A stretch of 64,000 nt of DNA from positions 1 to 64,000 of the forward strand of contig JAEEQN010000013.1 in NCBI GenBank assembly GCA_016285345.1, read 5' to 3'. Under the pieces are notes generated by a model. It ran no database searches and was not told the origin of the DNA. It saw only the letters and a program-made list of their open reading frames with translations. The position numbers were made by a program, and so were the translations under genes. Positions 1 to 64,000 of the stretch are shown in pieces. The first letter of the stretch is position 1, and every line of letters begins with the position of its first letter. This DNA is from Victivallales bacterium. Lineage in GTDB: Bacteria > Verrucomicrobiota > Lentisphaeria > Victivallales > UBA1829.

Positions 1-464
1 GGATGCGGACTGAACACGATGCCGTTGCGGGTCTTCAGCGAGATCAGCGCCTTGAAGATCGCCGTGGACGTCGGATTCGTCGTCGGAATGATCCCGGCGA
101 TCACGCCGCGGGGCTCCGCGACTTTGATCATGCCGAACGCATCGTCCGTCTCAATAATCCCGCATGTCTTCATCGGCAGGAATTTGTTGCAGATGTACTC
201 GGAGGCGTAATGATTCTTGATGACCTTGTCTTCCACCACGCCCATGCCGGTTTCCTCGACAGCCATCTGCGCCAGCGGAATCCTCATGTTGTTGGCGGCC
301 AGAGCGGCGGCCTGAAAGATCCTGTCGACCTGTTCCTGTGTGTAGTTTGCGAAGACTTCCTGTGCGGCTTTGACTTTGGCGACGATCGCGTCGATCAAAG
401 CCTTTTCCTGAGCGATCTTTTCTTCCGGAGGGATTTCCGGGAGAATCTTTTTTTTCTTATCCAT
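1..464 (-). CDS. adhE: Aldehyde-alcohol dehydrogenase AdhE, N-terminal part (cut by window edge)
   Basis: Only the first 154 codons are visible. The gene starts at 464 and runs off the left edge. The peptide begins MDKKKKILPEIPPEEK and contains AAALAANNMRIPLAQMAVEE, EETGMGVVEDKVIKNHYASE and GVIAGIIPTTNPTSTAIFKA, the typical N-terminal acetaldehyde-dehydrogenase half of bifunctional AdhE, which reduces acetyl-CoA to ethanol with NADH. A stand-alone CoA-acylating aldehyde dehydrogenase cannot be excluded because the alcohol-dehydrogenase half lies outside the window. AGGAG stands 7 bases before the ATG. The neighbouring upstream gene is rex, the NADH-sensing repressor that classically controls adhE. 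Confidence 0.85.
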   Translation of the reverse strand, partial: MDKKKKILPEIPPEEKIAQEKALIDAIVAKVKAAQEVFANYTQEQVDRIFQAAALAANNMRIPLAQMAVEETGMGVVEDKVIKNHYASEYICNKFLPMKTCGIIETDDAFGMIKVAEPRGVIAGIIPTTNPTSTAIFKALISLKTRNGIVFSPH

Positions 465-516
465 CACTGCTCTCCTTGTTTGGATGGTGGGTTTCATGAA
501 GAATGTTTGTTTTGTA

Positions 517-595
517 ATGATATTTTTTTATCATCACGGATTAATATACACCATGTTTCGCGAAAATACAAGGGGTAACATGATATTTTTTTATC
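517..595 (-). promoter_or_regulatory. adhE promoter flanked by two copies of a palindrome
   Basis: On the minus strand TTGTAT (566-571) and TATATT (543-548) are 17 bases apart, a good sigma-70 promoter with a start near 536. An 18-bp inverted repeat ATGATATTTTTTTATCAT lies at 517-534, just downstream of the start, and a second copy that keeps the first 16 bases lies at 580-595, just upstream of the -35. The copies are 63 bp apart, six helical turns. Rex dimers bind 18-bp palindromes, so these are candidate lineage-specific Rex operators, although the bases differ from the known TTGTGAA-type consensus. Confidence 0.6.
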
Positions 596-646
596 TTCTC
601 GCTCAAAAAAGTTTTTTTCCGCCCGAAATCGGATGGGGATGCCCGG

Positions 647-1297
647 TCAATCAGTCTCGGTTACGGTTTCCCCGGCCTCGGCCCGGCGCATTTTTGCGAA
701 GAGGACGGCTAGCCCGCCCGCGATGACCTCCCGCTGGACGATCACGTCTTCCGGGACTTTGAGGCAGACATTGGCAAAATTCCAGATATATTTGATCCCG
801 AGCGAAACGAGAACATCTGCGACACCTTGAGCTCCGACCGAGGAAACGCAGATGATCCCGACTTTGGGACAGGCCAGCTTCAGTCGCTCGCGGATTTCGG
901 CGATGTCATAGACCTCAAAACCGTGTACCTCGCGCCCTATTTTGTCGGGGTCGGAGTCGAATACCGACTCGATCCGGAAATTATACGCCTGAAAATCCGT
1001 GAACCCGAGCAGAGCGGACCCCAGGGAGCCGACGCCGACCAGCGTGGCCGAAGTCGCGTGGTCCCATCCGACAAACTTCAGGATCGCGTCGATGAGGTCA
1101 TTGACCTTGAACCCGAACCGTTTGTTGCCCGGAAGCCCGGTCATGGCAATATCTTTTCTGACCATGATGTGAGGGATGCCCATATACGCGGCAAGTTCGG
1201 CGCAGGAAACCCATTCCTGTCCGGCGAGCCGAAGCTTGAAAAGCCGGTGCAGGTAGGTCGGCATTCGCCGCATGGTCGGAGTGTTTTGTATTTTCAT
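647..1297 (-). CDS. rex: Redox-sensing transcriptional repressor Rex
   Basis: The 216-residue protein has an N-terminal winged helix (about 1-80, with RMPTYLHRLFKL and GIPHIMVRKDI) and a Rossmann NAD(H) domain beginning GVGSLGSALLGF. Rex represses fermentation genes until NADH displaces it from DNA. The start at MKIQNT is preferred to an in-frame codon 24 bases upstream because AGAGGA lies just before it, and the resulting length is normal for the family. It is transcribed toward adhE, its usual target, with about 180 bases between them. In DNA at 1330-1357 a TTGAAA/TATATT pair with a 16-base spacer gives it its own promoter. Confidence 0.92.
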   Translation of the reverse strand: MKIQNTPTMRRMPTYLHRLFKLRLAGQEWVSCAELAAYMGIPHIMVRKDIAMTGLPGNKRFGFKVNDLIDAILKFVGWDHATSATLVGVGSLGSALLGFTDFQAYNFRIESVFDSDPDKIGREVHGFEVYDIAEIRERLKLACPKVGIICVSSVGAQGVADVLVSLGIKYIWNFANVCLKVPEDVIVQREVIAGGLAVLFAKMRRAEAGETVTETD

Positions 1298-1329
1298 CGG
1301 GATCCTCTTTCTGATAATCACATGTTCTT

Positions 1330-1357
1330 AATATATCATCAGACACGCATTTTTCAA
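1330..1357 (-). promoter_or_regulatory. rex promoter
   Basis: TTGAAA (1352-1357) and TATATT (1330-1335) on the minus strand are separated by 16 bases, placing the start near 1323, about 26 bases before the rex start codon. Confidence 0.5.
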
Positions 1358-1509
1358 TCCCGACAGCGTATTTTTTGTCCGGAAAGGCCGTTTTTGCGAC
1401 TTCCCCTGATCACTCCCTTGAAGGGTTTCGAATCAAAAAAAGCATTTTTCTTCATGATGTGTTCCATTATTCCAGTGTGAGCAAAAGAACTATTCAAGTC
1501 TCTTTCTAT

Positions 1510-2310
1510 TCAGTCTTGAGGTGAACCGTCAATGCCGATGACTTTCACCGTAAGGGGGATGCTTTTTCCGGCAAGCTCAAGCGCTTTCTGGACGATGGCA
1601 GTGGTTCCGCCGCAGCAGGGAACTTCCATGCGGGCAACCGTGACGGACTTGATGTCGTGGCGAGTGAAGATCTGCGTAAGTTTTTCAACATAGAGATCGA
1701 TATCCTGATCGAGTTTCGGACAGAAGATGATCAGAACACGCCCGTTCAGCAAGTCTCGGTGGAACATGCCGCTGGCATGTGCTACACAGTCCGCCGACAC
1801 CAGCAGATCCGCGCCATCGAAATACTCCGCGCCCGGGTTGACGAGTTTGAGCTGAATCGGCCACTGGCGCAGGGCTGATGCTCCGCCTGCGACGGTTTCC
1901 GGCTTCGGTGCGGCCGAAAAGCGTTTCATGGCAAGTCCCGGACACCCCACATGAGGAAGTTCCGGCACAGGGATGCCGTGCTGTTTCAGGTAGTCGACGG
2001 CAATGTCGAACAGTTTGAATTCGCCGTGCGATTTGAGATGCTTCAGGTGCGCGGCGATGGTATTCGCGCCCTGCTTGACGATGGTCTCCATCACGCGTGT
2101 TTCGTCGTAAGGTTCCGCCTCGCGCTCCACCACATGGATAGCGCCTGTCGGACATTCGCCGATACATGCGCCAAGTCCGTCGCAAAAGAGGTCGCTGATC
2201 AGCCGGGCTTTTCCATCTATGACCTGCAACGCCCCCTCAGGGCAGTTCGGAATACAAGCTCCGCATCCGTTGCATTTCGATTCGTCGATCTTGATGATCT
2301 TGCGTTTCAT
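1510..2310 (-). CDS. Ferredoxin-domain protein of the hcp operon
   Basis: This 266-residue protein starts with two ferredoxin-type cluster motifs, CNGCGACIPNCP and CDGLGACIGECP. The second has Leu in place of the second Cys, so it may hold a three-Cys-ligated cluster. The remaining 200 residues are a conserved-looking domain with PHVGCPGLA, DLLVSADCVAHASG and VPCCGGT Cys motifs that I cannot name. It follows hcp by 21 bases with GAGG-AAAGGA upstream, so it is probably co-transcribed. Proteins of this build are commonly found beside hcp, and electron supply to Hcp is a reasonable inference, not something the sequence proves. Confidence 0.8.
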   Translation of the reverse strand: MKRKIIKIDESKCNGCGACIPNCPEGALQVIDGKARLISDLFCDGLGACIGECPTGAIHVVEREAEPYDETRVMETIVKQGANTIAAHLKHLKSHGEFKLFDIAVDYLKQHGIPVPELPHVGCPGLAMKRFSAAPKPETVAGGASALRQWPIQLKLVNPGAEYFDGADLLVSADCVAHASGMFHRDLLNGRVLIIFCPKLDQDIDLYVEKLTQIFTRHDIKSVTVARMEVPCCGGTTAIVQKALELAGKSIPLTVKVIGIDGSPQD

Positions 2311-2331
2311 TGTTCGTTCCTTTCCTCGCTC

Positions 2332-3978
2332 TTACGCCTCATCTGCACCGAAAAACAGCTTCAGATCGTCATCTGCCGTGGTGATTCCGGCAATCCCGAA
2401 GCTTTCCACCAGAACCTTTGCGACGTTGGGCGAGAGGAACGCGGGAAGAGTCGGGCCGAGATGAATGTTCTTCACGCCGAGATAAAGCAGCGCCAGAAGA
2501 ACAATGACCGCCTTCTGCTCATACCACGCGATATTGAAGCAGAGCGGCAAATCGTTAATGTCAGCGAGACCGAAGACCTCCTTCAGTTTCAGGGCAATCA
2601 GTGCCAGCGAATAAGAATCGTTGCATTGTCCGGCATCAAGCACGCGGGGAATGCCGTTGATGTCGCCGAGCGGGAGTTTATTATACTTGTATTTCGCACA
2701 TCCGGCAGTCAGAATGACAACATCTTTCGGCAATTTCCTTGCGAACTCCGTGTAATATTCGCGGCTTTTCATCCGCCCGTCGCAACCGGCCATCACAACG
2801 AATTTGCGGATGGCTCCGGATTTTACCGCTTCAACCACCTTGTCCGCAAGAGCGAATACCTGCTCATGCGCGAATCCGCCGACAATCTTACCCGTTTCAA
2901 GTTCCTCGGGTGGGAGGCACGTCTTCGCTTGTGCGATGATTCCTGAAAAGTCCTTGATTTCTCCATACTTTCCAGGAATATGGCGGCAGCCGGGAACACC
3001 GACCGTGCCGGTGGTCCACAGCCGACCACTGTACGAATCCTGAGGCGGAACAACGCAGTTGGTCGTCATGAGAATCGGGCCATGGAATTTTTCGAATTCC
3101 TCTTTCTGTTTCCACCACGCGTTGCCATAATTTCCTGCGAAGTGCGGATACTTCTTGAAGGCGGGGTAATAGTGCGCCGGAAGCATCTCGGAATGGGTGT
3201 AGATGTCAATCCCCTGTCCCGCACTCTGTTCAAGGAGCATTTCCAAATCCCTGAGATCATGTCCCGAAATGAGGATGCCGGGATTGTTCCGCACTCCGAG
3301 ATCGACTTCGGTAATCTCCGGATTGCCGTAAGCGGAAGTATTGGCTTTATCCAGCAGGGACATTCCATCCACTCCGTATTTGCCAGTTTCCATAGTCAGT
3401 GAAATCAGGTCATTTATACCGAGCGAATCGTCCAACGTTGCAGCCAATGCCCGCTGAATGAAGGCATCGATGTCCTCATTGTCCTGAAGGAGTGCGTTTG
3501 CGTGTTTGAGATAAGCGGCAAGTCCCTTGAGCCCGTAGGTGATGAGTTCGCGCAGACTCCGGATATCTTCGTCCTTCGTTGCCTGCACGCCCACGGTAGC
3601 TGCCTTGACATCGAATTCGTTTCGGCATCCCGACCACAGGGCTGCATCGGGCAGATTGGATGTATCCCCAAGTTGTGCGATCAGTTCAGCTTTCATCGCC
3701 AGCGTCTCTTCGATCGCCCGGATAATCGCTTCCCGGTCAAAGTTGGCATTTGTGATCGTGACGAACAGATTCTGCGTGATCCGATGGTTGACATCTGAGG
3801 AGACATTCTTTCCCTCCGCCCGAAGCCGAGTTGCAACAGCCCCGATTCCTTTGGTAACATAGACCAGCAGATCCTGCATGGCCGCTATTTCTGGTTTTTT
3901 ACCGCAGACTCCACAGATGGTGCATCCTTTGTTGCCCGCCGTTTCCTGACACTGATAGCAGAACATTTTGTTTTCCAT
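2332..3978 (-). CDS. hcp: Hydroxylamine reductase / hybrid cluster protein, class I
   Basis: Hcp (548 residues) carries an iron-sulfur cluster and a hybrid Fe-S-O cluster and acts on hydroxylamine or nitric oxide during nitrosative stress. The N-terminus [19 protein letters not shown] gives the Cys pattern C-x2-C-x8-C-x5-C of class I enzymes from strict anaerobes, unlike the wider spacing of the [2Fe-2S] form in enterobacteria. Cluster-ligand segments such as VMAGCDGR and [10 protein letters not shown] and the motif [11 protein letters not shown] are present. AAGGAG precedes the start. It is the middle gene of a tetR-hcp-ferredoxin operon; the gap to tetR is 44 bases. Confidence 0.95.
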
Positions 3979-4022
3979 GATCGAGCTCCTTGTTTATGTT
4001 TGTTCAAGACAATGTTACGGAT

Positions 4023-4598
4023 TTATTTGTTCTTTGACAGCACCGTTTTCAGGCTCGTCAACAGTTTTCCTCGTTCCCGCCTCAAATCGAATGCTCCATG
4101 CGACATCCCCCACTGCTTGATGAGCAGTCGCAACGGTCCCAATATCATCCGAAAAAGGGTATCCGTAGGAATGTCATCGCGGATTTCGCCCGCCTCAATG
4201 GCTTCCTTGAAGTGTTTGAGCATCGTTTTGTGATGACGCTGCATCATTCCGAAAAGAATCTGCTCCACCTCGGGGTCGCCCTGGAACAATTCTTCCGCAA
4301 AGACCACACGCGCCAGATCGGGTGTGGCAAGCACCAGTTCCGTTCGATGAACAATAGCGGCTTCGATGGCGGTCCATCCGTGCGCTGGTTCAACGTCATC
4401 CGCACTCTCCTCGAAACGCGAGACCAGAGCCTGAATGATTTCCACTTTGTCGTGAAAATGATAGTAAAGCGCGGCATCGGTCACGCCGAGTGCCCGACTC
4501 AAATGCCGGATCGTCAGATTGCGTATTCCTTTTTCCGCGATCAGATGCAATGCGACATCGACGATCTCATTCTGACGTTTGGTCAATTTTTTCTCCAT
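4023..4598 (-). CDS. TetR-family regulator heading the hcp operon
   Basis: This 191-residue protein has the TetR N-terminal DNA-binding domain (EIVDVALHLIAEKGIRNLTI then LGVTDAALYYHFHDK, roughly residues 8-55) and a helical C-terminal ligand domain. The start MEKKLTKRQ is chosen because GGAGAGG lies 3-9 bases before it; an ATG 12 bases upstream would overlap that site. As first gene of the operon, with a palindrome over its transcription start, it probably represses itself together with hcp and the ferredoxin gene. The inducer is unknown. Confidence 0.88.
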   Translation of the reverse strand: MEKKLTKRQNEIVDVALHLIAEKGIRNLTIRHLSRALGVTDAALYYHFHDKVEIIQALVSRFEESADDVEPAHGWTAIEAAIVHRTELVLATPDLARVVFAEELFQGDPEVEQILFGMMQRHHKTMLKHFKEAIEAGEIRDDIPTDTLFRMILGPLRLLIKQWGMSHGAFDLRRERGKLLTSLKTVLSKNK

Positions 4599-4625
4599 CT
4601 GCCTCTCCATTCTGGTTGGTGCTAC

Positions 4626-4670
4626 TTAGTGAACACTTATTTAATATACTCCCGTTTTATTCTTTGTCAA
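4626..4670 (-). promoter_or_regulatory. Promoter and operator of the tetR-hcp operon
   Basis: The minus strand carries TTGACA (4665-4670), a 16-base spacer and TATATT (4643-4648). The near-palindrome TTAGTGAACACTTA (4626-4639, arms AGTG/CACT) falls over the predicted start, the expected position for an autorepressing TetR protein. Confidence 0.6.
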
Positions 4671-4716
4671 GAGATAGATATAAAAAAAAAGAAAAAAAGA
4701 GCCCCTTGGGGGAAGA

Positions 4717-4845
4717 TTAGCTCCCGTTCCTCACCCACATCGCAATGGCTTCAAGGAACCTCGGCACGACTGCATGGAGCTTTACGGGGCCGATGCCGGG
4801 AACATGGTCAGAACAAAATCTCCTGGTCTGGATGTTTTTCTCCAT
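4717..4845 (-). pseudogene. 42-codon open frame, probable gene remnant
   Basis: A 42-residue frame runs from ATG at 4845 to a stop at 4717-4719. It includes FCSDHVPGIGPVKLHAVVPR and ends FLEAIAMWVRNGS. The composition looks protein-like, but there is no clear ribosome site and I recognise no family. After the stop come a short CCCC/GGGG pairing and two T-runs, which could be a terminator. It could be a small gene or the tail of a deleted one. Confidence 0.3.
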
Positions 4846-4867
4846 ACGGCATTTTTTATCTGTGAAG

Positions 4868-4895
4868 TTGTTTTTCCAGAAAAAAATGCTATATT
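4868..4895 (+). promoter_or_regulatory. Promoter of a candidate small transcript
   Basis: TTGTTT (4868-4873), a 16-base spacer and TATATT (4890-4895) predict a start near 4902. The -10 is identical to that of neighbouring promoters. Confidence 0.45.
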
Positions 4896-4901
4896 ATCTC
4901 T

Positions 4902-5122
4902 GCGAAAAGGGTATACCGCAAACGGCGGTTCAAAAAAAGGAGCGAATATGAAACCATGGTGAGCAGTGAGGTGGAGGCGTGAGTTCACCAGCGCACCGCG
5001 CTGGTGATGCCTCGGGTGCGAGGCACTGTCGTGGAGAGAGGGGGGATGAGGGAGATGTTCTCCGAGGTCGGGATGGAGCAGGACCACGACGGGTTCCATG
5101 TGGTGTAGTTCAATGTTTTTTT
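4902..5122 (+). ncRNA. Candidate structured RNA with a four-codon micro-ORF
   Basis: Downstream of the promoter lie a 5-bp hairpin (4915-4929), AAGGAG (4937-4942) and the micro-ORF ATG-AAA-CCA-TGG-TGA (4948-4962, MKPW). Two adjacent hairpins follow: a perfect 9-bp stem with 3-base loop (4986-5006) and a 7-bp stem with 4-base loop (5008-5025). A weak ACCAC/GTGGT pairing ends at about 5104 and a T7 run sits at 5116-5122. This would make a transcript of about 220 bases, converging on the protease gene. Alternatively it is the 5' stub of a decayed gene. The rest of the 4.6-5.1 kb gap holds only the remnant frame at 4717-4845. Confidence 0.35.
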
Positions 5123-8100
5123 ATGTTGACGCGCTGGCGAGGATCCCATTGTCTTTATCATCGAAGATCTTTTGCGTGGCGAATTCGGCAAAGGCTTCTT
5201 TGTAATAGAGCCGCACAAAGACCTCGGATTCTTCGACGCCGAATTTGAGCGTAACGTTTTCTGCCGAGACGCCGGAAACTGTGACGCTGTTCTCGCCGTC
5301 CGTGTAGCTGAGCGAGGCGGCGTCCCAGTTGTCCATGCTTCCCTCGAGGAACCAAAGCGTAACCGAACCTTCCGCGAGCTGTTCGATCGTATCGGATCCC
5401 CAGTTTTCGCAGAATGTGAAGATGTCGCTGCCTCCGCCGCCGTGCATGGTGTCATCGCCGATTCCGCCCACGATCACGTCATCGCTGGACGCTCCCACGA
5501 TGCGGTCGTTTCCGGCGTCGCCGAAGAGCATGTTGCGGCCTTTGCCCGCCCAGATGACATCGTCGCCATCGCCGCCGTAGATAAAGAGTTTGCTGCCAGC
5601 ATACTCGAACCGCTGACTGGTCATGTCGACGATGTCGTCGCCGGCGCCAGCATTGATGTTCTGGAGCCGGAACAGCCTGGCCGTATTCTCCTCGATCTCG
5701 TCCGGCAGGACGGTGTAAACGTCGTCCAGGAAAAGGGCGTCGCCGCTTTCCGAATCGGTCAGGCACAGGATACCCGGATCGGCAGACCCGAAGAACAGAT
5801 CCTGAATTCTGCCCTTTCCTGCGGCGGAGACCATTTCCCCGGTTCCCGACCAGTCACCTACGGAACCGGCGTGCTTTGCGTAATAAAGTCTGCTCCACGT
5901 GCCGTTCGGCGTGGCGAAGAACAGATCGTCGATGGCGTCGGCTTTGGACTGGAATACGCTCGGTTTGTCGTTCGTGTGGTCGGAAACGATTTCTTCGCCG
6001 ACGTACCATTCATTGTCCTGCTCTTCGTCTTCCGTGTTCGCCTTCACGCGCCACTGGTGCGTCCCGGCAGGGAGGCCCAGCAGACCGACCGCCGTGCCAG
6101 TCGTTTCAAAAGCAAACGTATGTTCGAAGGAGTCCGTGGAGAATTGCACGCTGCACTGGGGTACAACTGCCGATGATTTCCACGACACCTCGTCCTTCGA
6201 TCCGGTCAGGTCGTCCAGCACGACGACGTCGGAATCGTCGTCGATTCCGATGACATTGAGCGTGTACGGTTCGACCGCATCTTCCAGATCGGAGACACCC
6301 TCCACGAGAAGATAGTTCAAGGGGTCCATCGTGAGGTTGTATTGACCGTCGGAAAACTCGGCGGACTGAACAAGTGCGCCGTCCGCGTCGTATTCGGCGA
6401 CGGTCCAGCCGTCCTGGCCTTTCAGCTGAATCCGGTATTGTTCCGTATGGATGTCTCCGATCCGGTAATAGTCCGTGTCGCCCTTGCAGGTAAGCAGCCC
6501 GGAATAAAATCCTTCGTCCAGCGGGGTCGCCTTGTAGATGGAACCGTTTCCGTTGACATGCGCTTCGTTTTGCCCGCTCCCGGCGTAGTCGAAGCGGTCG
6601 ACGCCGGTCACGAATTCCGCAGTGGAGGAAAGCGTGACATGGCAGTTCGTCCCGCTCTGAAGCCGAAGATAATACGTGCCCGCAGCGAGATTCTCGAACG
6701 AAACGCTTCCAATCCCCGATGCAATGATCGTTCCGTCGGGGGACATCAGGGAAACCGTGACCTCCGCGCCGATGTCGTTAGAGACAGTGAAACCTCCCGC
6801 GGCTTTGTCCTCCGCGGTAATGAGGAAACTGAAGAAGGCCTCTCCGATCACATGGATGCCGTTGAACATCTCTCCCGACCCGGAGAAGCAGCCGAGACCG
6901 GATACGGCAACGGTCACGCCGGGGACAAGCCCGTCGACATAGGAAACGTTGAACGTGGCCGGCGGAGAGATCCTGTCCCCCGACTCCGCCAGATACGTTG
7001 AGCATAAGTCGTACAGCAGGCCGCCCCACAAAGGATTGGACTTGTAGGTGGAAATGATGTAGGATTTGACCGCCGCATCCGCTTTTTCCACGGAATCCCC
7101 CGAGCCGACAAAGCTTTCGGCGGAGCAGACCGTGTTGCAGACCGTGATGCCGCTTCCGCGCTTGGCGGGTACGCCCCTGTATTCGAGCACGATCGCATCC
7201 AGCGCCGCCTTTACGTCGGCGAGAGCCTTTCGGAATCCTTCGGATGTGTTCCCGTAATCGGGATCCGCCATGACGTCGCGGATCAGGAAGCCCAGATCGG
7301 ACTGCTTGACTCTTTTACCGTCATAGAGGCATCCTTCCCGCGGCGCTTTGAGCAGCGCATTGATGAGGACGGTCTTGTCGGCGGCGTTGTCTGCCGCGGC
7401 AATCGCCTCGGCGAGGGCTTCCAGAGGCTCGGCGAGTCTGGAGACCGTGACGTCGACAGAGGTGAGCATGGTCACAACACCGGCAACTCCCGGCGATTCC
7501 ACGTTCTGTACCATGATCGCCGCCATCTCCTGCACAGTCATATCCACCGTGATCGTGTTGAAGAAGGCATTATAATTGTAGGTCGACATCCCGTAGGACA
7601 AAGGTTCCGAGACCACGATGACATCCGTGCTCCCCGCCATCTGCGTCACCACGAGTTCCGACCCGAGCATACAGTTGTTGAGAATCACGAGCGGGAAAGT
7701 GCCTTTTTCCTTCAGGAGGTCGGACAATTCCGAAACCGTGAAGCAGGCTTCCCTATCCGGATAGGTCGTGATGTCGAAGCAGAGCGTGGTGTTCTCCCTG
7801 CCGTGGTCCCACACGATCAGGCCGTAGTTTTCGGCGGGCGACTTTTCCTGCGCCCAGTTCACGAACCGTTCCAGCGTCGCGATGGACCCGGTGTCGAGTT
7901 CTCCCCAGGATTCCCAGTCTACCGTCACGGTCAGCCCGGGACTGTAGGTGATCTTGCCGACGCGGGTGTCGGGCCAGATAGAATCCCATTGATAGGTACC
8001 ATAGGGCGTCACATAATCTCCGTTCCTCGGGTTATCCACAGGAGCTCTGTCCGCCAGGACATAGACCTCAATCTCTGAATCGATATTTGCCTGCTGCATG

Positions 8101-8258
8101 GAGACGATATCGTAGAGGGCGCAATAGCTGATGTCGCTGTCGGCGGCCATGTACACCAGAAACGTCCACTTCGGCTTTTCAGACTTCACGACGGATTTGA
8201 CAGTAATGCTATCCGCGATGCTACCGTCCGGGTTCCCGCCTGACACATCGTAATCCAT
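5121..8258 (-). CDS. Secreted clostripain-like (family C11) peptidase with RTX calcium-binding repeats
   Basis: The 1045-residue protein starts at MDYDVSGGN, supported by AAGGAG before it. Residues about 28-420 form a C11 peptidase: KWTFLVYMAADSDI, the catalytic His in VWDHG (about residue 152) and Cys in LNNCMLGS (about 196), a spacing similar to known C11 enzymes. The middle contains beta-rich segments (YYLRLQSGTNCHVTL, pre-peptidase-C-like). The C-terminus has RTX repeats (GGDGDDVIWAG, LFGDAGNDRIVG, VVGG-type IGDDTMHGGGGSD, about 870-960) that bind calcium. There is no N-terminal signal peptide, so type I secretion through the C-terminus is likely; no transporter for it is in the window. 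The last residues are DNGILASAST. Confidence 0.85.
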   Translation of the reverse strand: MDYDVSGGNPDGSIADSITVKSVVKSEKPKWTFLVYMAADSDISYCALYDIVSMQQANIDSEIEVYVLADRAPVDNPRNGDYVTPYGTYQWDSIWPDTRVGKITYSPGLTVTVDWESWGELDTGSIATLERFVNWAQEKSPAENYGLIVWDHGRENTTLCFDITTYPDREACFTVSELSDLLKEKGTFPLVILNNCMLGSELVVTQMAGSTDVIVVSEPLSYGMSTYNYNAFFNTITVDMTVQEMAAIMVQNVESPGVAGVVTMLTSVDVTVSRLAEPLEALAEAIAAADNAADKTVLINALLKAPREGCLYDGKRVKQSDLGFLIRDVMADPDYGNTSEGFRKALADVKAALDAIVLEYRGVPAKRGSGITVCNTVCSAESFVGSGDSVEKADAAVKSYIISTYKSNPLWGGLLYDLCSTYLAESGDRISPPATFNVSYVDGLVPGVTVAVSGLGCFSGSGEMFNGIHVIGEAFFSFLITAEDKAAGGFTVSNDIGAEVTVSLMSPDGTIIASGIGSVSFENLAAGTYYLRLQSGTNCHVTLSSTAEFVTGVDRFDYAGSGQNEAHVNGNGSIYKATPLDEGFYSGLLTCKGDTDYYRIGDIHTEQYRIQLKGQDGWTVAEYDADGALVQSAEFSDGQYNLTMDPLNYLLVEGVSDLEDAVEPYTLNVIGIDDDSDVVVLDDLTGSKDEVSWKSSAVVPQCSVQFSTDSFEHTFAFETTGTAVGLLGLPAGTHQWRVKANTEDEEQDNEWYVGEEIVSDHTNDKPSVFQSKADAIDDLFFATPNGTWSRLYYAKHAGSVGDWSGTGEMVSAAGKGRIQDLFFGSADPGILCLTDSESGDALFLDDVYTVLPDEIEENTARLFRLQNINAGAGDDIVDMTSQRFEYAGSKLFIYGGDGDDVIWAGKGRNMLFGDAGNDRIVGASSDDVIVGGIGDDTMHGGGGSDIFTFCENWGSDTIEQLAEGSVTLWFLEGSMDNWDAASLSYTDGENSVTVSGVSAENVTLKFGVEESEVFVRLYYKEAFAEFATQKIFDDKDNGILASAST

Positions 8259-8302
8259 TTTACTTCTCCTTACGCATGGGGTGTTGCATATGTACAAGTC
8301 TC

Positions 8303-8331
8303 AATATACAATCCAGCCGCTGTTTTTACAA
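8303..8331 (-). promoter_or_regulatory. Promoter of the C11/RTX peptidase gene
   Basis: TTGTAA (8326-8331) and TATATT (8303-8308) are 17 bases apart on the minus strand, starting transcription about 38 bases before the start codon. Confidence 0.5.
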
Positions 8332-8478
8332 GCCCCTGCGAAAAATAACGCAAAAGCATGCTGGGGGTATTGACTTTCTCCGTTTCTCCGCGAGCTCACT
8401 TTACCTCGTGCGTCGAGAGCGACGAGGACTTCATCGAGGATGACTCTTATTGTGGCTGTCCAAAATGCTGTATCCGCA

Positions 8479-10377
8479 TCAGTTTCCCAGTTTCTCTAAA
8501 TATTCTTTTGCCGGTTCGGAGCCCTGTTCCGCGGCTTTGCGAATCCATTTCACGGCTTCTGCATGGTCCTGTTCGACGCCCCTACCGTGTTCATAGCAGA
8601 GGCCGAGATTGAATTGCGCCTTGGCAAACCCCTGTTCCGCGGCTTTGCGGTACCATTCCACCGCCTCGGCAAGGTCTTGTTCGACGCCCCTACCGTGTTC
8701 ATAGCAGACACCGAGATTGTATTGCGCCTGGGCATCGCCCTGTTCCGCGGCTTTGCGGAACCATTTTGCCGCCTCGGCCAAGTCTTCCGTGATGCCCCTG
8801 CCGAAGCAATAGCAAATGCCGAGATTGCGTTGCGCCTTGACATGGCCCTGTTCGGCGGCCTTGCGGTACCATTTCAGCGCCTCGGCATAGTCCTGTTCAA
8901 CGCCCACGCCATGGTCATAGCAGGTGCCGAGATTGTGTTGTGCCATAGCAAGCCCTTGCTCCGCGGCTTTACGATACCATTTCACAGCCTCGGTATAATC
9001 TTGTTCAACGCCCACGCCATATTCATAGCAGTTGCCAAGATTGTATTGAGCCCCGACATACCCCTGTTCCGCGGCTTTGCGCCAATATTCCGCCGCCTTG
9101 GCATCGTCCTGTTCAACGCCATCGCCGTTGTGATAAAAAAGGCCGAGAAAATTTTGCGCATCGGCATGATCCTGTTCCGCAGCCATGCGGAACCACTTCA
9201 CAGATTCCGCATGGTCCTGTTCGACGCCCGCGCCTTCTTCATAGCAGAAGCCGAGATTGAATTGCGACTCGGCATCCCCCTGAACCGCGGCTTTGCGGTA
9301 CCATTTCACAGCCTCGGCATCGTCTTTTTCGACCCCCCAGCCGTTGGCATAGCAGACGCCGAGAAAATTTTGCGCATCGGCATGATCCTGTTCCGCAGCC
9401 ATGCGGAACCACTTCACAGCCTCGGCATAGTTTTGTTCGACGCCCGCGCCTTTTTCATAACAGAAGCCGAGATTGAATTGCGCCCCGTCATAGCCTTGTT
9501 CGGCAGATTTGCGGTACCATTTCACAGCCTCTTCGAAGCTTTGTTCAACGCCCCAGCCGGTAGCATAGCAGACACCGAGACTGTTTTGCGCTCCGGCATG
9601 GCCCTGCTCAGCAGCTTTGCGGTACCATTTCACAGCCTCGGCAACATCTTTTTCGACACCCGTGCCATTGTAATAGCAGACGCCGAGATTATATTGCGCC
9701 TCGGCATCGCCCTGTTCCGCGGATTTGCGGAACCACTTCAACGCCTCGGCATAGTCTTTTTTGACACCATCACCTTTTCCATAGCAGGCACCGAGATTGT
9801 TTTGCGCCCCGGCATGACCCTGTTCCGCAGCCTTGCGGTACCATTTCACCGCCTCTTCGAAGCTTTGTTTAACACCTCTCCCGATATTATAGCAATCGCC
9901 AAGCGTGCGTTGTGCATCGGGATGCCCCAGATCCGCGGCTTTGCGGAGCCATTTTACAGCCTCGACATAGTCCTTTTCAACACCCTCGCCATTGTAATAG
10001 CAGGAGCCGAGATCGTGTTGCGCCTGGGCATGCCCCTGCTCGGCAGCTTTGCGAATCCATTTCACAGCCTCGAAATAGTCCTTTTCAACACCCTCGCCTT
10101 TATAATAGCAGACACCGAGATTGTATTGCGCCTGGGCATCGCCCTGTTCCGCAGCTTTGCGGAACCATTTTGCCGCCTCGGCGCTGTCTTTTTCAACACC
10201 ATTCCCGGTAATATAGGAGACGCCGAGATAAAACTGCGCCTTTGCTTTTCCCTGATCGGCAGCTTTCTGAAGCTGTTTCACATCCTGGCGGGAAACCGGC
10301 GTGAAGAGTGTACAGGCTGAAAACGAAGCGGCGAAAACGAAACAGAACAAAAAAAGCACGCGGCTGAAAGGTTTCAT
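8479..10377 (-). CDS. Sel1-repeat lipoprotein with 16 repeats
   Basis: The 632-residue protein has a lipoprotein signal peptide (MKPFSRVLFLF... ending FSAC, lipidated Cys22), so it is anchored in a membrane facing the periplasm or the cell surface. Residues 44-619 are 16 unbroken Sel1 repeats of exactly 36 residues, consensus AQxNLGVCYxxGxGVEQDxAEAVKWYRKAAEQG read in parts, which stack as alpha solenoids and bind proteins. Fourteen of the 16 repeats have Cys at the LGxCY position; repeats 1 and 11 have Ser and Phe. The 108-base units are similar at DNA level, so repeat number may vary between strains. AACGGAGAC precedes the start. The binding partner is unknown. Confidence 0.93.
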   Translation of the reverse strand: MKPFSRVLFLFCFVFAASFSACTLFTPVSRQDVKQLQKAADQGKAKAQFYLGVSYITGNGVEKDSAEAAKWFRKAAEQGDAQAQYNLGVCYYKGEGVEKDYFEAVKWIRKAAEQGHAQAQHDLGSCYYNGEGVEKDYVEAVKWLRKAADLGHPDAQRTLGDCYNIGRGVKQSFEEAVKWYRKAAEQGHAGAQNNLGACYGKGDGVKKDYAEALKWFRKSAEQGDAEAQYNLGVCYYNGTGVEKDVAEAVKWYRKAAEQGHAGAQNSLGVCYATGWGVEQSFEEAVKWYRKSAEQGYDGAQFNLGFCYEKGAGVEQNYAEAVKWFRMAAEQDHADAQNFLGVCYANGWGVEKDDAEAVKWYRKAAVQGDAESQFNLGFCYEEGAGVEQDHAESVKWFRMAAEQDHADAQNFLGLFYHNGDGVEQDDAKAAEYWRKAAEQGYVGAQYNLGNCYEYGVGVEQDYTEAVKWYRKAAEQGLAMAQHNLGTCYDHGVGVEQDYAEALKWYRKAAEQGHVKAQRNLGICYCFGRGITEDLAEAAKWFRKAAEQGDAQAQYNLGVCYEHGRGVEQDLAEAVEWYRKAAEQGFAKAQFNLGLCYEHGRGVEQDHAEAVKWIRKAAEQGSEPAKEYLEKLGN

Positions 10378-10434
10378 GACAGTCTCCGTTTTGGTATAAG
10401 CACAATCTTTCTTGTTATTGAAAATAATAATAAT

Positions 10435-10463
10435 AATATATCGCTATTCAATAAGAATTTCAA
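10435..10463 (-). promoter_or_regulatory. Promoter of the Sel1 lipoprotein gene
   Basis: TTGAAA (10458-10463), a 17-base spacer and TATATT (10435-10440) on the minus strand. A run of TAA triplets (10426-10438) overlaps the -10 and the initial transcribed bases. Confidence 0.55.
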
Positions 10464-10514
10464 GAAAAAAGCAGGGACCTTTTCTTAAAAAAATGCTCCA
10501 TTCAAAAAACAATC

Positions 10515-10742
10515 TTAACTCTTAACAAGGACATCATCGAGACGGCCACGGATCTGCTGTCCAACCTCGACGCCGGGGAATATTACACCTCCATGGCGGC
10601 GAAGAGCACGAAGGCCAACGCTTCCGGCAGCGTGTTCTACAACGTCACGGCTACGTTTGACATGGCAAATGCTTCCGCGCTGGCTGATGTTTCCGGACTT
10701 GATAACAAGCTTGGTATGCAGAACGGAGGTTTGCTGGCATAA
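10515..10742 (+). pseudogene. C-terminal remnant of a lost secreted-type protein
   Basis: A frame with no start codon and no ribosome site reads like real protein for 75 residues: LTLNKDIIETATDLLSNLDA, GEYYTSMAAKSTKANASG, SVFYNVTATFDMANASALAD, then LDNKLGMQNGGLLA and a TAA stop. Upstream it degenerates into A/T-rich codons. The ending NGGLLA resembles the NGILAS near the end of the C11/RTX peptidase, so it may be the tail of a related secreted protein whose body was deleted. The parent family was not recognised. Confidence 0.5.
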
Positions 10743-10751
10743 TAACAACAT

Positions 10752-10779
10752 CCCCCTCGGAGCGCAAGTTCCGAGGGGG
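10752..10779 (+). terminator. Perfect 10-bp hairpin after the remnant
   Basis: CCCCCTCGGA (10752-10761) pairs with TCCGAGGGGG (10770-10779) across an 8-base loop, ten bases after the remnant's stop. No T-run follows, so termination would be inefficient or Rho-assisted. Confidence 0.45.
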
Positions 10780-10852
10780 GAGGAAATACAATAAACGCAA
10801 CCCGGAAAAGGTGTGTTTCCAGCCTGAGATAAGAAGAGCCCTCTGCCCGCGC

Positions 10853-10923
10853 TTTATGCGAAGATTTCCGGCATTTTCTTTCCAAGCCAAGCATAACCGA
10901 GCATGTTTTATGCGAAGATTTCC
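10853..10923 (+). repeat. Direct repeat of TTTATGCGAAGATTTCC
   Basis: Two identical 17-mers occur at 10853-10869 and 10907-10923, 54 bp apart, and the following 15 bases are similar. Looser versions (TTTATGC at 10977, TTTATACG at 11000) follow. No coding function is visible; this may be a dispersed intergenic repeat. Confidence 0.45.
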
Positions 10924-11164
10924 CGAAAATTCTTTTCAGCGGATCACCGACCGCCGGGAGCGCGGAGAAAAGTTTGTTTATGCAAAAACTTGGGGAGCAT
11001 TTATACGAAAAAGCAAACCTCTTCCTGTGGCATTTTGAGGGTAAAATTCAAAAAATGCGAGTGAGTAGAGGTCGTTTGTTCGAATGAAGTGCGCTTGCTC
11101 GGGAGACCATATACGCGAAATCGCAAACAAATCTGGAATCAAGCTCAAAAAAAGCACAGGTGTT

Positions 11165-11197
11165 TTAAGATTTTCTACTTGGAGTAGAAAATCTTAA
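11165..11197. repeat. Perfect 15-bp inverted repeat with 3-base loop
   Basis: TTAAGATTTTCTACT (11165-11179) and its exact complement (11183-11197) flank TGG. It lies in gene-free, AT-rich DNA. It could be a recombination or transposon-end relic, a protein-binding site or a transcript hairpin; there is no T-run after it. Confidence 0.6.
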
Positions 11198-11359
11198 CAA
11201 ACATAACAGTCGGAAACAAACGGAAAGTGGGATGTGGGGGACGTTCTAGAAAAAAGGCAGGGCTTGACGCTACAGATGATCTTTTTCTCCGTTCGGGGTT
11301 GATTTCTCATCTATACGGTTTTTTTATCGAAAACCATACACTTGCTTCAAGGATACCTC

Positions 11360-11507
11360 ATGGCTAAAAGATAATCTACCCGCAAACGCAAACAGAGAGT
11401 CAAACTCCCACTCGGCGTAATCATCGCCTTGGTCATTCATCGTTGCGCTGATAGTAGCTGGAGTTGCCGCCCGGCTCTTGAAGTTCGATGTTTCCTGGCT
11501 CTCTTGA
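11360..11507 (+). pseudogene. Broken membrane-protein gene, N-terminal stub
   Basis: An ATG at 11360, preceded by AAGGA, reads MAKR, then an in-frame TAA, then STRKRKQRVKLPLGVIIALV. A frameshift near 11440 is needed to continue FIVALIVAGVAARLLKFDVSWLS before a TGA at 11505-11507. Together these make a basic N-terminus followed by one transmembrane helix, as in an inner-membrane anchored protein. One stop and one frameshift within 50 codons mark it as dead unless the assembly is wrong here. The family was not recognised. Confidence 0.55.
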
Positions 11508-11697
11508 AAGAGTGTATTAAACCGGGCTTGCTGGTCAAGCCATTACAGATTGTAACAGGTTGAGGTGCTGTTTCCTGCCCATACATGCAAAAATCGGCTT
11601 GAAAACCAGGAGGGCATGGGGTTATTATGCACTGGCAGTGGTGGCAGGCAACGGCTCGGGACATCCGTCCCGCGAGATTATGCTCACCTCAAAAGCT

Positions 11698-11790
11698 GCT
11701 TGACCATTGCTTGACCATTCGTGCATTATTCAGTTCAAAAACAACGCAAAACAACGGAAAAAGTCAAGAAACCATGAAGCCGTGCATTAT
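11698..11790 (+). repeat. Short direct repeats beside tRNA-Thr
   Basis: GCTTGACCATT is repeated in tandem (11698-11719) and CGTGCATTAT occurs at 11720-11729 and 11781-11790. With the two broken genes and the nearby tRNA this suggests an old integration scar, but no att-type copy of the tRNA end was found. Confidence 0.35.
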
Positions 11791-11824
11791 GGGTGTAAAC
11801 AACTGAAAATCAGGGCATAAAAAA

Positions 11825-11900
11825 TGGAGCCAACGCTCGGAATCGAACCGAGGACCTGTTCATTACGAGTGAACCGCTCTACCGACTGAGCTATGTTGGC
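11825..11900 (-). tRNA. tRNA-Thr (anticodon CGT)
   Basis: The minus strand folds as a standard tRNA: acceptor GCCAACA/CGTTGGC, D arm GCTC-AGTCGGTA-GAGC, anticodon stem GTTCA/TGAAC with loop CTCGTAA giving anticodon CGT, T arm CTCGG-TTCGATT-CCGAG, and an encoded CCA. It reads ACG threonine codons. Confidence 0.95.
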
Positions 11901-12074
11901 ATTCCATGAAAATATAATCTAGCACGGAATCCGTCAAAAATCAAGATGAAAAACGTTTTTTTTAACAAAAAAGTAAGACGGGAGGCGTTCTTTTCAGGCC
12001 TGTTTCCTGAAATGCGTGCATTTTAGGGGGCGCCGACGCTTATCGCATGAGACAAAAGGAATCCGGCTCCGGTC

Positions 12075-13601
12075 TCAGGATTCTTTTTTGAGGCCGAGAC
12101 GGTTCATGCGGTAGTTCATCATGCGCGGAGAGAGGCCGAGCTTGCGGCCTGCGGCGGAAAGATTGCCGTCGCTCTTTCGGATGGCGTCCTGAAGGATCTC
12201 GCGTTCGTAGTTGGCGAGCAGGACTTCGAGCGTGGAGGAGTCGTCTCCGAGCACGGCGGCGGGCGATCCGGAGGAAGTACCGGCGGCCTGAAGCGAGGGC
12301 GGCAGGTTCTGGGACTGGACGCAGTCGTCGGACGCGGTGAGGACGGCGCGCTCCATGCAGTTTTCGAGCTCGCGGACGTTCCCCGGCCAGCTGTAGTTCA
12401 TGAGCAGATGGATCGCGCCGGGCGAGAGCTTGCGGATCGCCTTGTTGTACTTCACGTTCAGGTTTTCGATGAAATACTCGGCGAGCAGGATGATGTCGCT
12501 CTTGCGCTGGGCGAGCGGCGGCATCATGATCGGGAAGATGTTCAGGCGGTAGTACAGGTCCTCGCGGAAGAGTTTTTTCTCCATCAGCTCCTCGAGGTTG
12601 CGGCTGGTGGCGGCGAGGAAACGCACGTTGGAATGCAGCTCCTCGTTGCTGCCGACGCGCGAGAAGGTGCGTTCCTGCAGGAAGCGCAGGAGCTTGACCT
12701 GGGTCTGCATGGTCAGGTCGCCGATCTCGTCGAGGAAGAGCGTGCCTCCGTCGGCGGCCTCGGCGCGTCCGATGCGGCGGCTGACCGCGCCGGTGAACGC
12801 GCCTTTTTCGTGTCCGAAGAGCTCGCTTTCGACGAGGTTTTCGGGGAGGGCGGCGCAGTTCAGCGTGATAAACGGCTTGTCCTTGCGTGCGGAGAGCTCG
12901 ACGATGGCGCGTGCAAGGAGTTCCTTGCCGGTGCCGCTGGCGCCGCGGATCAGGACTGTGGCGTCGGACGGCGCGACCTGGCGGAGCTGTTCGTAGACGA
13001 GCTGCATCTCGCGGCAGTTCCCGATCATCTTGCCGGGGGCTTTCTGAAGCATGCTGCGGAGCTTGCGGTTTTCCTCGAGCAGGGATTCGCGTTCGTCGTG
13101 AATCTCCACGCAGGCGGCCGCGGCGTCGGCGGTGATGTTCGCGATGATCTCCAGGAACGCGACGTCGCTGTCGAGGTCGGTGTCCGGGAGAACGGGACGG
13201 TCGATGGAGAGTGTGCCGATCACGTGTTCGTGATGGATCAGCGGGACGCAGATGAACGCGACCTGCTCGGTGTAATGCCGTGCGCCCGTCCGATTGAGGA
13301 ATCTGGCGTCGTTGCGGAGGTCCGGGATCACATGGCTGTGCCCGGTTTCGGCGACGTGTCCGGTGATGCCCTCGCCGATGCGGTAATGACCGAGTTTCTT
13401 CTCGGTTTCGGCGAGTCCGCAGGAGACCTCGATCTTCAGGGTGTCGCCGTAAAGGAGGGCGAACGTACCCCGGATCATGCCCATGTCGCTTTCAAGGATG
13501 GCGAGGACGCTTTCGAGGAGCGCCTGCACATCGCGTTCACGGGTGATGACCGAGCTGACCTTCTGAATGACGAGGAGTTGCGGACTGGCAAGATTATTCA
13601 T
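12075..13601 (-). CDS. Sigma-54-dependent activator, GAF-AAA+-Fis type (NifA/NtrC class)
   Basis: The 508-residue protein has an N-terminal GAF sensor (about 20-165), a sigma-54-activating AAA+ domain (about 195-430) with Walker A GASGTGKE, the sigma-54 contact loop GAFTGA (about 267) and Walker B GGTLFLDEIG, and a C-terminal Fis-type helix-turn-helix (about 460-505). This is the architecture of NifA, but there are no nif genes here and it lacks the interdomain Cys cluster of oxygen-sensitive NifA. It follows gltD by 84 bases in the same direction, and sigma-54 promoters stand upstream of gltB and of the purF-like operon, so nitrogen-assimilation control is the likely role. The start lacks a ribosome site (see promoter). 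Confidence 0.88.
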   Translation of the reverse strand: MNNLASPQLLVIQKVSSVITRERDVQALLESVLAILESDMGMIRGTFALLYGDTLKIEVSCGLAETEKKLGHYRIGEGITGHVAETGHSHVIPDLRNDARFLNRTGARHYTEQVAFICVPLIHHEHVIGTLSIDRPVLPDTDLDSDVAFLEIIANITADAAAACVEIHDERESLLEENRKLRSMLQKAPGKMIGNCREMQLVYEQLRQVAPSDATVLIRGASGTGKELLARAIVELSARKDKPFITLNCAALPENLVESELFGHEKGAFTGAVSRRIGRAEAADGGTLFLDEIGDLTMQTQVKLLRFLQERTFSRVGSNEELHSNVRFLAATSRNLEELMEKKLFREDLYYRLNIFPIMMPPLAQRKSDIILLAEYFIENLNVKYNKAIRKLSPGAIHLLMNYSWPGNVRELENCMERAVLTASDDCVQSQNLPPSLQAAGTSSGSPAAVLGDDSSTLEVLLANYEREILQDAIRKSDGNLSAAGRKLGLSPRMMNYRMNRLGLKKES

Positions 13602-13609
13602 GATAATAT

Positions 13610-13638
13610 AATATACATGTTTGGTTATGTTTTATCAA
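13610..13638 (-). promoter_or_regulatory. Promoter giving a nearly leaderless activator mRNA
   Basis: TTGATA (13633-13638), a 17-base spacer and TATATT (13610-13615) on the minus strand put the start at about 13603, two or three bases before the ATG at 13601. A TGGCACG element further upstream has the wrong -12 half (GA, not GC) and is not called as a sigma-54 promoter. Confidence 0.5.
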
Positions 13639-13685
13639 GGGGAAAACACCATCTCCTTTCATGTTTCGTGCCAAATCACGTCAAA

Positions 13686-15065
13686 TCAGGCTAAATCGCG
13701 GATGATCTCCTGAACCGTTTTCTTCGCGTCGGCCATCGCGCGAACCACGAGCGAAGCGCCTGTGGTGCAGTCGCCGACAGTGTAGACGTGATGTTCGGGA
13801 TCGGCGATCAGGCCGTTGCGGGGCGTGAGTTTGAGCTGGAGATCGGCGGCGGGTCCCTTCGGGTCGGCTCCGGTGAAGCCCATTGCGAGCAGGATCAGGT
13901 CGGCCTCGATGACGCGCGTGGAGTTTTCGACCGCGACGGGTTTCAGCGGCTTGCCTTCGGGCGTGGTCTCCCACTTGACGGAATGCACCTCGACGCCGGT
14001 CAGGACGCCGTTTTCGCCGAGGAACCGGTCGCTCGCCACGTTCCACTCGCGTTCGCAGCCCTCCTTGTGGCTGGAGCTGGTGCGGAGCATCCACGGCCAG
14101 GCGGGCCACGGCGTGGATTCGGAACGCGTCTCGGGCGGCATCGGCATGATCTCGACCTGTTTCACGCTCGCCGCGCCCTGACGGATCGCGGTCCCGGCAC
14201 AGTCGCTTCCGGTGTCGCCGCCGCCGATGATGAGCACTCGCTTGCCCTTTGCGCTGACGGGGAGCGTGCGGAGCTCGCCGTCGTTCACGCGGTTCTGTCC
14301 CTGGAGGAATTCGAGCGCGAAGTGGACGCCGTTCAGGTCGCGTCCGGGGATGTTCAGGTCGCGGGCGCACGGAGTTCCGGTCGCGAGTACGACCGCGTCG
14401 TAGTTGCGGAGGAGATACTGCCCGGCGACGTCGAGCCCGATGCGGCAGTCGGTCTGGAATTCGATCCCCGCCTGGCGCATGAGGGAGATGCGGCGGTCGA
14501 TGACGCGCTTGTCGAGCTTGAAATCGGGGATGCCGTAGCGGAGGAGTCCGCCGGGCTTGTGGTTCGCTTCGAAGACCTTGACGCTGAATCCGGCGCGGTT
14601 CAGCGCTTCGGCGGCGTACAGGCCGGACGGGCCGCTGCCGACGACGGCGATGCGTTTGCCGTTGCGGACCGCGGGGACGACCGGCTTCACCCAGCCGTTT
14701 TCAAACGCGGTCTCGACGATGACTTTTTCGCACTGGCGCACCATGACGGGATCGTCGTTGACACCGTTGCAGCACGCGCCCTCGCACAGGGCGGGGCAAA
14801 TGCGGCAGGTGAATTCGGGGAAGAAACTGGTCTCGGAGAGGATGCGCCATGCGGTCAGCCAGTCGCCGTCGGCGGCGGCGCTGTTGAAGTCGGGGATCAC
14901 GTTTCCGAGGGGACAGCCCGCGCCGTGGCAGAAGGGGACGCCGCAGTTGTGGCAGCGGAGCATCTGCTCGCGGACCTGTTCGGGTGCAAGGCGTACTTCG
15001 ACTTCGTTGAAATCGCGGACGCGTTCATCCGCGGGACGGTAGATATCGTGAATGCGTTCGATCAT
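13686..15065 (-). CDS. gltD: Glutamate synthase small subunit
   Basis: GltD (459 residues) passes electrons from NAD(P)H through FAD and iron-sulfur clusters to GltB. The N-terminal Cys motifs (CHNCGVPFCHGAGCP and CRICPALCEGACC) bind the clusters, VVGSGPSGLYAAEAL is the FAD dinucleotide fold (about 146) and IGGGDTGSDCAG the NAD(P)H fold (about 287). It begins 18 bases after gltB with AAAGGAG before the ATG, so gltBD is one transcription unit read from the sigma-54 promoter. Confidence 0.97.
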   Translation of the reverse strand: MIERIHDIYRPADERVRDFNEVEVRLAPEQVREQMLRCHNCGVPFCHGAGCPLGNVIPDFNSAAADGDWLTAWRILSETSFFPEFTCRICPALCEGACCNGVNDDPVMVRQCEKVIVETAFENGWVKPVVPAVRNGKRIAVVGSGPSGLYAAEALNRAGFSVKVFEANHKPGGLLRYGIPDFKLDKRVIDRRISLMRQAGIEFQTDCRIGLDVAGQYLLRNYDAVVLATGTPCARDLNIPGRDLNGVHFALEFLQGQNRVNDGELRTLPVSAKGKRVLIIGGGDTGSDCAGTAIRQGAASVKQVEIMPMPPETRSESTPWPAWPWMLRTSSSHKEGCEREWNVASDRFLGENGVLTGVEVHSVKWETTPEGKPLKPVAVENSTRVIEADLILLAMGFTGADPKGPAADLQLKLTPRNGLIADPEHHVYTVGDCTTGASLVVRAMADAKKTVQEIIRDLA

Positions 15066-15083
15066 GGTCAGTTGGCTCCTTTC

Positions 15084-18000
15084 TCAGCGGGCGGCGCGTG
15101 CGAGCGCGTTTCGGTATTCGACAGGGAAGATGCGGACGAATTTCGGGCGGTACTGCTCCCAGTCGGAGAGCATGCGCGCGGCCTTCCTGCTGCCGGTCTC
15201 GTGGAAATACTCCTCCAGCAGGGACTTCAGTTCGTGCTCGGCTTCGGTGCCGGACTCGATGCTTTCCAGGTCGATGCCGTCCGTGCTGCAGCTGAGGTCG
15301 AAATGGCCTTTTTCGTCATAGATGTACGCCAGTCCGCCGGTCATGCCCGCGGCGAAGTTCACACCCACATGTCCGAGCACGACCACGCGGCCGCCGGTCA
15401 TGTATTCGCAGCCGTGGTCGCCCACGCCCTCGGCGACGAGCGTCATACCGCTGTTTCGGATGGCAAATCGTTCGCCCGCGATGCCGTAGAGGAAGATCTT
15501 GCCCGAGGTGCCGCCGTACCCGATCACGTTTCCGGCGATCACGTTGTTCTCGGCGTCGTAGCCCGCGTTTTCGGGCGGACGGATTACGATCTTGCCGCCG
15601 GAAAGCCCCTTGCCGACGAAGTCGTTGGCCTCGCCTTCGAGTCGGAGCGTGACGCCCTTCGGCAGGAACGCGCCGAAACTCTGTCCGGCAGTTCCGGTGA
15701 GGTTGACCTGAATCGTGTCCTCGGCGAGCTTGTTTTCCCCGAACTTTTCCGCCACGATCCCGGCGAGTTCCGCGCCAGCGGTACGGTCGGAGTTCGTGAT
15801 GACGGCGGAAATGCTTTCCTTCTTGCCGTTCAGTTTCAGCTTCGGCAGGATGGCGCGGCGGTCGAAATTGACAAGCTCGTATGGGGCTTCGTTCGCGTCG
15901 AAATGCACCGCGCTTCCCTTGACCCGTTCGAATATCTTGCTGAAATCGAGGCGGATGGTCTTGTAGAAGTCGACCGCATGGTTCGTTTCAAGCAAGTCGG
16001 AACGTCCGCACGCCTCATCCAGAGAATGCAGCCCGAGCGCGGCGAGGTATTCGCGGACCTCCTGCGCGATGAACCGCAGGAAGTTGATGATGTATTCGGG
16101 TTTGCCCGCGAAGCGTTTGCGGAGCTCGGGATCCTGCGTGGCCACGCCCATCGGGCAGGTGTTGCTGTGGCACTGGCGCATCATCACGCAGCCGATGCAG
16201 ACGAGGATCGTGGTGGCGAATCCGAATTCCTCCGCGCCGAGCAGCGCGGCGATGACCACGTCGCGTCCGGTCTTCAGCTGGCCGTCCACCTGGAGCCTGA
16301 TCTTGCCGCGCAGGCCGTTCAGCACGAGCGTCTGCTGGGCTTCCGCCACGCCGAGCTCCCACGGGAGTCCGGCGTGCTTGATGCTGGTGAGCGGGGACGC
16401 ACCCGTGCCGCCGTCGTGGCCGGAAACCAGCACCACGTCGGCGTGCGCCTTGGCGACGCCCGCGGCGACCGTGCCGACACCGAGCTCGGAGACGAGCTTC
16501 ACGGAGATGCGCGCCTTCGGATTGGCGTTGCGCAGGTCGTAGATGAGCTGGGCGAGGTCTTCGATGGAGTAGATGTCGTGGTGCGGCGGCGGGGAGATGA
16601 GCGTGACGCCGGGCATGGCGTGGCGGATCTTCGCGACGAACTCGTTGACCTTGTGGCCGGGCAGCTGACCGCCCTCGCCGGGCTTGGCTCCCTGCGCCAT
16701 CTTGATCTGGATGTCGCGGGCGTTGCGGAGGTATTCGATCGTGACGCCGAAGCGTCCGCTGGCGACCTGCTTGATCGCGGAATTGAACTCGGTGCCGAAG
16801 CGTTCGGAGTTCTCGCCGCCCTCGCCGCTGTTGCTCATCGCGCCGACCGCGTTCATGGCCTTGGCGATGGTCTCGTGCGCCTCCGGGCTGAGGGAGCCGA
16901 GGCTCATCGCGCCGGAGACGAAGCGCTTCAGGATGCTTTCGACGCTTTCGACGTCGTTGATGGAGATCGCACGTTTCTTTTTGAACTGGAAGAGGCCGCG
17001 CAGGGTGCACAGGCGGTGCGCCTGGTCGTCGATCATGCGGCTGTATTCCTTAAACTTGTCGTAATCGCCGGTCTGCACGGCCTGACGGAACGTGCCCAGG
17101 GATTCGGGCGTCCAGAGGTGCGCCTCGCCGTCCTTGCGGTAACGGTACTGGCCGCCGCCGGGGAGAAGCGGGGATTCGGCGCATTCCGCGGCGGACGCAC
17201 GCAGAACGGCCTCGTGGGCGATCTCGGCGAGGCCGATGCCGCCGACGCGGCTGGCCGTGCCGGGGAGGAATTCGCGGAGGAAATCGGGGTTCAGGCCGAC
17301 CGCCTCGAACGCCTGCGCGGAACGGTAGCTGCGGAGCGTGGAGATGCCGAGCTTGGACATGATCTTCAGGAGGCCCTTGTCGACCGCCTGGATGTAGTTG
17401 CTGGCGGCGGTCACGGGGTCGAGGTTGATCGCGCCGGAATTCGCCAGCGCGGACACCGTGGCGAGCGCCAGATACGGATTGATCGCGGTCGCGCCGTAGC
17501 CCAGCAGAAGCGCGAAATGCATCACTTCGCACACCTCGCCGGACTGCACGATCAGGCCGGTTTCCGGACGGAGCCCGGCATCGACCAGCGCACGGTTCAC
17601 GGCGGAGCAGGAGAGCAGGCTCGGGATGGCCGCCTGTCCCTGCGGCAGATCACAGTCGGACAGGATCAGAATGTGTTCGCCGGCTCTCGCCGCGGCGACC
17701 GCTTTCTCCGCGAGCGCTTTCAACGCGTCGCGCAGCGCGGCTTCCCCGCCTTTCGCCGGGAATCCGCAGCTCAGGACATGCGAATGATACCCCTGCACAC
17801 CGAAGTTCTGAAGCTGGCGGAGTTCGTCGTCGGTCAGGACCGGGCGGCGCAATTTGATGAGGCGGGCGTGTTCGGGCGTCTCGTCCAGGATGTTGCCCTT
17901 GTTGCCGATATAGGTCATCAGGCTCATCACGAGCTCCTCGCGGATCGGGTCGATCGGCGGGTTCGTGACCTGCGCGAAAAGCTGTTTGAAATACTGGAAA

Positions 18001-19499
18001 AGCAGCTGCGGACGTTCGGAAAGCACGGCCAGCGCGGCATCGTTGCCCATCGACCCGACCGGCTCCTTGCCCTGAATCGCCATCGGCTTCAGAATCACGT
18101 CCATGTCCTCGCGTGTGTACCCGAAGAAACGCTGTTTCGCCGTCAGATCCTCCACCGGACGCGAGGCGGTGATGTCGGTGAAGAGACCGTGCACGGAGAG
18201 GCGGTTTTCCTCGACCCAGCGGCGGTACGGCTTGCTGCGCGCCAGACGGTTCTTGACCTCGGAATCCGGCACGATGCGGTGATTTTCCATGTCCAGCAGG
18301 ATGATCTCGCCGGGTTTCAGGCGGCCCTTCAGCTCCACGTCCTCGGCGGGGATATCCAGCACGCCTGTCTCGCTCGCGAGCACGAAAAGCCCGTCTTTAC
18401 ATTTTGTGTAACGCGCCGGACGAAGACCGTTGCGGTCCAGGATCGCGCCCGCGTTCACGCCGTCGGAGAACGCAATCGCCGCCGGCCCGTCCCACGGCTC
18501 CATGAGCGCGGAATGGTATTCGAAGAAGCCGCGCACGTCGCGTCCCATGTAATATTTCGCGCCCCACGCCTGCGGGATCAGCATCAGCATGGCGTGTTCC
18601 GGGGAACGCCCCGCGGCGACGAGCAGTTCGAACATGTTGTCGAGCGAGGCGGAATCGCTCTGGCCGGGTTCGATCAGAGGGAGCAGTTTCGCGAGGTCGT
18701 CGCCGAACAGAGGACTTTTCAGGAGATGTTCGCGTGCCCGCATGGCGTTCAGGTTGCCGCGCAGGGTGTTGATCTCGCCGTTGTGCGCCAGGTAGCGGAA
18801 CGGATGCGCCAGCTGCCACGTCGGGAATGTATTCGTGCTGTAGCGCTGATGCACGATCGCCAGACGCGAACGGAACAGCTCGTCGTCGAGATCGGGATAG
18901 AACTGTTCCAGCTGGGTCGCGAGCAGGAGTCCTTTATAGACGATATTGCGCGACGACATGCTGCAGATGTAAAGGTCAAGCTTGCGCTTTTCGATCAGGC
19001 GGCGCATCACGAAGAGTTTGCGTTCGAACGCCGCATTATCCTCGAAATTCCGTCCGTCGATGAAGAGCTGTCGGATCACGGGCATGTTCTTGCGGGCGGT
19101 ACGGCCGATCTTCTCCGGCACGACCGGGACTTCGCGCCAGCCCAGAACGCCGCCGCCTTCCGCGCGGATTACGTCTTCGACGTCCTGTTCCGCGCCGAGT
19201 CCGCCGAAGATCATCGACACGGCGTATTTGCCGGCTTCGGGCAGCTTCTTCACGCCGGATTTCGCACGGAAGAACTCGTCGGGCATAGAAAGCAGAAGCC
19301 CCGCGCCATCGCCGGTCTCCGGGTCGCTTCCTGCCGCGCCGCGGTGCATCAGACGGCACAGGATCGTAATACCTTTTGTTACAATATCATGCGATGCGCG
19401 CCCGTTCAGGTCGGCGACCATGCCGACGCCGCACGCGTCATGTTCCTGCCGCGGATCGTAGAGTCCCTGCGGTTGCTGTCGAAAGATTTGCTGTTCCAT
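15084..19499 (-). CDS. gltB: Glutamate synthase large subunit
   Basis: GltB (1471 residues) makes two glutamates from glutamine and 2-oxoglutarate. The N-terminal class II amidotransferase begins after a short propeptide: the nucleophile is Cys23 in EHDACGVGMVADLNG. The FMN-binding synthase domain (PPPHHDIYSIEDLAQLIYDL, ELGVGTVAAGVAKAHAD, CIGCVMMRQCHSNTCPMGVA with the 3Fe-4S cysteines) and the C-terminal beta-helix glutamate synthase domain (YGGTSGKIFLYGIAGERFAI) follow. The ATG at 19499 with GAAAGG upstream is preferred over a TTG 27 bases earlier. It is divergent from the purF-like operon. Confidence 0.97.
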   Translation of the reverse strand: MEQQIFRQQPQGLYDPRQEHDACGVGMVADLNGRASHDIVTKGITILCRLMHRGAAGSDPETGDGAGLLLSMPDEFFRAKSGVKKLPEAGKYAVSMIFGGLGAEQDVEDVIRAEGGGVLGWREVPVVPEKIGRTARKNMPVIRQLFIDGRNFEDNAAFERKLFVMRRLIEKRKLDLYICSMSSRNIVYKGLLLATQLEQFYPDLDDELFRSRLAIVHQRYSTNTFPTWQLAHPFRYLAHNGEINTLRGNLNAMRAREHLLKSPLFGDDLAKLLPLIEPGQSDSASLDNMFELLVAAGRSPEHAMLMLIPQAWGAKYYMGRDVRGFFEYHSALMEPWDGPAAIAFSDGVNAGAILDRNGLRPARYTKCKDGLFVLASETGVLDIPAEDVELKGRLKPGEIILLDMENHRIVPDSEVKNRLARSKPYRRWVEENRLSVHGLFTDITASRPVEDLTAKQRFFGYTREDMDVILKPMAIQGKEPVGSMGNDAALAVLSERPQLLFQYFKQLFAQVTNPPIDPIREELVMSLMTYIGNKGNILDETPEHARLIKLRRPVLTDDELRQLQNFGVQGYHSHVLSCGFPAKGGEAALRDALKALAEKAVAAARAGEHILILSDCDLPQGQAAIPSLLSCSAVNRALVDAGLRPETGLIVQSGEVCEVMHFALLLGYGATAINPYLALATVSALANSGAINLDPVTAASNYIQAVDKGLLKIMSKLGISTLRSYRSAQAFEAVGLNPDFLREFLPGTASRVGGIGLAEIAHEAVLRASAAECAESPLLPGGGQYRYRKDGEAHLWTPESLGTFRQAVQTGDYDKFKEYSRMIDDQAHRLCTLRGLFQFKKKRAISINDVESVESILKRFVSGAMSLGSLSPEAHETIAKAMNAVGAMSNSGEGGENSERFGTEFNSAIKQVASGRFGVTIEYLRNARDIQIKMAQGAKPGEGGQLPGHKVNEFVAKIRHAMPGVTLISPPPHHDIYSIEDLAQLIYDLRNANPKARISVKLVSELGVGTVAAGVAKAHADVVLVSGHDGGTGASPLTSIKHAGLPWELGVAEAQQTLVLNGLRGKIRLQVDGQLKTGRDVVIAALLGAEEFGFATTILVCIGCVMMRQCHSNTCPMGVATQDPELRKRFAGKPEYIINFLRFIAQEVREYLAALGLHSLDEACGRSDLLETNHAVDFYKTIRLDFSKIFERVKGSAVHFDANEAPYELVNFDRRAILPKLKLNGKKESISAVITNSDRTAGAELAGIVAEKFGENKLAEDTIQVNLTGTAGQSFGAFLPKGVTLRLEGEANDFVGKGLSGGKIVIRPPENAGYDAENNVIAGNVIGYGGTSGKIFLYGIAGERFAIRNSGMTLVAEGVGDHGCEYMTGGRVVVLGHVGVNFAAGMTGGLAYIYDEKGHFDLSCSTDGIDLESIESGTEAEHELKSLLEEYFHETGSRKAARMLSDWEQYRPKFVRIFPVEYRNALARAAR

Positions 19500-19550
19500 G
19501 TTTTTGCCTTTCTTCGTCAAGTTCAAATTGAAATAGATCAGCGGTGATTA

Positions 19551-19566
19551 AGCAAATCCCATGCCA
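19551..19566 (-). promoter_or_regulatory. Sigma-54 promoter of gltBD
   Basis: On the minus strand TGGCATGGGATTTGCT matches the -24/-12 consensus TGGCACGN4TTGCW at every defined position but one, with exact GG-GC spacing. The start would be near 19540, about 40 bases upstream of gltB. Confidence 0.75.
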
Positions 19567-19602
19567 ATACCCTCATTCAGCGGAAAACATAATCTATTTG
19601 TT

Positions 19603-19648
19603 TTACAAGTTTTGTAATCATGTAATTTCGTGTTTACAAACCGTGTAA
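19603..19648. promoter_or_regulatory. Twin palindromes TTACA-N5-TGTAA between divergent sigma-54 promoters
   Basis: TTACAAGTTTTGTAA (19603-19617) and TTACAAACCGTGTAA (19634-19648) share the arms TTACA/TGTAA and lie 31 bp apart, three helical turns, with another half-site (ATGTAA, 19620-19625) between. They are candidate enhancer sites for the sigma-54 activator and lie about 35-75 bp from each promoter, somewhat nearer than usual. Confidence 0.6.
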
Positions 19649-19680
19649 CACCTATTCTCCGTTCCCGCCTCACCGCCGTT

Positions 19681-19696
19681 TGGCATGTTTTATGCT
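19681..19696 (+). promoter_or_regulatory. Sigma-54 promoter of the purF-like/carA/pyrG/carB operon
   Basis: TGGCATGTTTTATGCT matches TGGCACGN4TTGCW in the GG and GC cores with exact spacing and differs at two lesser positions. It lies 63 bases before the first start codon. Confidence 0.7.
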
Positions 19697-19758
19697 TCAT
19701 CATCCCACGGAAAATAATATCAAAAACATTTCAAATCCGCACGGAAAGGAGTACCGCA

Positions 19759-21480
19759 ATGTCTGATGCGGTCAAACACGAATGCGCGGTCGCGCTGCTC
19801 CGGCTTCGCAAACCGCAGGAATACTATTTCAGCAAGTACGGCAGCGCCGACTACGGATTCAGCAAAATGGCGCTCCTGCTCGAAAAACAGCACAACCGCG
19901 GACAGGACGGCGCGGGAATCGCGTCGCTGTATCTCAATCCGGAACCCGGCCTTCCGGCCTACCGCGTGGAACGTTCCGCCGCTTCGGAAGACCCGCTGGC
20001 CGATCTGCTCGGACGGTGCGGCGGCGCGCCGGGATTCGACGGCGGGATTCTGCTTGGACATCTGCGCTACGCGACCTACGGACGGCACGAGGAATCCGCC
20101 TGCCATCCGTTCGTGCATGATTCGAACTGCCTGCGGCGGACCCTGCTGCTCGCTGGCAATTTCAACCTCACGGGCGCGCACGACCTCTTTGAAAAGTTTT
20201 TAAGGCTGGGCCATCATCCGAAGAGCAAGGCGGACGGCTACCTGATCCTCCAGATCATCGCGCACTACCTGGAACAGGACTCCAATCTTCACCCCGGTTC
20301 GCCGGACTGGGCGAAGATCCTCCGGCAGGCATTGAACGGCCTTGACGGCGCGTTCACGCTCTGCGGCTTCAACGGCGCGGGCGATGCTTTTACGATCCGG
20401 GACCCCCATGCGATACGTCCCGGATATTTTTATTTTGACGACGAGGTATTCGCGGCGGCGAGCGAACGCCCCGCGATTCAGGCGGCGTTCGACTGCGCCA
20501 CGTCCGAAGTCATGGAGATCCCGCCGGGCAAGGCGGTGATCGCGCGTGCGGACGGCGGCGTGGAGATCCTCGACTGCCTGGAGCCCGCCGAACGCCGCAG
20601 CTGCGTCTTCGAGCGCATCTATTTCTCGCGTCCGAACGACGCGGACATCCACCGCGAACGCAAGCGCCTCGGCAAGTCGCTGGTCCCGGCGGTGCTTCAG
20701 GCGGCGGACAACGATTTCGACACGACGTTTTTCAGCTACATCCCGAACTCCGCGCGCGTCAGCTATCACGGCATGCTCGAAACGCTCTTCACGATGGCGG
20801 CGCATCAGGACCACAAAGTGCGGTTCGGCGAGATCGCGATCAAGGACGCGAAATTCCGCACGTTCATCGCCGACGCCGACAGCCGCCGCGAGCTCTACAT
20901 GCACGTCTATGACGTGACCTACGGGCTGATCCGGCCGGGCGTGGACACGCTGGTCGTGCTGGACGACTCCATCGTGCGCGGCAACACCATGCGCAACGCG
21001 ATCCTGCCGATCCTCGACCGTCTCGGCCCGAAACGCATCATCGTGGCGAGTTCCGCGCCCCCGGTCAAATACCCCGACTGCTACGGCATCGACATGGCGT
21101 GCGCGGGCGACCTGGCGGCGTTTCAGGCCGCGGTCGCGATTCTGAAGCGCACCGGACGTGAAAGCGTGCTGAACCGTGCCTGCGAGGCGGCACGGAAAGC
21201 GCTGTCCGGTACAGCCCCCAACGAAAACCACATGCGCGACGTCTACGACGCGATTGACGAGGAAGAACTCTACAAGGAGATCGCGCGCCTCCTCACCCCG
21301 CCCGGACTCAAGGCGGAACTCAAAGTCGTTTACCAGACCGTCGAAGCGCTGCATTCCTGCTGCCCGGACTATCCCGGCGACTGGTATTTCACGGGGGACT
21401 ACCCCACGCCAGGCGGCATCCGCACGGCAAACCGCGCGCTGGTGAACTTCATGGAAAACAATCAGGAAAGAGCATATTGA
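19759..21480 (+). CDS. purF: Amidophosphoribosyltransferase-like protein, long form
   Basis: The 573-residue protein has an N-terminal class II glutamine amidotransferase domain (HECAVALLRL, EKQHNRGQDGAGIAS, GHLRYATYG) and a phosphoribosyltransferase domain with the PRPP motif VVLDDSIVRGNTMRN (about 395-410). PurF makes phosphoribosylamine, the first step of purine synthesis. The likely nucleophile is Cys9 in MSDAVKHECA, so eight residues must be removed to free it; canonical PurF exposes Cys1. It is about 70 residues longer than usual PurF. The ATG at 19759 has AAAGGAG upstream. It could be a paralogue with another acceptor, so the symbol is tentative. It leads the operon with carA, pyrG and carB. 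Confidence 0.8.
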   Translation: MSDAVKHECAVALLRLRKPQEYYFSKYGSADYGFSKMALLLEKQHNRGQDGAGIASLYLNPEPGLPAYRVERSAASEDPLADLLGRCGGAPGFDGGILLGHLRYATYGRHEESACHPFVHDSNCLRRTLLLAGNFNLTGAHDLFEKFLRLGHHPKSKADGYLILQIIAHYLEQDSNLHPGSPDWAKILRQALNGLDGAFTLCGFNGAGDAFTIRDPHAIRPGYFYFDDEVFAAASERPAIQAAFDCATSEVMEIPPGKAVIARADGGVEILDCLEPAERRSCVFERIYFSRPNDADIHRERKRLGKSLVPAVLQAADNDFDTTFFSYIPNSARVSYHGMLETLFTMAAHQDHKVRFGEIAIKDAKFRTFIADADSRRELYMHVYDVTYGLIRPGVDTLVVLDDSIVRGNTMRNAILPILDRLGPKRIIVASSAPPVKYPDCYGIDMACAGDLAAFQAAVAILKRTGRESVLNRACEAARKALSGTAPNENHMRDVYDAIDEEELYKEIARLLTPPGLKAELKVVYQTVEALHSCCPDYPGDWYFTGDYPTPGGIRTANRALVNFMENNQERAY

Positions 21481-21481
21481 A

Positions 21482-22600
21482 ATGAACGAATATCAGGATT
21501 TGTGGAAACGGCAGCGCGAACGCAGGGCGTTCCTCGCGCTCGCGGACGGCACGGTCTTTCACGGCTACGCGTTCGGCGACCTGCACGACCGCACGGGCGA
21601 AGCCGTGTTCAATACCGGCATGACCGGATACCAGGAGATCATCTCCGACCCGTCCTATGCGGGACAGTTCGTGACGCTCACGACCGCGGAGGTCGGCAAC
21701 TACGGCTGCACGCAGGAGGATATGGAGTCGCGGAGCCTCTTCCTGAACGGTTTGATTATACAGGAACTCAACCCCGCCTCGAACTGGCGTTCCCACGAGG
21801 AGCTGTCAGCGATCATGAAGCGTTACGGCAAGCCCGGCCTCGCCGGAGTCGACACGCGCGCGCTCACCCTTCACCTGCGCACGAAAGGCAGCCAGAAAGC
21901 CTATCTGCATGTGAGCGGAGAAGCGATCACGGAGGAAGAGGCTGTGAAGCGGGCGCAGGCGTGGGAGGGCCTTGAGGGGCAGGATTACGCGTCCATCGTG
22001 ACGACGCCGGTCCCGTACGACTGGAACGACGACGGGAAATACCACGTGATCGTGTACGATTTCGGCGTGAAATACAACATCCTGCGGATGCTTGCCGCGC
22101 GCGATATGCGCGTGACGGTCGTCCCCGCCTCGACTCCGCCCGAAGTCGTGCTCGAAGCGAAACCGGACGGCGTGTTCCTCTCCAACGGTCCCGCCGACCC
22201 GTCCGCCGTGACCTACGCCATTGAAAACATCCGCGTCCTGCTCGGGCACAACATCCCGATGATGGGGATTTGCCTCGGGCACCAGCTGCTCGGCCTGGCG
22301 TGCGGCGCGAAGTGCGGCCGCCTGAAATTCGGGCATCACGGCTGCAACCATCCCGTCAAAAACATCCTGACCGGCGAGGTCGCGATCTCCAGCCAGAACC
22401 ACAATTTCGCGCTGGCGGACCTGCCCGCCGAACTTGAACTCACGCACATCAATCTCAACGACAATACGATCGAAGGAATCCGCCACAAATCGCTCCCCGC
22501 GTTCAGCGTGCAGTACCACCCGGAGGCAGCTCCGGGACCGCACGACGACGCCGGGCTTTTCGACGCGTTCCGCAAACTCATGGAGGACAGCAAAGCATGA
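21482..22600 (+). CDS. carA: Carbamoyl phosphate synthase small subunit
   Basis: CarA (372 residues) releases ammonia from glutamine for CarB. The N-terminal domain ([30 protein letters not shown]) is followed by a class I amidotransferase with the nucleophile in [14 protein letters not shown] and the His/Glu pair in [15 protein letters not shown]. It begins two bases after the purF-like stop codon. Its last four bases overlap the start of pyrG, so translation is probably coupled. The partner carB is two genes downstream, not adjacent as usual. Confidence 0.96.
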
Positions 22601-24216
22601 AAACAAAACACATCTTCATCACGGGCGGAGTCGTTTCCAGCCTCGGCAAAGGCATCACCGGAGCCGCCCTCGCGTTCCTCCTGAAACAGCGCGGATACCG
22701 CGTGGCGATGCAGAAACTCGACCCGTACCTGAACGTCGACCCCGGCACCATGAGCCCGTACCAGCACGGCGAAGTCTTCGTGACCGACGACGGCGCGGAG
22801 ACCGACCTCGACCTCGGCCACTACGAACGCATCGCCGGCGTGACGTGTTCCCACGCCAGCAACTACACCTCCGGCCGCATCTACGGCAGCGTGATCGCGC
22901 GCGAACGCGCCGGCGGCTACCTCGGCGGCACCGTGCAGGTCGTTCCCCACATCACCGACGAGATCAAGGCCGCGATCCGTTCGCTGGAAAGCGACGATGT
23001 GGATATCGCCATCACGGAGATCGGCGGCACCACCGGCGACATCGAAAGCCTGCCGTTCCAGGAGGCCACCCGCCAGTTCAAGCTCGAAGCTCCCGCGGGC
23101 GACGCGATCTTCATCCACCTCACGCTCGTGCCGTTCATCCGCGCGGCGAAGGAGATCAAGACGAAGCCCAGCCAGCATTCCGTGGCGGCGCTCCGCGGCA
23201 TCGGCATCGTGCCGGACATCCTCGTGTGCCGGTCCGAGGTGCCGATGGAGGAGGAGCACCTCAACAAGCTGTCGCTTTTCTGCAACGTGCGGCGCAATTG
23301 CGTGATTGAGGAACTGGACGTACAGAACTCCATCTACGAAGTCCCGCTGGAGCTGGAGCAGCAGCAGTTCGACACGCGCGTGCTGGAACTGCTTCACCTC
23401 GAACCGCGCACGATCGACCTGGACGGCTACTGCAAGTGGCTGGAAGGCGTGCTGCATCCGCAGAACAAATGCACCATCGCGGTCGTCGGCAAGTACATCC
23501 GCCACCAGGACGCGTACAAGAGCATCTACGAATCGCTCAGCCACGCCGGGATCAAGCATTCCTGCAAGGTCGACGTGCGCAAGATCGAATCCGAGGAGTT
23601 CATGGCCTCCGATCCGGCGGCGCTTCTGAACGGCGTGGACGGCATCCTCGTGCCCGGCGGATTCGGAACACGCGGCGTGGACGGCAAGATCAAAGCGATC
23701 GAATACGCACGCACGCACAAGATCCCGTTCCTGGGCATCTGCCTGGGCATGCAGTGCGCCGTAATCGAGTTCGCGCGGGATGTCCTGAAGCTCGCCGATG
23801 CCGACAGCTCCGAGTTCAACGAGCACACGACCAATCCGGTCATCGACCTCATGGACGAACAGCGCACGATTCACGACAAGGGCGGCACCATGCGCCTCGG
23901 CGCGTACGACTGCGAGCTGGTCCCCGGTTCGCTCGCGGAACGTCTCTACGGCGAAAAGCTCATCCATGAACGCCACCGCCACCGTTATGAGTTCAATCCG
24001 AAGTACCGCGAAGCGCTCGAATCCGCCGGACTGCATATCAGCGGCGTGAATCCGCAGCGCGGCCTCGTGGAGATCGTCGAGATCGCGGACCATCCGTTCT
24101 TCATCGGCTGCCAGTTCCACCCCGAATTCAAATCCCGTCCCATGCACGCGCACCCGCTCTTCGACGGACTCGTGGAAGCGGCGCTGAAAGGTCGTCAAAA
24201 TGCCGAAACGCACTGA
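22597..24216 (+). CDS. pyrG: CTP synthase
   Basis: PyrG (539 residues, normal length) aminates UTP to CTP with glutamine nitrogen. The synthase domain begins [20 protein letters not shown] and contains [20 protein letters not shown]. The C-terminal class I amidotransferase has [16 protein letters not shown] with the catalytic Cys and [12 protein letters not shown] with the His/Glu. GGAGG lies 10 bases before the ATG, inside the end of carA, and its own end overlaps carB by 17 bases. Confidence 0.97.
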
Positions 24217-27200
24217 CATCCAGAAGATCCTGCTGATCGGGTCCGGCCCGATCGTCATCGGCCAGGGCTGCGAGTTCGACTACTCCGGCGTGCAGGCATG
24301 CAAGGTACTGAAGCAGGACGGGTTCGAGGTCGTGCTCGTGAACTCCAATCCGGCGACCGTCATGACCGATCCCGAGCTCGCCGACCGCACCTACATCGAA
24401 CCGCTCACGTGCGACATTCTCCACGAGATCATCCGGCGCGAACGCCCCGACGCGATCTTGCCGACGCTCGGCGGCCAGACCGCGCTCAACCTCGCCATGG
24501 AGCTGAACAAGAACGGCATCCTGAAACGCTACCACGTCGAGCTCATCGGCGCCAGCGCGGACGCCATCGCGCGCGCCGAGGACCGCCAGCTCTTCAAGAA
24601 GACCATGCAGGACCTCGGGCTCGACCTGCCGCAGTCCGGCTCCGCGCACTCCGAAAGCGAGGCGGACGCCATCGCGCGCACCATCGGCACCTGGCCGCTC
24701 ATCATCCGTCCCGGGTTCACGCTCGGCGGCACGGGCGGCGGCATCGCGCACGACGAGGCGGAATTCCGCGAGATCGTACGGCGCGGCCTCGAAGCCAGCC
24801 TCAACCACGAAGTCCTGATCGAGGAATCCCTGCTCGGCTGGAAGGAATTCGAGATGGAGGTCATGCGCGACAAGAAAGGCTCCAGCGTCATCGTCTGCTC
24901 CATCGAAAACCTCGACCCGATGGGCGTCCACACCGGCGACTCCATCACGGTCGCCCCCATCCAGACGCTCACCGACCGCGAATACCAGGAGATGCGCGAC
25001 GACTCCCTGCGCGTGCTCGCCGCGATCGGCGTTGAGACCGGCGGATCGAACGTGCAGTGGGCGGTCAATCCGGACACCGGACGACGCATCATCATCGAAA
25101 TGAACCCGCGCGTGTCGCGTTCGAGCGCGCTTGCCTCGAAAGCCACCGGATTCCCCATCGCGAAGATCGCCGCCAAGCTCGCGGTCGGCTACACGCTGGA
25201 CGAACTCCGCAACGACATCACGGGCAGCACGCCGAGCTGTTTCGAGCCCGCGCTCGACTACATCGTGACGAAGATTCCGCGGTTCACGTTCGAGAAATTC
25301 CCCGCCGCCGATCCCACGCTCGGCACCCAGATGAAATCCGTCGGCGAGGTCATGGCGATCGGCCGCAACTTCAAGCAGAGCCTTCAGAAGGCTCTGCGCT
25401 CGCTCGAAACGGGCCGTGCCGGATTCGGCGCGGACGGCAGGGACGCGGCGTTCGAATCCGCCTCCGACGAGGTACTCGAAGAAAAGCTCGTGAAGCCGAA
25501 CGCCGAACGCATCTTCTGGCTCCGCGCGGCGTTCAAACGCGGCTGGGACATCGAAAAAGTCTTCTCCCTCACGCAGATCGACCGTTTCTTCCTGCGGCAC
25601 CTGCGTGAACTCACCATGTTCGAGGACGAGATCGCGTCCGCGGGATCGCTCGACAACCTCGCCGCCGATCATGCGCTGTTCAAACAGGCAAAGGAATTCG
25701 GCTACAGCGACCGTCAGATCGCGTTTCTGCTTCACTCCACCGAATCCGCCGTCGCAGCGCAGCGCAGACAATCCGGCCTGCTGCCGAGCTTCGGCGCGGT
25801 CGACACCTGCGCGGGCGAATTCGAGGCGATCACGCCGTACTACTACAGCTCCTACGCGGACGCGGGCGAACCCGTGCGGCCGAGGGACAATAAAAAGTCG
25901 ATCATGGTGCTGGGCGGCGGCCCGAACCGCATCGGACAGGGCATCGAGTTCGACTACTGCTGCTGCCACGCGGCGTTCGCGCTGCGCAAGGCGGGCTACG
26001 AGGTCGTGATGGTGAACTCCAATCCGGAGACCGTCTCCACCGACTACGACACCAGCGACAAGCTCTATTTCGAGCCGCTCACGCTCGAGGACATCATGCA
26101 CATCTACGAGCGCGAACAGTGTTCCGGCGTGATCGTGCAGTTCGGCGGGCAGACGCCGCTGAACCTGGCGCAGGCGCTGAAGGCCGCCGGGGCGAACGTG
26201 ATCGGCACCAGCCCGGACGACATCGACCTCGCCGAGGACCGCGACTACTTCAAGCAGCTCGCCACGAAGATCGGCATCCTCCAGCCCGAAAGCGGCATCG
26301 CGCACACCGTGGACGAGGCGCTCGCCATCGCGGAAAAGATCGGCTACCCCGTGCTCGTGCGGCCGAGTTTCGTGCTCGGCGGACGCGGCATGGTGATCGT
26401 CTACAAGGAAAAATACCTGCGCAAGTTCGCCGAGGAGGCGGCGCGCGTCGCCGAGGGCAAGCCCATCCTGATCGACCGGTTCCTGGAGAACGCGATCGAG
26501 CTGGACGTGGACTGCATTTCCGACGGCGAGACGACCGTGATCGGCGCGATCCTGGAGCACGTCGAGCCCGCCGGATGCCATTCCGGCGACTCCGCCAGCA
26601 TCACCCCGCCGATGAGCCTGTCACCTGAGATTTTAGCTCAAATCCGCGTCTATGCCCGCGAGTTCGCCGCCGCGCTCCACGTGAACGGGCTCATGAACAT
26701 GCAGCTCGCGGTCAAGGACGGAAAGATATACATGATCGAGGTCAATCCGCGCGCGTCCCGTACGATCCCGTTCGTCAGCAAGGCGATCGGCGTGCACCTC
26801 GCCGGACTCGCCGCGCTCTGCATGACCGGGAGCAAGCTCGCCGGCCTCGGATTCACGCGCGAAGTCGTCCTGCCGTACACAGCCGTGAAGGAGGCCGTGT
26901 TCCCGTTCGTGAAGTTCCCCGGCGTCGACATCGTGCTGACCCCGGAGATGAAGTCGACGGGCGAGGTGATGTGCCTCGACCCGGACTGGGGCATCGCCTA
27001 CCTGAAAAGCCAGCTTGCCGCCGGGTCGCGCCTGCCGAAACAGGGCAGCGTCTTCCTGTCCGTGAAGGATCAGGACAAGCCGCGCATCGTCGAGGTCGCG
27101 CGCAAGCTCGTCGACCTCGGATTCCGGCTGTACGCCACGCTCGGCACCTCCACGCTGCTCTGCAACGAGGGGATCCGCGTGAACGCGCTCTTCCGCATCT

Positions 27201-27472
27201 CGAAGGGGCGGCCGAACCTGCTCGACCTCATCCACGAGGGCGAGATCCAGTGGGTCATCAACACCTCGGAAAACGGCGCGGAAGCCATGGTCGACGAGAT
27301 ACGGATGCGGTCCAAGTCCATCGCCGCCGGCATCCCGATCACCACGACCATCGCGGGCGCGGAAGCCGCCGTCGACGGCCTGCGCGACCAGCTCGAATTC
27401 GGGCGTTTCGAGGTCAGCTGCCTTCAGGAATACCACCGCCACATCCACCAGATGCGCACCGCGGGCAAATGA
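24200..27472 (+). CDS. carB: Carbamoyl phosphate synthase large subunit
   Basis: CarB (1090 residues) makes carbamoyl phosphate for arginine and pyrimidines. It has the duplicated ATP-grasp halves: first half [17 protein letters not shown] and [12 protein letters not shown]; second half [17 protein letters not shown] and [11 protein letters not shown]; then the C-terminal allosteric MGS-type domain ([20 protein letters not shown]). AAAGG precedes the ATG inside the end of pyrG. It is the last gene of the operon and converges with the pseudouridine synthase gene. Confidence 0.97.
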
Positions 27473-27523
27473 CACTCCCGCCCGCATCGGGGCAATCGAA
27501 TACAGAAGCCGTTCAGCTCGAAT

Positions 27524-28267
27524 TCAGGGCTTGCGGCGGGGAGAATTATCTGACGATGCCAGGGCAAGCCGGGCTTCGGCGGGGGTGAGCTTGCGCCACT
27601 GCCCCATCGGGAGGCCGCCGAGACGGAGTCCGCCGACGGCGATGCGTTTGAGCCTGCGCGTGCGGTTGTCGAGCGATTCGAGCATGCGACGGATTTCGCG
27701 GTTCTTGCCCTCGCCGAGGATGAAGATGTAACGGCCGGGGACTTCGGCTCGGATGGCGAGCGCGCGGAGCGTTTCGCCGTCGTTCCGCACGCCCGTGGTG
27801 GTGAGAAGCCGGATGTCGGCCTGAGAAAGCGGACGGTCGGTGGTCACCTGGTAGGTCTTGCGCGTGCCGTGGCGCGGATGCGTGAGCTTTTCGATCCACG
27901 CGCCGTCGTTGGAGAAAAGGATGAGGCCCTCGCTGTTCTTGTCGAGGCGGCCCGCGGAAACGAGGCGGACACCGGGGATATGGATCAGGTCCAGCGCCTT
28001 TTTCGGGGCGTGCGGATCCTCGGAGGTGCACACATAGCCGCGCGGCTTGTGCAGCATGACGTAGACGTACGAACAGACAGGCTTAACAGGCTTTCCGTCC
28101 AGCGACACGCGGTCGTCCGGGCCGATGCGGACGGATGGATCGGTGCGGACTTCGCCGTTGACGGACACATGCCCGGTCTTGATGAGATCGGCGGAATGCC
28201 GCCGGGAAGCGGCCCCGGAGGCCGCCAGGAACTTCGTGAGGTTCGGATACGGATCGGAATCCGGCAT
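27524..28267 (-). CDS. 16S/23S rRNA pseudouridine synthase, RsuA/RluB family
   Basis: The 247-residue protein has an N-terminal S4 RNA-binding domain (LTKFLAASGAASRRHSADLI, residues 8-55) and the RsuA-type catalytic domain with the active-site motif SAGRLDKNSEGLILFSNDG. It converts uridine to pseudouridine in rRNA; which site cannot be told from sequence alone. It is the last gene of the minus-strand run that begins with the pseudopilin genes and sits 5 bases after the HTH gene. Confidence 0.9.
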   Translation of the reverse strand: MPDSDPYPNLTKFLAASGAASRRHSADLIKTGHVSVNGEVRTDPSVRIGPDDRVSLDGKPVKPVCSYVYVMLHKPRGYVCTSEDPHAPKKALDLIHIPGVRLVSAGRLDKNSEGLILFSNDGAWIEKLTHPRHGTRKTYQVTTDRPLSQADIRLLTTTGVRNDGETLRALAIRAEVPGRYIFILGEGKNREIRRMLESLDNRTRRLKRIAVGGLRLGGLPMGQWRKLTPAEARLALASSDNSPRRKP

Positions 28268-28272
28268 CGGGG

Positions 28273-28635
28273 TCAGTCGGCGTTTTTCGCGGATTCTACG
28301 GCGGCCAGATGCTTTTTGGCGAGCTGGATGATCTCCATGAGCTTCTGGCTCTGGACGTCCGGCGGGAGGCTGTCGAACGCGTCCAGCAGGATCTTCTGGT
28401 CGGCGGTCATCTCGATCTCGTATTTGACCTTGTCGCCGTCTTTCGGCAGGTAGGCGGTGAGGAGCGGCTGGAGCTTCAGCCAGGTGTCCTTCTGCATGAC
28501 CTCGGTCTCGCGGCGCATGTATTTGGAAATGGTGTTCGCGCTGACGTTCACGCGGCTCGCGAAATCGGCGACGGAATCGTAGCCGTCCGCGATGCAGGCG
28601 TGCAGGGCTTTGACGATGTCTTCTGTAATCTTCAT
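28273..28635 (-). CDS. Small helix-turn-helix protein
   Basis: The 120-residue protein contains an apparent Cro/CI-type helix-turn-helix near its N-terminus (SVADFASRVNVSANTISKYM, residues about 21-40). The rest is helical (LLDAFDSLPPDVQSQKLMEI). Target and effector are unknown. It lies between the Ser/Thr kinase gene (21 bases upstream) and the pseudouridine synthase gene, so it might be a kinase substrate, but nothing in the sequence shows that. Confidence 0.65.
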   Translation of the reverse strand: MKITEDIVKALHACIADGYDSVADFASRVNVSANTISKYMRRETEVMQKDTWLKLQPLLTAYLPKDGDKVKYEIEMTADQKILLDAFDSLPPDVQSQKLMEIIQLAKKHLAAVESAKNAD

Positions 28636-28656
28636 GCTATGATACCCCCGTTTTGT

Positions 28657-30957
28657 TCAGGGATTGTGTTGCTTGTTCCAGGCGGACAGGGCGGTGCGGA
28701 ATTCGCGCATCGTGCCGTATTTCGCCTGAAGTTCCGCGCGCTCTTTCTCGTCGGAATCCTCGAGCACGTGCTTGAAGTAGCTTGCGATGACGTAGGCGGT
28801 GATCTCCTTGGCGCTTTCGTCGTCGGCGGCGATCGTCTTCGCCCCGGTGAAATCGCCGTAGAGAAGCAGGTAGAAATACAGCGCGTCGGAGTGTCCGGCC
28901 TCGCCCGCGCCCTTCTTCAGCAGCACCAGGCGCTGTTTCTGCGGCAGGTCTTCGAGCTCGAACTGGAACGGCTTGCCGTCGACCATGGCGGCCTTCACGA
29001 GACCGTTGCTGATGGATTTCACGGTGCAGATGCCGGACGGGCCGTAGCCGATCTGCGTTTCGGCGAGGATGGTATTGCCGTTGTAGGTGTTCTCGCGGAT
29101 CGCCTTCGCGCCGGCGATGTTGTCCAGCACGCTTCTGGCCCAGTCGCGGTACGGACGCGCGACCTCGGCGACGGCCTCGTCGGAATCCTGCGCGTGGCGG
29201 TCGAGAATCTGGAACCAGTCGGCATAATCCTTTTCCACGCGGTCCTCAAGATGGCCGAGAAGGGTCTGTTCGACCATGCGGCCTGCGAAATACTCCTTCT
29301 GGCGGGCAAAGCGTTCGGAAAGCTCCATTGCGGTACGGGCGCTCTGCTCCTTGCGGAGCTGTTCGGCCTGCTGCGCGTACTGTTCGGCTTTGCGTCTGTC
29401 CTCGGCGGCCTGTTCGGCACGGCGTTTCGCGTCCTCGGCGGCCTCTTTTTCGTCCTTCAGCTGGGCGATTTGCCTGCGGAGTTTGCGGGATTCGAGGTCG
29501 CGCGTAGTGGCCATGACCGCTTCGTCGGCCTCCTGGAAGACCGCACGGAAGGTCATCAGCGCCTGTTCCTCCTTGGGCTTCCCGGGCTCGTAATTCTTGG
29601 CGATGAAGGCTTCGCACTTCTCGAGCAGGCCGCGCTTGTCCGTCGGGTTCGCGCGGGAGAACGCCACGATCTCGTCGACGTCGAGCGTCAGCGGGGTGTC
29701 GCGCTGAAGTTCGCGTTCCTTGGCCTCGGCGGCCTCCTTGCGGGCGCGTTCCTCGCGGGCCTTGGCGTTATTGAAATAGAACAAGACGCCCGCGGCAATG
29801 AGCGAGACGAGCAGCACGAGGCAGGCGATCAGGATCACGGAGCGCGTCCTGCGGGCCTCGTCCTGCTGGCGTTTCTTCAGGTTGTAGATGTTGCGGGCGC
29901 GGTCGTTCTGACGGTCGCCGGCTCCGTCGAGGACGGTCCCGCCGGACGGACGTGCGATGCGTGTCCCGGTCCTGGAAACGCCGGAGGACAGGACCTCGGA
30001 ATCGGTGGACGGCCCGGCGAGTTTGCCGCGGCGCGCGTTGCGGAGGTCGTCGATGAGCTCGGACGCGTCCTGATAGCGCATGGACGGGTTCTTCGCCATC
30101 ATCTTCATGATGATCCGGGAAACGCTTTCGGGGATGTCCTTGTTCACGGAACGCGGCGGGATCAGCGGCTCGGTGAGGTGCTTCTTCGCGATCTCGGCGG
30201 CAGTGCCGCCGTCGAATGCAAGACGGCCGGTCACGAACTGGTAGAACGTGGCGCCGAGGCTGTAGATGTCGCTGCGGGCGTCCATCGGGGCGCCGGTGAG
30301 CGCCTCGGGACTGATGTACTGCGGCGTGCCCATGACCTCATCGTCGTCGGCGTCGCTCATGTCTCCGGTGACGCGGGCGAGACCGAGGTCGGCCAGCTTG
30401 GCGCGTCCGGTGGAGGTGAGCATGATGTTGTCCGGCTTGATGTCGCAGTGGATGAGTTTCTGTTCGATCCAGGCGTAGTTCAGCGCCTCGGCGATCTGCT
30501 GGATGATGTTCAGCGCCTGGTCCACGGGGATCACGCCCTCGCGCTCCAGCACGTCCTTCATCGTCTCTCCGTCGATGTTCTCCATCGCGAAATACAGCAG
30601 CCCGTCGTCCTCGCCCACGGCGTACGCCTGGACGATGTGCGGATGGTTCAGCTTGGCGGCGGCGCGCGCCTCCTTGATGAAAAGCGCCACGAATTCGGCG
30701 TTGTTCGCGTAGGATTCGGCGAGGATCTTCAGCGCGGCGGGACGGTCGAGCGTGATCTGGTGGGACAGGTACACCGTGCCCATGCCGCCCTGCCCGATGG
30801 CGCGGCGTATGATGAAGTCGGCGATCACGGAGCCGCGGGAAAGACGCGTCGGAGGCACCTGCACCACGCTGCCGCAGTGGCCGCACTGCACCATGATGCC
30901 GGCGTCGATGTCGTCGACGGCTACGATCCTGCCGCAGGATGAACATTGGAAACGCAT
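28657..30957 (-). CDS. Membrane Ser/Thr protein kinase with N-terminal zinc ribbon
   Basis: The 766-residue protein opens with a zinc-ribbon-like CSSCGRI...CGHCGS pair (residues 5-35), then a Hanks-type kinase (about 45-310): glycine loop GQGGMGTVYL, AALKIL lysine, catalytic HCDIKPDN, LADLGLAR and GTPQYISPEAL. The catalytic loop has Cys where most kinases have Arg and DLG in place of DFG, so activation-loop control may differ, but the Lys, Asp and Asn for catalysis are present. One membrane helix (VILIACLVLLVSLIAAGVLF, about 372-392) precedes a charged coiled-coil and a C-terminal region that would be extracytoplasmic. It starts 25 bases after the GspH-like gene, so it belongs to the pseudopilin operon. 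Confidence 0.88.
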   Translation of the reverse strand: MRFQCSSCGRIVAVDDIDAGIMVQCGHCGSVVQVPPTRLSRGSVIADFIIRRAIGQGGMGTVYLSHQITLDRPAALKILAESYANNAEFVALFIKEARAAAKLNHPHIVQAYAVGEDDGLLYFAMENIDGETMKDVLEREGVIPVDQALNIIQQIAEALNYAWIEQKLIHCDIKPDNIMLTSTGRAKLADLGLARVTGDMSDADDDEVMGTPQYISPEALTGAPMDARSDIYSLGATFYQFVTGRLAFDGGTAAEIAKKHLTEPLIPPRSVNKDIPESVSRIIMKMMAKNPSMRYQDASELIDDLRNARRGKLAGPSTDSEVLSSGVSRTGTRIARPSGGTVLDGAGDRQNDRARNIYNLKKRQQDEARRTRSVILIACLVLLVSLIAAGVLFYFNNAKAREERARKEAAEAKERELQRDTPLTLDVDEIVAFSRANPTDKRGLLEKCEAFIAKNYEPGKPKEEQALMTFRAVFQEADEAVMATTRDLESRKLRRQIAQLKDEKEAAEDAKRRAEQAAEDRRKAEQYAQQAEQLRKEQSARTAMELSERFARQKEYFAGRMVEQTLLGHLEDRVEKDYADWFQILDRHAQDSDEAVAEVARPYRDWARSVLDNIAGAKAIRENTYNGNTILAETQIGYGPSGICTVKSISNGLVKAAMVDGKPFQFELEDLPQKQRLVLLKKGAGEAGHSDALYFYLLLYGDFTGAKTIAADDESAKEITAYVIASYFKHVLEDSDEKERAELQAKYGTMREFRTALSAWNKQHNP

Positions 30958-30982
30958 ATGGAACTATTCTCCTGAGTAAAAA

Positions 30983-31675
30983 TCAATCCACGGGGTCGAG
31001 GAACCTGGTCTTGCAGGTCAGCCAGTTGATGTTCAGCGGGAGCTTCGGCGTCTTGCCGGCGCCCGCATCGTAACGGTTGGCCTCCACGAAGCGCACGACC
31101 ATGTTCTTGTTATCCGTCCCGGCCAGCTGGCCGTTCGGTTTGAAGACGATCGCTTTCAAGGTCTGTGTGCCGGTATCGGAACTGCTGCCGCCGGGAAGAT
31201 CCTTGTTCGGCACTTTTGCGACCTGCTTCGGGGCGGAGGAACCGGCCGTGCCTTCCTTGCCGCCGGAAGTCAGGCCGAAATCGTCGTCCGTGTCGGGGAT
31301 CATGGTGTTTTCGGGCAGGAGCACGAACGCCGTGCCGGGAGCCCAGCGGCGCCATTCGTATTTGGAGCTGGTTTCGTCGGAACCGCTGTCATCGCTGTCG
31401 AAGTCGGTATAGACTTCCGCCATGCGGAAACTCCTGTATCCTTTGTCGCTCGACTTTTCCTTCGCGAAGACGAGCGCGGTATAGACTTTGGCGGAGACGG
31501 CGTGCGCACGGGCCTCCATGACCGCGCCGTTCAGCCGGTTCGCGGCGAGCGTGGTCTTGCGGCCGGCGAAAAGCGAACTGTAGGCGGGAATCGCGACCGC
31601 GGCGAGGAGGATCATGACTCCCATGACCGCGATCAGTTCGATCAGGGTAAACGGCCTGGCTGTTTTCTGTCTCAT
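30983..31675 (-). CDS. GspH-like minor pseudopilin
   Basis: The 230-residue protein has a type IV pilin N-terminus, RPFTLIELIAVMGVMILLAA, with Glu5 of the mature form. The residue before the predicted cleavage point is Pro, not the usual Gly. The beta-rich C-terminal part has GspH-like size. It is the fifth pseudopilin-cluster gene and would sit in the inner membrane or in the tip of a type II secretion or type IV pilus fibre. Confidence 0.75.
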   Translation of the reverse strand: MRQKTARPFTLIELIAVMGVMILLAAVAIPAYSSLFAGRKTTLAANRLNGAVMEARAHAVSAKVYTALVFAKEKSSDKGYRSFRMAEVYTDFDSDDSGSDETSSKYEWRRWAPGTAFVLLPENTMIPDTDDDFGLTSGGKEGTAGSSAPKQVAKVPNKDLPGGSSSDTGTQTLKAIVFKPNGQLAGTDNKNMVVRFVEANRYDAGAGKTPKLPLNINWLTCKTRFLDPVD

Positions 31676-31699
31676 ATCGTGTCTCCCGTTCGGATGGGG

Positions 31700-32437
31700 T
31701 TATTTCTTTCTGGACGCGGCCGCCGCTTTGGTCTCTTCCTCAAGAGCTTTTCTCGCGGCTTCCTCCTGCTCGATGATCTGTTTCTTGCGCTGGGCGATGT
31801 ACTCGGCCTTGCGCTGCGCCTTGTTGGCGTCGGTGAGGGTCTTGAGCTTGGCGGCGTCCATGCGCTCCGGCTTCTTGACGAACTTGTTCAGTTCATCGTA
31901 GCGGTCGGCGTAGAGCTTCGTCGCCTGCTTGTAGAGGTTCGCGTTCTTCTCGCGGATGGCCTTGTCCATCATCTCAGCCGGTTCGTTCAGCTCCAGCGCC
32001 TTGTTGTAGAGCTTCTTGAACCAGACGTCGGTGGCCTCGGTCACTTCCATGAGTTCGGGGTTCACCGGCGCGGCGTCGGAATCCTTTTTCTTCAGGGTGA
32101 CGTCGAAGATGTAGTTGTAAAGGTTGATCATCGCCGACTTGATCTGGCGCGAACCGATGCGTTTGGCGTACTTGTCGGGATCGCGGGCGAACGCCTCGTA
32201 GGAACCCGGCATGTCGGAATCGCCGAACGCGGCGATATACTCCTTCAGCATGTCGGACGCCTCCCGTTTGGTGAAGGAGGGTTCCAGCACGTCGTTCGGG
32301 ACATAGATGTCGCTGTCCTTGATGGAGGCGGCGGTCCGGGCGGGTCTCTGCTGGCTGAACGCGCAGACAGGCGCGATCACGGCCGCGGCGAGGGCGGCGA
32401 GCAGAATCTGAGTTTTGAAAAAATGATTATTCCGCAT
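31700..32437 (-). CDS. Exported protein of unknown function in the pseudopilin cluster
   Basis: The 245-residue protein has a signal peptide (MRNNHFFKTQILLAALAAAV, cleavage probably near CAFSQQ). The mature part is charged and mainly helical and ends in a Lys/Glu/Ala-rich stretch likely to form a coiled coil (RKKQIIEQEEAARKALEEET). Its start overlaps the end of the GspK-like gene by 11 bases, which suggests translational coupling. No family was recognised; a periplasmic partner of the pseudopilins is plausible. Confidence 0.6.
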   Translation of the reverse strand: MRNNHFFKTQILLAALAAAVIAPVCAFSQQRPARTAASIKDSDIYVPNDVLEPSFTKREASDMLKEYIAAFGDSDMPGSYEAFARDPDKYAKRIGSRQIKSAMINLYNYIFDVTLKKKDSDAAPVNPELMEVTEATDVWFKKLYNKALELNEPAEMMDKAIREKNANLYKQATKLYADRYDELNKFVKKPERMDAAKLKTLTDANKAQRKAEYIAQRKKQIIEQEEAARKALEEETKAAAASRKK

Positions 32438-35315
32438 ATTCTTTCCTCGTTACTTTCCAGGCGCCTTTGTTGTCGTTTGCCGACTCGTCCCATTCCAGAC
32501 GGACGATAATCTTCGTCTCGCCCGTGATCTGGTCATAGAAGTTGTCGTATTTTTTGAACGCGACAGAGCGTTTCCCGAAGGTCGAACGCACCGTCGCCGC
32601 GCTCATGTTCGTATTGACATTCCGGACACGGCCGTTGGCATCGTTGCTGAACGCCCGGAATCCGGCATCATACAGGACCTCCTCATCCTTGTCGGAGAAA
32701 ACGCGAGAAAGCGAAGCGCCGCCGACGTCCTTGATGGTCTGCGCCAGCACCAGGACCGTCGCGCGCTTGAGCGGCTGCCTGTTCCATTTCAGCAGATTGA
32801 CCACGCGGCAGAAGATCTCCTCCGCCTCGGCGTCGTTCACGTTCCTCTTGATGATCTTGTCCATCTGGCCGCTGCCTGTGGGGGAATACGAGGTCGGGAA
32901 GACAGCGGTGCGGCGGGGCAGATTGCCCTGCGAAATCGCGTAGGTCACGGCCTCGGAAAGAGCCTTCGCGTAGGCGTCGGCGTCCATGTCGCCGTTCCTG
33001 TCGGAGTCGACGGAGTCGCCCGCGATCGTTCCGCCGTCCGCGCTGCCGCTGTTCATCGCGGTAAAGGTGCGGTAGACCGGGAAACCGGTGAAGAGGGATT
33101 TGAACGTGAACGGGGTGCTGCTGCCGCCGAACGACGCGACGCAGTTCAGATTGATCATGCCGAGGACCGGATCCTTGATGCGCTCCTGTGTCGTGAGCGC
33201 GACCTGGTCCAGCAGATGGCCGTCGCCGTTCTGGTAGACCCCCATGCCGTTGCCGCCGTTCTGATTGTTTTTCGGGGCGCACTTCAGGTTGATCGTCTGC
33301 CAGGGAGCGCCGCGGTGGATCGCGCCGAGTTCCCACAGGGACTGCATCTGGCCGTGCCGGATGTACGCCGTGGAAATGGAATCGTTTCCGGCGTAGGCGG
33401 GATTCGTCTGCTCCTCCCTATCATAGTAGGAGCCACGATTGATAGTGTTGTTCATGTTTCCGATGGTCGAATTGACCGCGGTTTCCGTTTCGGCGAACGC
33501 CGGCGTACTCCAGTCGTTGCGGCCGAGGTTCTGGCGCGGATCGTTGGCCTGCACGTCGAAATAGAAACGTCTGCTGAAATCGCCGGCGCCGGCGACTATC
33601 GCTTCCGCGTTGTTCGGCATAAAATTGTGTCCGGTTGAAGAAGAAAGTCCTGTCGGCATGAGGGCGAGGTCTGCGTTGCGGCCGGAACCGTCCTGAAGCA
33701 CGACACGGTCAAGTCTAACCGTAACATTGCGGACTTTGATATATTCGTAGAAATCGGCATCATGCCCGAGCGGTCTGTCGTAGGGGCCGCGTTCCGGCGT
33801 GGTCACGCTTCCGACCGAACTGTTTTCGAGGAAGAACGAGTAAATCCGGTAACCGGAGTCTCCGTCGGTCGGGGTGACAGTCCACTGGGTGCCGGCATCG
33901 AACCGGACGGTCTGCGGAATCCAGGAACCGGCGACGGGATTCAGATATTCATAGCTGATCTCGCCGATCAGGAGGGGATTCCCGACAGAAAGAGGATCGG
34001 CGTACATGTTCACGGTCTCGACGTCGATTTTGATCTCATGATTGTAAGTGCAGTCGGTGTACCACACCCAGAACTGCCTTTTCGGCGGATTGTCCGCCGT
34101 CCATTCCATCCGCCTCAGAGGGAGGCCGAGGTGGCCGCCGACCGAAACGTCCGCATGGACCTCGTTGATGTACGGGGTGCACTTGTTTCCGGTGTAGGTC
34201 GGCTCGCCGCTGATCCAGTTGTCGTTGTCGGTCACGGGCGGGCGGCTGGCGGAGGCGTTGTAGTTGATGAGGTTCGCGACGGTCTGGTTCACGTTGGCCT
34301 GGCCGGCATTGGCCTTGCTGAACCACGGAATCTCGCTCTTGACCGTATCGACGGTAATGGCTTCCCAGTCGTTGCGGATCAGCGGGAACCGGTAGGCCTC
34401 GTCTTCGGAAAGCTCGCTCTTCGCGAGGTCGTTGATCGGTTTTCCGTCCGGGCTGAATTTATTGTATTCGGCCTGCCCCATGACGTCGAAATACTGGTCG
34501 GCCATCATCTTGAGCTGCTTGTCGGCAGCGGAAGTCCCTCCGCCCGTCATGTCATTGATGAAGACATCTATATCTTCCCAGTCTTCGGACAATTTCGCAT
34601 ATTCGGTTCTGACGGTCTCAGGGGTGATGCGAGGAGCATTGGTCGAGTAGTCCCAGTTGTTGCGTGCGCTGCGGAAGATGAACTGCGGCTCGCAGGTCCA
34701 GCGGCCGAGACGTTTCTGGAAGATCGTATCGTCGAAATCTGAGTAATACTTGGAGTCGGCTTTTCCGATGGCGTTCGGATTCAGCTGGTCGTTCTGGCCG
34801 ATCGCGACGTAGGCGTAACGGCCGTAGATGCGTTCCGTGGACGGATTGGCGTCGCCGTAGGTGTTCTTGGTGAAGACGTACTCCCAGGAGGGGCAGCGGG
34901 AATCTTCGCGGTCGTAGTAGGTGGACCGGTTGAAACGGAGCGGACCGTCGTGGAACGTAAAGAGGCCGTTTCTCTCCAGTTTCCAGATCCAGTCGGACGC
35001 GTATTCGTTCACGTTGGAGTTTGTCGGCCTGGTCGCGTTGTAGTTCGAGCAGACGTAGGAGGCGTTGTCGGACTGCATCAGGGCCAGGACGGCGCGGTTG
35101 ACGACGCCGTCGGCGAGGATGCGCGCCGCGGAAGCGTCGACGTGCGCGGCGGCGACCTTGCGTCCGGTCGACGCATTCGAAGAGAAGATCATTGCGACGA
35201 TCAGCGCCATGGAGAGGATGCAGAGCGTGAAAAGGAGCGCGATGCCGTGCTGCCCGCGGGCGCGGACGGCCCGTTTCAGCATCCGCTTCATCAGGTTCGG
35301 TTTATGCTGTATCAT
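32427..35315 (-). CDS. Very large GspK-like pseudopilin or membrane-anchored secretion protein
   Basis: The 962-residue protein has a basic leader and the hydrophobic segment GQHGIALLFTLCILSMALIV, the form seen in GspK/PilX proteins: Gly before the cleavage point and no Glu at position 5 of the mature chain. GspK caps the pseudopilus with GspI and GspJ, whose likely genes lie just upstream. Known GspK proteins are about 300-350 residues, so this one carries roughly 600 extra extracytoplasmic residues that I cannot assign. They are rich in Asn, Tyr and aromatic beta-type sequence. Confidence 0.7.
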   Translation of the reverse strand: MIQHKPNLMKRMLKRAVRARGQHGIALLFTLCILSMALIVAMIFSSNASTGRKVAAAHVDASAARILADGVVNRAVLALMQSDNASYVCSNYNATRPTNSNVNEYASDWIWKLERNGLFTFHDGPLRFNRSTYYDREDSRCPSWEYVFTKNTYGDANPSTERIYGRYAYVAIGQNDQLNPNAIGKADSKYYSDFDDTIFQKRLGRWTCEPQFIFRSARNNWDYSTNAPRITPETVRTEYAKLSEDWEDIDVFINDMTGGGTSAADKQLKMMADQYFDVMGQAEYNKFSPDGKPINDLAKSELSEDEAYRFPLIRNDWEAITVDTVKSEIPWFSKANAGQANVNQTVANLINYNASASRPPVTDNDNWISGEPTYTGNKCTPYINEVHADVSVGGHLGLPLRRMEWTADNPPKRQFWVWYTDCTYNHEIKIDVETVNMYADPLSVGNPLLIGEISYEYLNPVAGSWIPQTVRFDAGTQWTVTPTDGDSGYRIYSFFLENSSVGSVTTPERGPYDRPLGHDADFYEYIKVRNVTVRLDRVVLQDGSGRNADLALMPTGLSSSTGHNFMPNNAEAIVAGAGDFSRRFYFDVQANDPRQNLGRNDWSTPAFAETETAVNSTIGNMNNTINRGSYYDREEQTNPAYAGNDSISTAYIRHGQMQSLWELGAIHRGAPWQTINLKCAPKNNQNGGNGMGVYQNGDGHLLDQVALTTQERIKDPVLGMINLNCVASFGGSSTPFTFKSLFTGFPVYRTFTAMNSGSADGGTIAGDSVDSDRNGDMDADAYAKALSEAVTYAISQGNLPRRTAVFPTSYSPTGSGQMDKIIKRNVNDAEAEEIFCRVVNLLKWNRQPLKRATVLVLAQTIKDVGGASLSRVFSDKDEEVLYDAGFRAFSNDANGRVRNVNTNMSAATVRSTFGKRSVAFKKYDNFYDQITGETKIIVRLEWDESANDNKGAWKVTRKEYAE

Positions 35316-35336
35316 GATGCACTTGCTCCTTCCCGG

Positions 35337-35978
35337 TCAGAGTTTCGGTTTCGGCTGCCCGCGGTCGATGACGACCATGCGGCGGAACTCGCGCTTGTTT
35401 GCGTTTTTGAGGATGGCGGTTTTCGCATCCGGGTTCGCCTTGATACGGCGGAGCGTTTTGCCGTCGACCAGCTCCATGCGGATCACGACGAGTCCGGGGA
35501 GGACCTTCTTGCCTTCGTCGCCGTAATACGCCCTGACGTTGAAATCGGTCACGCCGTCGACCAGCTCGGTCTTGTTGCCGGTGCAATCATTCCCGGAAAC
35601 ATCGAAGGTGTCGCCGCCGTCATCATACGAATAAATAAGTGCCTGATCGCCCTTGTCCCACTCGTATCTCACGCCCACGATGGCGGTCTTGGCCGTCTTC
35701 TTCAGTTTCTCCGGACGGACCGTGGAAACCTTGAAATAGCTGTTCTCGCTGTACTCGAACGGCGTGAGATCGTCGTCCGTCTGCGAATAATACACGCACG
35801 TGAGGTCGTTCGCCATCATGTCCATGGCGATGCGGGCGCGCTCGAACATCTCGGTGCGTTCCACGCCGGAGCTGAGGACGGTCTCGGTGGAGGAATAGAA
35901 CTGCATGAGTCCGAGCAGGAACACGGACAGGACGCTCATCGCGATCAGGACTTCAACCAGTGTAAAAGGCTTTCTCAT
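35337..35978 (-). CDS. GspJ-like minor pseudopilin
   Basis: The 213-residue protein starts MRKPFTLVEVLIAMSVLSVF, a prepilin N-terminus with Glu5; the residue before the cleavage point is Pro. The downstream MFERARIAMDMMANDLTCVY helix is typical of GspJ. The ATG at 35978 with AAGGAG before it is preferred over a TTG six bases earlier. It lies between the GspI-like and GspK-like genes, the usual I-J-K order. Confidence 0.78.
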   Translation of the reverse strand: MRKPFTLVEVLIAMSVLSVFLLGLMQFYSSTETVLSSGVERTEMFERARIAMDMMANDLTCVYYSQTDDDLTPFEYSENSYFKVSTVRPEKLKKTAKTAIVGVRYEWDKGDQALIYSYDDGGDTFDVSGNDCTGNKTELVDGVTDFNVRAYYGDEGKKVLPGLVVIRMELVDGKTLRRIKANPDAKTAILKNANKREFRRMVVIDRGQPKPKL

Positions 35979-35990
35979 CGGCAAATCTCC

Positions 35991-36641
35991 TTATTCCACA
36001 GGCTTGTAATAGGTCGGGTCCAGATACTCGCGCACGAACAGACGGGACTGGCGCGGATACGAACTGTTTTTCTTGTACGGCTTTGTGAGCGGCCAGGAAA
36101 CCTCAATAAACACGCGGACGAACGGCTCTTCTTCCTTATCCGGATGCTTGATCGTATTCATTCTAACCGCGGGCTTCATGAACTTGCCGGTCTCCCCGTC
36201 GACCGTCGTCAGGCTGAGATTGTTATTATCCTCTTTCCAGCAGATGACCTCGGCCGCGAAATCCGGGGCTTCGCCCGGAGGACCGAAGAGGAATGCGAAA
36301 TGGCCGTCCTGAAGACCGGAGTCAGGTTCGATCCTGTAGGATTCGTCGGACCCCAGCGACATATTGGCATAATCTCTCGCCTTGGAATCGGAATAAGGAG
36401 CATCTGTAACTGCCGTTTTGGAGGTTTTCAGCCCCTGGATCCAGTCGAAATGCTCCCAGGCGGCCCGGTCGAGCTGGGCGATCACGGAATTAGCGGCATC
36501 GGCGGCGAGCGTATCGCCGACGGAGTCCGAAGTGGACTTGACGGCAACCGGCAGAAGCGCCATGATGGCGGCCACGCCGATCGCCGCGACGGCCATCGCC
36601 ACCGCGATTTCAATCAGACTGAAAAGTTTTTTTCTGCCCAT
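35991..36641 (-). CDS. GspI/PilV-like minor pseudopilin
   Basis: The 216-residue protein begins MGRKKLFSLIEIAVAMAVAA, a prepilin segment with Glu5; Leu stands before the cleavage point. The following VIAQLDRAAWEHF helix and beta-type remainder fit a GspI/PilV-type minor pseudopilin. It is the first gene of the cluster, 12 bases before gspJ-like. No promoter was identified in the 200 bases upstream, which contain several GC hairpins. Confidence 0.72.
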   Translation of the reverse strand: MGRKKLFSLIEIAVAMAVAAIGVAAIMALLPVAVKSTSDSVGDTLAADAANSVIAQLDRAAWEHFDWIQGLKTSKTAVTDAPYSDSKARDYANMSLGSDESYRIEPDSGLQDGHFAFLFGPPGEAPDFAAEVICWKEDNNNLSLTTVDGETGKFMKPAVRMNTIKHPDKEEEPFVRVFIEVSWPLTKPYKKNSSYPRQSRLFVREYLDPTYYKPVE

Positions 36642-36841
36642 GGAGACCTGCTTTCCTGCTTGCCGGATCGCTCCGGCTGTTGTTTCACGATCCGTTCACG
36701 CCGCCCGGAATGACGGCACATCCCGCCGGATCGGGGGGAAACATCCGGCGGCGGACCGGGGCAAACGCCCCGAAACTGGCAAAGAGCCTGAATAACCCGT
36801 GGGAACAACTGCTTCTGGACCGGAATCCCGGTCCGGGGCGG

Positions 36842-37297
36842 TCATTCCGCGGAGAGGATTTCGAAGATTTTCTTGCGGTCGTCGCCCGCGGCGATGATGC
36901 TGGGGATGACGTTGTCTTCTTTGAGGCGGGAGGAGATGCTGCCGAGGAGCTTCAGATAGGCTTCCGGATCGCGTTCGTCGGCCGCGAAGAAGACGGCGAG
37001 CTTCACCGGTTCCTCGTCGAGGGTCTTGTAGTCGGTGATCGGATTGCGGCAGACGACCACGATCACGAGCGGGGACGGGAAGCCGTTGATTCGGATATGA
37101 GGGAGAGCAAGTCCTTTTCCGACGCCGGTGGTCATCATGCGCTCGCGCTTCAGGATCGCCTCGCGGATCTGGTCTTCGTCCATGGTGCAGCGGGTGCAGG
37201 CATGGGCGACGATGGCGTCAAGCACTTTCTTTTTCGTGTCGCAGTCCACGATCAGGATGGAGTCCTGCTGGAGGTACTTTACGAATTCCGGTTTCAT
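36842..37297 (-). CDS. ptsN: PTS EIIA domain protein, PtsN (nitrogen-type) family
   Basis: The 151-residue protein is a single EIIA domain of the fructose/mannitol/PtsN type. The phosphorylated His lies in GKGLALPHIRI (about residue 66). PtsN proteins mostly regulate nitrogen and potassium metabolism rather than carry sugar, and no transporter subunit is nearby. Its phosphodonor (EI and HPr) is not in the window. It is separated by more than 200 bases from genes on either side and appears to be monocistronic. Confidence 0.85.
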   Translation of the reverse strand: MKPEFVKYLQQDSILIVDCDTKKKVLDAIVAHACTRCTMDEDQIREAILKRERMMTTGVGKGLALPHIRINGFPSPLVIVVVCRNPITDYKTLDEEPVKLAVFFAADERDPEAYLKLLGSISSRLKEDNVIPSIIAAGDDRKKIFEILSAE

Positions 37298-37525
37298 AGT
37301 ATTTGCCTTTCTATAGGAGATGGGTGTGTACTTTTAGACGGGATAAAATATCCTCAATTCCGCAAAAATGCAAGCCTGCAACACGAAAAACACGCATTTT
37401 TTTTGTCTTTTTCCGCGTTTTTTTTGCGTTTCAAGACATTTCGGCGGCCGGAAAGCGATTTTTCGGCATTCCGCCGGAGGGCAGATAAAACGGCGTATCC
37501 GGCGGAAAAGAAGGCGGAAATCCGG

Positions 37526-38365
37526 TCAGGAATTCATCGCCAGCGCGGCTTTCGTGATGCCGGCGACTTCCGCGGAGACCGCGTCGGAATCCAGGAAGCC
37601 CTGCGGGAGTCTTCCGGCGTCGCACGCGGCGAGGAATTTCGGATCGAGCGGAATCTGCGCGAGAAGGGCAAGCCCTTCCTGGTTCGCGAGCTTTTCGCCG
37701 CCGCCGGAGGAGAAGAGCGTGTGCTTCGCGGAGCAGTCCGGGCAGACGTACGCGCTCATATTTTCCACGACGCCGAGGATGCGGACGTCGAGGCGGTTGC
37801 AGAAGCTGATGCACTTGCGGCAGTCGGCGAGGGAGACTTCCTGCGGGGTGGTGACCACGATGGCGGCCTTGTCGCCCTGGATCATCTGGCAGGCGGAAAG
37901 GGATTCGTCGCCGGTCCCGGGCGGGAAGTCGAGGATGAGGTAGTCGAGGTCGTCGCCCCAGTCCACTTCCTCGAAGAGCTGGCCGAGCAGGCCGATCTTC
38001 GCCGGGCCGCGCAGGATCACAGCGTCGTCCGGGTTTTCGAGCAGGAATCCGATGGAGACAAGCTTCACGCCCGCCACGGACAGCGGCACGAGTCCGGCCT
38101 CGGTCCCGTCGAGACGGCGGTCCGCCGCGCCGAACAGGGTCGGCTGGCTCGGTCCGTGGAAATCGACGTCCAGCAGCGCGACCTTCATGCCTTCGCGCGC
38201 CAGAGCGACCGCGAGGCAGGCAGCGACCGTGCTCTTGCCCACGCCGCCCTTGCCGGACAGCACCATGATTTTATGTTTGATCTTGTCGAGACGGGAGGGT
38301 TTGCGTTCGCCGCAGGAACCGGCGGAGCCGCAGGTGGAGCAGGAACCGGAGCAGTTTTCGGACAT
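37526..38365 (-). CDS. mrp: Mrp/NBP35-type ATPase, iron-sulfur cluster carrier
   Basis: The 279-residue protein is a P-loop ATPase that delivers Fe-S clusters to target proteins in the cytoplasm. It has a deviant Walker A motif VLSGKGGVGKSTVAA, LLDVDFHGPSQPTLFG, and the cluster-binding CPDC pair near the C-terminus (about residue 218). The N-terminus is Cys-rich (CSGSCSTCGSAGSCGE), as in the Nbp35-like branch, and could bind another cluster. Confidence 0.93.
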   Translation of the reverse strand: MSENCSGSCSTCGSAGSCGERKPSRLDKIKHKIMVLSGKGGVGKSTVAACLAVALAREGMKVALLDVDFHGPSQPTLFGAADRRLDGTEAGLVPLSVAGVKLVSIGFLLENPDDAVILRGPAKIGLLGQLFEEVDWGDDLDYLILDFPPGTGDESLSACQMIQGDKAAIVVTTPQEVSLADCRKCISFCNRLDVRILGVVENMSAYVCPDCSAKHTLFSSGGGEKLANQEGLALLAQIPLDPKFLAACDAGRLPQGFLDSDAVSAEVAGITKAALAMNS

Positions 38366-38442
38366 AATTCAATCCTTCATGGTTTGAGCGTGTATATGTG
38401 CAGTGTGATAAAGCAGGAAAAAGAGTTGACGCGCCGGACGGA

Positions 38443-39822
38443 TCAGCCGCGGAGCTTGCGCTGGAGCTGGTTCAGCACGCCTTTGAGTTCCTCGTCCTTG
38501 AGCGAGTTTTCCTCGATCTGCTTCACGGCGTGGATCACGGTGCCGTGGGAGCGGCCGCCGAACGCGCGTCCGATCTCCTGATGCGGACGGGACGTGAGCT
38601 TGCGGGAGAGATACATGGCGATCATGCGCGGCTCGGCGATGTTCTTCGGCTTCTTCGGGCCGGTGAGGTCGTAGACCTGAATGCCGAAGAACTCGGCAAC
38701 GGCCTTCTGAATCTCCTCAATGGAAATCGCGCGGGACTCGGCTTCCTTTTCGAGCTGGTCGGACAGGATGCGCTTCGCGGCCTCGAGGTCGATCTCCTGC
38801 TTCATGGCCGTGGCGTACATGGAGAGGCACATCAGCGCGCCCTTCAGCGGACGGATGTTCGAGGAGATGCGTTCGGCGATGAACGACAGCACGTCGTCGC
38901 CGAGTTTCAGGCGGAGGCACTGCTGCTCCTGCTTCAGGATGGCGAGGCGCGTCTCGAACGACGACTGCGTGATCTGCGTAGTGACGCCGGAGACGAACCG
39001 AGAAACGAGGCGCGCTTCCAGGCCGGGGATCTCGGAGGGCTGACGGTCGGACGTGAGGATGATCTGCTTGCCGAGGCCGTACAACGTGTTGAACGTATTG
39101 AAGAACTCTTCCTGCAAACTGGTCTTGTTGCCGAGCGTGTGGACGTCGTCGACGAGCAGATAGTCCACGTTGCGGAAGGTCTCGCGGAAATCGTACATGG
39201 TCTTGGTGCGGAGGGAATCGAGGAACGCGTTGAGGAAGTTTTCGCAGGACGTGTAGCGGACGCGCGCCTTCGGATTGTGGGCGCGGACCTCATGCGCCAC
39301 GGCGAGAAGCAGGTGCGTCTTGCCCATGCCGGAGCCGCCGTAGATGTACAGGGGATTGATCGTGCCGGGGTTCTGCGCCGCGGAGAGCGCCGCGGTGTAG
39401 GCATAACGGTTCTCCTCGCCGACCACGAAGTTGTCGAACGAATGCTTGCTGATGAGACTGGCGAGCTCGGGGCTGATCTCGTCGTCGTCCGCGGCGGGCT
39501 CGTTGGAGACCTGGGAATAATCGGGATCGAAGCCGAGTCCGAGGTCCTCGGTCTCGTCGGTATCGAAGTAGCCGGACTCGAACATGACCTTCATGCCGGG
39601 ATGTCCGGCGGCTGCAAGCGCCTCGGAAATGAGGTCGCCGTAATTTTTCATCACGATGTCCGCGAAGAAATCATCCGAGGTCCCGACCACGATCTGCGTT
39701 TCGTCAACTGAGATCGGCACCATCTTCTTGAACCACTGCTTGTACACTGCTTCGGATTTCGCCCTGATGAACCCGACTGCTGACTGCCATACTTCGGAGG
39801 CGCTGCTTTCGCCGTGCGACAT
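38443..39822 (-). CDS. dnaA: Chromosomal replication initiator DnaA
   Basis: DnaA (459 residues) has domain I (EVWQSAVGFIRAKSEAVYKQ, about 10-80), a short acidic linker, the AAA+ domain with Walker A YGGSGMGKTHLLLAV (about 155-170) and Walker B YLLVDDVHTL, and domain IV with the helix-turn-helix signature FGGRSHGTVIHAVKQIEE (about 418-435). The signature differs from the usual GGRDHTTV at two positions known in E. coli to contact the DnaA box, Asp to Ser and Thr to Gly. The upstream gap carries repeats of TTGTCAACA. dnaN and recF are not next to it. Confidence 0.97.
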   Translation of the reverse strand: MSHGESSASEVWQSAVGFIRAKSEAVYKQWFKKMVPISVDETQIVVGTSDDFFADIVMKNYGDLISEALAAAGHPGMKVMFESGYFDTDETEDLGLGFDPDYSQVSNEPAADDDEISPELASLISKHSFDNFVVGEENRYAYTAALSAAQNPGTINPLYIYGGSGMGKTHLLLAVAHEVRAHNPKARVRYTSCENFLNAFLDSLRTKTMYDFRETFRNVDYLLVDDVHTLGNKTSLQEEFFNTFNTLYGLGKQIILTSDRQPSEIPGLEARLVSRFVSGVTTQITQSSFETRLAILKQEQQCLRLKLGDDVLSFIAERISSNIRPLKGALMCLSMYATAMKQEIDLEAAKRILSDQLEKEAESRAISIEEIQKAVAEFFGIQVYDLTGPKKPKNIAEPRMIAMYLSRKLTSRPHQEIGRAFGGRSHGTVIHAVKQIEENSLKDEELKGVLNQLQRKLRG

Positions 39823-40489
39823 TTTCTTCCTCTAACTGTTCTCGTCGTATCGTTTTAGGTTGTTTTTTCAGAACTTGTTGACAATGCCCGCGGCGGCCCT
39901 TGAAAAAGCCGTCCGGAGACTGTCCGGACAGAACGGCACAACGGTCCGCAAATCACGGGCGCAAAAGAGTTTCCGCGGGAAAAACCGCGGCGGCTCTTTC
40001 ACCTCGTTTTGAGCATAAACGCTGTATCGTTCCGATGTTTCGGGACCCCATGCATGACTTTTTGAAAAATCAAGCCGTTTTCCCAAAATTTCCGCACTTT
40101 TTTTGAAGGCCGGAAAACCCTGCGAAAATCAACGACATACAGCACTCTTGACAAGTTGTTGACAAGTTGTTGACAATCGTTGTCGTCATCCGGCATCCAA
40201 AACGCGGCGCGGGCATCCTTCCCGGACCGGAAACCGGACGGCCAGACCACACGAAACCGCCGGAGCGGCGTCATGAAGACGCGCACGCCGGAGCGATGCA
40301 GGGGGAGAGGCCGGACGGAATGCCGGAATCGCGAAGAACGCTATCTTTAATTTGCACCATTTTTCCGATTTAGCAAGTCGAAAACGGAGGATTTTTCGGA
40401 CTTTTGCCGTATCCTGTTGATTTCATGTTGAAAAAAATTATTTCGGGTGCATATTATGGTATCACTTTTTTTTTATGGAGCGTATTATT
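39823..40489. other. Candidate oriC / dnaA regulatory region
   Basis: This 667-base gap separates divergent dnaA and nagA. On the minus strand TTGTCAACA occurs at 39876-39884, 40157-40165 and 40168-40176, with the variant TTGTCAAGA at 40146-40154. The last three are spaced by 11 bases, one helical turn. TTGTCAACA differs from the standard DnaA box TTATCCACA at two positions. The stretch 40340-40475 is AT-rich and could be the unwinding element. GC-skew data would be needed to confirm an origin. Confidence 0.45.
40146..40176 (-). repeat. Three phased DnaA-box-like 9-mers
   Basis: TTGTCAACA twice and TTGTCAAGA once, each 11 bases from the next, about 325-355 bases upstream of dnaA; a fourth copy lies at 39876-39884, about 55 bases upstream. 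Confidence 0.55.
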
Positions 40490-41656
40490 ATGGAGAAAAA
40501 ACGTCGCATTCTGTTCCTGCTGGACCACTGTCTGACCCCGTACGAGCGGATCGAAAGCTGCGGCATCCTGTGCGAAAAGGACACCATCATCGCCATCGGC
40601 GGCGAAACGGCGTTCTCGCAGGACGAGCCGGGGCTTCAGGTCGTCAAGCTCAAAGACGCCTACGGCCTGCCCGGATTCATCGACACGCACATCCACGGCC
40701 TCGGCGCGGACGTGATGCCCGACTTCAGCGGGCTGGACCCGCTCCACGAGATGAGCAGGATCCTCGCCCGGCACGGCGTCACCACGTTCTTCCCCACGAT
40801 CGTGTCGCTCCCGCGCGAGACCATGATCGAACAGGTCGACGCCATGTGCGGTTCGATCCAGAGCGGCTACCAGTACGCCGAACCCCAGGCGCTTCACCTC
40901 GAAGGCCCGTTCATCAACCCCCAGAAACGAGGCGACCAGATCGCGTCGAACATCTCGCCCGTCGACCTCGGATTCGCGCGCGAACTTTTCGAGGCGGGAC
41001 GCGGCCGCATCAAGGTCATGACGTTCGCGCCTGAGATGCCGAACGCGGTAAAGCTGGTCGAGCTCATGCTCGAACACGGCGTGATCCCGTCCATGGGGCA
41101 CAGCCTCGCGACCGAGTCCGAGACGCTGGAGGCGATCGAGGCGGGCGCGCACCGCTGCACCTACATCTTCAACGCCATGCCCGCCCTCTACCACAGGTCG
41201 TCCTCCCTCACCGCGATCGCCCTCACCGACGACCGCGTGACCATTGAGATCATCGTCGACGGCCTCCACCTGCATCCGACCATCGTGAACATGATCGTGC
41301 GCTGCAAGCCCGCCGACAAGATCGTCGTCATCAGCAACGCGGTCGTGCTGGAGCACAACCGTGAGGTCGAGGAGCAGTCGGGAGTCGTCCGCCTGGGCGA
41401 CGGCGTGATCTCCGGCTCCACCATGACGCTCGACAACTCCTGGCTCCACCTCCTCAGCTACGGCAACATGGACGAATCCCTCGCCGCCGCCTGCGTCTCC
41501 ACCAATCCGGCGAAGGACCTCGGCCTCATCACCCGCGGCGAGCTGCGCCCCGGCAAACGCGCCGACATCACCATCCTCGACACGAAGACCAACCGCGTCC
41601 GCATGACCGTCTCCCGCGGCAACATCATCTACGACTCCGAAAATCCCGACCTCTGA
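40490..41656 (+). CDS. nagA: N-acetylglucosamine-6-phosphate deacetylase
   Basis: NagA (388 residues) removes acetate from GlcNAc-6-phosphate; the product is used by NagB, encoded at 51.6-52.5 kb. Amidohydrolase motifs are present: GFIDTHIHGLGADV (metal-binding HxH), LHLEGPFINPQKRG, PSMGHSLAT and the His of IIVDGLHLHP. GGAG lies 9 bases before the ATG at 40490, so I prefer it to an ATG 15 bases upstream. It is the first gene to the right of the candidate origin. Confidence 0.93.
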   Translation: MEKKRRILFLLDHCLTPYERIESCGILCEKDTIIAIGGETAFSQDEPGLQVVKLKDAYGLPGFIDTHIHGLGADVMPDFSGLDPLHEMSRILARHGVTTFFPTIVSLPRETMIEQVDAMCGSIQSGYQYAEPQALHLEGPFINPQKRGDQIASNISPVDLGFARELFEAGRGRIKVMTFAPEMPNAVKLVELMLEHGVIPSMGHSLATESETLEAIEAGAHRCTYIFNAMPALYHRSSSLTAIALTDDRVTIEIIVDGLHLHPTIVNMIVRCKPADKIVVISNAVVLEHNREVEEQSGVVRLGDGVISGSTMTLDNSWLHLLSYGNMDESLAAACVSTNPAKDLGLITRGELRPGKRADITILDTKTNRVRMTVSRGNIIYDSENPDL

Positions 41657-41665
41657 TCCGCACCT

Positions 41666-42541
41666 ATGAACAAACCCGAAATCCTCCCCTATCTCCTCCT
41701 CGACACGGGCTCCTGCCGCAAGCTCGAACAGGTCGGCCCGTACCGGATCATCCGCCCCGCGCTCAACGCCTTCTGGCGGCCCACCCTGCCCGAAAAGGAA
41801 TGGAACGCCGCCGACGCGACATTCGAGCGACAGAGCACGGGCGGCGGCGTTTGGACGTGGAAACGCGGCATGAAACAGCCCGATGAGGGGAAATGGATCG
41901 TGCGCTGGGGCGAGGTCAATTTTCTGGTCAAGCCGACCCATTTCGGGCATCTCGGATTCTTCGCCGAGCAGATCGGGAACTGGGCATGGCTCCGCGAATC
42001 CTCCGCGCTCCTGCCCGCGAACTCCGACACGCTCAACCTCTTCGCCTACTCCGGCGGCGCGACGTTCGCCATGGCGCAGGGCGGCGCGAACGCCTGCCAC
42101 CTGGACGCCTCGCGCGGCATCATCGACTGGGCGAACAAAAACCAGGCGCTTAACAACGATCTCAAAGGCAAGATACGCTGGATCTGCGACGACGCCATGA
42201 AGTTCGTCGCGCGCGAACAGCGCCGCGGGCACAAATACCGCGGCATCGTGCTCGATCCGCCGTCGTTCGGACGCGGCGCACAGGGCCAGGTGTGGAAGAT
42301 CGAATCCGACATCGCCGACCTGCTGGCGTCCGTTCGCGCCATTCTCGACACTTCGGGGCGCTTCTTCATCCTCCTCACCTGCCATTCCCCCGGTTTCTCC
42401 GCGTTCTCCCTCGGACGCATGCTCGAACAGGCGTTCCCGGATTTCGCCGCGCAGGTCGAATCCGGCGAGATGCTCATCCCGGAGACCTCCGCGCCGGGCC
42501 GCGCGCTCCCCGCCGGACTGTATGCCCGACTCCGCAACTGA
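41666..42541 (+). CDS. Class I SAM-dependent methyltransferase, RlmI-like without PUA domain
   Basis: The 291-residue protein has the methyltransferase core: SAM-binding LNLFAYSGGATFAMAQGGAN, CHLDASRGIIDWANKN and the catalytic-site motif GIVLDPPSFGRG. This DPPSF motif and the layout match the 23S rRNA cytosine-5/RlmI-like group, but the N-terminal PUA domain is absent, so the substrate is uncertain. It follows nagA by 9 bases and precedes a full-length RlmI-like gene by 16 bases, which suggests a duplicated pair. Confidence 0.8.
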   Translation: MNKPEILPYLLLDTGSCRKLEQVGPYRIIRPALNAFWRPTLPEKEWNAADATFERQSTGGGVWTWKRGMKQPDEGKWIVRWGEVNFLVKPTHFGHLGFFAEQIGNWAWLRESSALLPANSDTLNLFAYSGGATFAMAQGGANACHLDASRGIIDWANKNQALNNDLKGKIRWICDDAMKFVAREQRRGHKYRGIVLDPPSFGRGAQGQVWKIESDIADLLASVRAILDTSGRFFILLTCHSPGFSAFSLGRMLEQAFPDFAAQVESGEMLIPETSAPGRALPAGLYARLRN

Positions 42542-42557
42542 TTTTTCCTCATTCGTT

Positions 42558-43811
42558 ATGCTCATCCGTCCTCCAGAATCCCTCCCGCGCCAGACCGAGC
42601 CACGCCGCATCGCCGTCCGCGTCAAGCAGAAGGCCGTGCCCGCGATCCGGTCGGGGCATCCGTGGCTGTTCGAGGACTCGGTGAAGAAAGCGCCGCCCGA
42701 CGCCGCGCCCGGCGACGTGGCGGTCCTGTACGATCCGGACGGGAAGAAGATCCTCGGCGCGGGGCTGTACGATCCGCATTCCCAGCTTCGCGTCAGGATT
42801 CTTCAGAAAGATCCCGCGCAGCCGCCGGTCGGGCCCGCGCTCTTCGCAAAACTTGCCGCCGATGCCGCCTCAGTCCGTGCGGACGCCATCCCCGCCGAAA
42901 CCACGGCATACCGCCTCGCCAACGGCGAGAGCGACGGATTCCCCGGGCTCGTCGCCGACCGTTACGCCGACACGCTTGTCGTGAAGCTCTATTCCGAGGC
43001 GTTCGTGCCGTGGGCGGGCGACATCGCCGACGCTTTTTTCGCGGCGAATCCCGGGCTGGTCCACTGCGTGATCCGGCTCTCCCGCGCACTGGAGGACAGC
43101 CCGTTCGTCCGCCAGTTCTTCCCGGAGCCCGCGGTCGTCTTCACGGCAAAGCCCGATACGTTCAACAATCCGGTCCGTTTTCAGGAAAACGGCATTATTT
43201 TCGAGGCGGACGTGATCCGCGGTCAGAAGACCGGATTCTTCCTCGACCAGCGCGACAACCGCGCCCGCGTCGGCACGATGTCCGCCGGACGCGACGTGCT
43301 GAACGTCTTTTCGTTCTCCGGCGGGTTCTCGCTGTATGCGGCGCGGGGCGGAGCTTCGAGCGTGTGCAGCCTCGACGCCGACAAACACGCCATCGCCGCG
43401 TGCGACCGCCATTTCGAGCTGAACTCCGCGCACCCGAACGTCCGCCGCTGCACGCATGAAGGCATCGTCGGCGACGCGTTCGAGGTCATGCACGACCTCG
43501 CGAAAGCGAAACGGCGTTTCGGGCTCGTGATCGTGGATCCGCCGTCCTTCGCGAAATCCGCCGCCGAACATGACCGCGCGCTGCATTCCTACGCCCGGCT
43601 GGCCGCGCTCGCCGATTCCCTGCTCAAACCGGGCGGCACGCTCGTCTTCGCGTCGTGTTCCAGCCGCGTCTCCGCCGACGATCTTTTCCCGGTCGTCCTC
43701 GCGCACACGCATGTCCGCGAGCTCGCCCGCACCGGACACGCCGCCGACCATCCCGCGCTCTTCCCCGAGTCGCACTACCTCAAATGCCTCTATGCGGAGA
43801 AACTGCCATGA
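42558..43811 (+). CDS. rlmI: 23S rRNA methyltransferase, RlmI family
   Basis: The 417-residue protein starts with a PUA-type RNA-binding region (GHPWLFEDSVKKAPPDAAPG), then an RlmI-type methyltransferase with DVIRGQKTGFFLDQRDNRA, VLNVFSFSGGFSLYAARGG and VIVDPPSFAKS. RlmI methylates cytosine in 23S rRNA. An alternative start at 42522 overlaps the previous gene; neither has a good ribosome site. Its end overlaps mutY by four bases. Confidence 0.85.
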   Translation: MLIRPPESLPRQTEPRRIAVRVKQKAVPAIRSGHPWLFEDSVKKAPPDAAPGDVAVLYDPDGKKILGAGLYDPHSQLRVRILQKDPAQPPVGPALFAKLAADAASVRADAIPAETTAYRLANGESDGFPGLVADRYADTLVVKLYSEAFVPWAGDIADAFFAANPGLVHCVIRLSRALEDSPFVRQFFPEPAVVFTAKPDTFNNPVRFQENGIIFEADVIRGQKTGFFLDQRDNRARVGTMSAGRDVLNVFSFSGGFSLYAARGGASSVCSLDADKHAIAACDRHFELNSAHPNVRRCTHEGIVGDAFEVMHDLAKAKRRFGLVIVDPPSFAKSAAEHDRALHSYARLAALADSLLKPGGTLVFASCSSRVSADDLFPVVLAHTHVRELARTGHAADHPALFPESHYLKCLYAEKLP

Positions 43812-44881
43812 GCGAACATTTCCCCGCCGAACTCCTCGCAAAGCTCCCCGGCCTCCTCGTGCCGTGGTTCCTCCGTGCGAAGCGCGACCTGGAATGGCGC
43901 AACGACCCGACGCCCTACCGCGTGTGGATTTCCGAGATCATGCTCCAGCAGACGCGCGTCGAGGCGGTCAAGCCGTACTACGACAGGTTCCTCGCCGAAC
44001 TTCCGGACGTCGCCGCGCTCGCCGCAGTCGACGAAACGCGCCTCCTCAAACTCTGGGAGGGCCTCGGTTACTACCGGCGCGCCCGCAACCTTCAGGCCGC
44101 CGCGAGGAAGATCATGCAGGACCACGGCGGCGTCTTCCCGTCCGATTACGACGGCGTGCGCGGTCTGCCCGGCATCGGCGACTACACCGCCGGGGCGATC
44201 CTCTCCATCGCGTTCGGAAAACCGTTCCCCGCGGTCGACGGCAACGTCCTGCGCGTCGTGTCGCGGGTGACCGCCAGCCGCGAGGACACCGATTCGCCAA
44301 AGATACGCAAGGAGCTGACCGCCGCGCTCGCCGCCGTGTATCCGGCCGGACAGTGCAGCGAGTTCACACAGAGCCTAATGGAACTTGGCGCGACGGTCTG
44401 TTTGCCGAACGGCGCGCCGCTTTGCATGACGTGTCCGCTCGCGGGCATCTGCCTGACCTCGAAAAACGGCCTCACGGACGAAATACCCGTCCGCAGGGCC
44501 AAGGCTGCGCGGCCCGTGAAGGATTTCGCGGTGGTCGTCCTGCGGGATGCTGCCGGACGTTTCGCGGTTCGCCGGAGGCCGGAAACGGGGCTTCTGGCGG
44601 GGCTTTACGAGTTTCCCAACCTGGAGGGACACCCCGATGAAACCGCGCTCAAAACGGCCTTCCATGCCGTCAGGATCAGAAAATCCGGCAAGGCAAAACA
44701 TATCTTCACCCACGTGGAATGGGACATGACGCTGTACCTCGCCGAAACCGACGATCCGCCCGACTGTTTCGAGTGGGTCACCAGCGATTCCTTACGTTCG
44801 GAAACCGCCATCCCGAGCGCGTTCAAGGCCGCGCTCAGACTCGCCCTCGATCCCGATTCCTTTTCCGGAGATTTTTCATGA
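43808..44881 (+). CDS. mutY: A/G-specific adenine glycosylase MutY
   Basis: MutY (357 residues) removes adenine mispaired with 8-oxoguanine. It has the helix-hairpin-helix GLPGIGDYTAGAILSIAFG with the catalytic Asp nearby in VDGNVLRV, the QQTRVEAV minor-groove motif and the [4Fe-4S] cluster ligands C-x7-C-x2-C-x5-C in VCLPNGAPLCMTCPLAGIC. The C-terminal NUDIX-like domain that recognises 8-oxoG is present (GLLAGLYEFPNLEG). The ATG overlaps the rlmI stop, and the stop overlaps the next start, so translation is coupled on both sides. Confidence 0.94.
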   Translation: MSEHFPAELLAKLPGLLVPWFLRAKRDLEWRNDPTPYRVWISEIMLQQTRVEAVKPYYDRFLAELPDVAALAAVDETRLLKLWEGLGYYRRARNLQAAARKIMQDHGGVFPSDYDGVRGLPGIGDYTAGAILSIAFGKPFPAVDGNVLRVVSRVTASREDTDSPKIRKELTAALAAVYPAGQCSEFTQSLMELGATVCLPNGAPLCMTCPLAGICLTSKNGLTDEIPVRRAKAARPVKDFAVVVLRDAAGRFAVRRRPETGLLAGLYEFPNLEGHPDETALKTAFHAVRIRKSGKAKHIFTHVEWDMTLYLAETDDPPDCFEWVTSDSLRSETAIPSAFKAALRLALDPDSFSGDFS

Positions 44882-45996
44882 GATTTCTTGTTGCCATTTA
44901 CCGCTGCGACCCCTTCGGCGGGCTCCAGCGTGATACGATCCGCCTCATCCAGGAGCTGGCCGACCGCGGACATGACGTTGTCGTTTTCACTGCCCGGTGG
45001 GACGGGCCGCCGCCTCCCGCCGGAGTCTCCCTGGAGCATACGCCGGTCCGCCGGTTCGCGGCAAACCACACTCGCATGGTGAAATTCGCCGAAGCGTTCC
45101 GCCGGCGTCTGGAACGGAAGGATTTCGATGTTTCCGTGGCGATGAGCCGCATCCCCGGCGCGGATTTCTATTTCGCCGCCGACGTCTGCATGAAACTTTA
45201 CTGGTCGAAGATACACTCCCCGTTCGTGCTGAAGTTCAATCCGCGTTACGTCGCATATCTCCGGCTGGAACACGGCGTCGCCGCCCCGCCGTCAAAAACC
45301 AGGATCGCGTGCATCGTTCCGGGACAGCTCCGGGATTACGCGGAGGCGTACGGTACGCCGCGGGACAGGATGTTCCTCCTGCCGCCCGGCATGAATCCGG
45401 CATGTATGCGTCCCCCCGAACCTGAAGCGGAAGCCATCCGTGCCCGGATCCGGGAACAGCTCGGCGCCGCGCCCGGCGACGTGGCAGTCCTGCACGTATC
45501 AAACAGCGTCTTCAACAAGGGAACCGACCGGACGATTGCCGCGCTCGGGGCTCTCCCCGACAATCTGAAGCGGTCCGTCCGTCTCTGGATCGTCGGCAAG
45601 CTCGGGGAAAAAGAACTGCTGCCCGCGATCGAAGCGGCGGGACTTTCCGCACAGACGCGCATTCTGGGACAGGCCGACGGCGTGAGCGAGTTCATGTTCG
45701 GCGCGGACCTGTTCCTTCACCCCGCCCGCAACGAAGCCACCGGGACGACCCTGATCGAAGCGATCGCCGCCGGACTTCCGGTCCTCACTACGGACGCATG
45801 CGGATTCTCCACCTATGTACGCGACGCCACCGGGACCGTGCTCGACGGACCGTACAGCCAGGAAGCGACGGTGCGGATGCTGGAGGATATGATCCCGCGT
45901 CTGGACGAACTGAAAAAACAGACGATCGCGTATGCGGCGACGCAGGATTTCTGTTCGCGCGCCCGCGTGTTCGCGGATATTCTGGAAAAACGATGA
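44878..45996 (+). CDS. WaaG-like family 4 glycosyltransferase
   Basis: The 372-residue protein is a GT-B glycosyltransferase. DPFGGLQRDTIRLIQELADR, PGADFYFAADVCMKLYW, PPGMNP and HPARNEATGTTLIEAIAAGL closely follow the layout of WaaG, which adds the first glucose to the LPS inner core. This implies an outer membrane with LPS-like glycans. CGGAGA precedes the ATG, which overlaps the mutY stop. It converges with an ABC transporter of the lipid-oligosaccharide flippase type. Confidence 0.85.
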   Translation: MRFLVAIYRCDPFGGLQRDTIRLIQELADRGHDVVVFTARWDGPPPPAGVSLEHTPVRRFAANHTRMVKFAEAFRRRLERKDFDVSVAMSRIPGADFYFAADVCMKLYWSKIHSPFVLKFNPRYVAYLRLEHGVAAPPSKTRIACIVPGQLRDYAEAYGTPRDRMFLLPPGMNPACMRPPEPEAEAIRARIREQLGAAPGDVAVLHVSNSVFNKGTDRTIAALGALPDNLKRSVRLWIVGKLGEKELLPAIEAAGLSAQTRILGQADGVSEFMFGADLFLHPARNEATGTTLIEAIAAGLPVLTTDACGFSTYVRDATGTVLDGPYSQEATVRMLEDMIPRLDELKKQTIAYAATQDFCSRARVFADILEKR

Positions 45997-46005
45997 CCGC
46001 CGAGC

Positions 46006-47709
46006 TTAATTCAGTTCAATCCGGCGGTCGCAGTGCCGGATGCTTCCCGCGCGGTGCGCGATCATCAGAATCGTGAGTTTGCCCTTCAACGAATTGAGAG
46101 CGTCGATCAGAGCCGTCTCCGTGTCGTCGTCGAGCGCGCTCGTCGCCTCGTCAAGGATCAGGAGCTCCGGCCCGGAATACAGTGCGCGGGCGATCGCGAT
46201 GCGCTGTTTCTGTCCGCCGGAGATACGCGCGCCGAATTCGCCCAGACGCGTGTTCAGTTTGTCGGGGAGGGATTCGACGAAATCCGCGATCTGCGCCAGT
46301 TCCAGCGCCTTTTTCACGCGGGCGTCGTCGATCCGGTCCGGCTCCACGCCGAACGCCACGTTCGCGCGGATCGTGTCGTCGAAGAGGCAAATGCTCTGCG
46401 GAACGTAGCCGATGCGGCCGCGCCATGAACGCAGATTCGCGCGGATGTCGGCGCCATCCGCCGTCACGCGCCCGGATTCCGGCTTCAGGAATCCCATAAT
46501 GAGGTCAATCAGAGTGGACTTGCCGCTGCCGGTCGGTCCGACGACCGCCACGCATTCGAGGCGTTTCACGGACATACTGAAATCCTCGAACACAGCCGGA
46601 CGGTCCGGAGCATAGCGGAACGTCACGTGTTCCATGTTAAGTTCACGCTCGAAATGCACCTCCGGGGCATCCGGCGCGGGCAGGACCTTTTCCGCCGGAA
46701 TCGTATTCAGATCGCCGCTGAGGCGTTCGAACACGTACAGCATGCCGCGCACCAGAATCAGGTTGTACTGCATGCGCGAGACCGACGGGATCAGGCGGAA
46801 CATCGCCGCGAGGAAAAACGCGGCGTACAGGATCAGGCGGGAGGACGGCATGCCCATCCAGGTCAGGACGGCGACCAGTCCGCCCGCGGCCGCGACGACG
46901 AAGACCTCAAGGGAAAAACGCGGGAGCTGCCCCAGGTCGTGGCGGATCTTGACCGCGTTCACGATGTTGAACTGCGCCTGCTCCAGCCGCTTGCCGAAAT
47001 ACGCCTCCGTCCCGGTCAGCTTCACCTCGCGGATCGCGGCGAAACTCTGGTTCATGGTCCGCGTCGATTCGCCGTTCGCCGCAAAAAGCTTCTTCGATGC
47101 GGCGTCCAGCACGCGCCTGAAGAGCTTGTGGAAGACCAGTACGACCGCGCCGCAGATCAGGGACGACACCAGCGCGATCTTCGGCACGAGCACGAAGATT
47201 ACGGTCAGGATCGACAGAAAGACAACCGATTCGGAGAGCGCCACGAGGGACGGCATCAGCAGGATCTCCGCCACCTCGCGCATCTGCATGATGCGACCGA
47301 TCAGCTCCGACGCGCCGTGTTCCAGATGAAACGTATAGTCCGCGCGCATGTAGGTGCGGTAGAGGCGCCCCGCCAGGTTCACGGAGAGGTCGCGGCAGAA
47401 ACGGTTCTGGCATTTCGTCAGCACGAATCCGAAGACGTTCTTGACGACGAAGAAAAGCGTGAGGACCGCGACGGATTGCAGCAGGAACGTTTCGCGCGAC
47501 GACGGCGCGGCAAATTCATAAAAAGCATGGAGCCGGCGGTTGGACTCCAGCAGCTCCGGCGCGGCCAGCGCGGACGCCACGGGCATTACCAGTGCGAGCG
47601 CGGCCAACTCCAGCAGCGCCGATACGACCATCATCGCCGCAAGCCCGGCCGCCGCGTACTTGTAGGCGGGCGGCAGAGTCTGCCGTATCTCGCGCAGGAA
47701 TTTCAGCAT
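46006..47709 (-). CDS. ABC transporter with fused membrane and ATPase domains (MsbA/PglK type)
   Basis: The 567-residue half-transporter has six predicted membrane helices (about 20-310) and an ATPase domain with Walker A VGPTGSGKSTLIDLIMG, signature ISGGQKQRIAIARAL and Walker B LLILDEATSALDD. The architecture fits export or flipping of lipids or lipid-linked glycans, and the neighbouring glycosyltransferase supports an envelope role. The substrate is not known. Its start overlaps the end of the AmaP-like gene by seven bases. Confidence 0.88.
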   Translation of the reverse strand: MLKFLREIRQTLPPAYKYAAAGLAAMMVVSALLELAALALVMPVASALAAPELLESNRRLHAFYEFAAPSSRETFLLQSVAVLTLFFVVKNVFGFVLTKCQNRFCRDLSVNLAGRLYRTYMRADYTFHLEHGASELIGRIMQMREVAEILLMPSLVALSESVVFLSILTVIFVLVPKIALVSSLICGAVVLVFHKLFRRVLDAASKKLFAANGESTRTMNQSFAAIREVKLTGTEAYFGKRLEQAQFNIVNAVKIRHDLGQLPRFSLEVFVVAAAGGLVAVLTWMGMPSSRLILYAAFFLAAMFRLIPSVSRMQYNLILVRGMLYVFERLSGDLNTIPAEKVLPAPDAPEVHFERELNMEHVTFRYAPDRPAVFEDFSMSVKRLECVAVVGPTGSGKSTLIDLIMGFLKPESGRVTADGADIRANLRSWRGRIGYVPQSICLFDDTIRANVAFGVEPDRIDDARVKKALELAQIADFVESLPDKLNTRLGEFGARISGGQKQRIAIARALYSGPELLILDEATSALDDDTETALIDALNSLKGKLTILMIAHRAGSIRHCDRRIELN

Positions 47710-48245
47710 GACTTCCCGAGTTCGGATTCGGACGAAATCTCCGCGGCGATCGCTTCGGTCGCCTCGGTATCCACGCCGGCAGCCGGAATCTCCGCGCCGG
47801 AACGCAGGATCTCAATTTCGATCCGGGCGGGTTTCTCCATGCCGAACGTCTCGGTCATCATCCGGGCGACCGCAGCGCGGAACTGCGCGGACAAATCCGC
47901 AACGGAGACATTCGCGTCTCCGCCGTTGAAATCCATCGCGACTTCCAGCCTGACCGCGTCCTGCTTTCCGAACAGGCCGACGCGCCGGACGTAGAACGCG
48001 GAAAAGTTCTGCGCGACCGAACGGACCGCCCCCTGCACCGCCTTGGAGTCAATGCGAAGGTCGCCACCCTCGGACGGGATCACGATGCAGCGGAGTTTGC
48101 GGGAACGGAAGATGAACGCGAGCAGAAGGAAAAATAAAAGAAGGGCGAGCGCGGCGGCAAGTCCGGTCAGGACTCCCCAGGAGAAAGGTCTCTCCGCGAT
48201 CATGGAACTGATTCTTTCCGCGAGCTGTCGAACCGACTGGAACAT
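47703..48245 (-). CDS. AmaP-like membrane protein (Asp23 anchor type)
   Basis: The 180-residue protein has one N-terminal membrane helix (WGVLTGLAAALALLLFFLLL, about 24-46) followed by a cytoplasmic domain with an Asp23-like pattern (SVADLSAQFRAAVARMMTET). In Firmicutes AmaP anchors the alkaline-shock protein Asp23 to the membrane. Here it lies 45 bases after two asp23-family genes, which fits that role, but the similarity is judged by eye and by context. Confidence 0.65.
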   Translation of the reverse strand: MFQSVRQLAERISSMIAERPFSWGVLTGLAAALALLLFFLLLAFIFRSRKLRCIVIPSEGGDLRIDSKAVQGAVRSVAQNFSAFYVRRVGLFGKQDAVRLEVAMDFNGGDANVSVADLSAQFRAAVARMMTETFGMEKPARIEIEILRSGAEIPAAGVDTEATEAIAAEISSESELGKSC

Positions 48246-48290
48246 GCCGCATCCGCCTTTCCGGGAGGAAACGCCCTCCCAAACGATGTG

Positions 48291-48716
48291 TTATTGAATG
48301 ACTTCGCCCTCGACGACGTCCTCGTCGTCCTGGGGTTCTTCCGGGGCGTCCTCGGTCTCGGTGATCACCACGTCGATGCTCTTCACCTTCATACCGGTGA
48401 AGTCGACGATCTGGTCGTAGACCGCCTTCTGGACCGCGGCGGCGACTTCGCCGAACTTGAAGCCGTAGGCCGCGACGATGAGGATCTCCAGGCTGACTTC
48501 GCCGTTGGCTTCGGTCACGACGATGGACTTGTCGAAACGGCGCTTGCTGCCGACAAGGTCCGCCAGGTCGGACACGATGGAGGAGCCGGAGAACCGGATG
48601 AAGCCGGGAATGCCTTCGACGGCCTTCCGGGCGAGGGAGATGATGACGCTTTCGTGAACCGTGAAGGACGCGGGATCAGCCGCTGTCTCGGTCTTTTTGC
48701 TGGTGTCTTTGGCCAT
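48291..48716 (-). CDS. Asp23/Gls24 family protein (second copy)
   Basis: The 141-residue protein has the Asp23 domain: FTVHESVIISLARKAVEGIP, GSSIVSDLADLV, VSLEILIVAAYGFKFGEVAA and VYDQIVDFTGMKVKSIDVVI, followed by an acidic tail (EEPQDDEDVVEGEV). Members coat the inner face of the membrane or influence fatty-acid synthesis. AAAGGAG precedes the ATG and the upstream paralogue ends 12 bases before. Confidence 0.85.
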   Translation of the reverse strand: MAKDTSKKTETAADPASFTVHESVIISLARKAVEGIPGFIRFSGSSIVSDLADLVGSKRRFDKSIVVTEANGEVSLEILIVAAYGFKFGEVAAAVQKAVYDQIVDFTGMKVKSIDVVITETEDAPEEPQDDEDVVEGEVIQ

Positions 48717-48728
48717 GATGCTTCTCCT

Positions 48729-49178
48729 TTATTCCGTTTCTTTCCCGGTGTCCGCGTCGCCGGCTTCCTTCTCCGCCGGACGCTCCTCGATGCCCTTGAT
48801 GTCCACGCTGACGGAAGCGACCTTGATGCCGGTCATGTCGAGGACTGCCTTGGAAACCTTTTTCTGGATTTCCGCGATCAGGGCGGGGAATTTGTAGCCG
48901 AAATAGGGGTTGATCGCGACCGTGATCGCGATCGACTCGTCCTTGTGCTCGATCTGGATGGAACGGTCCTGCATGCGTTTGCTCCGGACGAGATCGGCGA
49001 AGTCGTCGATCAGCGAGCTGCCGGAAAGGCGCGCCACGCCTTCGATCCCGAGCACGGTGCGTTTGACGATGGTGGAAATGGCTCCGTCGAGGATCCGGAT
49101 CGTACCGACGGCGACGCCCTTGACCTCGTAGGCGCCGGGGACAGTGGAAACGGACTCGGCCTGCTGCGTGTTGCTCAT
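48729..49178 (-). CDS. Asp23/Gls24 family protein (first copy)
   Basis: The 149-residue Asp23-domain protein has YEVKGVAVGTIRILDGAIST, GIEGVARLSGSSLIDDFADL, ITVAINPYFGYKFPALIAEI and LDMTGIKVASVSVDI. It follows accC by about 27 bases with AAGGAGG before the start. The arrangement accB-accC-asp23 matches accB-accC-yqhY of Bacillus subtilis, where the Asp23-type protein YqhY affects acetyl-CoA carboxylase. The tail is charged. Confidence 0.88.
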   Translation of the reverse strand: MSNTQQAESVSTVPGAYEVKGVAVGTIRILDGAISTIVKRTVLGIEGVARLSGSSLIDDFADLVRSKRMQDRSIQIEHKDESIAITVAINPYFGYKFPALIAEIQKKVSKAVLDMTGIKVASVSVDIKGIEERPAEKEAGDADTGKETE

Positions 49179-49205
49179 TGTCCATGCCTCCTTGGGTTGT
49201 TATGG

Positions 49206-50591
49206 TTATTTCGCGAGTTCCTTGCGGATCGCGGTTTGCTGCTCGAAATAGCCGCCCTTCATCAGGCGTTCGATCAGGGTGGTATCGTAGTTGCCCGACA
49301 TGAACTCGGGCGTCTCGATCAGGAAATGTTCGAACGGGATCGTGGTCGGAACGCCCTCGATCAGATATTCGTCGAGCGCGCGTCTGCACCGCGCGACCGC
49401 CTCCTCACGGGTGGCGGCGTACACGATCAGTTTCGAGATCATGCTGTCGTAGTGCGGCGGGATGCGGTATCCTGCGTAGACGTGCGAGTCCACGCGGACG
49501 CCGGGCCCGCCCGGAGCGGAGTAGAACGTCAGCGTGCCCGGCGACGGCGCGAAGTTGCAGTACGGGTTCTCGGCATTAATGCGGCATTCGATGGCGCATC
49601 CGCGGAGGGCGATCTGCTTCTGCTGGACGCTGAGGCGCTCGCCCGCGGCGATCCTGATCTGTTCCCGGATGATGTCGAGACCGCTGACCATCTCGGTCAC
49701 GGTGTGCTCGACCTGGACGCGGGTATTCATCTCCATGAAGTAGAAATTGTTGCCGGAAACCAGAAATTCGATCGTGCCCGCGCTGGTGTAGCCGACGGCC
49801 TTGGCTGCCTTGATCGCGGCCTCGTAGAGCTTCTTGCGGAGCGCGGGGGAGATCGACGGGGAAGGAGATTCCTCGATGAGCTTCTGGTGGCGGCGCTGGA
49901 GCGAGCAGTCGCGTTCGCCGAGGCAGACCACGTTGCCGAACTTGTCGGCAATGATCTGCACCTCGATATGCTTCGGATTTTCGATGAATTTTTCGATGTA
50001 CACGTCACCGTTGCCGAAGGCGCGTTCCGCCTCGGTCATGGCGGCGTGGAATCCCTGGATCAGGCTGGCGTCGTTGTGCGCCACGCGCATGCCGCGTCCG
50101 CCGCCGCCCGCGGTCGCCTTGATGATGACCGGGTAGCCGAGCTTGTGCGCCTCTTCGAGCGCCGCGTCTTCGGAAAGGACGACGTTGTTGCTGCCGGGCG
50201 TGACGGGCACGCCGGCCTTGCGCATGGTCTCGCGGGCGGACGCCTTGTCGCCCATGGCGCTCATCTGTTCGGCGGTCGGGCCGATGAACTCGATCTTGCA
50301 GTCCTTGCAAATCTGCGCGAACTGCGGATTTTCGGAAAGGAAGCCGTAGCCGGGGTGGATCGCGTCGACGTCGCCGATCTCGGCCACGCTGATGATGCGC
50401 TCGATCATGAGGTAACTCTGCGTGGCGGGCGCGGGCCCGATGCAGACGGCCTCGTCGGCCAGACGGACGGGGAGGCTGTCCTCGTCGGCCTGGGAGTAAA
50501 CGACTACGGTTTTGATGCCCATCTCGCGGCAGGTGCGGATGATGCGCACGGCGATTTCGCCGCGGTTGGCGATCAGGATTTTATTGAACAT
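49206..50591 (-). CDS. accC: Acetyl-CoA carboxylase biotin carboxylase subunit
   Basis: AccC (461 residues) carboxylates the biotin on AccB using bicarbonate and ATP, the first half of malonyl-CoA synthesis. It starts [20 protein letters not shown] and has the ATP-grasp motifs [16 protein letters not shown] and [19 protein letters not shown]. The length is normal for the family. It lies 23 bases after accB. Confidence 0.97.
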
Positions 50592-50614
50592 GGGAAACCT
50601 GTCTCCGGCGGTGA

Positions 50615-51112
50615 TTACTCAAGCACGAAAAGCGGCTGGCCGTATTCCACGGGCTGGCCGTTCTCCAGAAGGATCTCCTTGATCACGCCGCTCTTTTCGG
50701 CCTTGATCTCGTTCATGACCTTCATCGCCTCGACCACGGCAACGGTCGTATCGGCTTCCACATGGCTGCCGACCTTCACGAACGGCTCTGCGCCCGGGGC
50801 ACTCGAACGGTAGAACGTGCCGACCGTGGGGGATTCGATGACTTTGGCGGGATCCGGCGAAGCGTGTCCGGCGGATGCGGCGGGCGCGGCCTTGGCGGGT
50901 TCCTGGACCGCGGGAACGGCGGCCGGGGAAATGGCGACGGCGGGAGCGGCTGCCGCGGGAACGGCGGCCGGAACAAATACAGGTGCGGGCGCGGACTGCT
51001 GACGCGCGGCTCTGCGGAGACAGAGCGTCATTTCGTCCGACTCGATTTTGAACTCGGTCAGATCGTTGTCCGACATGAGTTTTACGATCGTTTTGATTTC
51101 ATCAATTTTCAT
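50615..51112 (-). CDS. accB: Acetyl-CoA carboxylase biotin carboxyl carrier protein
   Basis: AccB (165 residues) carries biotin on the Lys of the [11 protein letters not shown] motif (about residue 130). The N-terminal region [20 protein letters not shown] is typical, and a long Ala/Pro/Val-rich linker (about 40-85) joins it to the biotinyl domain. The ATG at 51112 has no obvious ribosome site. The same frame is open further upstream, but through aroQ, which is read in another frame. Confidence 0.95.
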
Positions 51113-51147
51113 AAAGCACCCGGGGTTAGCGTTGATTGGGTTGTAGG

Positions 51148-51603
51148 TTAACGGGTTTGACCGGAAGCGGCGGAAAGACGTCGGACGAGCGCCCGGAGAG
51201 CAAACTCGTAACCGTCCGCGCCCAGGCCGGCGATCTGCGCGACGCAGGCGGGGGCGGTGAGCGATGTCCGGCGGAAATCGTCCCGCGCCTGGATGTTGCT
51301 CATGTGCACCTCGACAGCGGGGATCGCGGCGGCTTCCAGCGCATCGTGGATGGCGATGCTGGTGTGGGTATAGGCGGCGGGGTTGATGACGATGCCGTCG
51401 ACCCCGCCCGCAATCGCGTCCGCGATCCTGTCGCAGAGCGCGCCTTCGTGATTGCTCTGGAAAAACTCGACCGTCACGCCAAGCGAATCGGCGACCGCAC
51501 GGAGGTCGGCCTCGATCTCCGGGAGCGTTTTGGTCCCGTAGAACTCGGCTTTGCGCCGTCCGAGCAGCTGCATGTTCGGCCCGTTGATGACGAGGATTTT
51601 CAT
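51148..51603 (-). CDS. aroQ: Type II 3-dehydroquinate dehydratase
   Basis: AroQ (151 residues) dehydrates 3-dehydroquinate in the shikimate pathway. All type II motifs are present: [17 protein letters not shown] with the catalytic Tyr, [31 protein letters not shown] and [14 protein letters not shown]. It sits 18 bases after nagB and 35 before accB. aroQ is also close to accB-accC in Bacillus subtilis. Confidence 0.95.
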
Positions 51604-51621
51604 AGTCGTTTTCCCTGTGTC

Positions 51622-52461
51622 TTACTTTTTCGCCTTGGCGCGGGAGGATTCGCGCCTGGCGGGCTGGTAGGCGGCCCACTTCGGATCGTTGGCGAACTGG
51701 AACGCGTATTCGTCCTTGTATTTGAGCTTGGATGCGGCATCGGCGTCCAGGACCACGACCGCGTTCTCATGGAGCTGAAGCGCGGTGGCGGAGATCATGC
51801 TGGTGACCGGGCCTTCGAGGGCGGCCGCCACGATGTTGGCTTTTTCCTTGTGGGTGGCGAGGAGCAGGAGGCGCTTCGCGTCGAGGCAGGTGCCGACGCC
51901 CATGGTCATGGCGCGCATCGGCATATCTTCCGGCTTCTTGAAGAGCGGGGAGTTCTGCTCGTAGGTGGTCTTGGTGAGGGTCACCACGCGGGTTCGGCTG
52001 GAGAAGGAGGACATCGGCTCGTTGAATCCGATGTGTCCGCTGCGGCCGATGCCGAGGAGCTGCATGTCCACGCCGCCTGCGTCTTCCATTTCCTCTTCAT
52101 AAGCGGCGGCAGCGGCCTCAAGCTCGTCCGCGGGGGCAAAGCCGTCCGGCACGTGCGTGTTGCGCTTGTCGATGTTCACATGGTTGAAGAGGTGGTAGTT
52201 CATGAAGTAGCGGTAGGAATCCTTGTTCGTCTCGGCCTTGCCCTTCAGACCGACGTATTCATCGAGGTTGAACGAGATCACGCGGGAGAAATCGACTTTG
52301 CCGGCCTTGTACATCTTCACCAGATTGGCGTACACATTTTCCATGGTGCGGCCGGTGGCGAGCCCCAGTTTGTAGAACGGTTTGGCGTTGATCGCGTCGG
52401 CGATGATGCGGGCGGTGAGGAATTCCGCTTCCGCGGCGGTCGGCATGACGATGATGTCCAT
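51622..52461 (-). CDS. nagB: Glucosamine-6-phosphate deaminase
   Basis: NagB (279 residues) converts glucosamine-6-phosphate to fructose-6-phosphate and ammonia, the step after NagA (40.5-41.7 kb). [23 protein letters not shown] with the catalytic Asp, [15 protein letters not shown] and the His/Glu pair are typical. The C-terminus has a Lys/Arg/Ala tail. TTGATT/TATAGT about 90-115 bases upstream is a possible promoter, giving a long leader. Confidence 0.93.
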
Positions 52462-52631
52462 ACGCTATAAATTCCTAATTCTGTTTGTGTTTTTTTACGA
52501 GGAGACGCCAGGAAAAACGGCGCCCTGTCCGAGTTTTATCTATATACTATAGCACCCTTTTAGAAAAAATCAAATTACCAGCCGGAAAAACAACAGGACA
52601 GGAATGAAAAGACGGAAGACTTTATTTCGAG

Positions 52632-52672
52632 AAAAAAAAGAACCGCAGGAGTTTCATAATCTCTTACGGTTC
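52632..52672 (-). terminator. Rho-independent terminator after tRNA-His
   Basis: On the minus strand GAACCG and CGGTTC pair around a partly paired loop and eight Ts follow (52632-52639). It lies 15 bases after the tRNA. Confidence 0.65.
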
Positions 52673-52686
52673 CGACGTTTCAGAAA

Positions 52687-52763
52687 TGGGGTGGGAGACG
52701 GGACTCGAACCCGCGACATTCTGAGCCACAGTCAGACGCTCCACCAACTGAGCTACACCCACC
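52687..52763 (-). tRNA. tRNA-His (anticodon GTG)
   Basis: The minus strand folds with the extra 5' G paired to C73 that marks histidine tRNAs, acceptor GTGGGTG/CTCCCAC (one T-T mismatch at 6-67), anticodon stem TCTGA/TCAGA with loop CTGTGGC giving GTG, T arm GCGGG-TTCGAGT-CCCGT and an encoded CCA. A TTGAAA/TATAGT promoter lies just upstream. Confidence 0.94.
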
Positions 52764-52905
52764 ACAATTGATGTATCATTTACTATAGCATCATATCGGA
52801 TTTTTTCAAGCGGGAAACCGGAAAAAAAGAAAAGAAAACAGCCTCTGCCTGCTCAGTTGAACAGGCAGGAGGAACGATTGATTTCCTCGACATCTGTCCC
52901 CGGAC

Positions 52906-53328
52906 TCAGCGGGTGTTGTATTGTTCGTCGTAGGTGCGGACGGCGACGTTGTGGAGGCCGCGGAACGAGCAGAGGTCGAGTATCTCGACCACGCGGCTGA
53001 ACGCGACGGCCTTGTCGCAGTCCACGCGGATGCGGCGGTCCTGATTCTCCTCGGAGAGCTCCAGCAGGATCTGGTGCAGCTCGGAGATCGTGACCGGACG
53101 GCCGTTGTAGAACAGCATTTTCTCCTTGTTGACGCCGATGACCATGGTATCGTTGTCCGGCGGCACGTCGAGCGAGGACGTGGAGACGGGCAGGTCGATG
53201 TCGATGTCGCGGTTTTCCTTCTTGGCGACCGTGGTGATCAGGAAGAAAATGAGGAGGAGGAACACGCAGTCGATCAGCGACGACATGCCGATCTCGAGCT
53301 TATCCTCCGATGAACGTCTGATGCGCAT
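52906..53328 (-). CDS. ExbD/TolR-family protein (distal copy)
   Basis: The 140-residue protein has a short cytoplasmic N-terminus, one membrane helix with the proton-path Asp (MSSLIDCVFLLLIFFLITTV, residues 15-34) and a periplasmic ExbD domain. With an ExbB/TolQ protein it would use the proton gradient to move a periplasmic partner. It is the last gene of the four-gene operon, 24 bases after exbB. No tonB gene is nearby. Confidence 0.9.
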   Translation of the reverse strand: MRIRRSSEDKLEIGMSSLIDCVFLLLIFFLITTVAKKENRDIDIDLPVSTSSLDVPPDNDTMVIGVNKEKMLFYNGRPVTISELHQILLELSEENQDRRIRVDCDKAVAFSRVVEILDLCSFRGLHNVAVRTYDEQYNTR

Positions 53329-53352
53329 GTGGGGCTGTCCCGTGGTTCCGCG

Positions 53353-54099
53353 TTACTTCTTCTGCGCATCGAGCGCGGCGAACATGGTTTCGAGGTTTTC
53401 CTCGATGGCGAGTTCGGCGATGGAGAGTTTCTGCTTCAGGTAATGGTACGCGCCGAGCGCCGGAATGGCGAGCACGAGGCCCATGTCGGTGGTGATGAGC
53501 GCCTTGCTGATGGAGTCGGCGAGAAGCGCGGCGTCGCCGGTGTCGCCGAGGATGGCGACCTTCGAGAACGCTTCGATCATGCCGATCACGGTGCCGAGCA
53601 GACCGAGCATCGGGGCCATCGTGGCGATGATCGCCAGCGGATAGCTGCGTTGTCTGTGGCGCTCGATCGCACGGGCGGCGGCGTCCGCGACAGCCATCTG
53701 CAGGCGGGCTTCGTCCATGCCGGGGTGATCCACGATGCAGGCTCCGGCATCGGCGAGGATGCTGGGCTTCGCTTCGGCTTCCTTGCGGATTGCGTCAGCA
53801 TCATTTTTCGCGATGGCATCGGCGAAGAAATCGGCGTAGTAAGCGGGCGCAAGGTATTTTTTGCGCATGCGGATGAGGCGTTCGACGAGGAATCCGATGG
53901 CGGCGGCGCTGAGGAGAAGGAGCACGGCGGAGGTCATGCCGCCGTTGATGATCTCCTGAATCCAGTCGATCGTCAGTTCTTCGGCGGGCGCGTCTGCGGT
54001 CTCAGCGGCGGTTTCGGCGGCGTTCTGGGCGGCAAGGAATCCGGGGAGGCAGAAGAGCGCCGCAGCGGAGAGGATCGAAGCACGGATGGGAAGTTTCAT
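53353..54099 (-). CDS. ExbB/TolQ/MotA-family proton channel with signal peptide
   Basis: The 248-residue protein has a signal peptide (MKLPIRASILSAAALFCLPG...LAAQ), a short periplasmic segment, then the three-helix ExbB core including SYPLAIIATMAPMLGLLGTV and ITTDMGLVLAIPALGAYHYL. It forms the channel that energises ExbD. The ATG at 54099 with AAAGG upstream is preferred; an earlier ATG at 54132 has no site. A cleaved N-terminal extension is not found in E. coli ExbB. Confidence 0.9.
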   Translation of the reverse strand: MKLPIRASILSAAALFCLPGFLAAQNAAETAAETADAPAEELTIDWIQEIINGGMTSAVLLLLSAAAIGFLVERLIRMRKKYLAPAYYADFFADAIAKNDADAIRKEAEAKPSILADAGACIVDHPGMDEARLQMAVADAAARAIERHRQRSYPLAIIATMAPMLGLLGTVIGMIEAFSKVAILGDTGDAALLADSISKALITTDMGLVLAIPALGAYHYLKQKLSIAELAIEENLETMFAALDAQKK

Positions 54100-54147
54100 G
54101 GAGAACCTTTCGTAGTGTTTTATAAGATTCATATTTCGTGATAATCG

Positions 54148-57024
54148 TCAGGGGAGTCTGGGGCGCGTGACAGGACGCGTAATCGGAGACGTAGTGTTCG
54201 GGCCTGAGGTCGCGCCGGGACGCGTGGCCTGCGTCTGCTGGGCGTTGCGGCGCTGTTCGGCGGCGCGTTTCGCGGCATCCGCGGCGGCCTTGGTATCTTC
54301 GCGGACCATGACGAACGAGAACTGGCATTCATCGGGACCGTTTTCCACGCAGAAGAGAATGGTGTTCCAGCCCTTGCGGAAATGGATGGGAATGATGTTT
54401 TCGTGGAGCCCCCAGGTGCTGAGCTCGTCGTCGAACCAGACCTGTTCGCCGTTGATCCAGAGGACGCTGGCGTCATCGGAACCGATCATGGCGAGGACGT
54501 CGGTGTCCTCTTCGAAATGAACGTCCGTGTAGGCGTAGTAGATCGCGTTGTCCATCTTGTCCGGCGTGCGGATGCACGTCGTGTCGGTCTGGACGTAGCG
54601 CCAGCGGAGGCGGATGGGCTTCTGCGTGACCGGGTCGATCTTGCCGTCGTACTCGGCGTCGAGGTCGATCCTGGTCTCGGGCTCCCGTTTCACGCGGTCC
54701 GCGATATGCGTGAATCTGCTGCCGTCGTATTTGCCTTCCCACGGGCCGATCACGTACCAGGAGTCGATGAAGACGAAGCCGTGGCGGGCGGCGTCCTTGC
54801 TGACGCGGCGGCCGGGAACGGATTCCGCGATGATGGCGTAGTCGGCTGGTTCGGAGGCGACGCGCTTGCTGTCGGAATTGCCGACCGGACTGTAGATCGT
54901 GCCGCCGAACTCGAAGTCAAAGTCTCCGCGGAACGCGATGCCGCCTCCGCCGTAGGCATTGCGGTTGTTGCCGAAGCTGGAACCGTTGCCGTTGCCCTGT
55001 CCCTGCCCCTGGCTCTGGCCTTGTCCCTGCCCTTGCCCCTGCTGACCGGCGCGTTCCACGCCTTCACGGCCCATCCGGGCGAGCTGACGCATCATGTCGG
55101 CGAGACTGCCCTGGCCCTGTCCCTGCTGTCCGCCGCGCATGCCGCCCTGCTGATTGCGCATGGCGCGCTGCTGAATGGCGGAGAAGAGACGTTCGGCGGA
55201 GAGCGGGAGGTTGATGCCCGCCATACGCGCAAGGCTGTTCGCGCGGGACGAAAGCGAGTCGGCGGCGTCCTGCAGCGCGGTCATCTGTTCGAGCGCGCGG
55301 AGGAGCTGTTCCTTGGTCATGAACTGGCCTCCGCCGCCCTGGCCGCCGCCCTGCTGACCGCCCTGTTCGCCGTTCTGGCCCATCTGGCCGCCCTGCTGGC
55401 CCGCGCTCTGGGACTCGCTGTTCTGCGGATCGTTCCTGAGCGCTTCGAGGAGCTTGCGGAGGTACTGCTCGGCTTCGACCGTGGCGAATTCGTCGCGGTA
55501 ACGATTGTCCAGGGCTTTCAGGAGGAAGCTTTCAGCGTCGGCATCCATGGCCTTGGCGGCTTCCTGAATGTCGGCAAATTCCGGGTCGACGTTGTAGAGC
55601 CACTCGGACAGCTTCGAATTGATCTCGCTGCGGTGGTTCATCGCGGCCATGTAGGCGGTGTTCGCCAGGTCCGGGAGCTTGCGCTGGACGGTTGTGTTCG
55701 TATCCTTGAGCTGACGGTCGAATCCCTGCATGTCGCGGGAGGCGGTCTGGAGAAACGAAAGGTCCTGCCGCGCGGTGTCGGGGTCGTTGGCCTCAAGCGC
55801 CTTTTTGATCGCCTCATAGGCGTGCTGCGCCTGCTCCATCGTATGTTTCGCGTTCTCGTCGACCTCGTTCACAAGGTAGATTTCGAAGGACGGTACATCG
55901 TAGCCGTAATCATAATCATCATCCCGGACGACCGCCAGTCCGACGCGGCCTGGTCTGAGGAGTGTGGAACCGCGGCGGGGACGGCTCAGCCGTTCCGCCT
56001 CTTCCTTTTCGATGCGTTCACGGCTTTCCGCCGCGGTTTTCTTCGTCTGCTCGTACATTTCCCGCGTGAGGCGGAGCACCTCTTCGGCTGCGTCGAGGAT
56101 TTTCTGCGGGTCCTCGGCGGCGCCGTCGTTCTGCGCCAGGTCACGGGAGAAATGCTCCATGGAGGTCTGGTCCATGTTTTTATTGAGCGAGTCCATGGAA
56201 CGGATGGCGTTCTGGTAGGCGTTCAGCTCGGCGTACTTCGTATCGAGCTGTTCCTCCTTCGCCGCCATGAAGTCCTTCAGCTGCTGGAGCGTGGCGTCGA
56301 CGGGCGGCATTTCGGGCGGCGTGTTCATGATGCCGATGTCGTACACGCCGGACATATCGCCGTTGAGAATGGAGTCGATCATGCGTTCGAGTTCGAGCGA
56401 CTGCCATTCGGCGGTGGCGGGATCGACGCCGTAGTCGAGGTAACTGGACGGATTCGCGCGGAACTTTTCGCTGTTGGCCTTCATGGTCTCCAGCTGACCG
56501 CGGAAGACCGGAATCTGGTCGGACGTCGGGGAATTCTCCAGCTGATGGCGGATGTCTTCGGCGATACGGGCGTTCTCCGTGAACGGTAAGACATAATCAA
56601 ATTCGTTGGACAGGTTTTCGGCGATGTCGAACAGCCTTTCGTACGCCTCCTCCATCGGGTCACGCAGTTCGGAATAGATCTCCTTCAATTCCTCCTTGCG
56701 CTCCTCCATTTTCTCAAGCGTCTCTTCGACCTCCTCCAGTTTCTTGCGGATTTCCTTTTCCTTGCGTTTCTGGACGCGGTCGCGGATTTTCTTGAGCTCG
56801 GCGGGCGGGGCTTCCTTCTTGACCTTCTCCGGGTCGTTCTTATGGGCCTCGCGCTTCGCCTCGTTCTCCTGTTTCTGCTTCAGCGCCTCCTCCAGCGAAT
56901 ACCGGCTGTAGCGGATGAAATCGAGCTGCCAGGCGGCGACGATCGCGCCGAGGTAACAGAGGAGCGTGAGGGCCCAGATGATGGCCGTGTTGCGGCCGGA
57001 CTGCATTTTCCGTTTGCTGTTCAT
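54148..57024 (-). CDS. Large TolA-like membrane-anchored coiled-coil protein of the ExbBD operon
   Basis: The 958-residue protein has one membrane helix (AIIWALTLLCYLGAIVAAW, about 14-34) and then a highly charged coiled coil (EEVEETLEKMEERKEELKEI, about 40-130). A long helical region to about 540 and Gly/Gln-rich low-complexity stretches (about 540-570 and 640-700) follow. A beta-rich domain (about 745-905: FIDSWYVIGPWEGKYDG, MIGSDDASVLWINGEQVWFD, HFRKGWNTILFCVENG) resembles sugar-binding jelly-roll modules, and a Pro/Thr tail ends the chain. The topology, a cytoplasmic start with a long periplasmic rod, parallels TolA and TonB. It lies between exbD and exbB with gaps of 15 and 48 bases. The function is unknown. 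Confidence 0.75.
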   Translation of the reverse strand: MNSKRKMQSGRNTAIIWALTLLCYLGAIVAAWQLDFIRYSRYSLEEALKQKQENEAKREAHKNDPEKVKKEAPPAELKKIRDRVQKRKEKEIRKKLEEVEETLEKMEERKEELKEIYSELRDPMEEAYERLFDIAENLSNEFDYVLPFTENARIAEDIRHQLENSPTSDQIPVFRGQLETMKANSEKFRANPSSYLDYGVDPATAEWQSLELERMIDSILNGDMSGVYDIGIMNTPPEMPPVDATLQQLKDFMAAKEEQLDTKYAELNAYQNAIRSMDSLNKNMDQTSMEHFSRDLAQNDGAAEDPQKILDAAEEVLRLTREMYEQTKKTAAESRERIEKEEAERLSRPRRGSTLLRPGRVGLAVVRDDDYDYGYDVPSFEIYLVNEVDENAKHTMEQAQHAYEAIKKALEANDPDTARQDLSFLQTASRDMQGFDRQLKDTNTTVQRKLPDLANTAYMAAMNHRSEINSKLSEWLYNVDPEFADIQEAAKAMDADAESFLLKALDNRYRDEFATVEAEQYLRKLLEALRNDPQNSESQSAGQQGGQMGQNGEQGGQQGGGQGGGGQFMTKEQLLRALEQMTALQDAADSLSSRANSLARMAGINLPLSAERLFSAIQQRAMRNQQGGMRGGQQGQGQGSLADMMRQLARMGREGVERAGQQGQGQGQGQSQGQGQGNGNGSSFGNNRNAYGGGGIAFRGDFDFEFGGTIYSPVGNSDSKRVASEPADYAIIAESVPGRRVSKDAARHGFVFIDSWYVIGPWEGKYDGSRFTHIADRVKREPETRIDLDAEYDGKIDPVTQKPIRLRWRYVQTDTTCIRTPDKMDNAIYYAYTDVHFEEDTDVLAMIGSDDASVLWINGEQVWFDDELSTWGLHENIIPIHFRKGWNTILFCVENGPDECQFSFVMVREDTKAAADAAKRAAEQRRNAQQTQATRPGATSGPNTTSPITRPVTRPRLP

Positions 57025-57039
57025 ATCAGTGCCTCGCGT

Positions 57040-57519
57040 TTAATCCGATGAGCCGGGGACGTAGAACCGGGATTCGCGGTAGTCGCGCATGCGGACGTCG
57101 ACCTTGTTCAGGTGGTTGATCTGGAGCTTGTCGAGCATGTCGATCACGGTCTGGAACTCCACGTCGGGATCGGCGTACAGCCGCACGTTGATTTCCTCCC
57201 CGGCGCTCCGCGTCATGCGTCCCAGGTTCTCCACGAACTTGTCCACGTCGCCGACGACCCGGAAATCCGGACGCCCGTCCTGAAGGCGGCGTTCCGCCGA
57301 ATAATAGCGGCCGTCCTTGCCGATCGCGAGGATCACGCGGCGCGCGTCCATGCGTTCGGAGATGGTCACGTCGGGGTCCGGGACTTCGATGGGGATCTGT
57401 TTTTCTAGCTTCTTCATCATGGTGGTGATGAGGAAGAAGATGAGGAGGAGGAAGACGCAGTCGATGAGCGGCGACATTTCGAGCGTGACGTCGTCATCGT
57501 CTTTTTTTCGGATTCTCAT
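57040..57519 (-). CDS. ExbD/TolR-family protein (proximal copy)
   Basis: The 159-residue protein has the membrane helix MSPLIDCVFLLLIFFLITTM with the conserved Asp and a periplasmic domain with a longer insert than the distal copy (MDARRVILAIGKDGRYYSAE). Two different ExbD proteins in one operon could form a heterodimer in the channel. It is the first gene of the operon; the ribosome site is weak. Confidence 0.9.
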   Translation of the reverse strand: MRIRKKDDDDVTLEMSPLIDCVFLLLIFFLITTMMKKLEKQIPIEVPDPDVTISERMDARRVILAIGKDGRYYSAERRLQDGRPDFRVVGDVDKFVENLGRMTRSAGEEINVRLYADPDVEFQTVIDMLDKLQINHLNKVDVRMRDYRESRFYVPGSSD

Positions 57520-57677
57520 ATTCGGCTAAATCTGGAGTATTGTGTATCTGTTCTAAAATTGCATTGATATGAATTAGACGGGCGGGACACCCGTTTTCTT
57601 AGCGCCTTTTCTCTTTTTTTCCGGTTTTTTTTGGAAATTTGTCAGCGGACAGACCATTTTTCAGTCGGAACCGCCGT

Positions 57678-57721
57678 GAAAAAGAACGAAAAGAGCGGGA
57701 GCTTGCCGCGGCTTCCGCTCT
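57678..57721 (-). terminator. Rho-independent terminator of the esterase gene
   Basis: On the minus strand an 11-bp stem (57692-57702 with 57711-57721, one G-U pair) with an 8-base loop is followed by a T-rich run. It separates the esterase gene from the ExbD operon. Confidence 0.7.
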
Positions 57722-57794
57722 GAAACGGTACTGAAGCGACCGGGGATTCCCATGAAACAGGGCGGGCCTCCCCGGATTGCCGTCCGCCGGATGA

Positions 57795-58886
57795 TTACTC
57801 GGCGGTTTTCTCTTCGCCTTCAGCGGGCTCAACGGGCTCGACGGATTCGAGCGCCTGCCATTCGCGCTGCTTCGCCTGCTCCTCGGCGTTCGGGAACGCG
57901 GAGATGAAGCCGTCGCCGGGCTTGGAGCCTTTCGGACGCGGACCGCCGTTGAAGCCGAAGCCCTTCTCATACTGGCCGGCGGTAACGGGTCCGACGGGCT
58001 GGATGCCGGGGCGAATCTTGGACTGCTCGCCGCGGCGCTGGGAGAAGAGCCACTCCCACGTCTTCGGATTGGAATACGCTCTGTCCCAGCAGTTATGGCC
58101 GACACCGAAGAATTCGCGCAGATAGACGTTCGTGTTACCGGCCGCCCTCATGGTGATGAACATCCAGCGGGCGAGCTGGGGCGGGACGGTCGTGTCGTCG
58201 CTGCCGTGGAAAATCAGGACGGGCAGGTCTTTCATCTTTTCGGCGCGGTTCGGATCACTGCCGCCGCAGCAGGGCATGCCGGCCGCGAAGATGTCGGTGC
58301 CGTAACGGGCCAGGAGGTCCCAGCAGCCGTAACCGCCCATGGAGAGACCGGTCACATAGACGCGTTTCTTGTCGGCGTCGAACTCTTTGATCTTCTTTTC
58401 GATCAGCACGGGGATCATGCCGAGCGCCTGATAGGGTTCCTCCATGAGGTCGCCCATGGCGCCGCCGCGGTGAAGCGGAGCCCAGACCTGGTCGCTCGGG
58501 CATTCCGGGGCCAGCACGATGACTTTGCGCTTGCCTTCGCGCATTTGCTTCACGATCTCGGGTACGGCGAGACGGAGCTGCGCGAGGTTCTCTTCGCCGC
58601 GTTCGCCGAAGCCGTGCAGGAAGACCAGGATCGCGAATTTGCCGGGCTCGTCTTCGTTGTACACGCCCTGGCAGTAACGCAGTTCGCCGTTGCAGTTCGT
58701 CAGGACTTCCTGCTTCATTTCCAGCTCGTTCAGCGTGCGGATTTCGTTGGCGAATCTCTGCTGGATCTGTTCGGAGGGTTCCTCCATCGGGGAGATGACG
58801 GCCGATTCGAAAGCCGGATCGGAGGAGCAGGCGGCTCCGATGGCGGCGAGGGCGGCGCATCCGAGCACGAGCAATTGTTTTTTCAT
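57795..58886 (-). CDS. Alpha/beta-hydrolase lipoprotein (esterase/peptidase of the prolyl oligopeptidase type)
   Basis: The 363-residue protein has a lipoprotein signal (MKKQLLVLGCAALAAIGAAC, lipidated Cys about 20). The hydrolase fold shows an oxyanion-loop segment FLHGFGERGEEN, the nucleophile elbow GLSMGGYGCWD, the acid in FHGSDDTTVPP and the His in GVGHNCWDRAYS. It probably cleaves esters, for instance acyl groups on plant sugars, at the cell surface. The start is the ATG at 58886, with AAAGGA upstream, not the earlier one at 58925. The C-terminal 80 residues are Gly/Glu/Pro-rich. Confidence 0.85.
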   Translation of the reverse strand: MKKQLLVLGCAALAAIGAACSSDPAFESAVISPMEEPSEQIQQRFANEIRTLNELEMKQEVLTNCNGELRYCQGVYNEDEPGKFAILVFLHGFGERGEENLAQLRLAVPEIVKQMREGKRKVIVLAPECPSDQVWAPLHRGGAMGDLMEEPYQALGMIPVLIEKKIKEFDADKKRVYVTGLSMGGYGCWDLLARYGTDIFAAGMPCCGGSDPNRAEKMKDLPVLIFHGSDDTTVPPQLARWMFITMRAAGNTNVYLREFFGVGHNCWDRAYSNPKTWEWLFSQRRGEQSKIRPGIQPVGPVTAGQYEKGFGFNGGPRPKGSKPGDGFISAFPNAEEQAKQREWQALESVEPVEPAEGEEKTAE

Positions 58887-58928
58887 GGCGGTAAGTCCTT
58901 TCAGTGTGTTGGTATATTTTTTCAATAA

Positions 58929-58956
58929 AATATACAGCGCATTTTGTGAAAATCAA
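58929..58956 (-). promoter_or_regulatory. Promoter of the esterase gene
   Basis: TTGATT (58951-58956), a 16-base spacer and TATATT (58929-58934) on the minus strand. Confidence 0.5.
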
Positions 58957-59124
58957 TTCTGCCGCGTCTTTTTTCCTGTTTTTTCTCATTTTCCGGCTTT
59001 TGCTCCGTTTTTCCGCCTGTCCGGCATTTGAAAAGCCGGTTTTTTATGCTATTGTAGCAATTGAAACACTTGTTTCCTTTCGTCCTGCATTCTGTTTATC
59101 CTCCCCCGACAGGAGCTTTCCGAA

Positions 59125-60048
59125 ATGAATCTTTACCAACGCATCAAACGCGGCGTTTTCATGGTGATCCAGCCGTCCGCCGCCACATCCGGCCGCTGGC
59201 GTATCGCCAGCAGTGTTTTCGACGACCTGATCCTGACGCTGATCGTCTTCAGCGTCCTCTCCGTCTTCGTCTGCACCTTCACGATCCCGGACTGGCTCTT
59301 CCGCATCCTGATCCACATCGAATTCGTCTCCATCATCATCTTCACGGTCGAATACGCCCTGCGCATCTGGACGGCGAACCTGCTGTACCCCGGGCTCAAT
59401 CCCGTCCGCGCCCGCATCCGTTACGTCACCTCGCCCATGGCGATCATCGACCTCATTTCGATTCTGCCGTTCCTCGTACCCGTCCTCCACACCTACAACC
59501 TCGTCGGCGTCCGGGTATTCCGTCTGGTCCGTCTGCTCCGCATCTTCAAGCTCAACCGTTACTCCGACGCGCTCGCCGCCATCGGCGATGTCTTCCGCCG
59601 CAAATCCCAGCAGATGGTCGCCTCCGTCTTCTTCGTCTCCATGATCCTCATCCTCGCCTCGCTGCTGATCTACTATGCCGAACACGACGCCCAGCCCGAC
59701 CAGTTCGAGAACGCATTCTCCGGGCTCTGGTGGGCCGTCGCAACGCTGACCACCGTCGGATACGGCGACCTCTACCCGATCACCCCGCTCGGACGGTTTC
59801 TCGGCGCGGTCATCGCCATCCTCGGCATCGGCATGGTCGCGGTCCCGACCAGTATCCTCAGCGCCGGGTTCATGGAAATGCTGGAGAAGGAGACGTCCGG
59901 CGAGAATGAAGCCGAAAAGGCATCCGCTGAAAAAGCATCCGTCGAAACAACCTCGAAAGCCGCGGAATCCTGTTCGCATGCATCCGTGGAGGATGCATTC
60001 GAACCGCCGCAATACTGTCCGCACTGCGGAAAAAAACTCTTTCCGTAA
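59125..60048 (+). CDS. Voltage-gated potassium channel with C-terminal zinc ribbon
   Basis: The 307-residue protein has six membrane helices. The S4 segment has regularly spaced Arg (VRVFRLVRLLRIFKLNR, about 130-146) and the selectivity filter is TLTTVGYGDLYP (about 209-220), specific for potassium. After S6 come an Ala/Glu/Ser-rich linker and a CPHCGKK motif at the extreme C-terminus, half of a zinc ribbon that could be completed by a second subunit. AGGAG precedes the start. Confidence 0.9.
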   Translation: MNLYQRIKRGVFMVIQPSAATSGRWRIASSVFDDLILTLIVFSVLSVFVCTFTIPDWLFRILIHIEFVSIIIFTVEYALRIWTANLLYPGLNPVRARIRYVTSPMAIIDLISILPFLVPVLHTYNLVGVRVFRLVRLLRIFKLNRYSDALAAIGDVFRRKSQQMVASVFFVSMILILASLLIYYAEHDAQPDQFENAFSGLWWAVATLTTVGYGDLYPITPLGRFLGAVIAILGIGMVAVPTSILSAGFMEMLEKETSGENEAEKASAEKASVETTSKAAESCSHASVEDAFEPPQYCPHCGKKLFP

Positions 60049-60072
60049 TCCGCCAACTCCTTACCTCATATT

Positions 60073-60363
60073 ATGCAAAAAGACGACACAGGTTTCTCGG
60101 CACGGGAAAAAGACGGTAACGGCTCCCGTCAGGCGAAAGGCTGCCTTCTCCTGATCGCAACCACGATTCTCGTCATATTTGCCCTCGTCATAGCGGCCGC
60201 GGTCGGTATCATCATCGTGGACACCGTCAGCCTCAGAGGAGAGAATTATACATTGGAACAGCGCGTGAAACGCTACAAGGTGGCGTGCCAGTTCCTCTGG
60301 CTGGACTTCAAGGATTCTTTTTCAAAAAAGAAACCGGATTCGTCTCAGGTGGACGAACCGTAA
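60073..60363 (+). CDS. Small single-span membrane protein
   Basis: The 96-residue protein has a polar N-terminus, one membrane helix (LLLIATTILVIFALVIAAAV, about 25-48) and a basic C-terminal tail. It follows the potassium-channel gene by 24 bases in the same direction and may be co-transcribed. No family was recognised. Confidence 0.55.
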   Translation: MQKDDTGFSAREKDGNGSRQAKGCLLLIATTILVIFALVIAAAVGIIIVDTVSLRGENYTLEQRVKRYKVACQFLWLDFKDSFSKKKPDSSQVDEP

Positions 60364-60457
60364 AAGACCTTTTCTCCTCATCCCAAGCCCGGCTCCGATG
60401 CCGGGCCGGGCAATGCCGGATTTCCTTTTTCCGATCCCTTTTTTCAGCTCGAAACCG

Positions 60458-61066
60458 TTATTTGACGGAGATGTTTCCGGTCACGGCGGCAAGGAATTCC
60501 AGGCGGAGCGATTCGCTCTTCTCGAACGCGCCGCGGATGGCGGAGGTCACCATGGAGGCGTTCTGCTTGCGGATGCCGCGGCTGGTCATGCAGAAATGCG
60601 TGGCCTCGCACATAACGTACACGCCGCGCGCGTCCAGCACGTCCACGATCGCGTCGGCGATCTGCGCGGTCATGCGTTCCTGAATCTGGAGGCGGCGCGC
60701 AAAGCAGTCCACGAGGCGCGCGAGCTTCGAGATGCCGACGATGCGGCGGTTCGGCAGGTACGCCACGGAGACATGTCCGAAGAACGGGAACAGGTGGTGT
60801 TCGCACGTGGAGTAGAACTCGCAGTTCTTCAGGATAACCATCTCTTTGCAGACATCCTGGGTGAAGGTCTTCAGGATCTTTTTCGGGTCCTGGCGGTAGC
60901 CGGAGAATATCTCGTCCGCGGCCAGCCGGACGCGGGCGGGTGTTTCAACAAGCCCCTCGCGGGAACCGTCCTCGCCGATGAGCCGGAAGAAGCTCGACAC
61001 GAGCTGTTCCATCTGCTGATCGCGCCCGGACGCCGCCGGACGCGTGGTAACTGCCTTTCTGGGCAT
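60458..61066 (-). CDS. folE: GTP cyclohydrolase I
   Basis: FolE (202 residues) converts GTP to dihydroneopterin triphosphate. Zinc-site and active-site motifs are present: YSTCEHHLFPFFGHVSVAYL, RLVDCFARRLQIQERMTAQI and CEATHFCMTSRGIRK. Placed after queC and queE with one base between it and queE, it supplies the first step of 7-deazaguanine (queuosine) synthesis and also of folate. Confidence 0.95.
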   Translation of the reverse strand: MPRKAVTTRPAASGRDQQMEQLVSSFFRLIGEDGSREGLVETPARVRLAADEIFSGYRQDPKKILKTFTQDVCKEMVILKNCEFYSTCEHHLFPFFGHVSVAYLPNRRIVGISKLARLVDCFARRLQIQERMTAQIADAIVDVLDARGVYVMCEATHFCMTSRGIRKQNASMVTSAIRGAFEKSESLRLEFLAAVTGNISVK

Positions 61067-61067
61067 A

Positions 61068-61646
61068 TCAACGAACTCCTATCATTTTGTGCAGCTGCAC
61101 GGATAATTTGAAACGCGGATGGGCGAGCACGAAATCGAGCGCTTCGGGCAGATTGCTTGTGCCGTCCTTCCGGGCAAGAGGCTGGATGTACTTGACGCAT
61201 CCGGCGTCCTGCATGGAGAGATAATACGGGATGTGTTCGGGCTCGAACACGAATTTCAGTTCATTGGGGCGCGGGACGACCGGATCGAGTGCGTTTTTCG
61301 GGGAGACCGTGACCCAGTCGACCCAGTCCGGCACGGGCTGCGTTCCGTTCGTCTCAATGCAGAGGAAGCGGGCGAATCCCTGAAAGAGCGGCTCGTCGTC
61401 GTGGAGCTGGAGCGCGGGTTCGCCCCCGGTCAGCACGATGATCGCGCCGTCGCGGTCCGCAAGAAGTTTTCGCACGGCATCTTCCAGTTCGTCCTTCGTC
61501 ATTTTCTCGCCATGCGAATGGTCGGTGTCGCACCACGGGCAGCTGAGGTTGCAACCGGAGAAACGCACGAAGACGGCAGGAGTCCCGGCGAACTTGCCTT
61601 CGCCCTGAATGGAATAGAATATCTCGTTGACGCGGTAGCTGTACAT
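61068..61646 (-). CDS. queE: 7-carboxy-7-deazaguanine synthase (radical SAM)
   Basis: QueE (192 residues) makes the 7-deazaguanine ring from 6-carboxytetrahydropterin. It has the start YRVNEIFYSIQGEGKFAGTP, the radical-SAM cluster motif SGCNLSCPWCDTDHSH and the SAM-binding LTGGEPALQ. It is six bases after queC. QueD, which makes its substrate, is not in the window. Confidence 0.95.
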   Translation of the reverse strand: MYSYRVNEIFYSIQGEGKFAGTPAVFVRFSGCNLSCPWCDTDHSHGEKMTKDELEDAVRKLLADRDGAIIVLTGGEPALQLHDDEPLFQGFARFLCIETNGTQPVPDWVDWVTVSPKNALDPVVPRPNELKFVFEPEHIPYYLSMQDAGCVKYIQPLARKDGTSNLPEALDFVLAHPRFKLSVQLHKMIGVR

Positions 61647-61652
61647 GACGCA

Positions 61653-62318
61653 TCAGTCCTCGTACACGGTCGGATCGGGGATCCCCGCCTCGCGGAACGC
61701 TTCCTTGCGCTCCCGGCAGGTGCCGCATCTGCCGCAGTGCTTTTCGCGGCCGTTGTAGCAGCTCCAGGTGAGGGAGAAATCCGCGCCGAGCTTTGCCCCG
61801 AGCGCCGCGATTTCCCCCTTCGTCATATTGCAGAACGGCGACAGGAGCTTCACCTTGCCCGCGGTCCCCGTCCCGATCGCGCGTGCCATGCCGTCGATGA
61901 ACTCCGGTCGGCAGTCGGGGTAGATCGCGTGGTCGCCGGTGTGGTTGCCGAGGATCACGGCGGAATACCCGGAATCCTCCGCGAGTCCGGCCGCCGCGGC
62001 CAGCATGATGCCGTTTCGGAACGGCACGACGGTTGACGCCATGTTGGTCTCGTTGTACGCGCCCTCCGGGATGCTTCCGCCCGTTTTGAGCAGGGACGAA
62101 TGGAAGTATTTCCCGATGAAGTCGAGCGGGATCTCAAGGCGCGGAATGTTGAGTTTGCGGCAGATCACGTTCGCCGCGGCAAGTTCGCGGGCATTATGCT
62201 TGGCGCCGTAGGAAAACGATACGGCGGAAACGCCGGAGAATTCGCGGCGCGCCCACAGCAATGCCGTGGTGCTGTCCATCCCGCCTGAAAAAACGACGAG
62301 CGCGTACTGGTTGTTCAT
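61653..62318 (-). CDS. queC: 7-cyano-7-deazaguanine (preQ0) synthase
   Basis: QueC (221 residues) converts the carboxylate product of QueE to the nitrile preQ0 with ATP and ammonia. The PP-loop VVFSGGMDSTTALLWA is at the N-terminus and the zinc ligands are in SCYNGREKHCGRCGTCRERK near the C-terminus. It starts 15 bases after the acyl-activating enzyme gene. Confidence 0.95.
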   Translation of the reverse strand: MNNQYALVVFSGGMDSTTALLWARREFSGVSAVSFSYGAKHNARELAAANVICRKLNIPRLEIPLDFIGKYFHSSLLKTGGSIPEGAYNETNMASTVVPFRNGIMLAAAAGLAEDSGYSAVILGNHTGDHAIYPDCRPEFIDGMARAIGTGTAGKVKLLSPFCNMTKGEIAALGAKLGADFSLTWSCYNGREKHCGRCGTCRERKEAFREAGIPDPTVYED

Positions 62319-62333
62319 CCTGTCCGGCCTCCG

Positions 62334-64000
62334 TCAGATCTTGTCGCCGTGTTCGCGGGCGAGCTTGTTGATGGTCTGGAGGTCGAGCTTGCCGGAACCG
62401 AGCAGGGGGATGCGTTCGAGCTTGACGAAATCCGGGATCTTCGGGATCCACAGCGGAGGCACGTTCTTCTTCTGAAGCTCCTCAATGACTTTTTCCGGGA
62501 CCAGGTTCGGATTCGAGTAGAACACCACGAGGCGTTCGCCGCGTTTCGCGTCGGGCGCGCCGGTTACGGCCACGTCGTGCGATTCGCTGCCGATGATTTC
62601 GCTCACGGACATCTCGACGAGCTCGTGCGGGACCATTTCGCCGGCGATCTTGGAGAAGCGCGACAGGCGGCCGGTGATCGTGATATAACCGTCCTCGGCC
62701 ATGGTGGCGATGTCGCCTGTGTTGTAATATCCGTCCTTGATGACCTTCGCCGTAAGCTCAGGCTCGTTCAGGTAGCCCTTCATCACGAGGCCGCCCTTCA
62801 CGAGCATCAGGCCGGGCGTGTTCGGCGGCAGTTCCTCAAACGTGTCGGGATCGACGATCTTCACGTGGATGCCGGGCAGAGGCGCACCGATGCTGCCGGG
62901 CCGGCCGCATTCGCGTCCGAGCGTGAAGATGGACGGCGCAAGGTTGATCGCCACGATGGGCGAAAGTTCGGTGCAGCCGAATCCCTCGGTCACGGTCAGC
63001 CCGGTCATCTCCTTGACCTTCTCGGAGATGTCGCTGCGGAGCTTCTCCGCGCCGGTGATGATGAAGCGGAGCGACTTGAACTGGCCCGGCTTCAGTTTGC
63101 GCATGTAGGTCTGCAGGAACGTCGGCGTGGCGATCAGGAGTGTGAGCTTGTCCTTTTCCACCGCGTTGCACACGCCCTGTGCATCCAGCGGATTCAGCAG
63201 GAACGTCACGCGCGTGCCGCACAGGCTGGGCAGGACGAATCCGATCATGAACCCGAACGCATGGAAGAGCGGCAGGTTGCCGACGGTCGTGTCGTGCGGC
63301 GTCCAGTTCACGTTGCGCCAGAAATTGAAGAAATCCGAGTTCAGGTTGTGGTGGGTCAGCATGATACCCTTCGGCATGCCGGTCGACCCGCTGGAGAAGA
63401 GCAGGACGGCGTCGTTCTGGCTGTCTCGCCACGTTTTCGGCGCATACTGGCACATCAGCATGCGCGAAGGCAACAGGATGGCGTCAAGAATCGCCGTGTA
63501 CTTGATGCTCTTCGTGATGTACGGGCGGATATCCTCCAGCAGGAACATCTCCGGCGTCGGCTGGAGTTTCAGTTTGTCGAGGAATTTCCGGCTCGTGAGG
63601 ATGAGCTTGATGCCGGCCTTCTCAATGGAAGCCTGCCGCACGGCCTCGCCGACGGAGTAGTTCAGGATCGCCGGGATGCGGTCGGCGAACAGCACGCCGT
63701 AAAGCACGATGGCGGCGTTCACGCAGTTCGGCAGGAGCACGCCGATGTATTTGCTGTCGTTCTTTTCGTCCAGCTGCCGGATCACGCGCGAGAAGATCAG
63801 CGCCTTGATGAGCGTGTCGAGGTCCTTCGGCCCCTGTTTGTCCGCGTCCTTGTACATGCAGTGGAACGGATGGCGGCGCACCTGGCGCGCAAAGGCATAG
63901 TGGATGGTGCGCTCGCTCGGGAAGCCCTCGCTCTCCACGTCCGCGCCCATTTCGGAAATGAGCTGGCGGAGCTGGAACGGCGTGATGTCCGGGCTGATGC
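62334..64000 (-). CDS. AMP-binding acyl-CoA/acyl-ACP synthetase, 5' part outside window
   Basis: The frame is open to the right edge, so the start lies beyond it; 555 codons are visible. The ANL-family motifs are LLFSSGSTGMPKGIMLTHHN (ATP loop), FGCTELSPIVAINL, YYNTGDIATMAEDGYITITG and the C-terminal lysine motif LLGSGKLDL. The upstream visible part (FARQVRRHPFHCMY) looks like a linker from an acyltransferase-type domain, as in Aas-like lipid-recycling proteins. The fusion cannot be checked here. It is the first gene visible of the queC-queE-folE run. Confidence 0.85.
   Translation of the reverse strand, partial: ISPDITPFQLRQLISEMGADVESEGFPSERTIHYAFARQVRRHPFHCMYKDADKQGPKDLDTLIKALIFSRVIRQLDEKNDSKYIGVLLPNCVNAAIVLYGVLFADRIPAILNYSVGEAVRQASIEKAGIKLILTSRKFLDKLKLQPTPEMFLLEDIRPYITKSIKYTAILDAILLPSRMLMCQYAPKTWRDSQNDAVLLFSSGSTGMPKGIMLTHHNLNSDFFNFWRNVNWTPHDTTVGNLPLFHAFGFMIGFVLPSLCGTRVTFLLNPLDAQGVCNAVEKDKLTLLIATPTFLQTYMRKLKPGQFKSLRFIITGAEKLRSDISEKVKEMTGLTVTEGFGCTELSPIVAINLAPSIFTLGRECGRPGSIGAPLPGIHVKIVDPDTFEELPPNTPGLMLVKGGLVMKGYLNEPELTAKVIKDGYYNTGDIATMAEDGYITITGRLSRFSKIAGEMVPHELVEMSVSEIIGSESHDVAVTGAPDAKRGERLVVFYSNPNLVPEKVIEELQKKNVPPLWIPKIPDFVKLERIPLLGSGKLDLQTINKLAREHGDKI

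Follow-up and report, generated by a model that had tools for sequence, protein, structure and literature searches.

What does a bacterium do with an ExbB/ExbD motor whose operon carries two different exbD genes and a long, single-span protein of no curated family? The question is raised by a locus within a 64,000-nucleotide stretch of DNA from a Victivallales bacterium (contig JAEEQN010000013.1 of assembly GCA_016285345.1), the whole of which is referred to here as the window. An earlier note, written from the sequence alone, had proposed a new energised envelope system in which the large protein is the TolA- or TonB-like moving part. The present analysis supports this proposal, including through a docking motif in relatives that have a single ExbD, and we consider it very probable that the large protein is the transducer of the motor. 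In our best reading, it represents a further class of force transducer on 5:2 motors, beside TonB/TolA and the vWA proteins of 2025.

A four-gene locus with two exbD genes

The locus is a row of four minus-strand genes, running exbD1, the 958-aa single-span protein, exbB, and exbD2 (Table 1), separated by gaps of 15, 15, and 24 bp (in gene order from exbD1). A check of the open reading frames confirmed the coordinates and order given in the earlier note, and Pfam confirmed its assignment of ExbD, ExbB, and ExbD. The MotA_ExbB and ExbD domains exceed the Pfam cutoffs, and the 958-aa protein has no Pfam or NCBIfam match above a curated cutoff. Both ExbDs carry the transmembrane Asp (SPLIDCVF in ExbD1 and SSLIDCVF in ExbD2). 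ExbB, which begins with an apparent signal peptide (read from the sequence by eye, with no prediction program), has equivalents of the pore threonines (TolQ T145 and T178) and of the docking serine (TolQ S28).

The hairpin that follows exbD2 likely marks the end of the operon; its position is the sole argument, and terminator-like sites occur in the region at chance frequency (7 found versus 6.3 expected). No sigma-70-type promoter was found upstream of exbD1. An upstream esterase gene (57795-58925) was considered as a part of the system and rejected: it is present in most of the genus and was undetected both at L033, the most divergent locus of the genus, and outside the genus. Elsewhere in the window, two adjoining Asp23-like reading frames (48291-49178) were seen by eye beside accC/accB-like genes.

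Table 1. Features of the locus, with positions in the window
Feature	Position	Strand	Evidence
exbD1, 159 aa, ExbD/TolR family	57040..57519	-	Pfam PF02472, E=2.6e-19
Large protein (probable transducer), 958 aa, without curated Pfam/NCBIfam family	54148..57024	-	
Membrane helix, single, residues 10-33 of large protein	56926..56997	-	AF2 helix
Predicted alpha-helical rod region, long, with low-confidence breaks, residues 34-657	55054..56925	-	AF2 model
Gly/Gln-rich linker, predicted disordered, residues 658-725	54850..55053	-	AF2, pLDDT mostly <50
Jelly-roll head, all-beta, GH2 sugar-binding/PA14-like predicted fold, residues 726-908	54301..54849	-	AF2 and structure matches
exbB, 259 aa, MotA/TolQ/ExbB domain	53353..54132	-	Pfam PF01618, 2e-26
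exbD2, 140 aa, ExbD/TolR family	52906..53328	-	Pfam PF02472, 2.8e-26
Terminator-like hairpin, 10 pairs, T-rich tail, directly after exbD2	52845..52868	-	Consensus match only

Predicted anatomy of the large protein

An AlphaFold2 model of the full protein (41 sequences; mean pLDDT, 63) bears out the single span, helical stretches, Gly/Gln-rich part, and C-terminal module that had been read from the sequence, the module being beta. In both the model and the hydropathy, one N-terminal membrane helix precedes a long periplasmic part, as in TonB/TolA transducers. Pfam detected no TonB_C, TonB_2, or TolA domain in any of 41 family members; NCBIfam gave a single weak tolA_full match (E=1.7e-4), and no member matched a vWA domain. 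One member has an added LamG-type domain.

The earlier description of the C-terminal module as sugar-binding-like holds at the level of predicted fold only, and likeness of fold shows no binding. Modeled alone, the head reached a mean pLDDT of 74, and its best structural match was to a GH2 exo-chitosanase, in the sugar-binding region of that enzyme (Z=11.3 over 143 residues at 3.4 Å). Matches to GH2 N-terminal sugar-binding regions and GH31-associated jelly rolls had Z scores of 9 to 11.3, values of 9 to 11 being not far above those of common jelly-roll arrangements. Foldseek retrieved PA14 and CBM35 domains (E=3.5e-5), and a structure search with the full-length model returned the same head folds again and nothing for the rod. 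Sequence likeness to sugar-domain enzymes is marginal: when PDB sequences were searched with a profile of the head, a GH35 enzyme scored E=0.26 and a GH2 exo-glucosaminidase E=1.9. The top rows of that search were designed repeat proteins, which matched over short repeats and were rejected as artifacts. Secreted-type proteins, some of them with GH2, pectate-lyase-like, or GHL10 domains, contain weak relatives of the module. Invariant positions of the head are W756, Y757, G760, P761, P782, Y792, G794, W808, Y830, D850, D851, N858, G885, N887, and S903. Given this predicted fold, the head may bind a glycan, although we would lean slightly against it.

At seven loci (L123, L124, L128, L130, L141, L142, and L147), rod and head are encoded by separate, adjoining genes. 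At these loci, the SxxxH helix is on the rod and, as judged by eye and by hydropathy, a signal-peptide-like N terminus is on the head protein (read at the six loci other than L124). This arrangement predicts a periplasmic head, and the junction appears to be a natural domain boundary.

Conservation and spread

The large protein is present, in the same operon, in all 13 genomes of the genus that were searched. A single-sequence search of other genera of the family gave weak matches only, to the C-terminal part. Five genus genomes also encode a second, shorter paralogue, in the order exbB(long)-exbD-exbD-transducer in the four with enough contig. In the paralogue system (L034 6763-10623, L035 5642-9544, L036, and L037 in the genus, and L120), ExbB is approximately 480 to 520 aa long, with an extra N-terminal region of approximately 200 to 250 aa and no Pfam match beyond MotA_ExbB. 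L120 is a two-ExbD locus labeled Salegentibacter (Bacteroidota) that groups with the rumen Lentisphaeria paralogue; its label may be wrong, or the locus may have been transferred.

Searched against 198 genomes of the class, a profile of the C-terminal module separated two groups: members, which scored E≤2e-38 and to which a fragment at a contig edge in G066 is added, and large secreted proteins, which scored E≥6e-18. Members with enough contig adjoin exbB and exbD, while none of 14 fetched loci with weaker, secreted-protein matches has exbBD alongside. In the phylum, approximately 29 of 388 sampled genomes gave a strong module match. A scan of GTDB contigs by two peptide patterns, from which 80 of 107 loci were kept and which sets a lower bound on spread, placed the module, by record titles, in Lentisphaerota, Kiritimatiellota (Kiritimatiellae), Verrucomicrobiota (Opitutia, Chthoniobacter, Haloferula), Planctomycetota (Phycisphaerales and others), KSB1, and Betaproteobacteria (Massilia, Duganella, Pseudoduganella, Pelomonas).

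The earlier note had named absence of the large protein from other exbBD loci as part of the outcome that would speak against its proposal. Instead, HMMs placed exbB and exbD beside the module at 71 of the 80 loci, over several phyla; the other nine comprise three with exbD at a contig edge, five cut at the module by a contig end, and one 69-aa fragment (L166). The note had also suggested a search for the four-gene order in PVC genomes: the association of the genes recurs over several phyla, but the exact order, exbD1-large protein-exbB-exbD2, was seen only in the window's genus, and the usual order elsewhere is exbB-exbD(-exbD)-transducer. That gene order unlike all other loci is the one point in favor of reading the large protein as a chance neighbor, unrelated to the motor genes. 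Against the co-occurrence above, and the clade specificity of ExbB and the correlated residues described below, we regard a chance neighborhood as practically negligible.

No neighbor is conserved beyond exbB, exbD, and transducer parts, and none hints at a target. At the Haloferula luteola locus (L111 8666-12261), the operon is directly followed by an Mla-type set for outer-membrane lipid transport (MlaE permease, ABC ATPase, MlaD, and ABC auxiliary lipoprotein) that is not a conserved neighbor elsewhere. At four loci of Kiritimatiellae and Massilia (L146, L148, L125, and L150), tandem transducer genes stand behind one exbB-exbD; at L125, L148, and L150, both transducers have the SxxxH helix.

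A dedicated motor clade and an old pair of ExbDs

Maximum-likelihood analysis grouped the 55 ExbBs linked to the module, without exception, in a single clade (support, 99/98). This clade is separate from the exbB-exbD-exbD sets of the same and related genomes and from the TolQ-like protein encoded on contig C28 of the window's genome, a row that is very long-branched. The large protein and its relatives are consistently encoded together with a dedicated motor clade, and pairwise distances among ExbBs correlate with those among head modules (Mantel r=0.66; 0 of 2,000 permutations). ExbBs of two-ExbD systems cluster together (83/94), and the ExbDs of these systems split into two clades, D1 (100/99), which includes ExbD1 of the window, and D2 (99/94), which includes ExbD2. 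The D2 clade also takes in one row counted as single-ExbD, the other ExbD of which was lost at a contig start. The two clades point to one old duplication, retained since, and the pair may form a D1+D2 heterodimeric axle.

The transmembrane Asp motif is present in 100 of 100 ExbDs, those of the window included. Likewise, the pore Thr of ExbB is found at the T145 equivalent in 53 of 55 sequences and at the T178 equivalent in 55 of 55, the window having both. Conservation of these residues would imply an active motor. They bear directly on the alternative of a static tether or adhesion scaffold, in which the head anchors an inner-membrane complex to peptidoglycan or outer-membrane glycans and performs no work. 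The long rod, the lectin-like predicted head, and the LamG-type domain of one member would suit such a scaffold, but conserved proton-path residues and dedicated motor subunits would be pointless in it, and we consider it very unlikely.

The putative docking helix and the ExbB contact serine

TonB and TolA share the docking motif Ser-x3-His-x6-Leu-x3-Ser, in which Ser16/His20 of TonB contact Ser34/Trp38 of ExbB and Ser18/His22 of TolA contact Ser28/Trp32 of TolQ (PMC12215075). When 40 transducer helices from single-ExbD systems were aligned on the helix His, with Ser at -4 preferred in the choice, His was present in every helix, Ser at -4 in 38, and Leu, Val, or Ile at +7 in 39; the final motif position is most often Thr or Gly. 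TonB and TolA of Escherichia coli MG1655 fit the same S-x3-H-x6-[LIV] pattern. As a control, SxxxH was found in the strongest N-terminal hydrophobic segment of 8 of 805 other ORFs.

The two-ExbD subclass, to which the window belongs, is more varied. L102-L104, L107, and L111 retain the His; elsewhere, L119 aside, it is replaced by Tyr (in the window's genus), Gln, Glu, Ser/Thr, or another residue. In the window's genus, the docking Ser is Thr (Ser in one genome), the His is Tyr, and the Leu at +7 is mostly Ala. The window transducer thus lacks the TonB/TolA motif, with T20-x3-Y24 at the positions of Ser-x3-His in single-ExbD relatives and A31 at the position of the Leu, and its ExbB keeps the contact Ser.

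Across the family, the ExbB residue at the position of TolQ Ser28 is Ser in 40 of 42 systems with a His-type helix versus 5 of 13 without (Fisher, 1e-5, a value that ignores relatedness; on the tree, the losses form about four separate groups). Within the two-ExbD clade, all four His-type members have this Ser. The equivalent of TolQ W32, the Trp that completes the TonB network, is Leu, Val, or Ile throughout the linked ExbBs. By sequence comparison, then, single-ExbD members have a TonB/TolA-type docking motif, and the family has a correlated contact Ser. The putative contact between transducer and ExbB is argued from this motif and from correlated residues with few independent losses. Because the window's subclass has Tyr for His, we infer docking of the window transducer at the TonB/TolA site from its relatives.

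Ton and Tol components elsewhere in the genome

The same motor superfamily and the helix motif in relatives could be taken to indicate an ordinary Ton or Tol system whose C terminus has diverged, serving TonB-dependent receptors or Tol-Pal work. The earlier statement that no tonB, tolB, or pal is present stands for the locus, where tolB and pal are absent and a Tol-Pal linkage is accordingly lacking. It does not stand genome-wide: a separate TolQ-TolR-TolA-like set with a TonB_2 domain (5.6e-9) is encoded on C28 of the window's genome, and an OmpA/Pal-type domain is found in 13 of 13 genus genomes, on a contig other than that of the window's locus. TolB_N was detected in 0 of 13. The plug domain of TonB-dependent receptors was likewise found in 0 of 13 genus genomes (draft assemblies; controls were detected), so the system does not feed TonB-dependent receptors visible to the profiles used. 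With the separate TolQRA-like set, the separate ExbB clade, and the absence of TonB_C, TonB_2, and TolA domains from the 41 members, an ordinary Ton or Tol role is decidedly improbable. The window's genome also holds another exbB-exbD-exbD set, behind two TPR-type genes (L071 7202-13399; G000 C51), with no transducer gene directly downstream.

Proposed mechanism and significance

We conclude that the locus probably encodes a self-contained inner-membrane system for proton-driven force transduction, with a dedicated rod transducer and head. In the mechanism that we propose, ExbB, expected to be a pentamer, would assemble with the D1+D2 pair into a 5:2 motor, and the single transducer helix would dock at the site used by TonB and TolA, on the outer face of ExbB. 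The long helical rod and the flexible Gly/Gln linker, as modeled, would span the periplasm and allow the jelly-roll head to engage a wall or outer-membrane target, probably a glycan or a partner that bears one. Protons flowing through the motor might then turn or pull the transducer such that the target is moved or released. A broader formulation, that of a widespread transducer class by which ExbBD-type motors act on glycans by way of a lectin-like head and in which one subclass uses an obligate two-ExbD heterodimer and a retuned docking helix, is put forward tentatively and with more doubt than conviction.

The same components could instead form a motor-coupled sensor, in which the head reads the state of periplasmic glycans or wall and the transducer gates proton flow or signaling without pulling. 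The sugar-domain-like predicted head would fit this role, as would the lack of a conserved outer-membrane partner gene in the neighborhood; moreover, in Xanthomonas, pectate lyase activity, but not iron uptake, depends on a second exbD within a tonB cluster (PMC3551730). However, no regulator is conserved beside the operon, docking helices of the TonB/TolA type are known for force transduction, and the pore Thr and ExbD Asp suggest an active motor, which makes a pure sensor unlikely. An anti-phage defense motor resembling Zorya was also considered. Zorya likewise combines a MotA-type motor and a long helical part, but no PADLOC model matches any of the four proteins (E≤0.01) and no effector gene is conserved alongside, leaving this explanation extremely unlikely.

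If a distinct class of transducer, with ExbBs in a clade of their own and a head resembling sugar domains, is borne out, proton-driven envelope work would be more varied than known, and mechanical work might reach glycans directly. The family offers several natural tests: the rod/head gene splits, of where force passes from rod to head, and both the old ExbD duplication, which points to a heterodimeric axle, and the repeated joint losses of the docking His and the ExbB contact Ser, of the working of the motor. The system is present in named strains of Massilia, Duganella, Pelomonas, and Haloferula, which opens it to ordinary gene deletion.

Comparison with known systems

The class of the 958-aa protein is apparently undescribed: no description was found in the literature searched, most subscription papers and all preprints lying outside the search. 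In the literature found, the only transducers described as docking laterally on ExbBD/TolQR motors are TonB, TolA, and, since 2025, vWA proteins. The system resembles TonB-ExbB-ExbD and TolA-TolQ-TolR in its motor with pore Thr and Asp, its single-span transducer with a long periplasmic part, and, in single-ExbD members, the Ser-x3-His-x6-Leu motif with which the ExbB contact Ser is conserved. It differs in that a predicted jelly-roll head takes the place of the TonB/TolA C-terminal fold, the network Trp of ExbB is absent, the ExbBs form their own clade, and there are often two ExbDs; furthermore, no receptor, tolB, or pal is linked, and the window has Thr/Tyr for Ser/His.

The vWA force transducers described in 2025 from PVC and other bacteria (PMC12204202) share the layout, whereas the C terminus here is a predicted GH2/PA14-like jelly roll and no TPR gene is linked. 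The tonB-exbB-exbD1-exbD2 cluster of Xanthomonas (PMC3551730) likewise combines two heterologous exbD genes in one cluster and is linked to plant polysaccharide handling, a further likeness; it has a true TonB, however, and no rod/head transducer of the window's kind. Finally, the predicted head fold resembles GH2 N-terminal sugar-binding domains and PA14/CBM35 jelly rolls, but here, with marginal likeness of sequence, the head sits on what is probably the membrane-anchored transducer of a motor.
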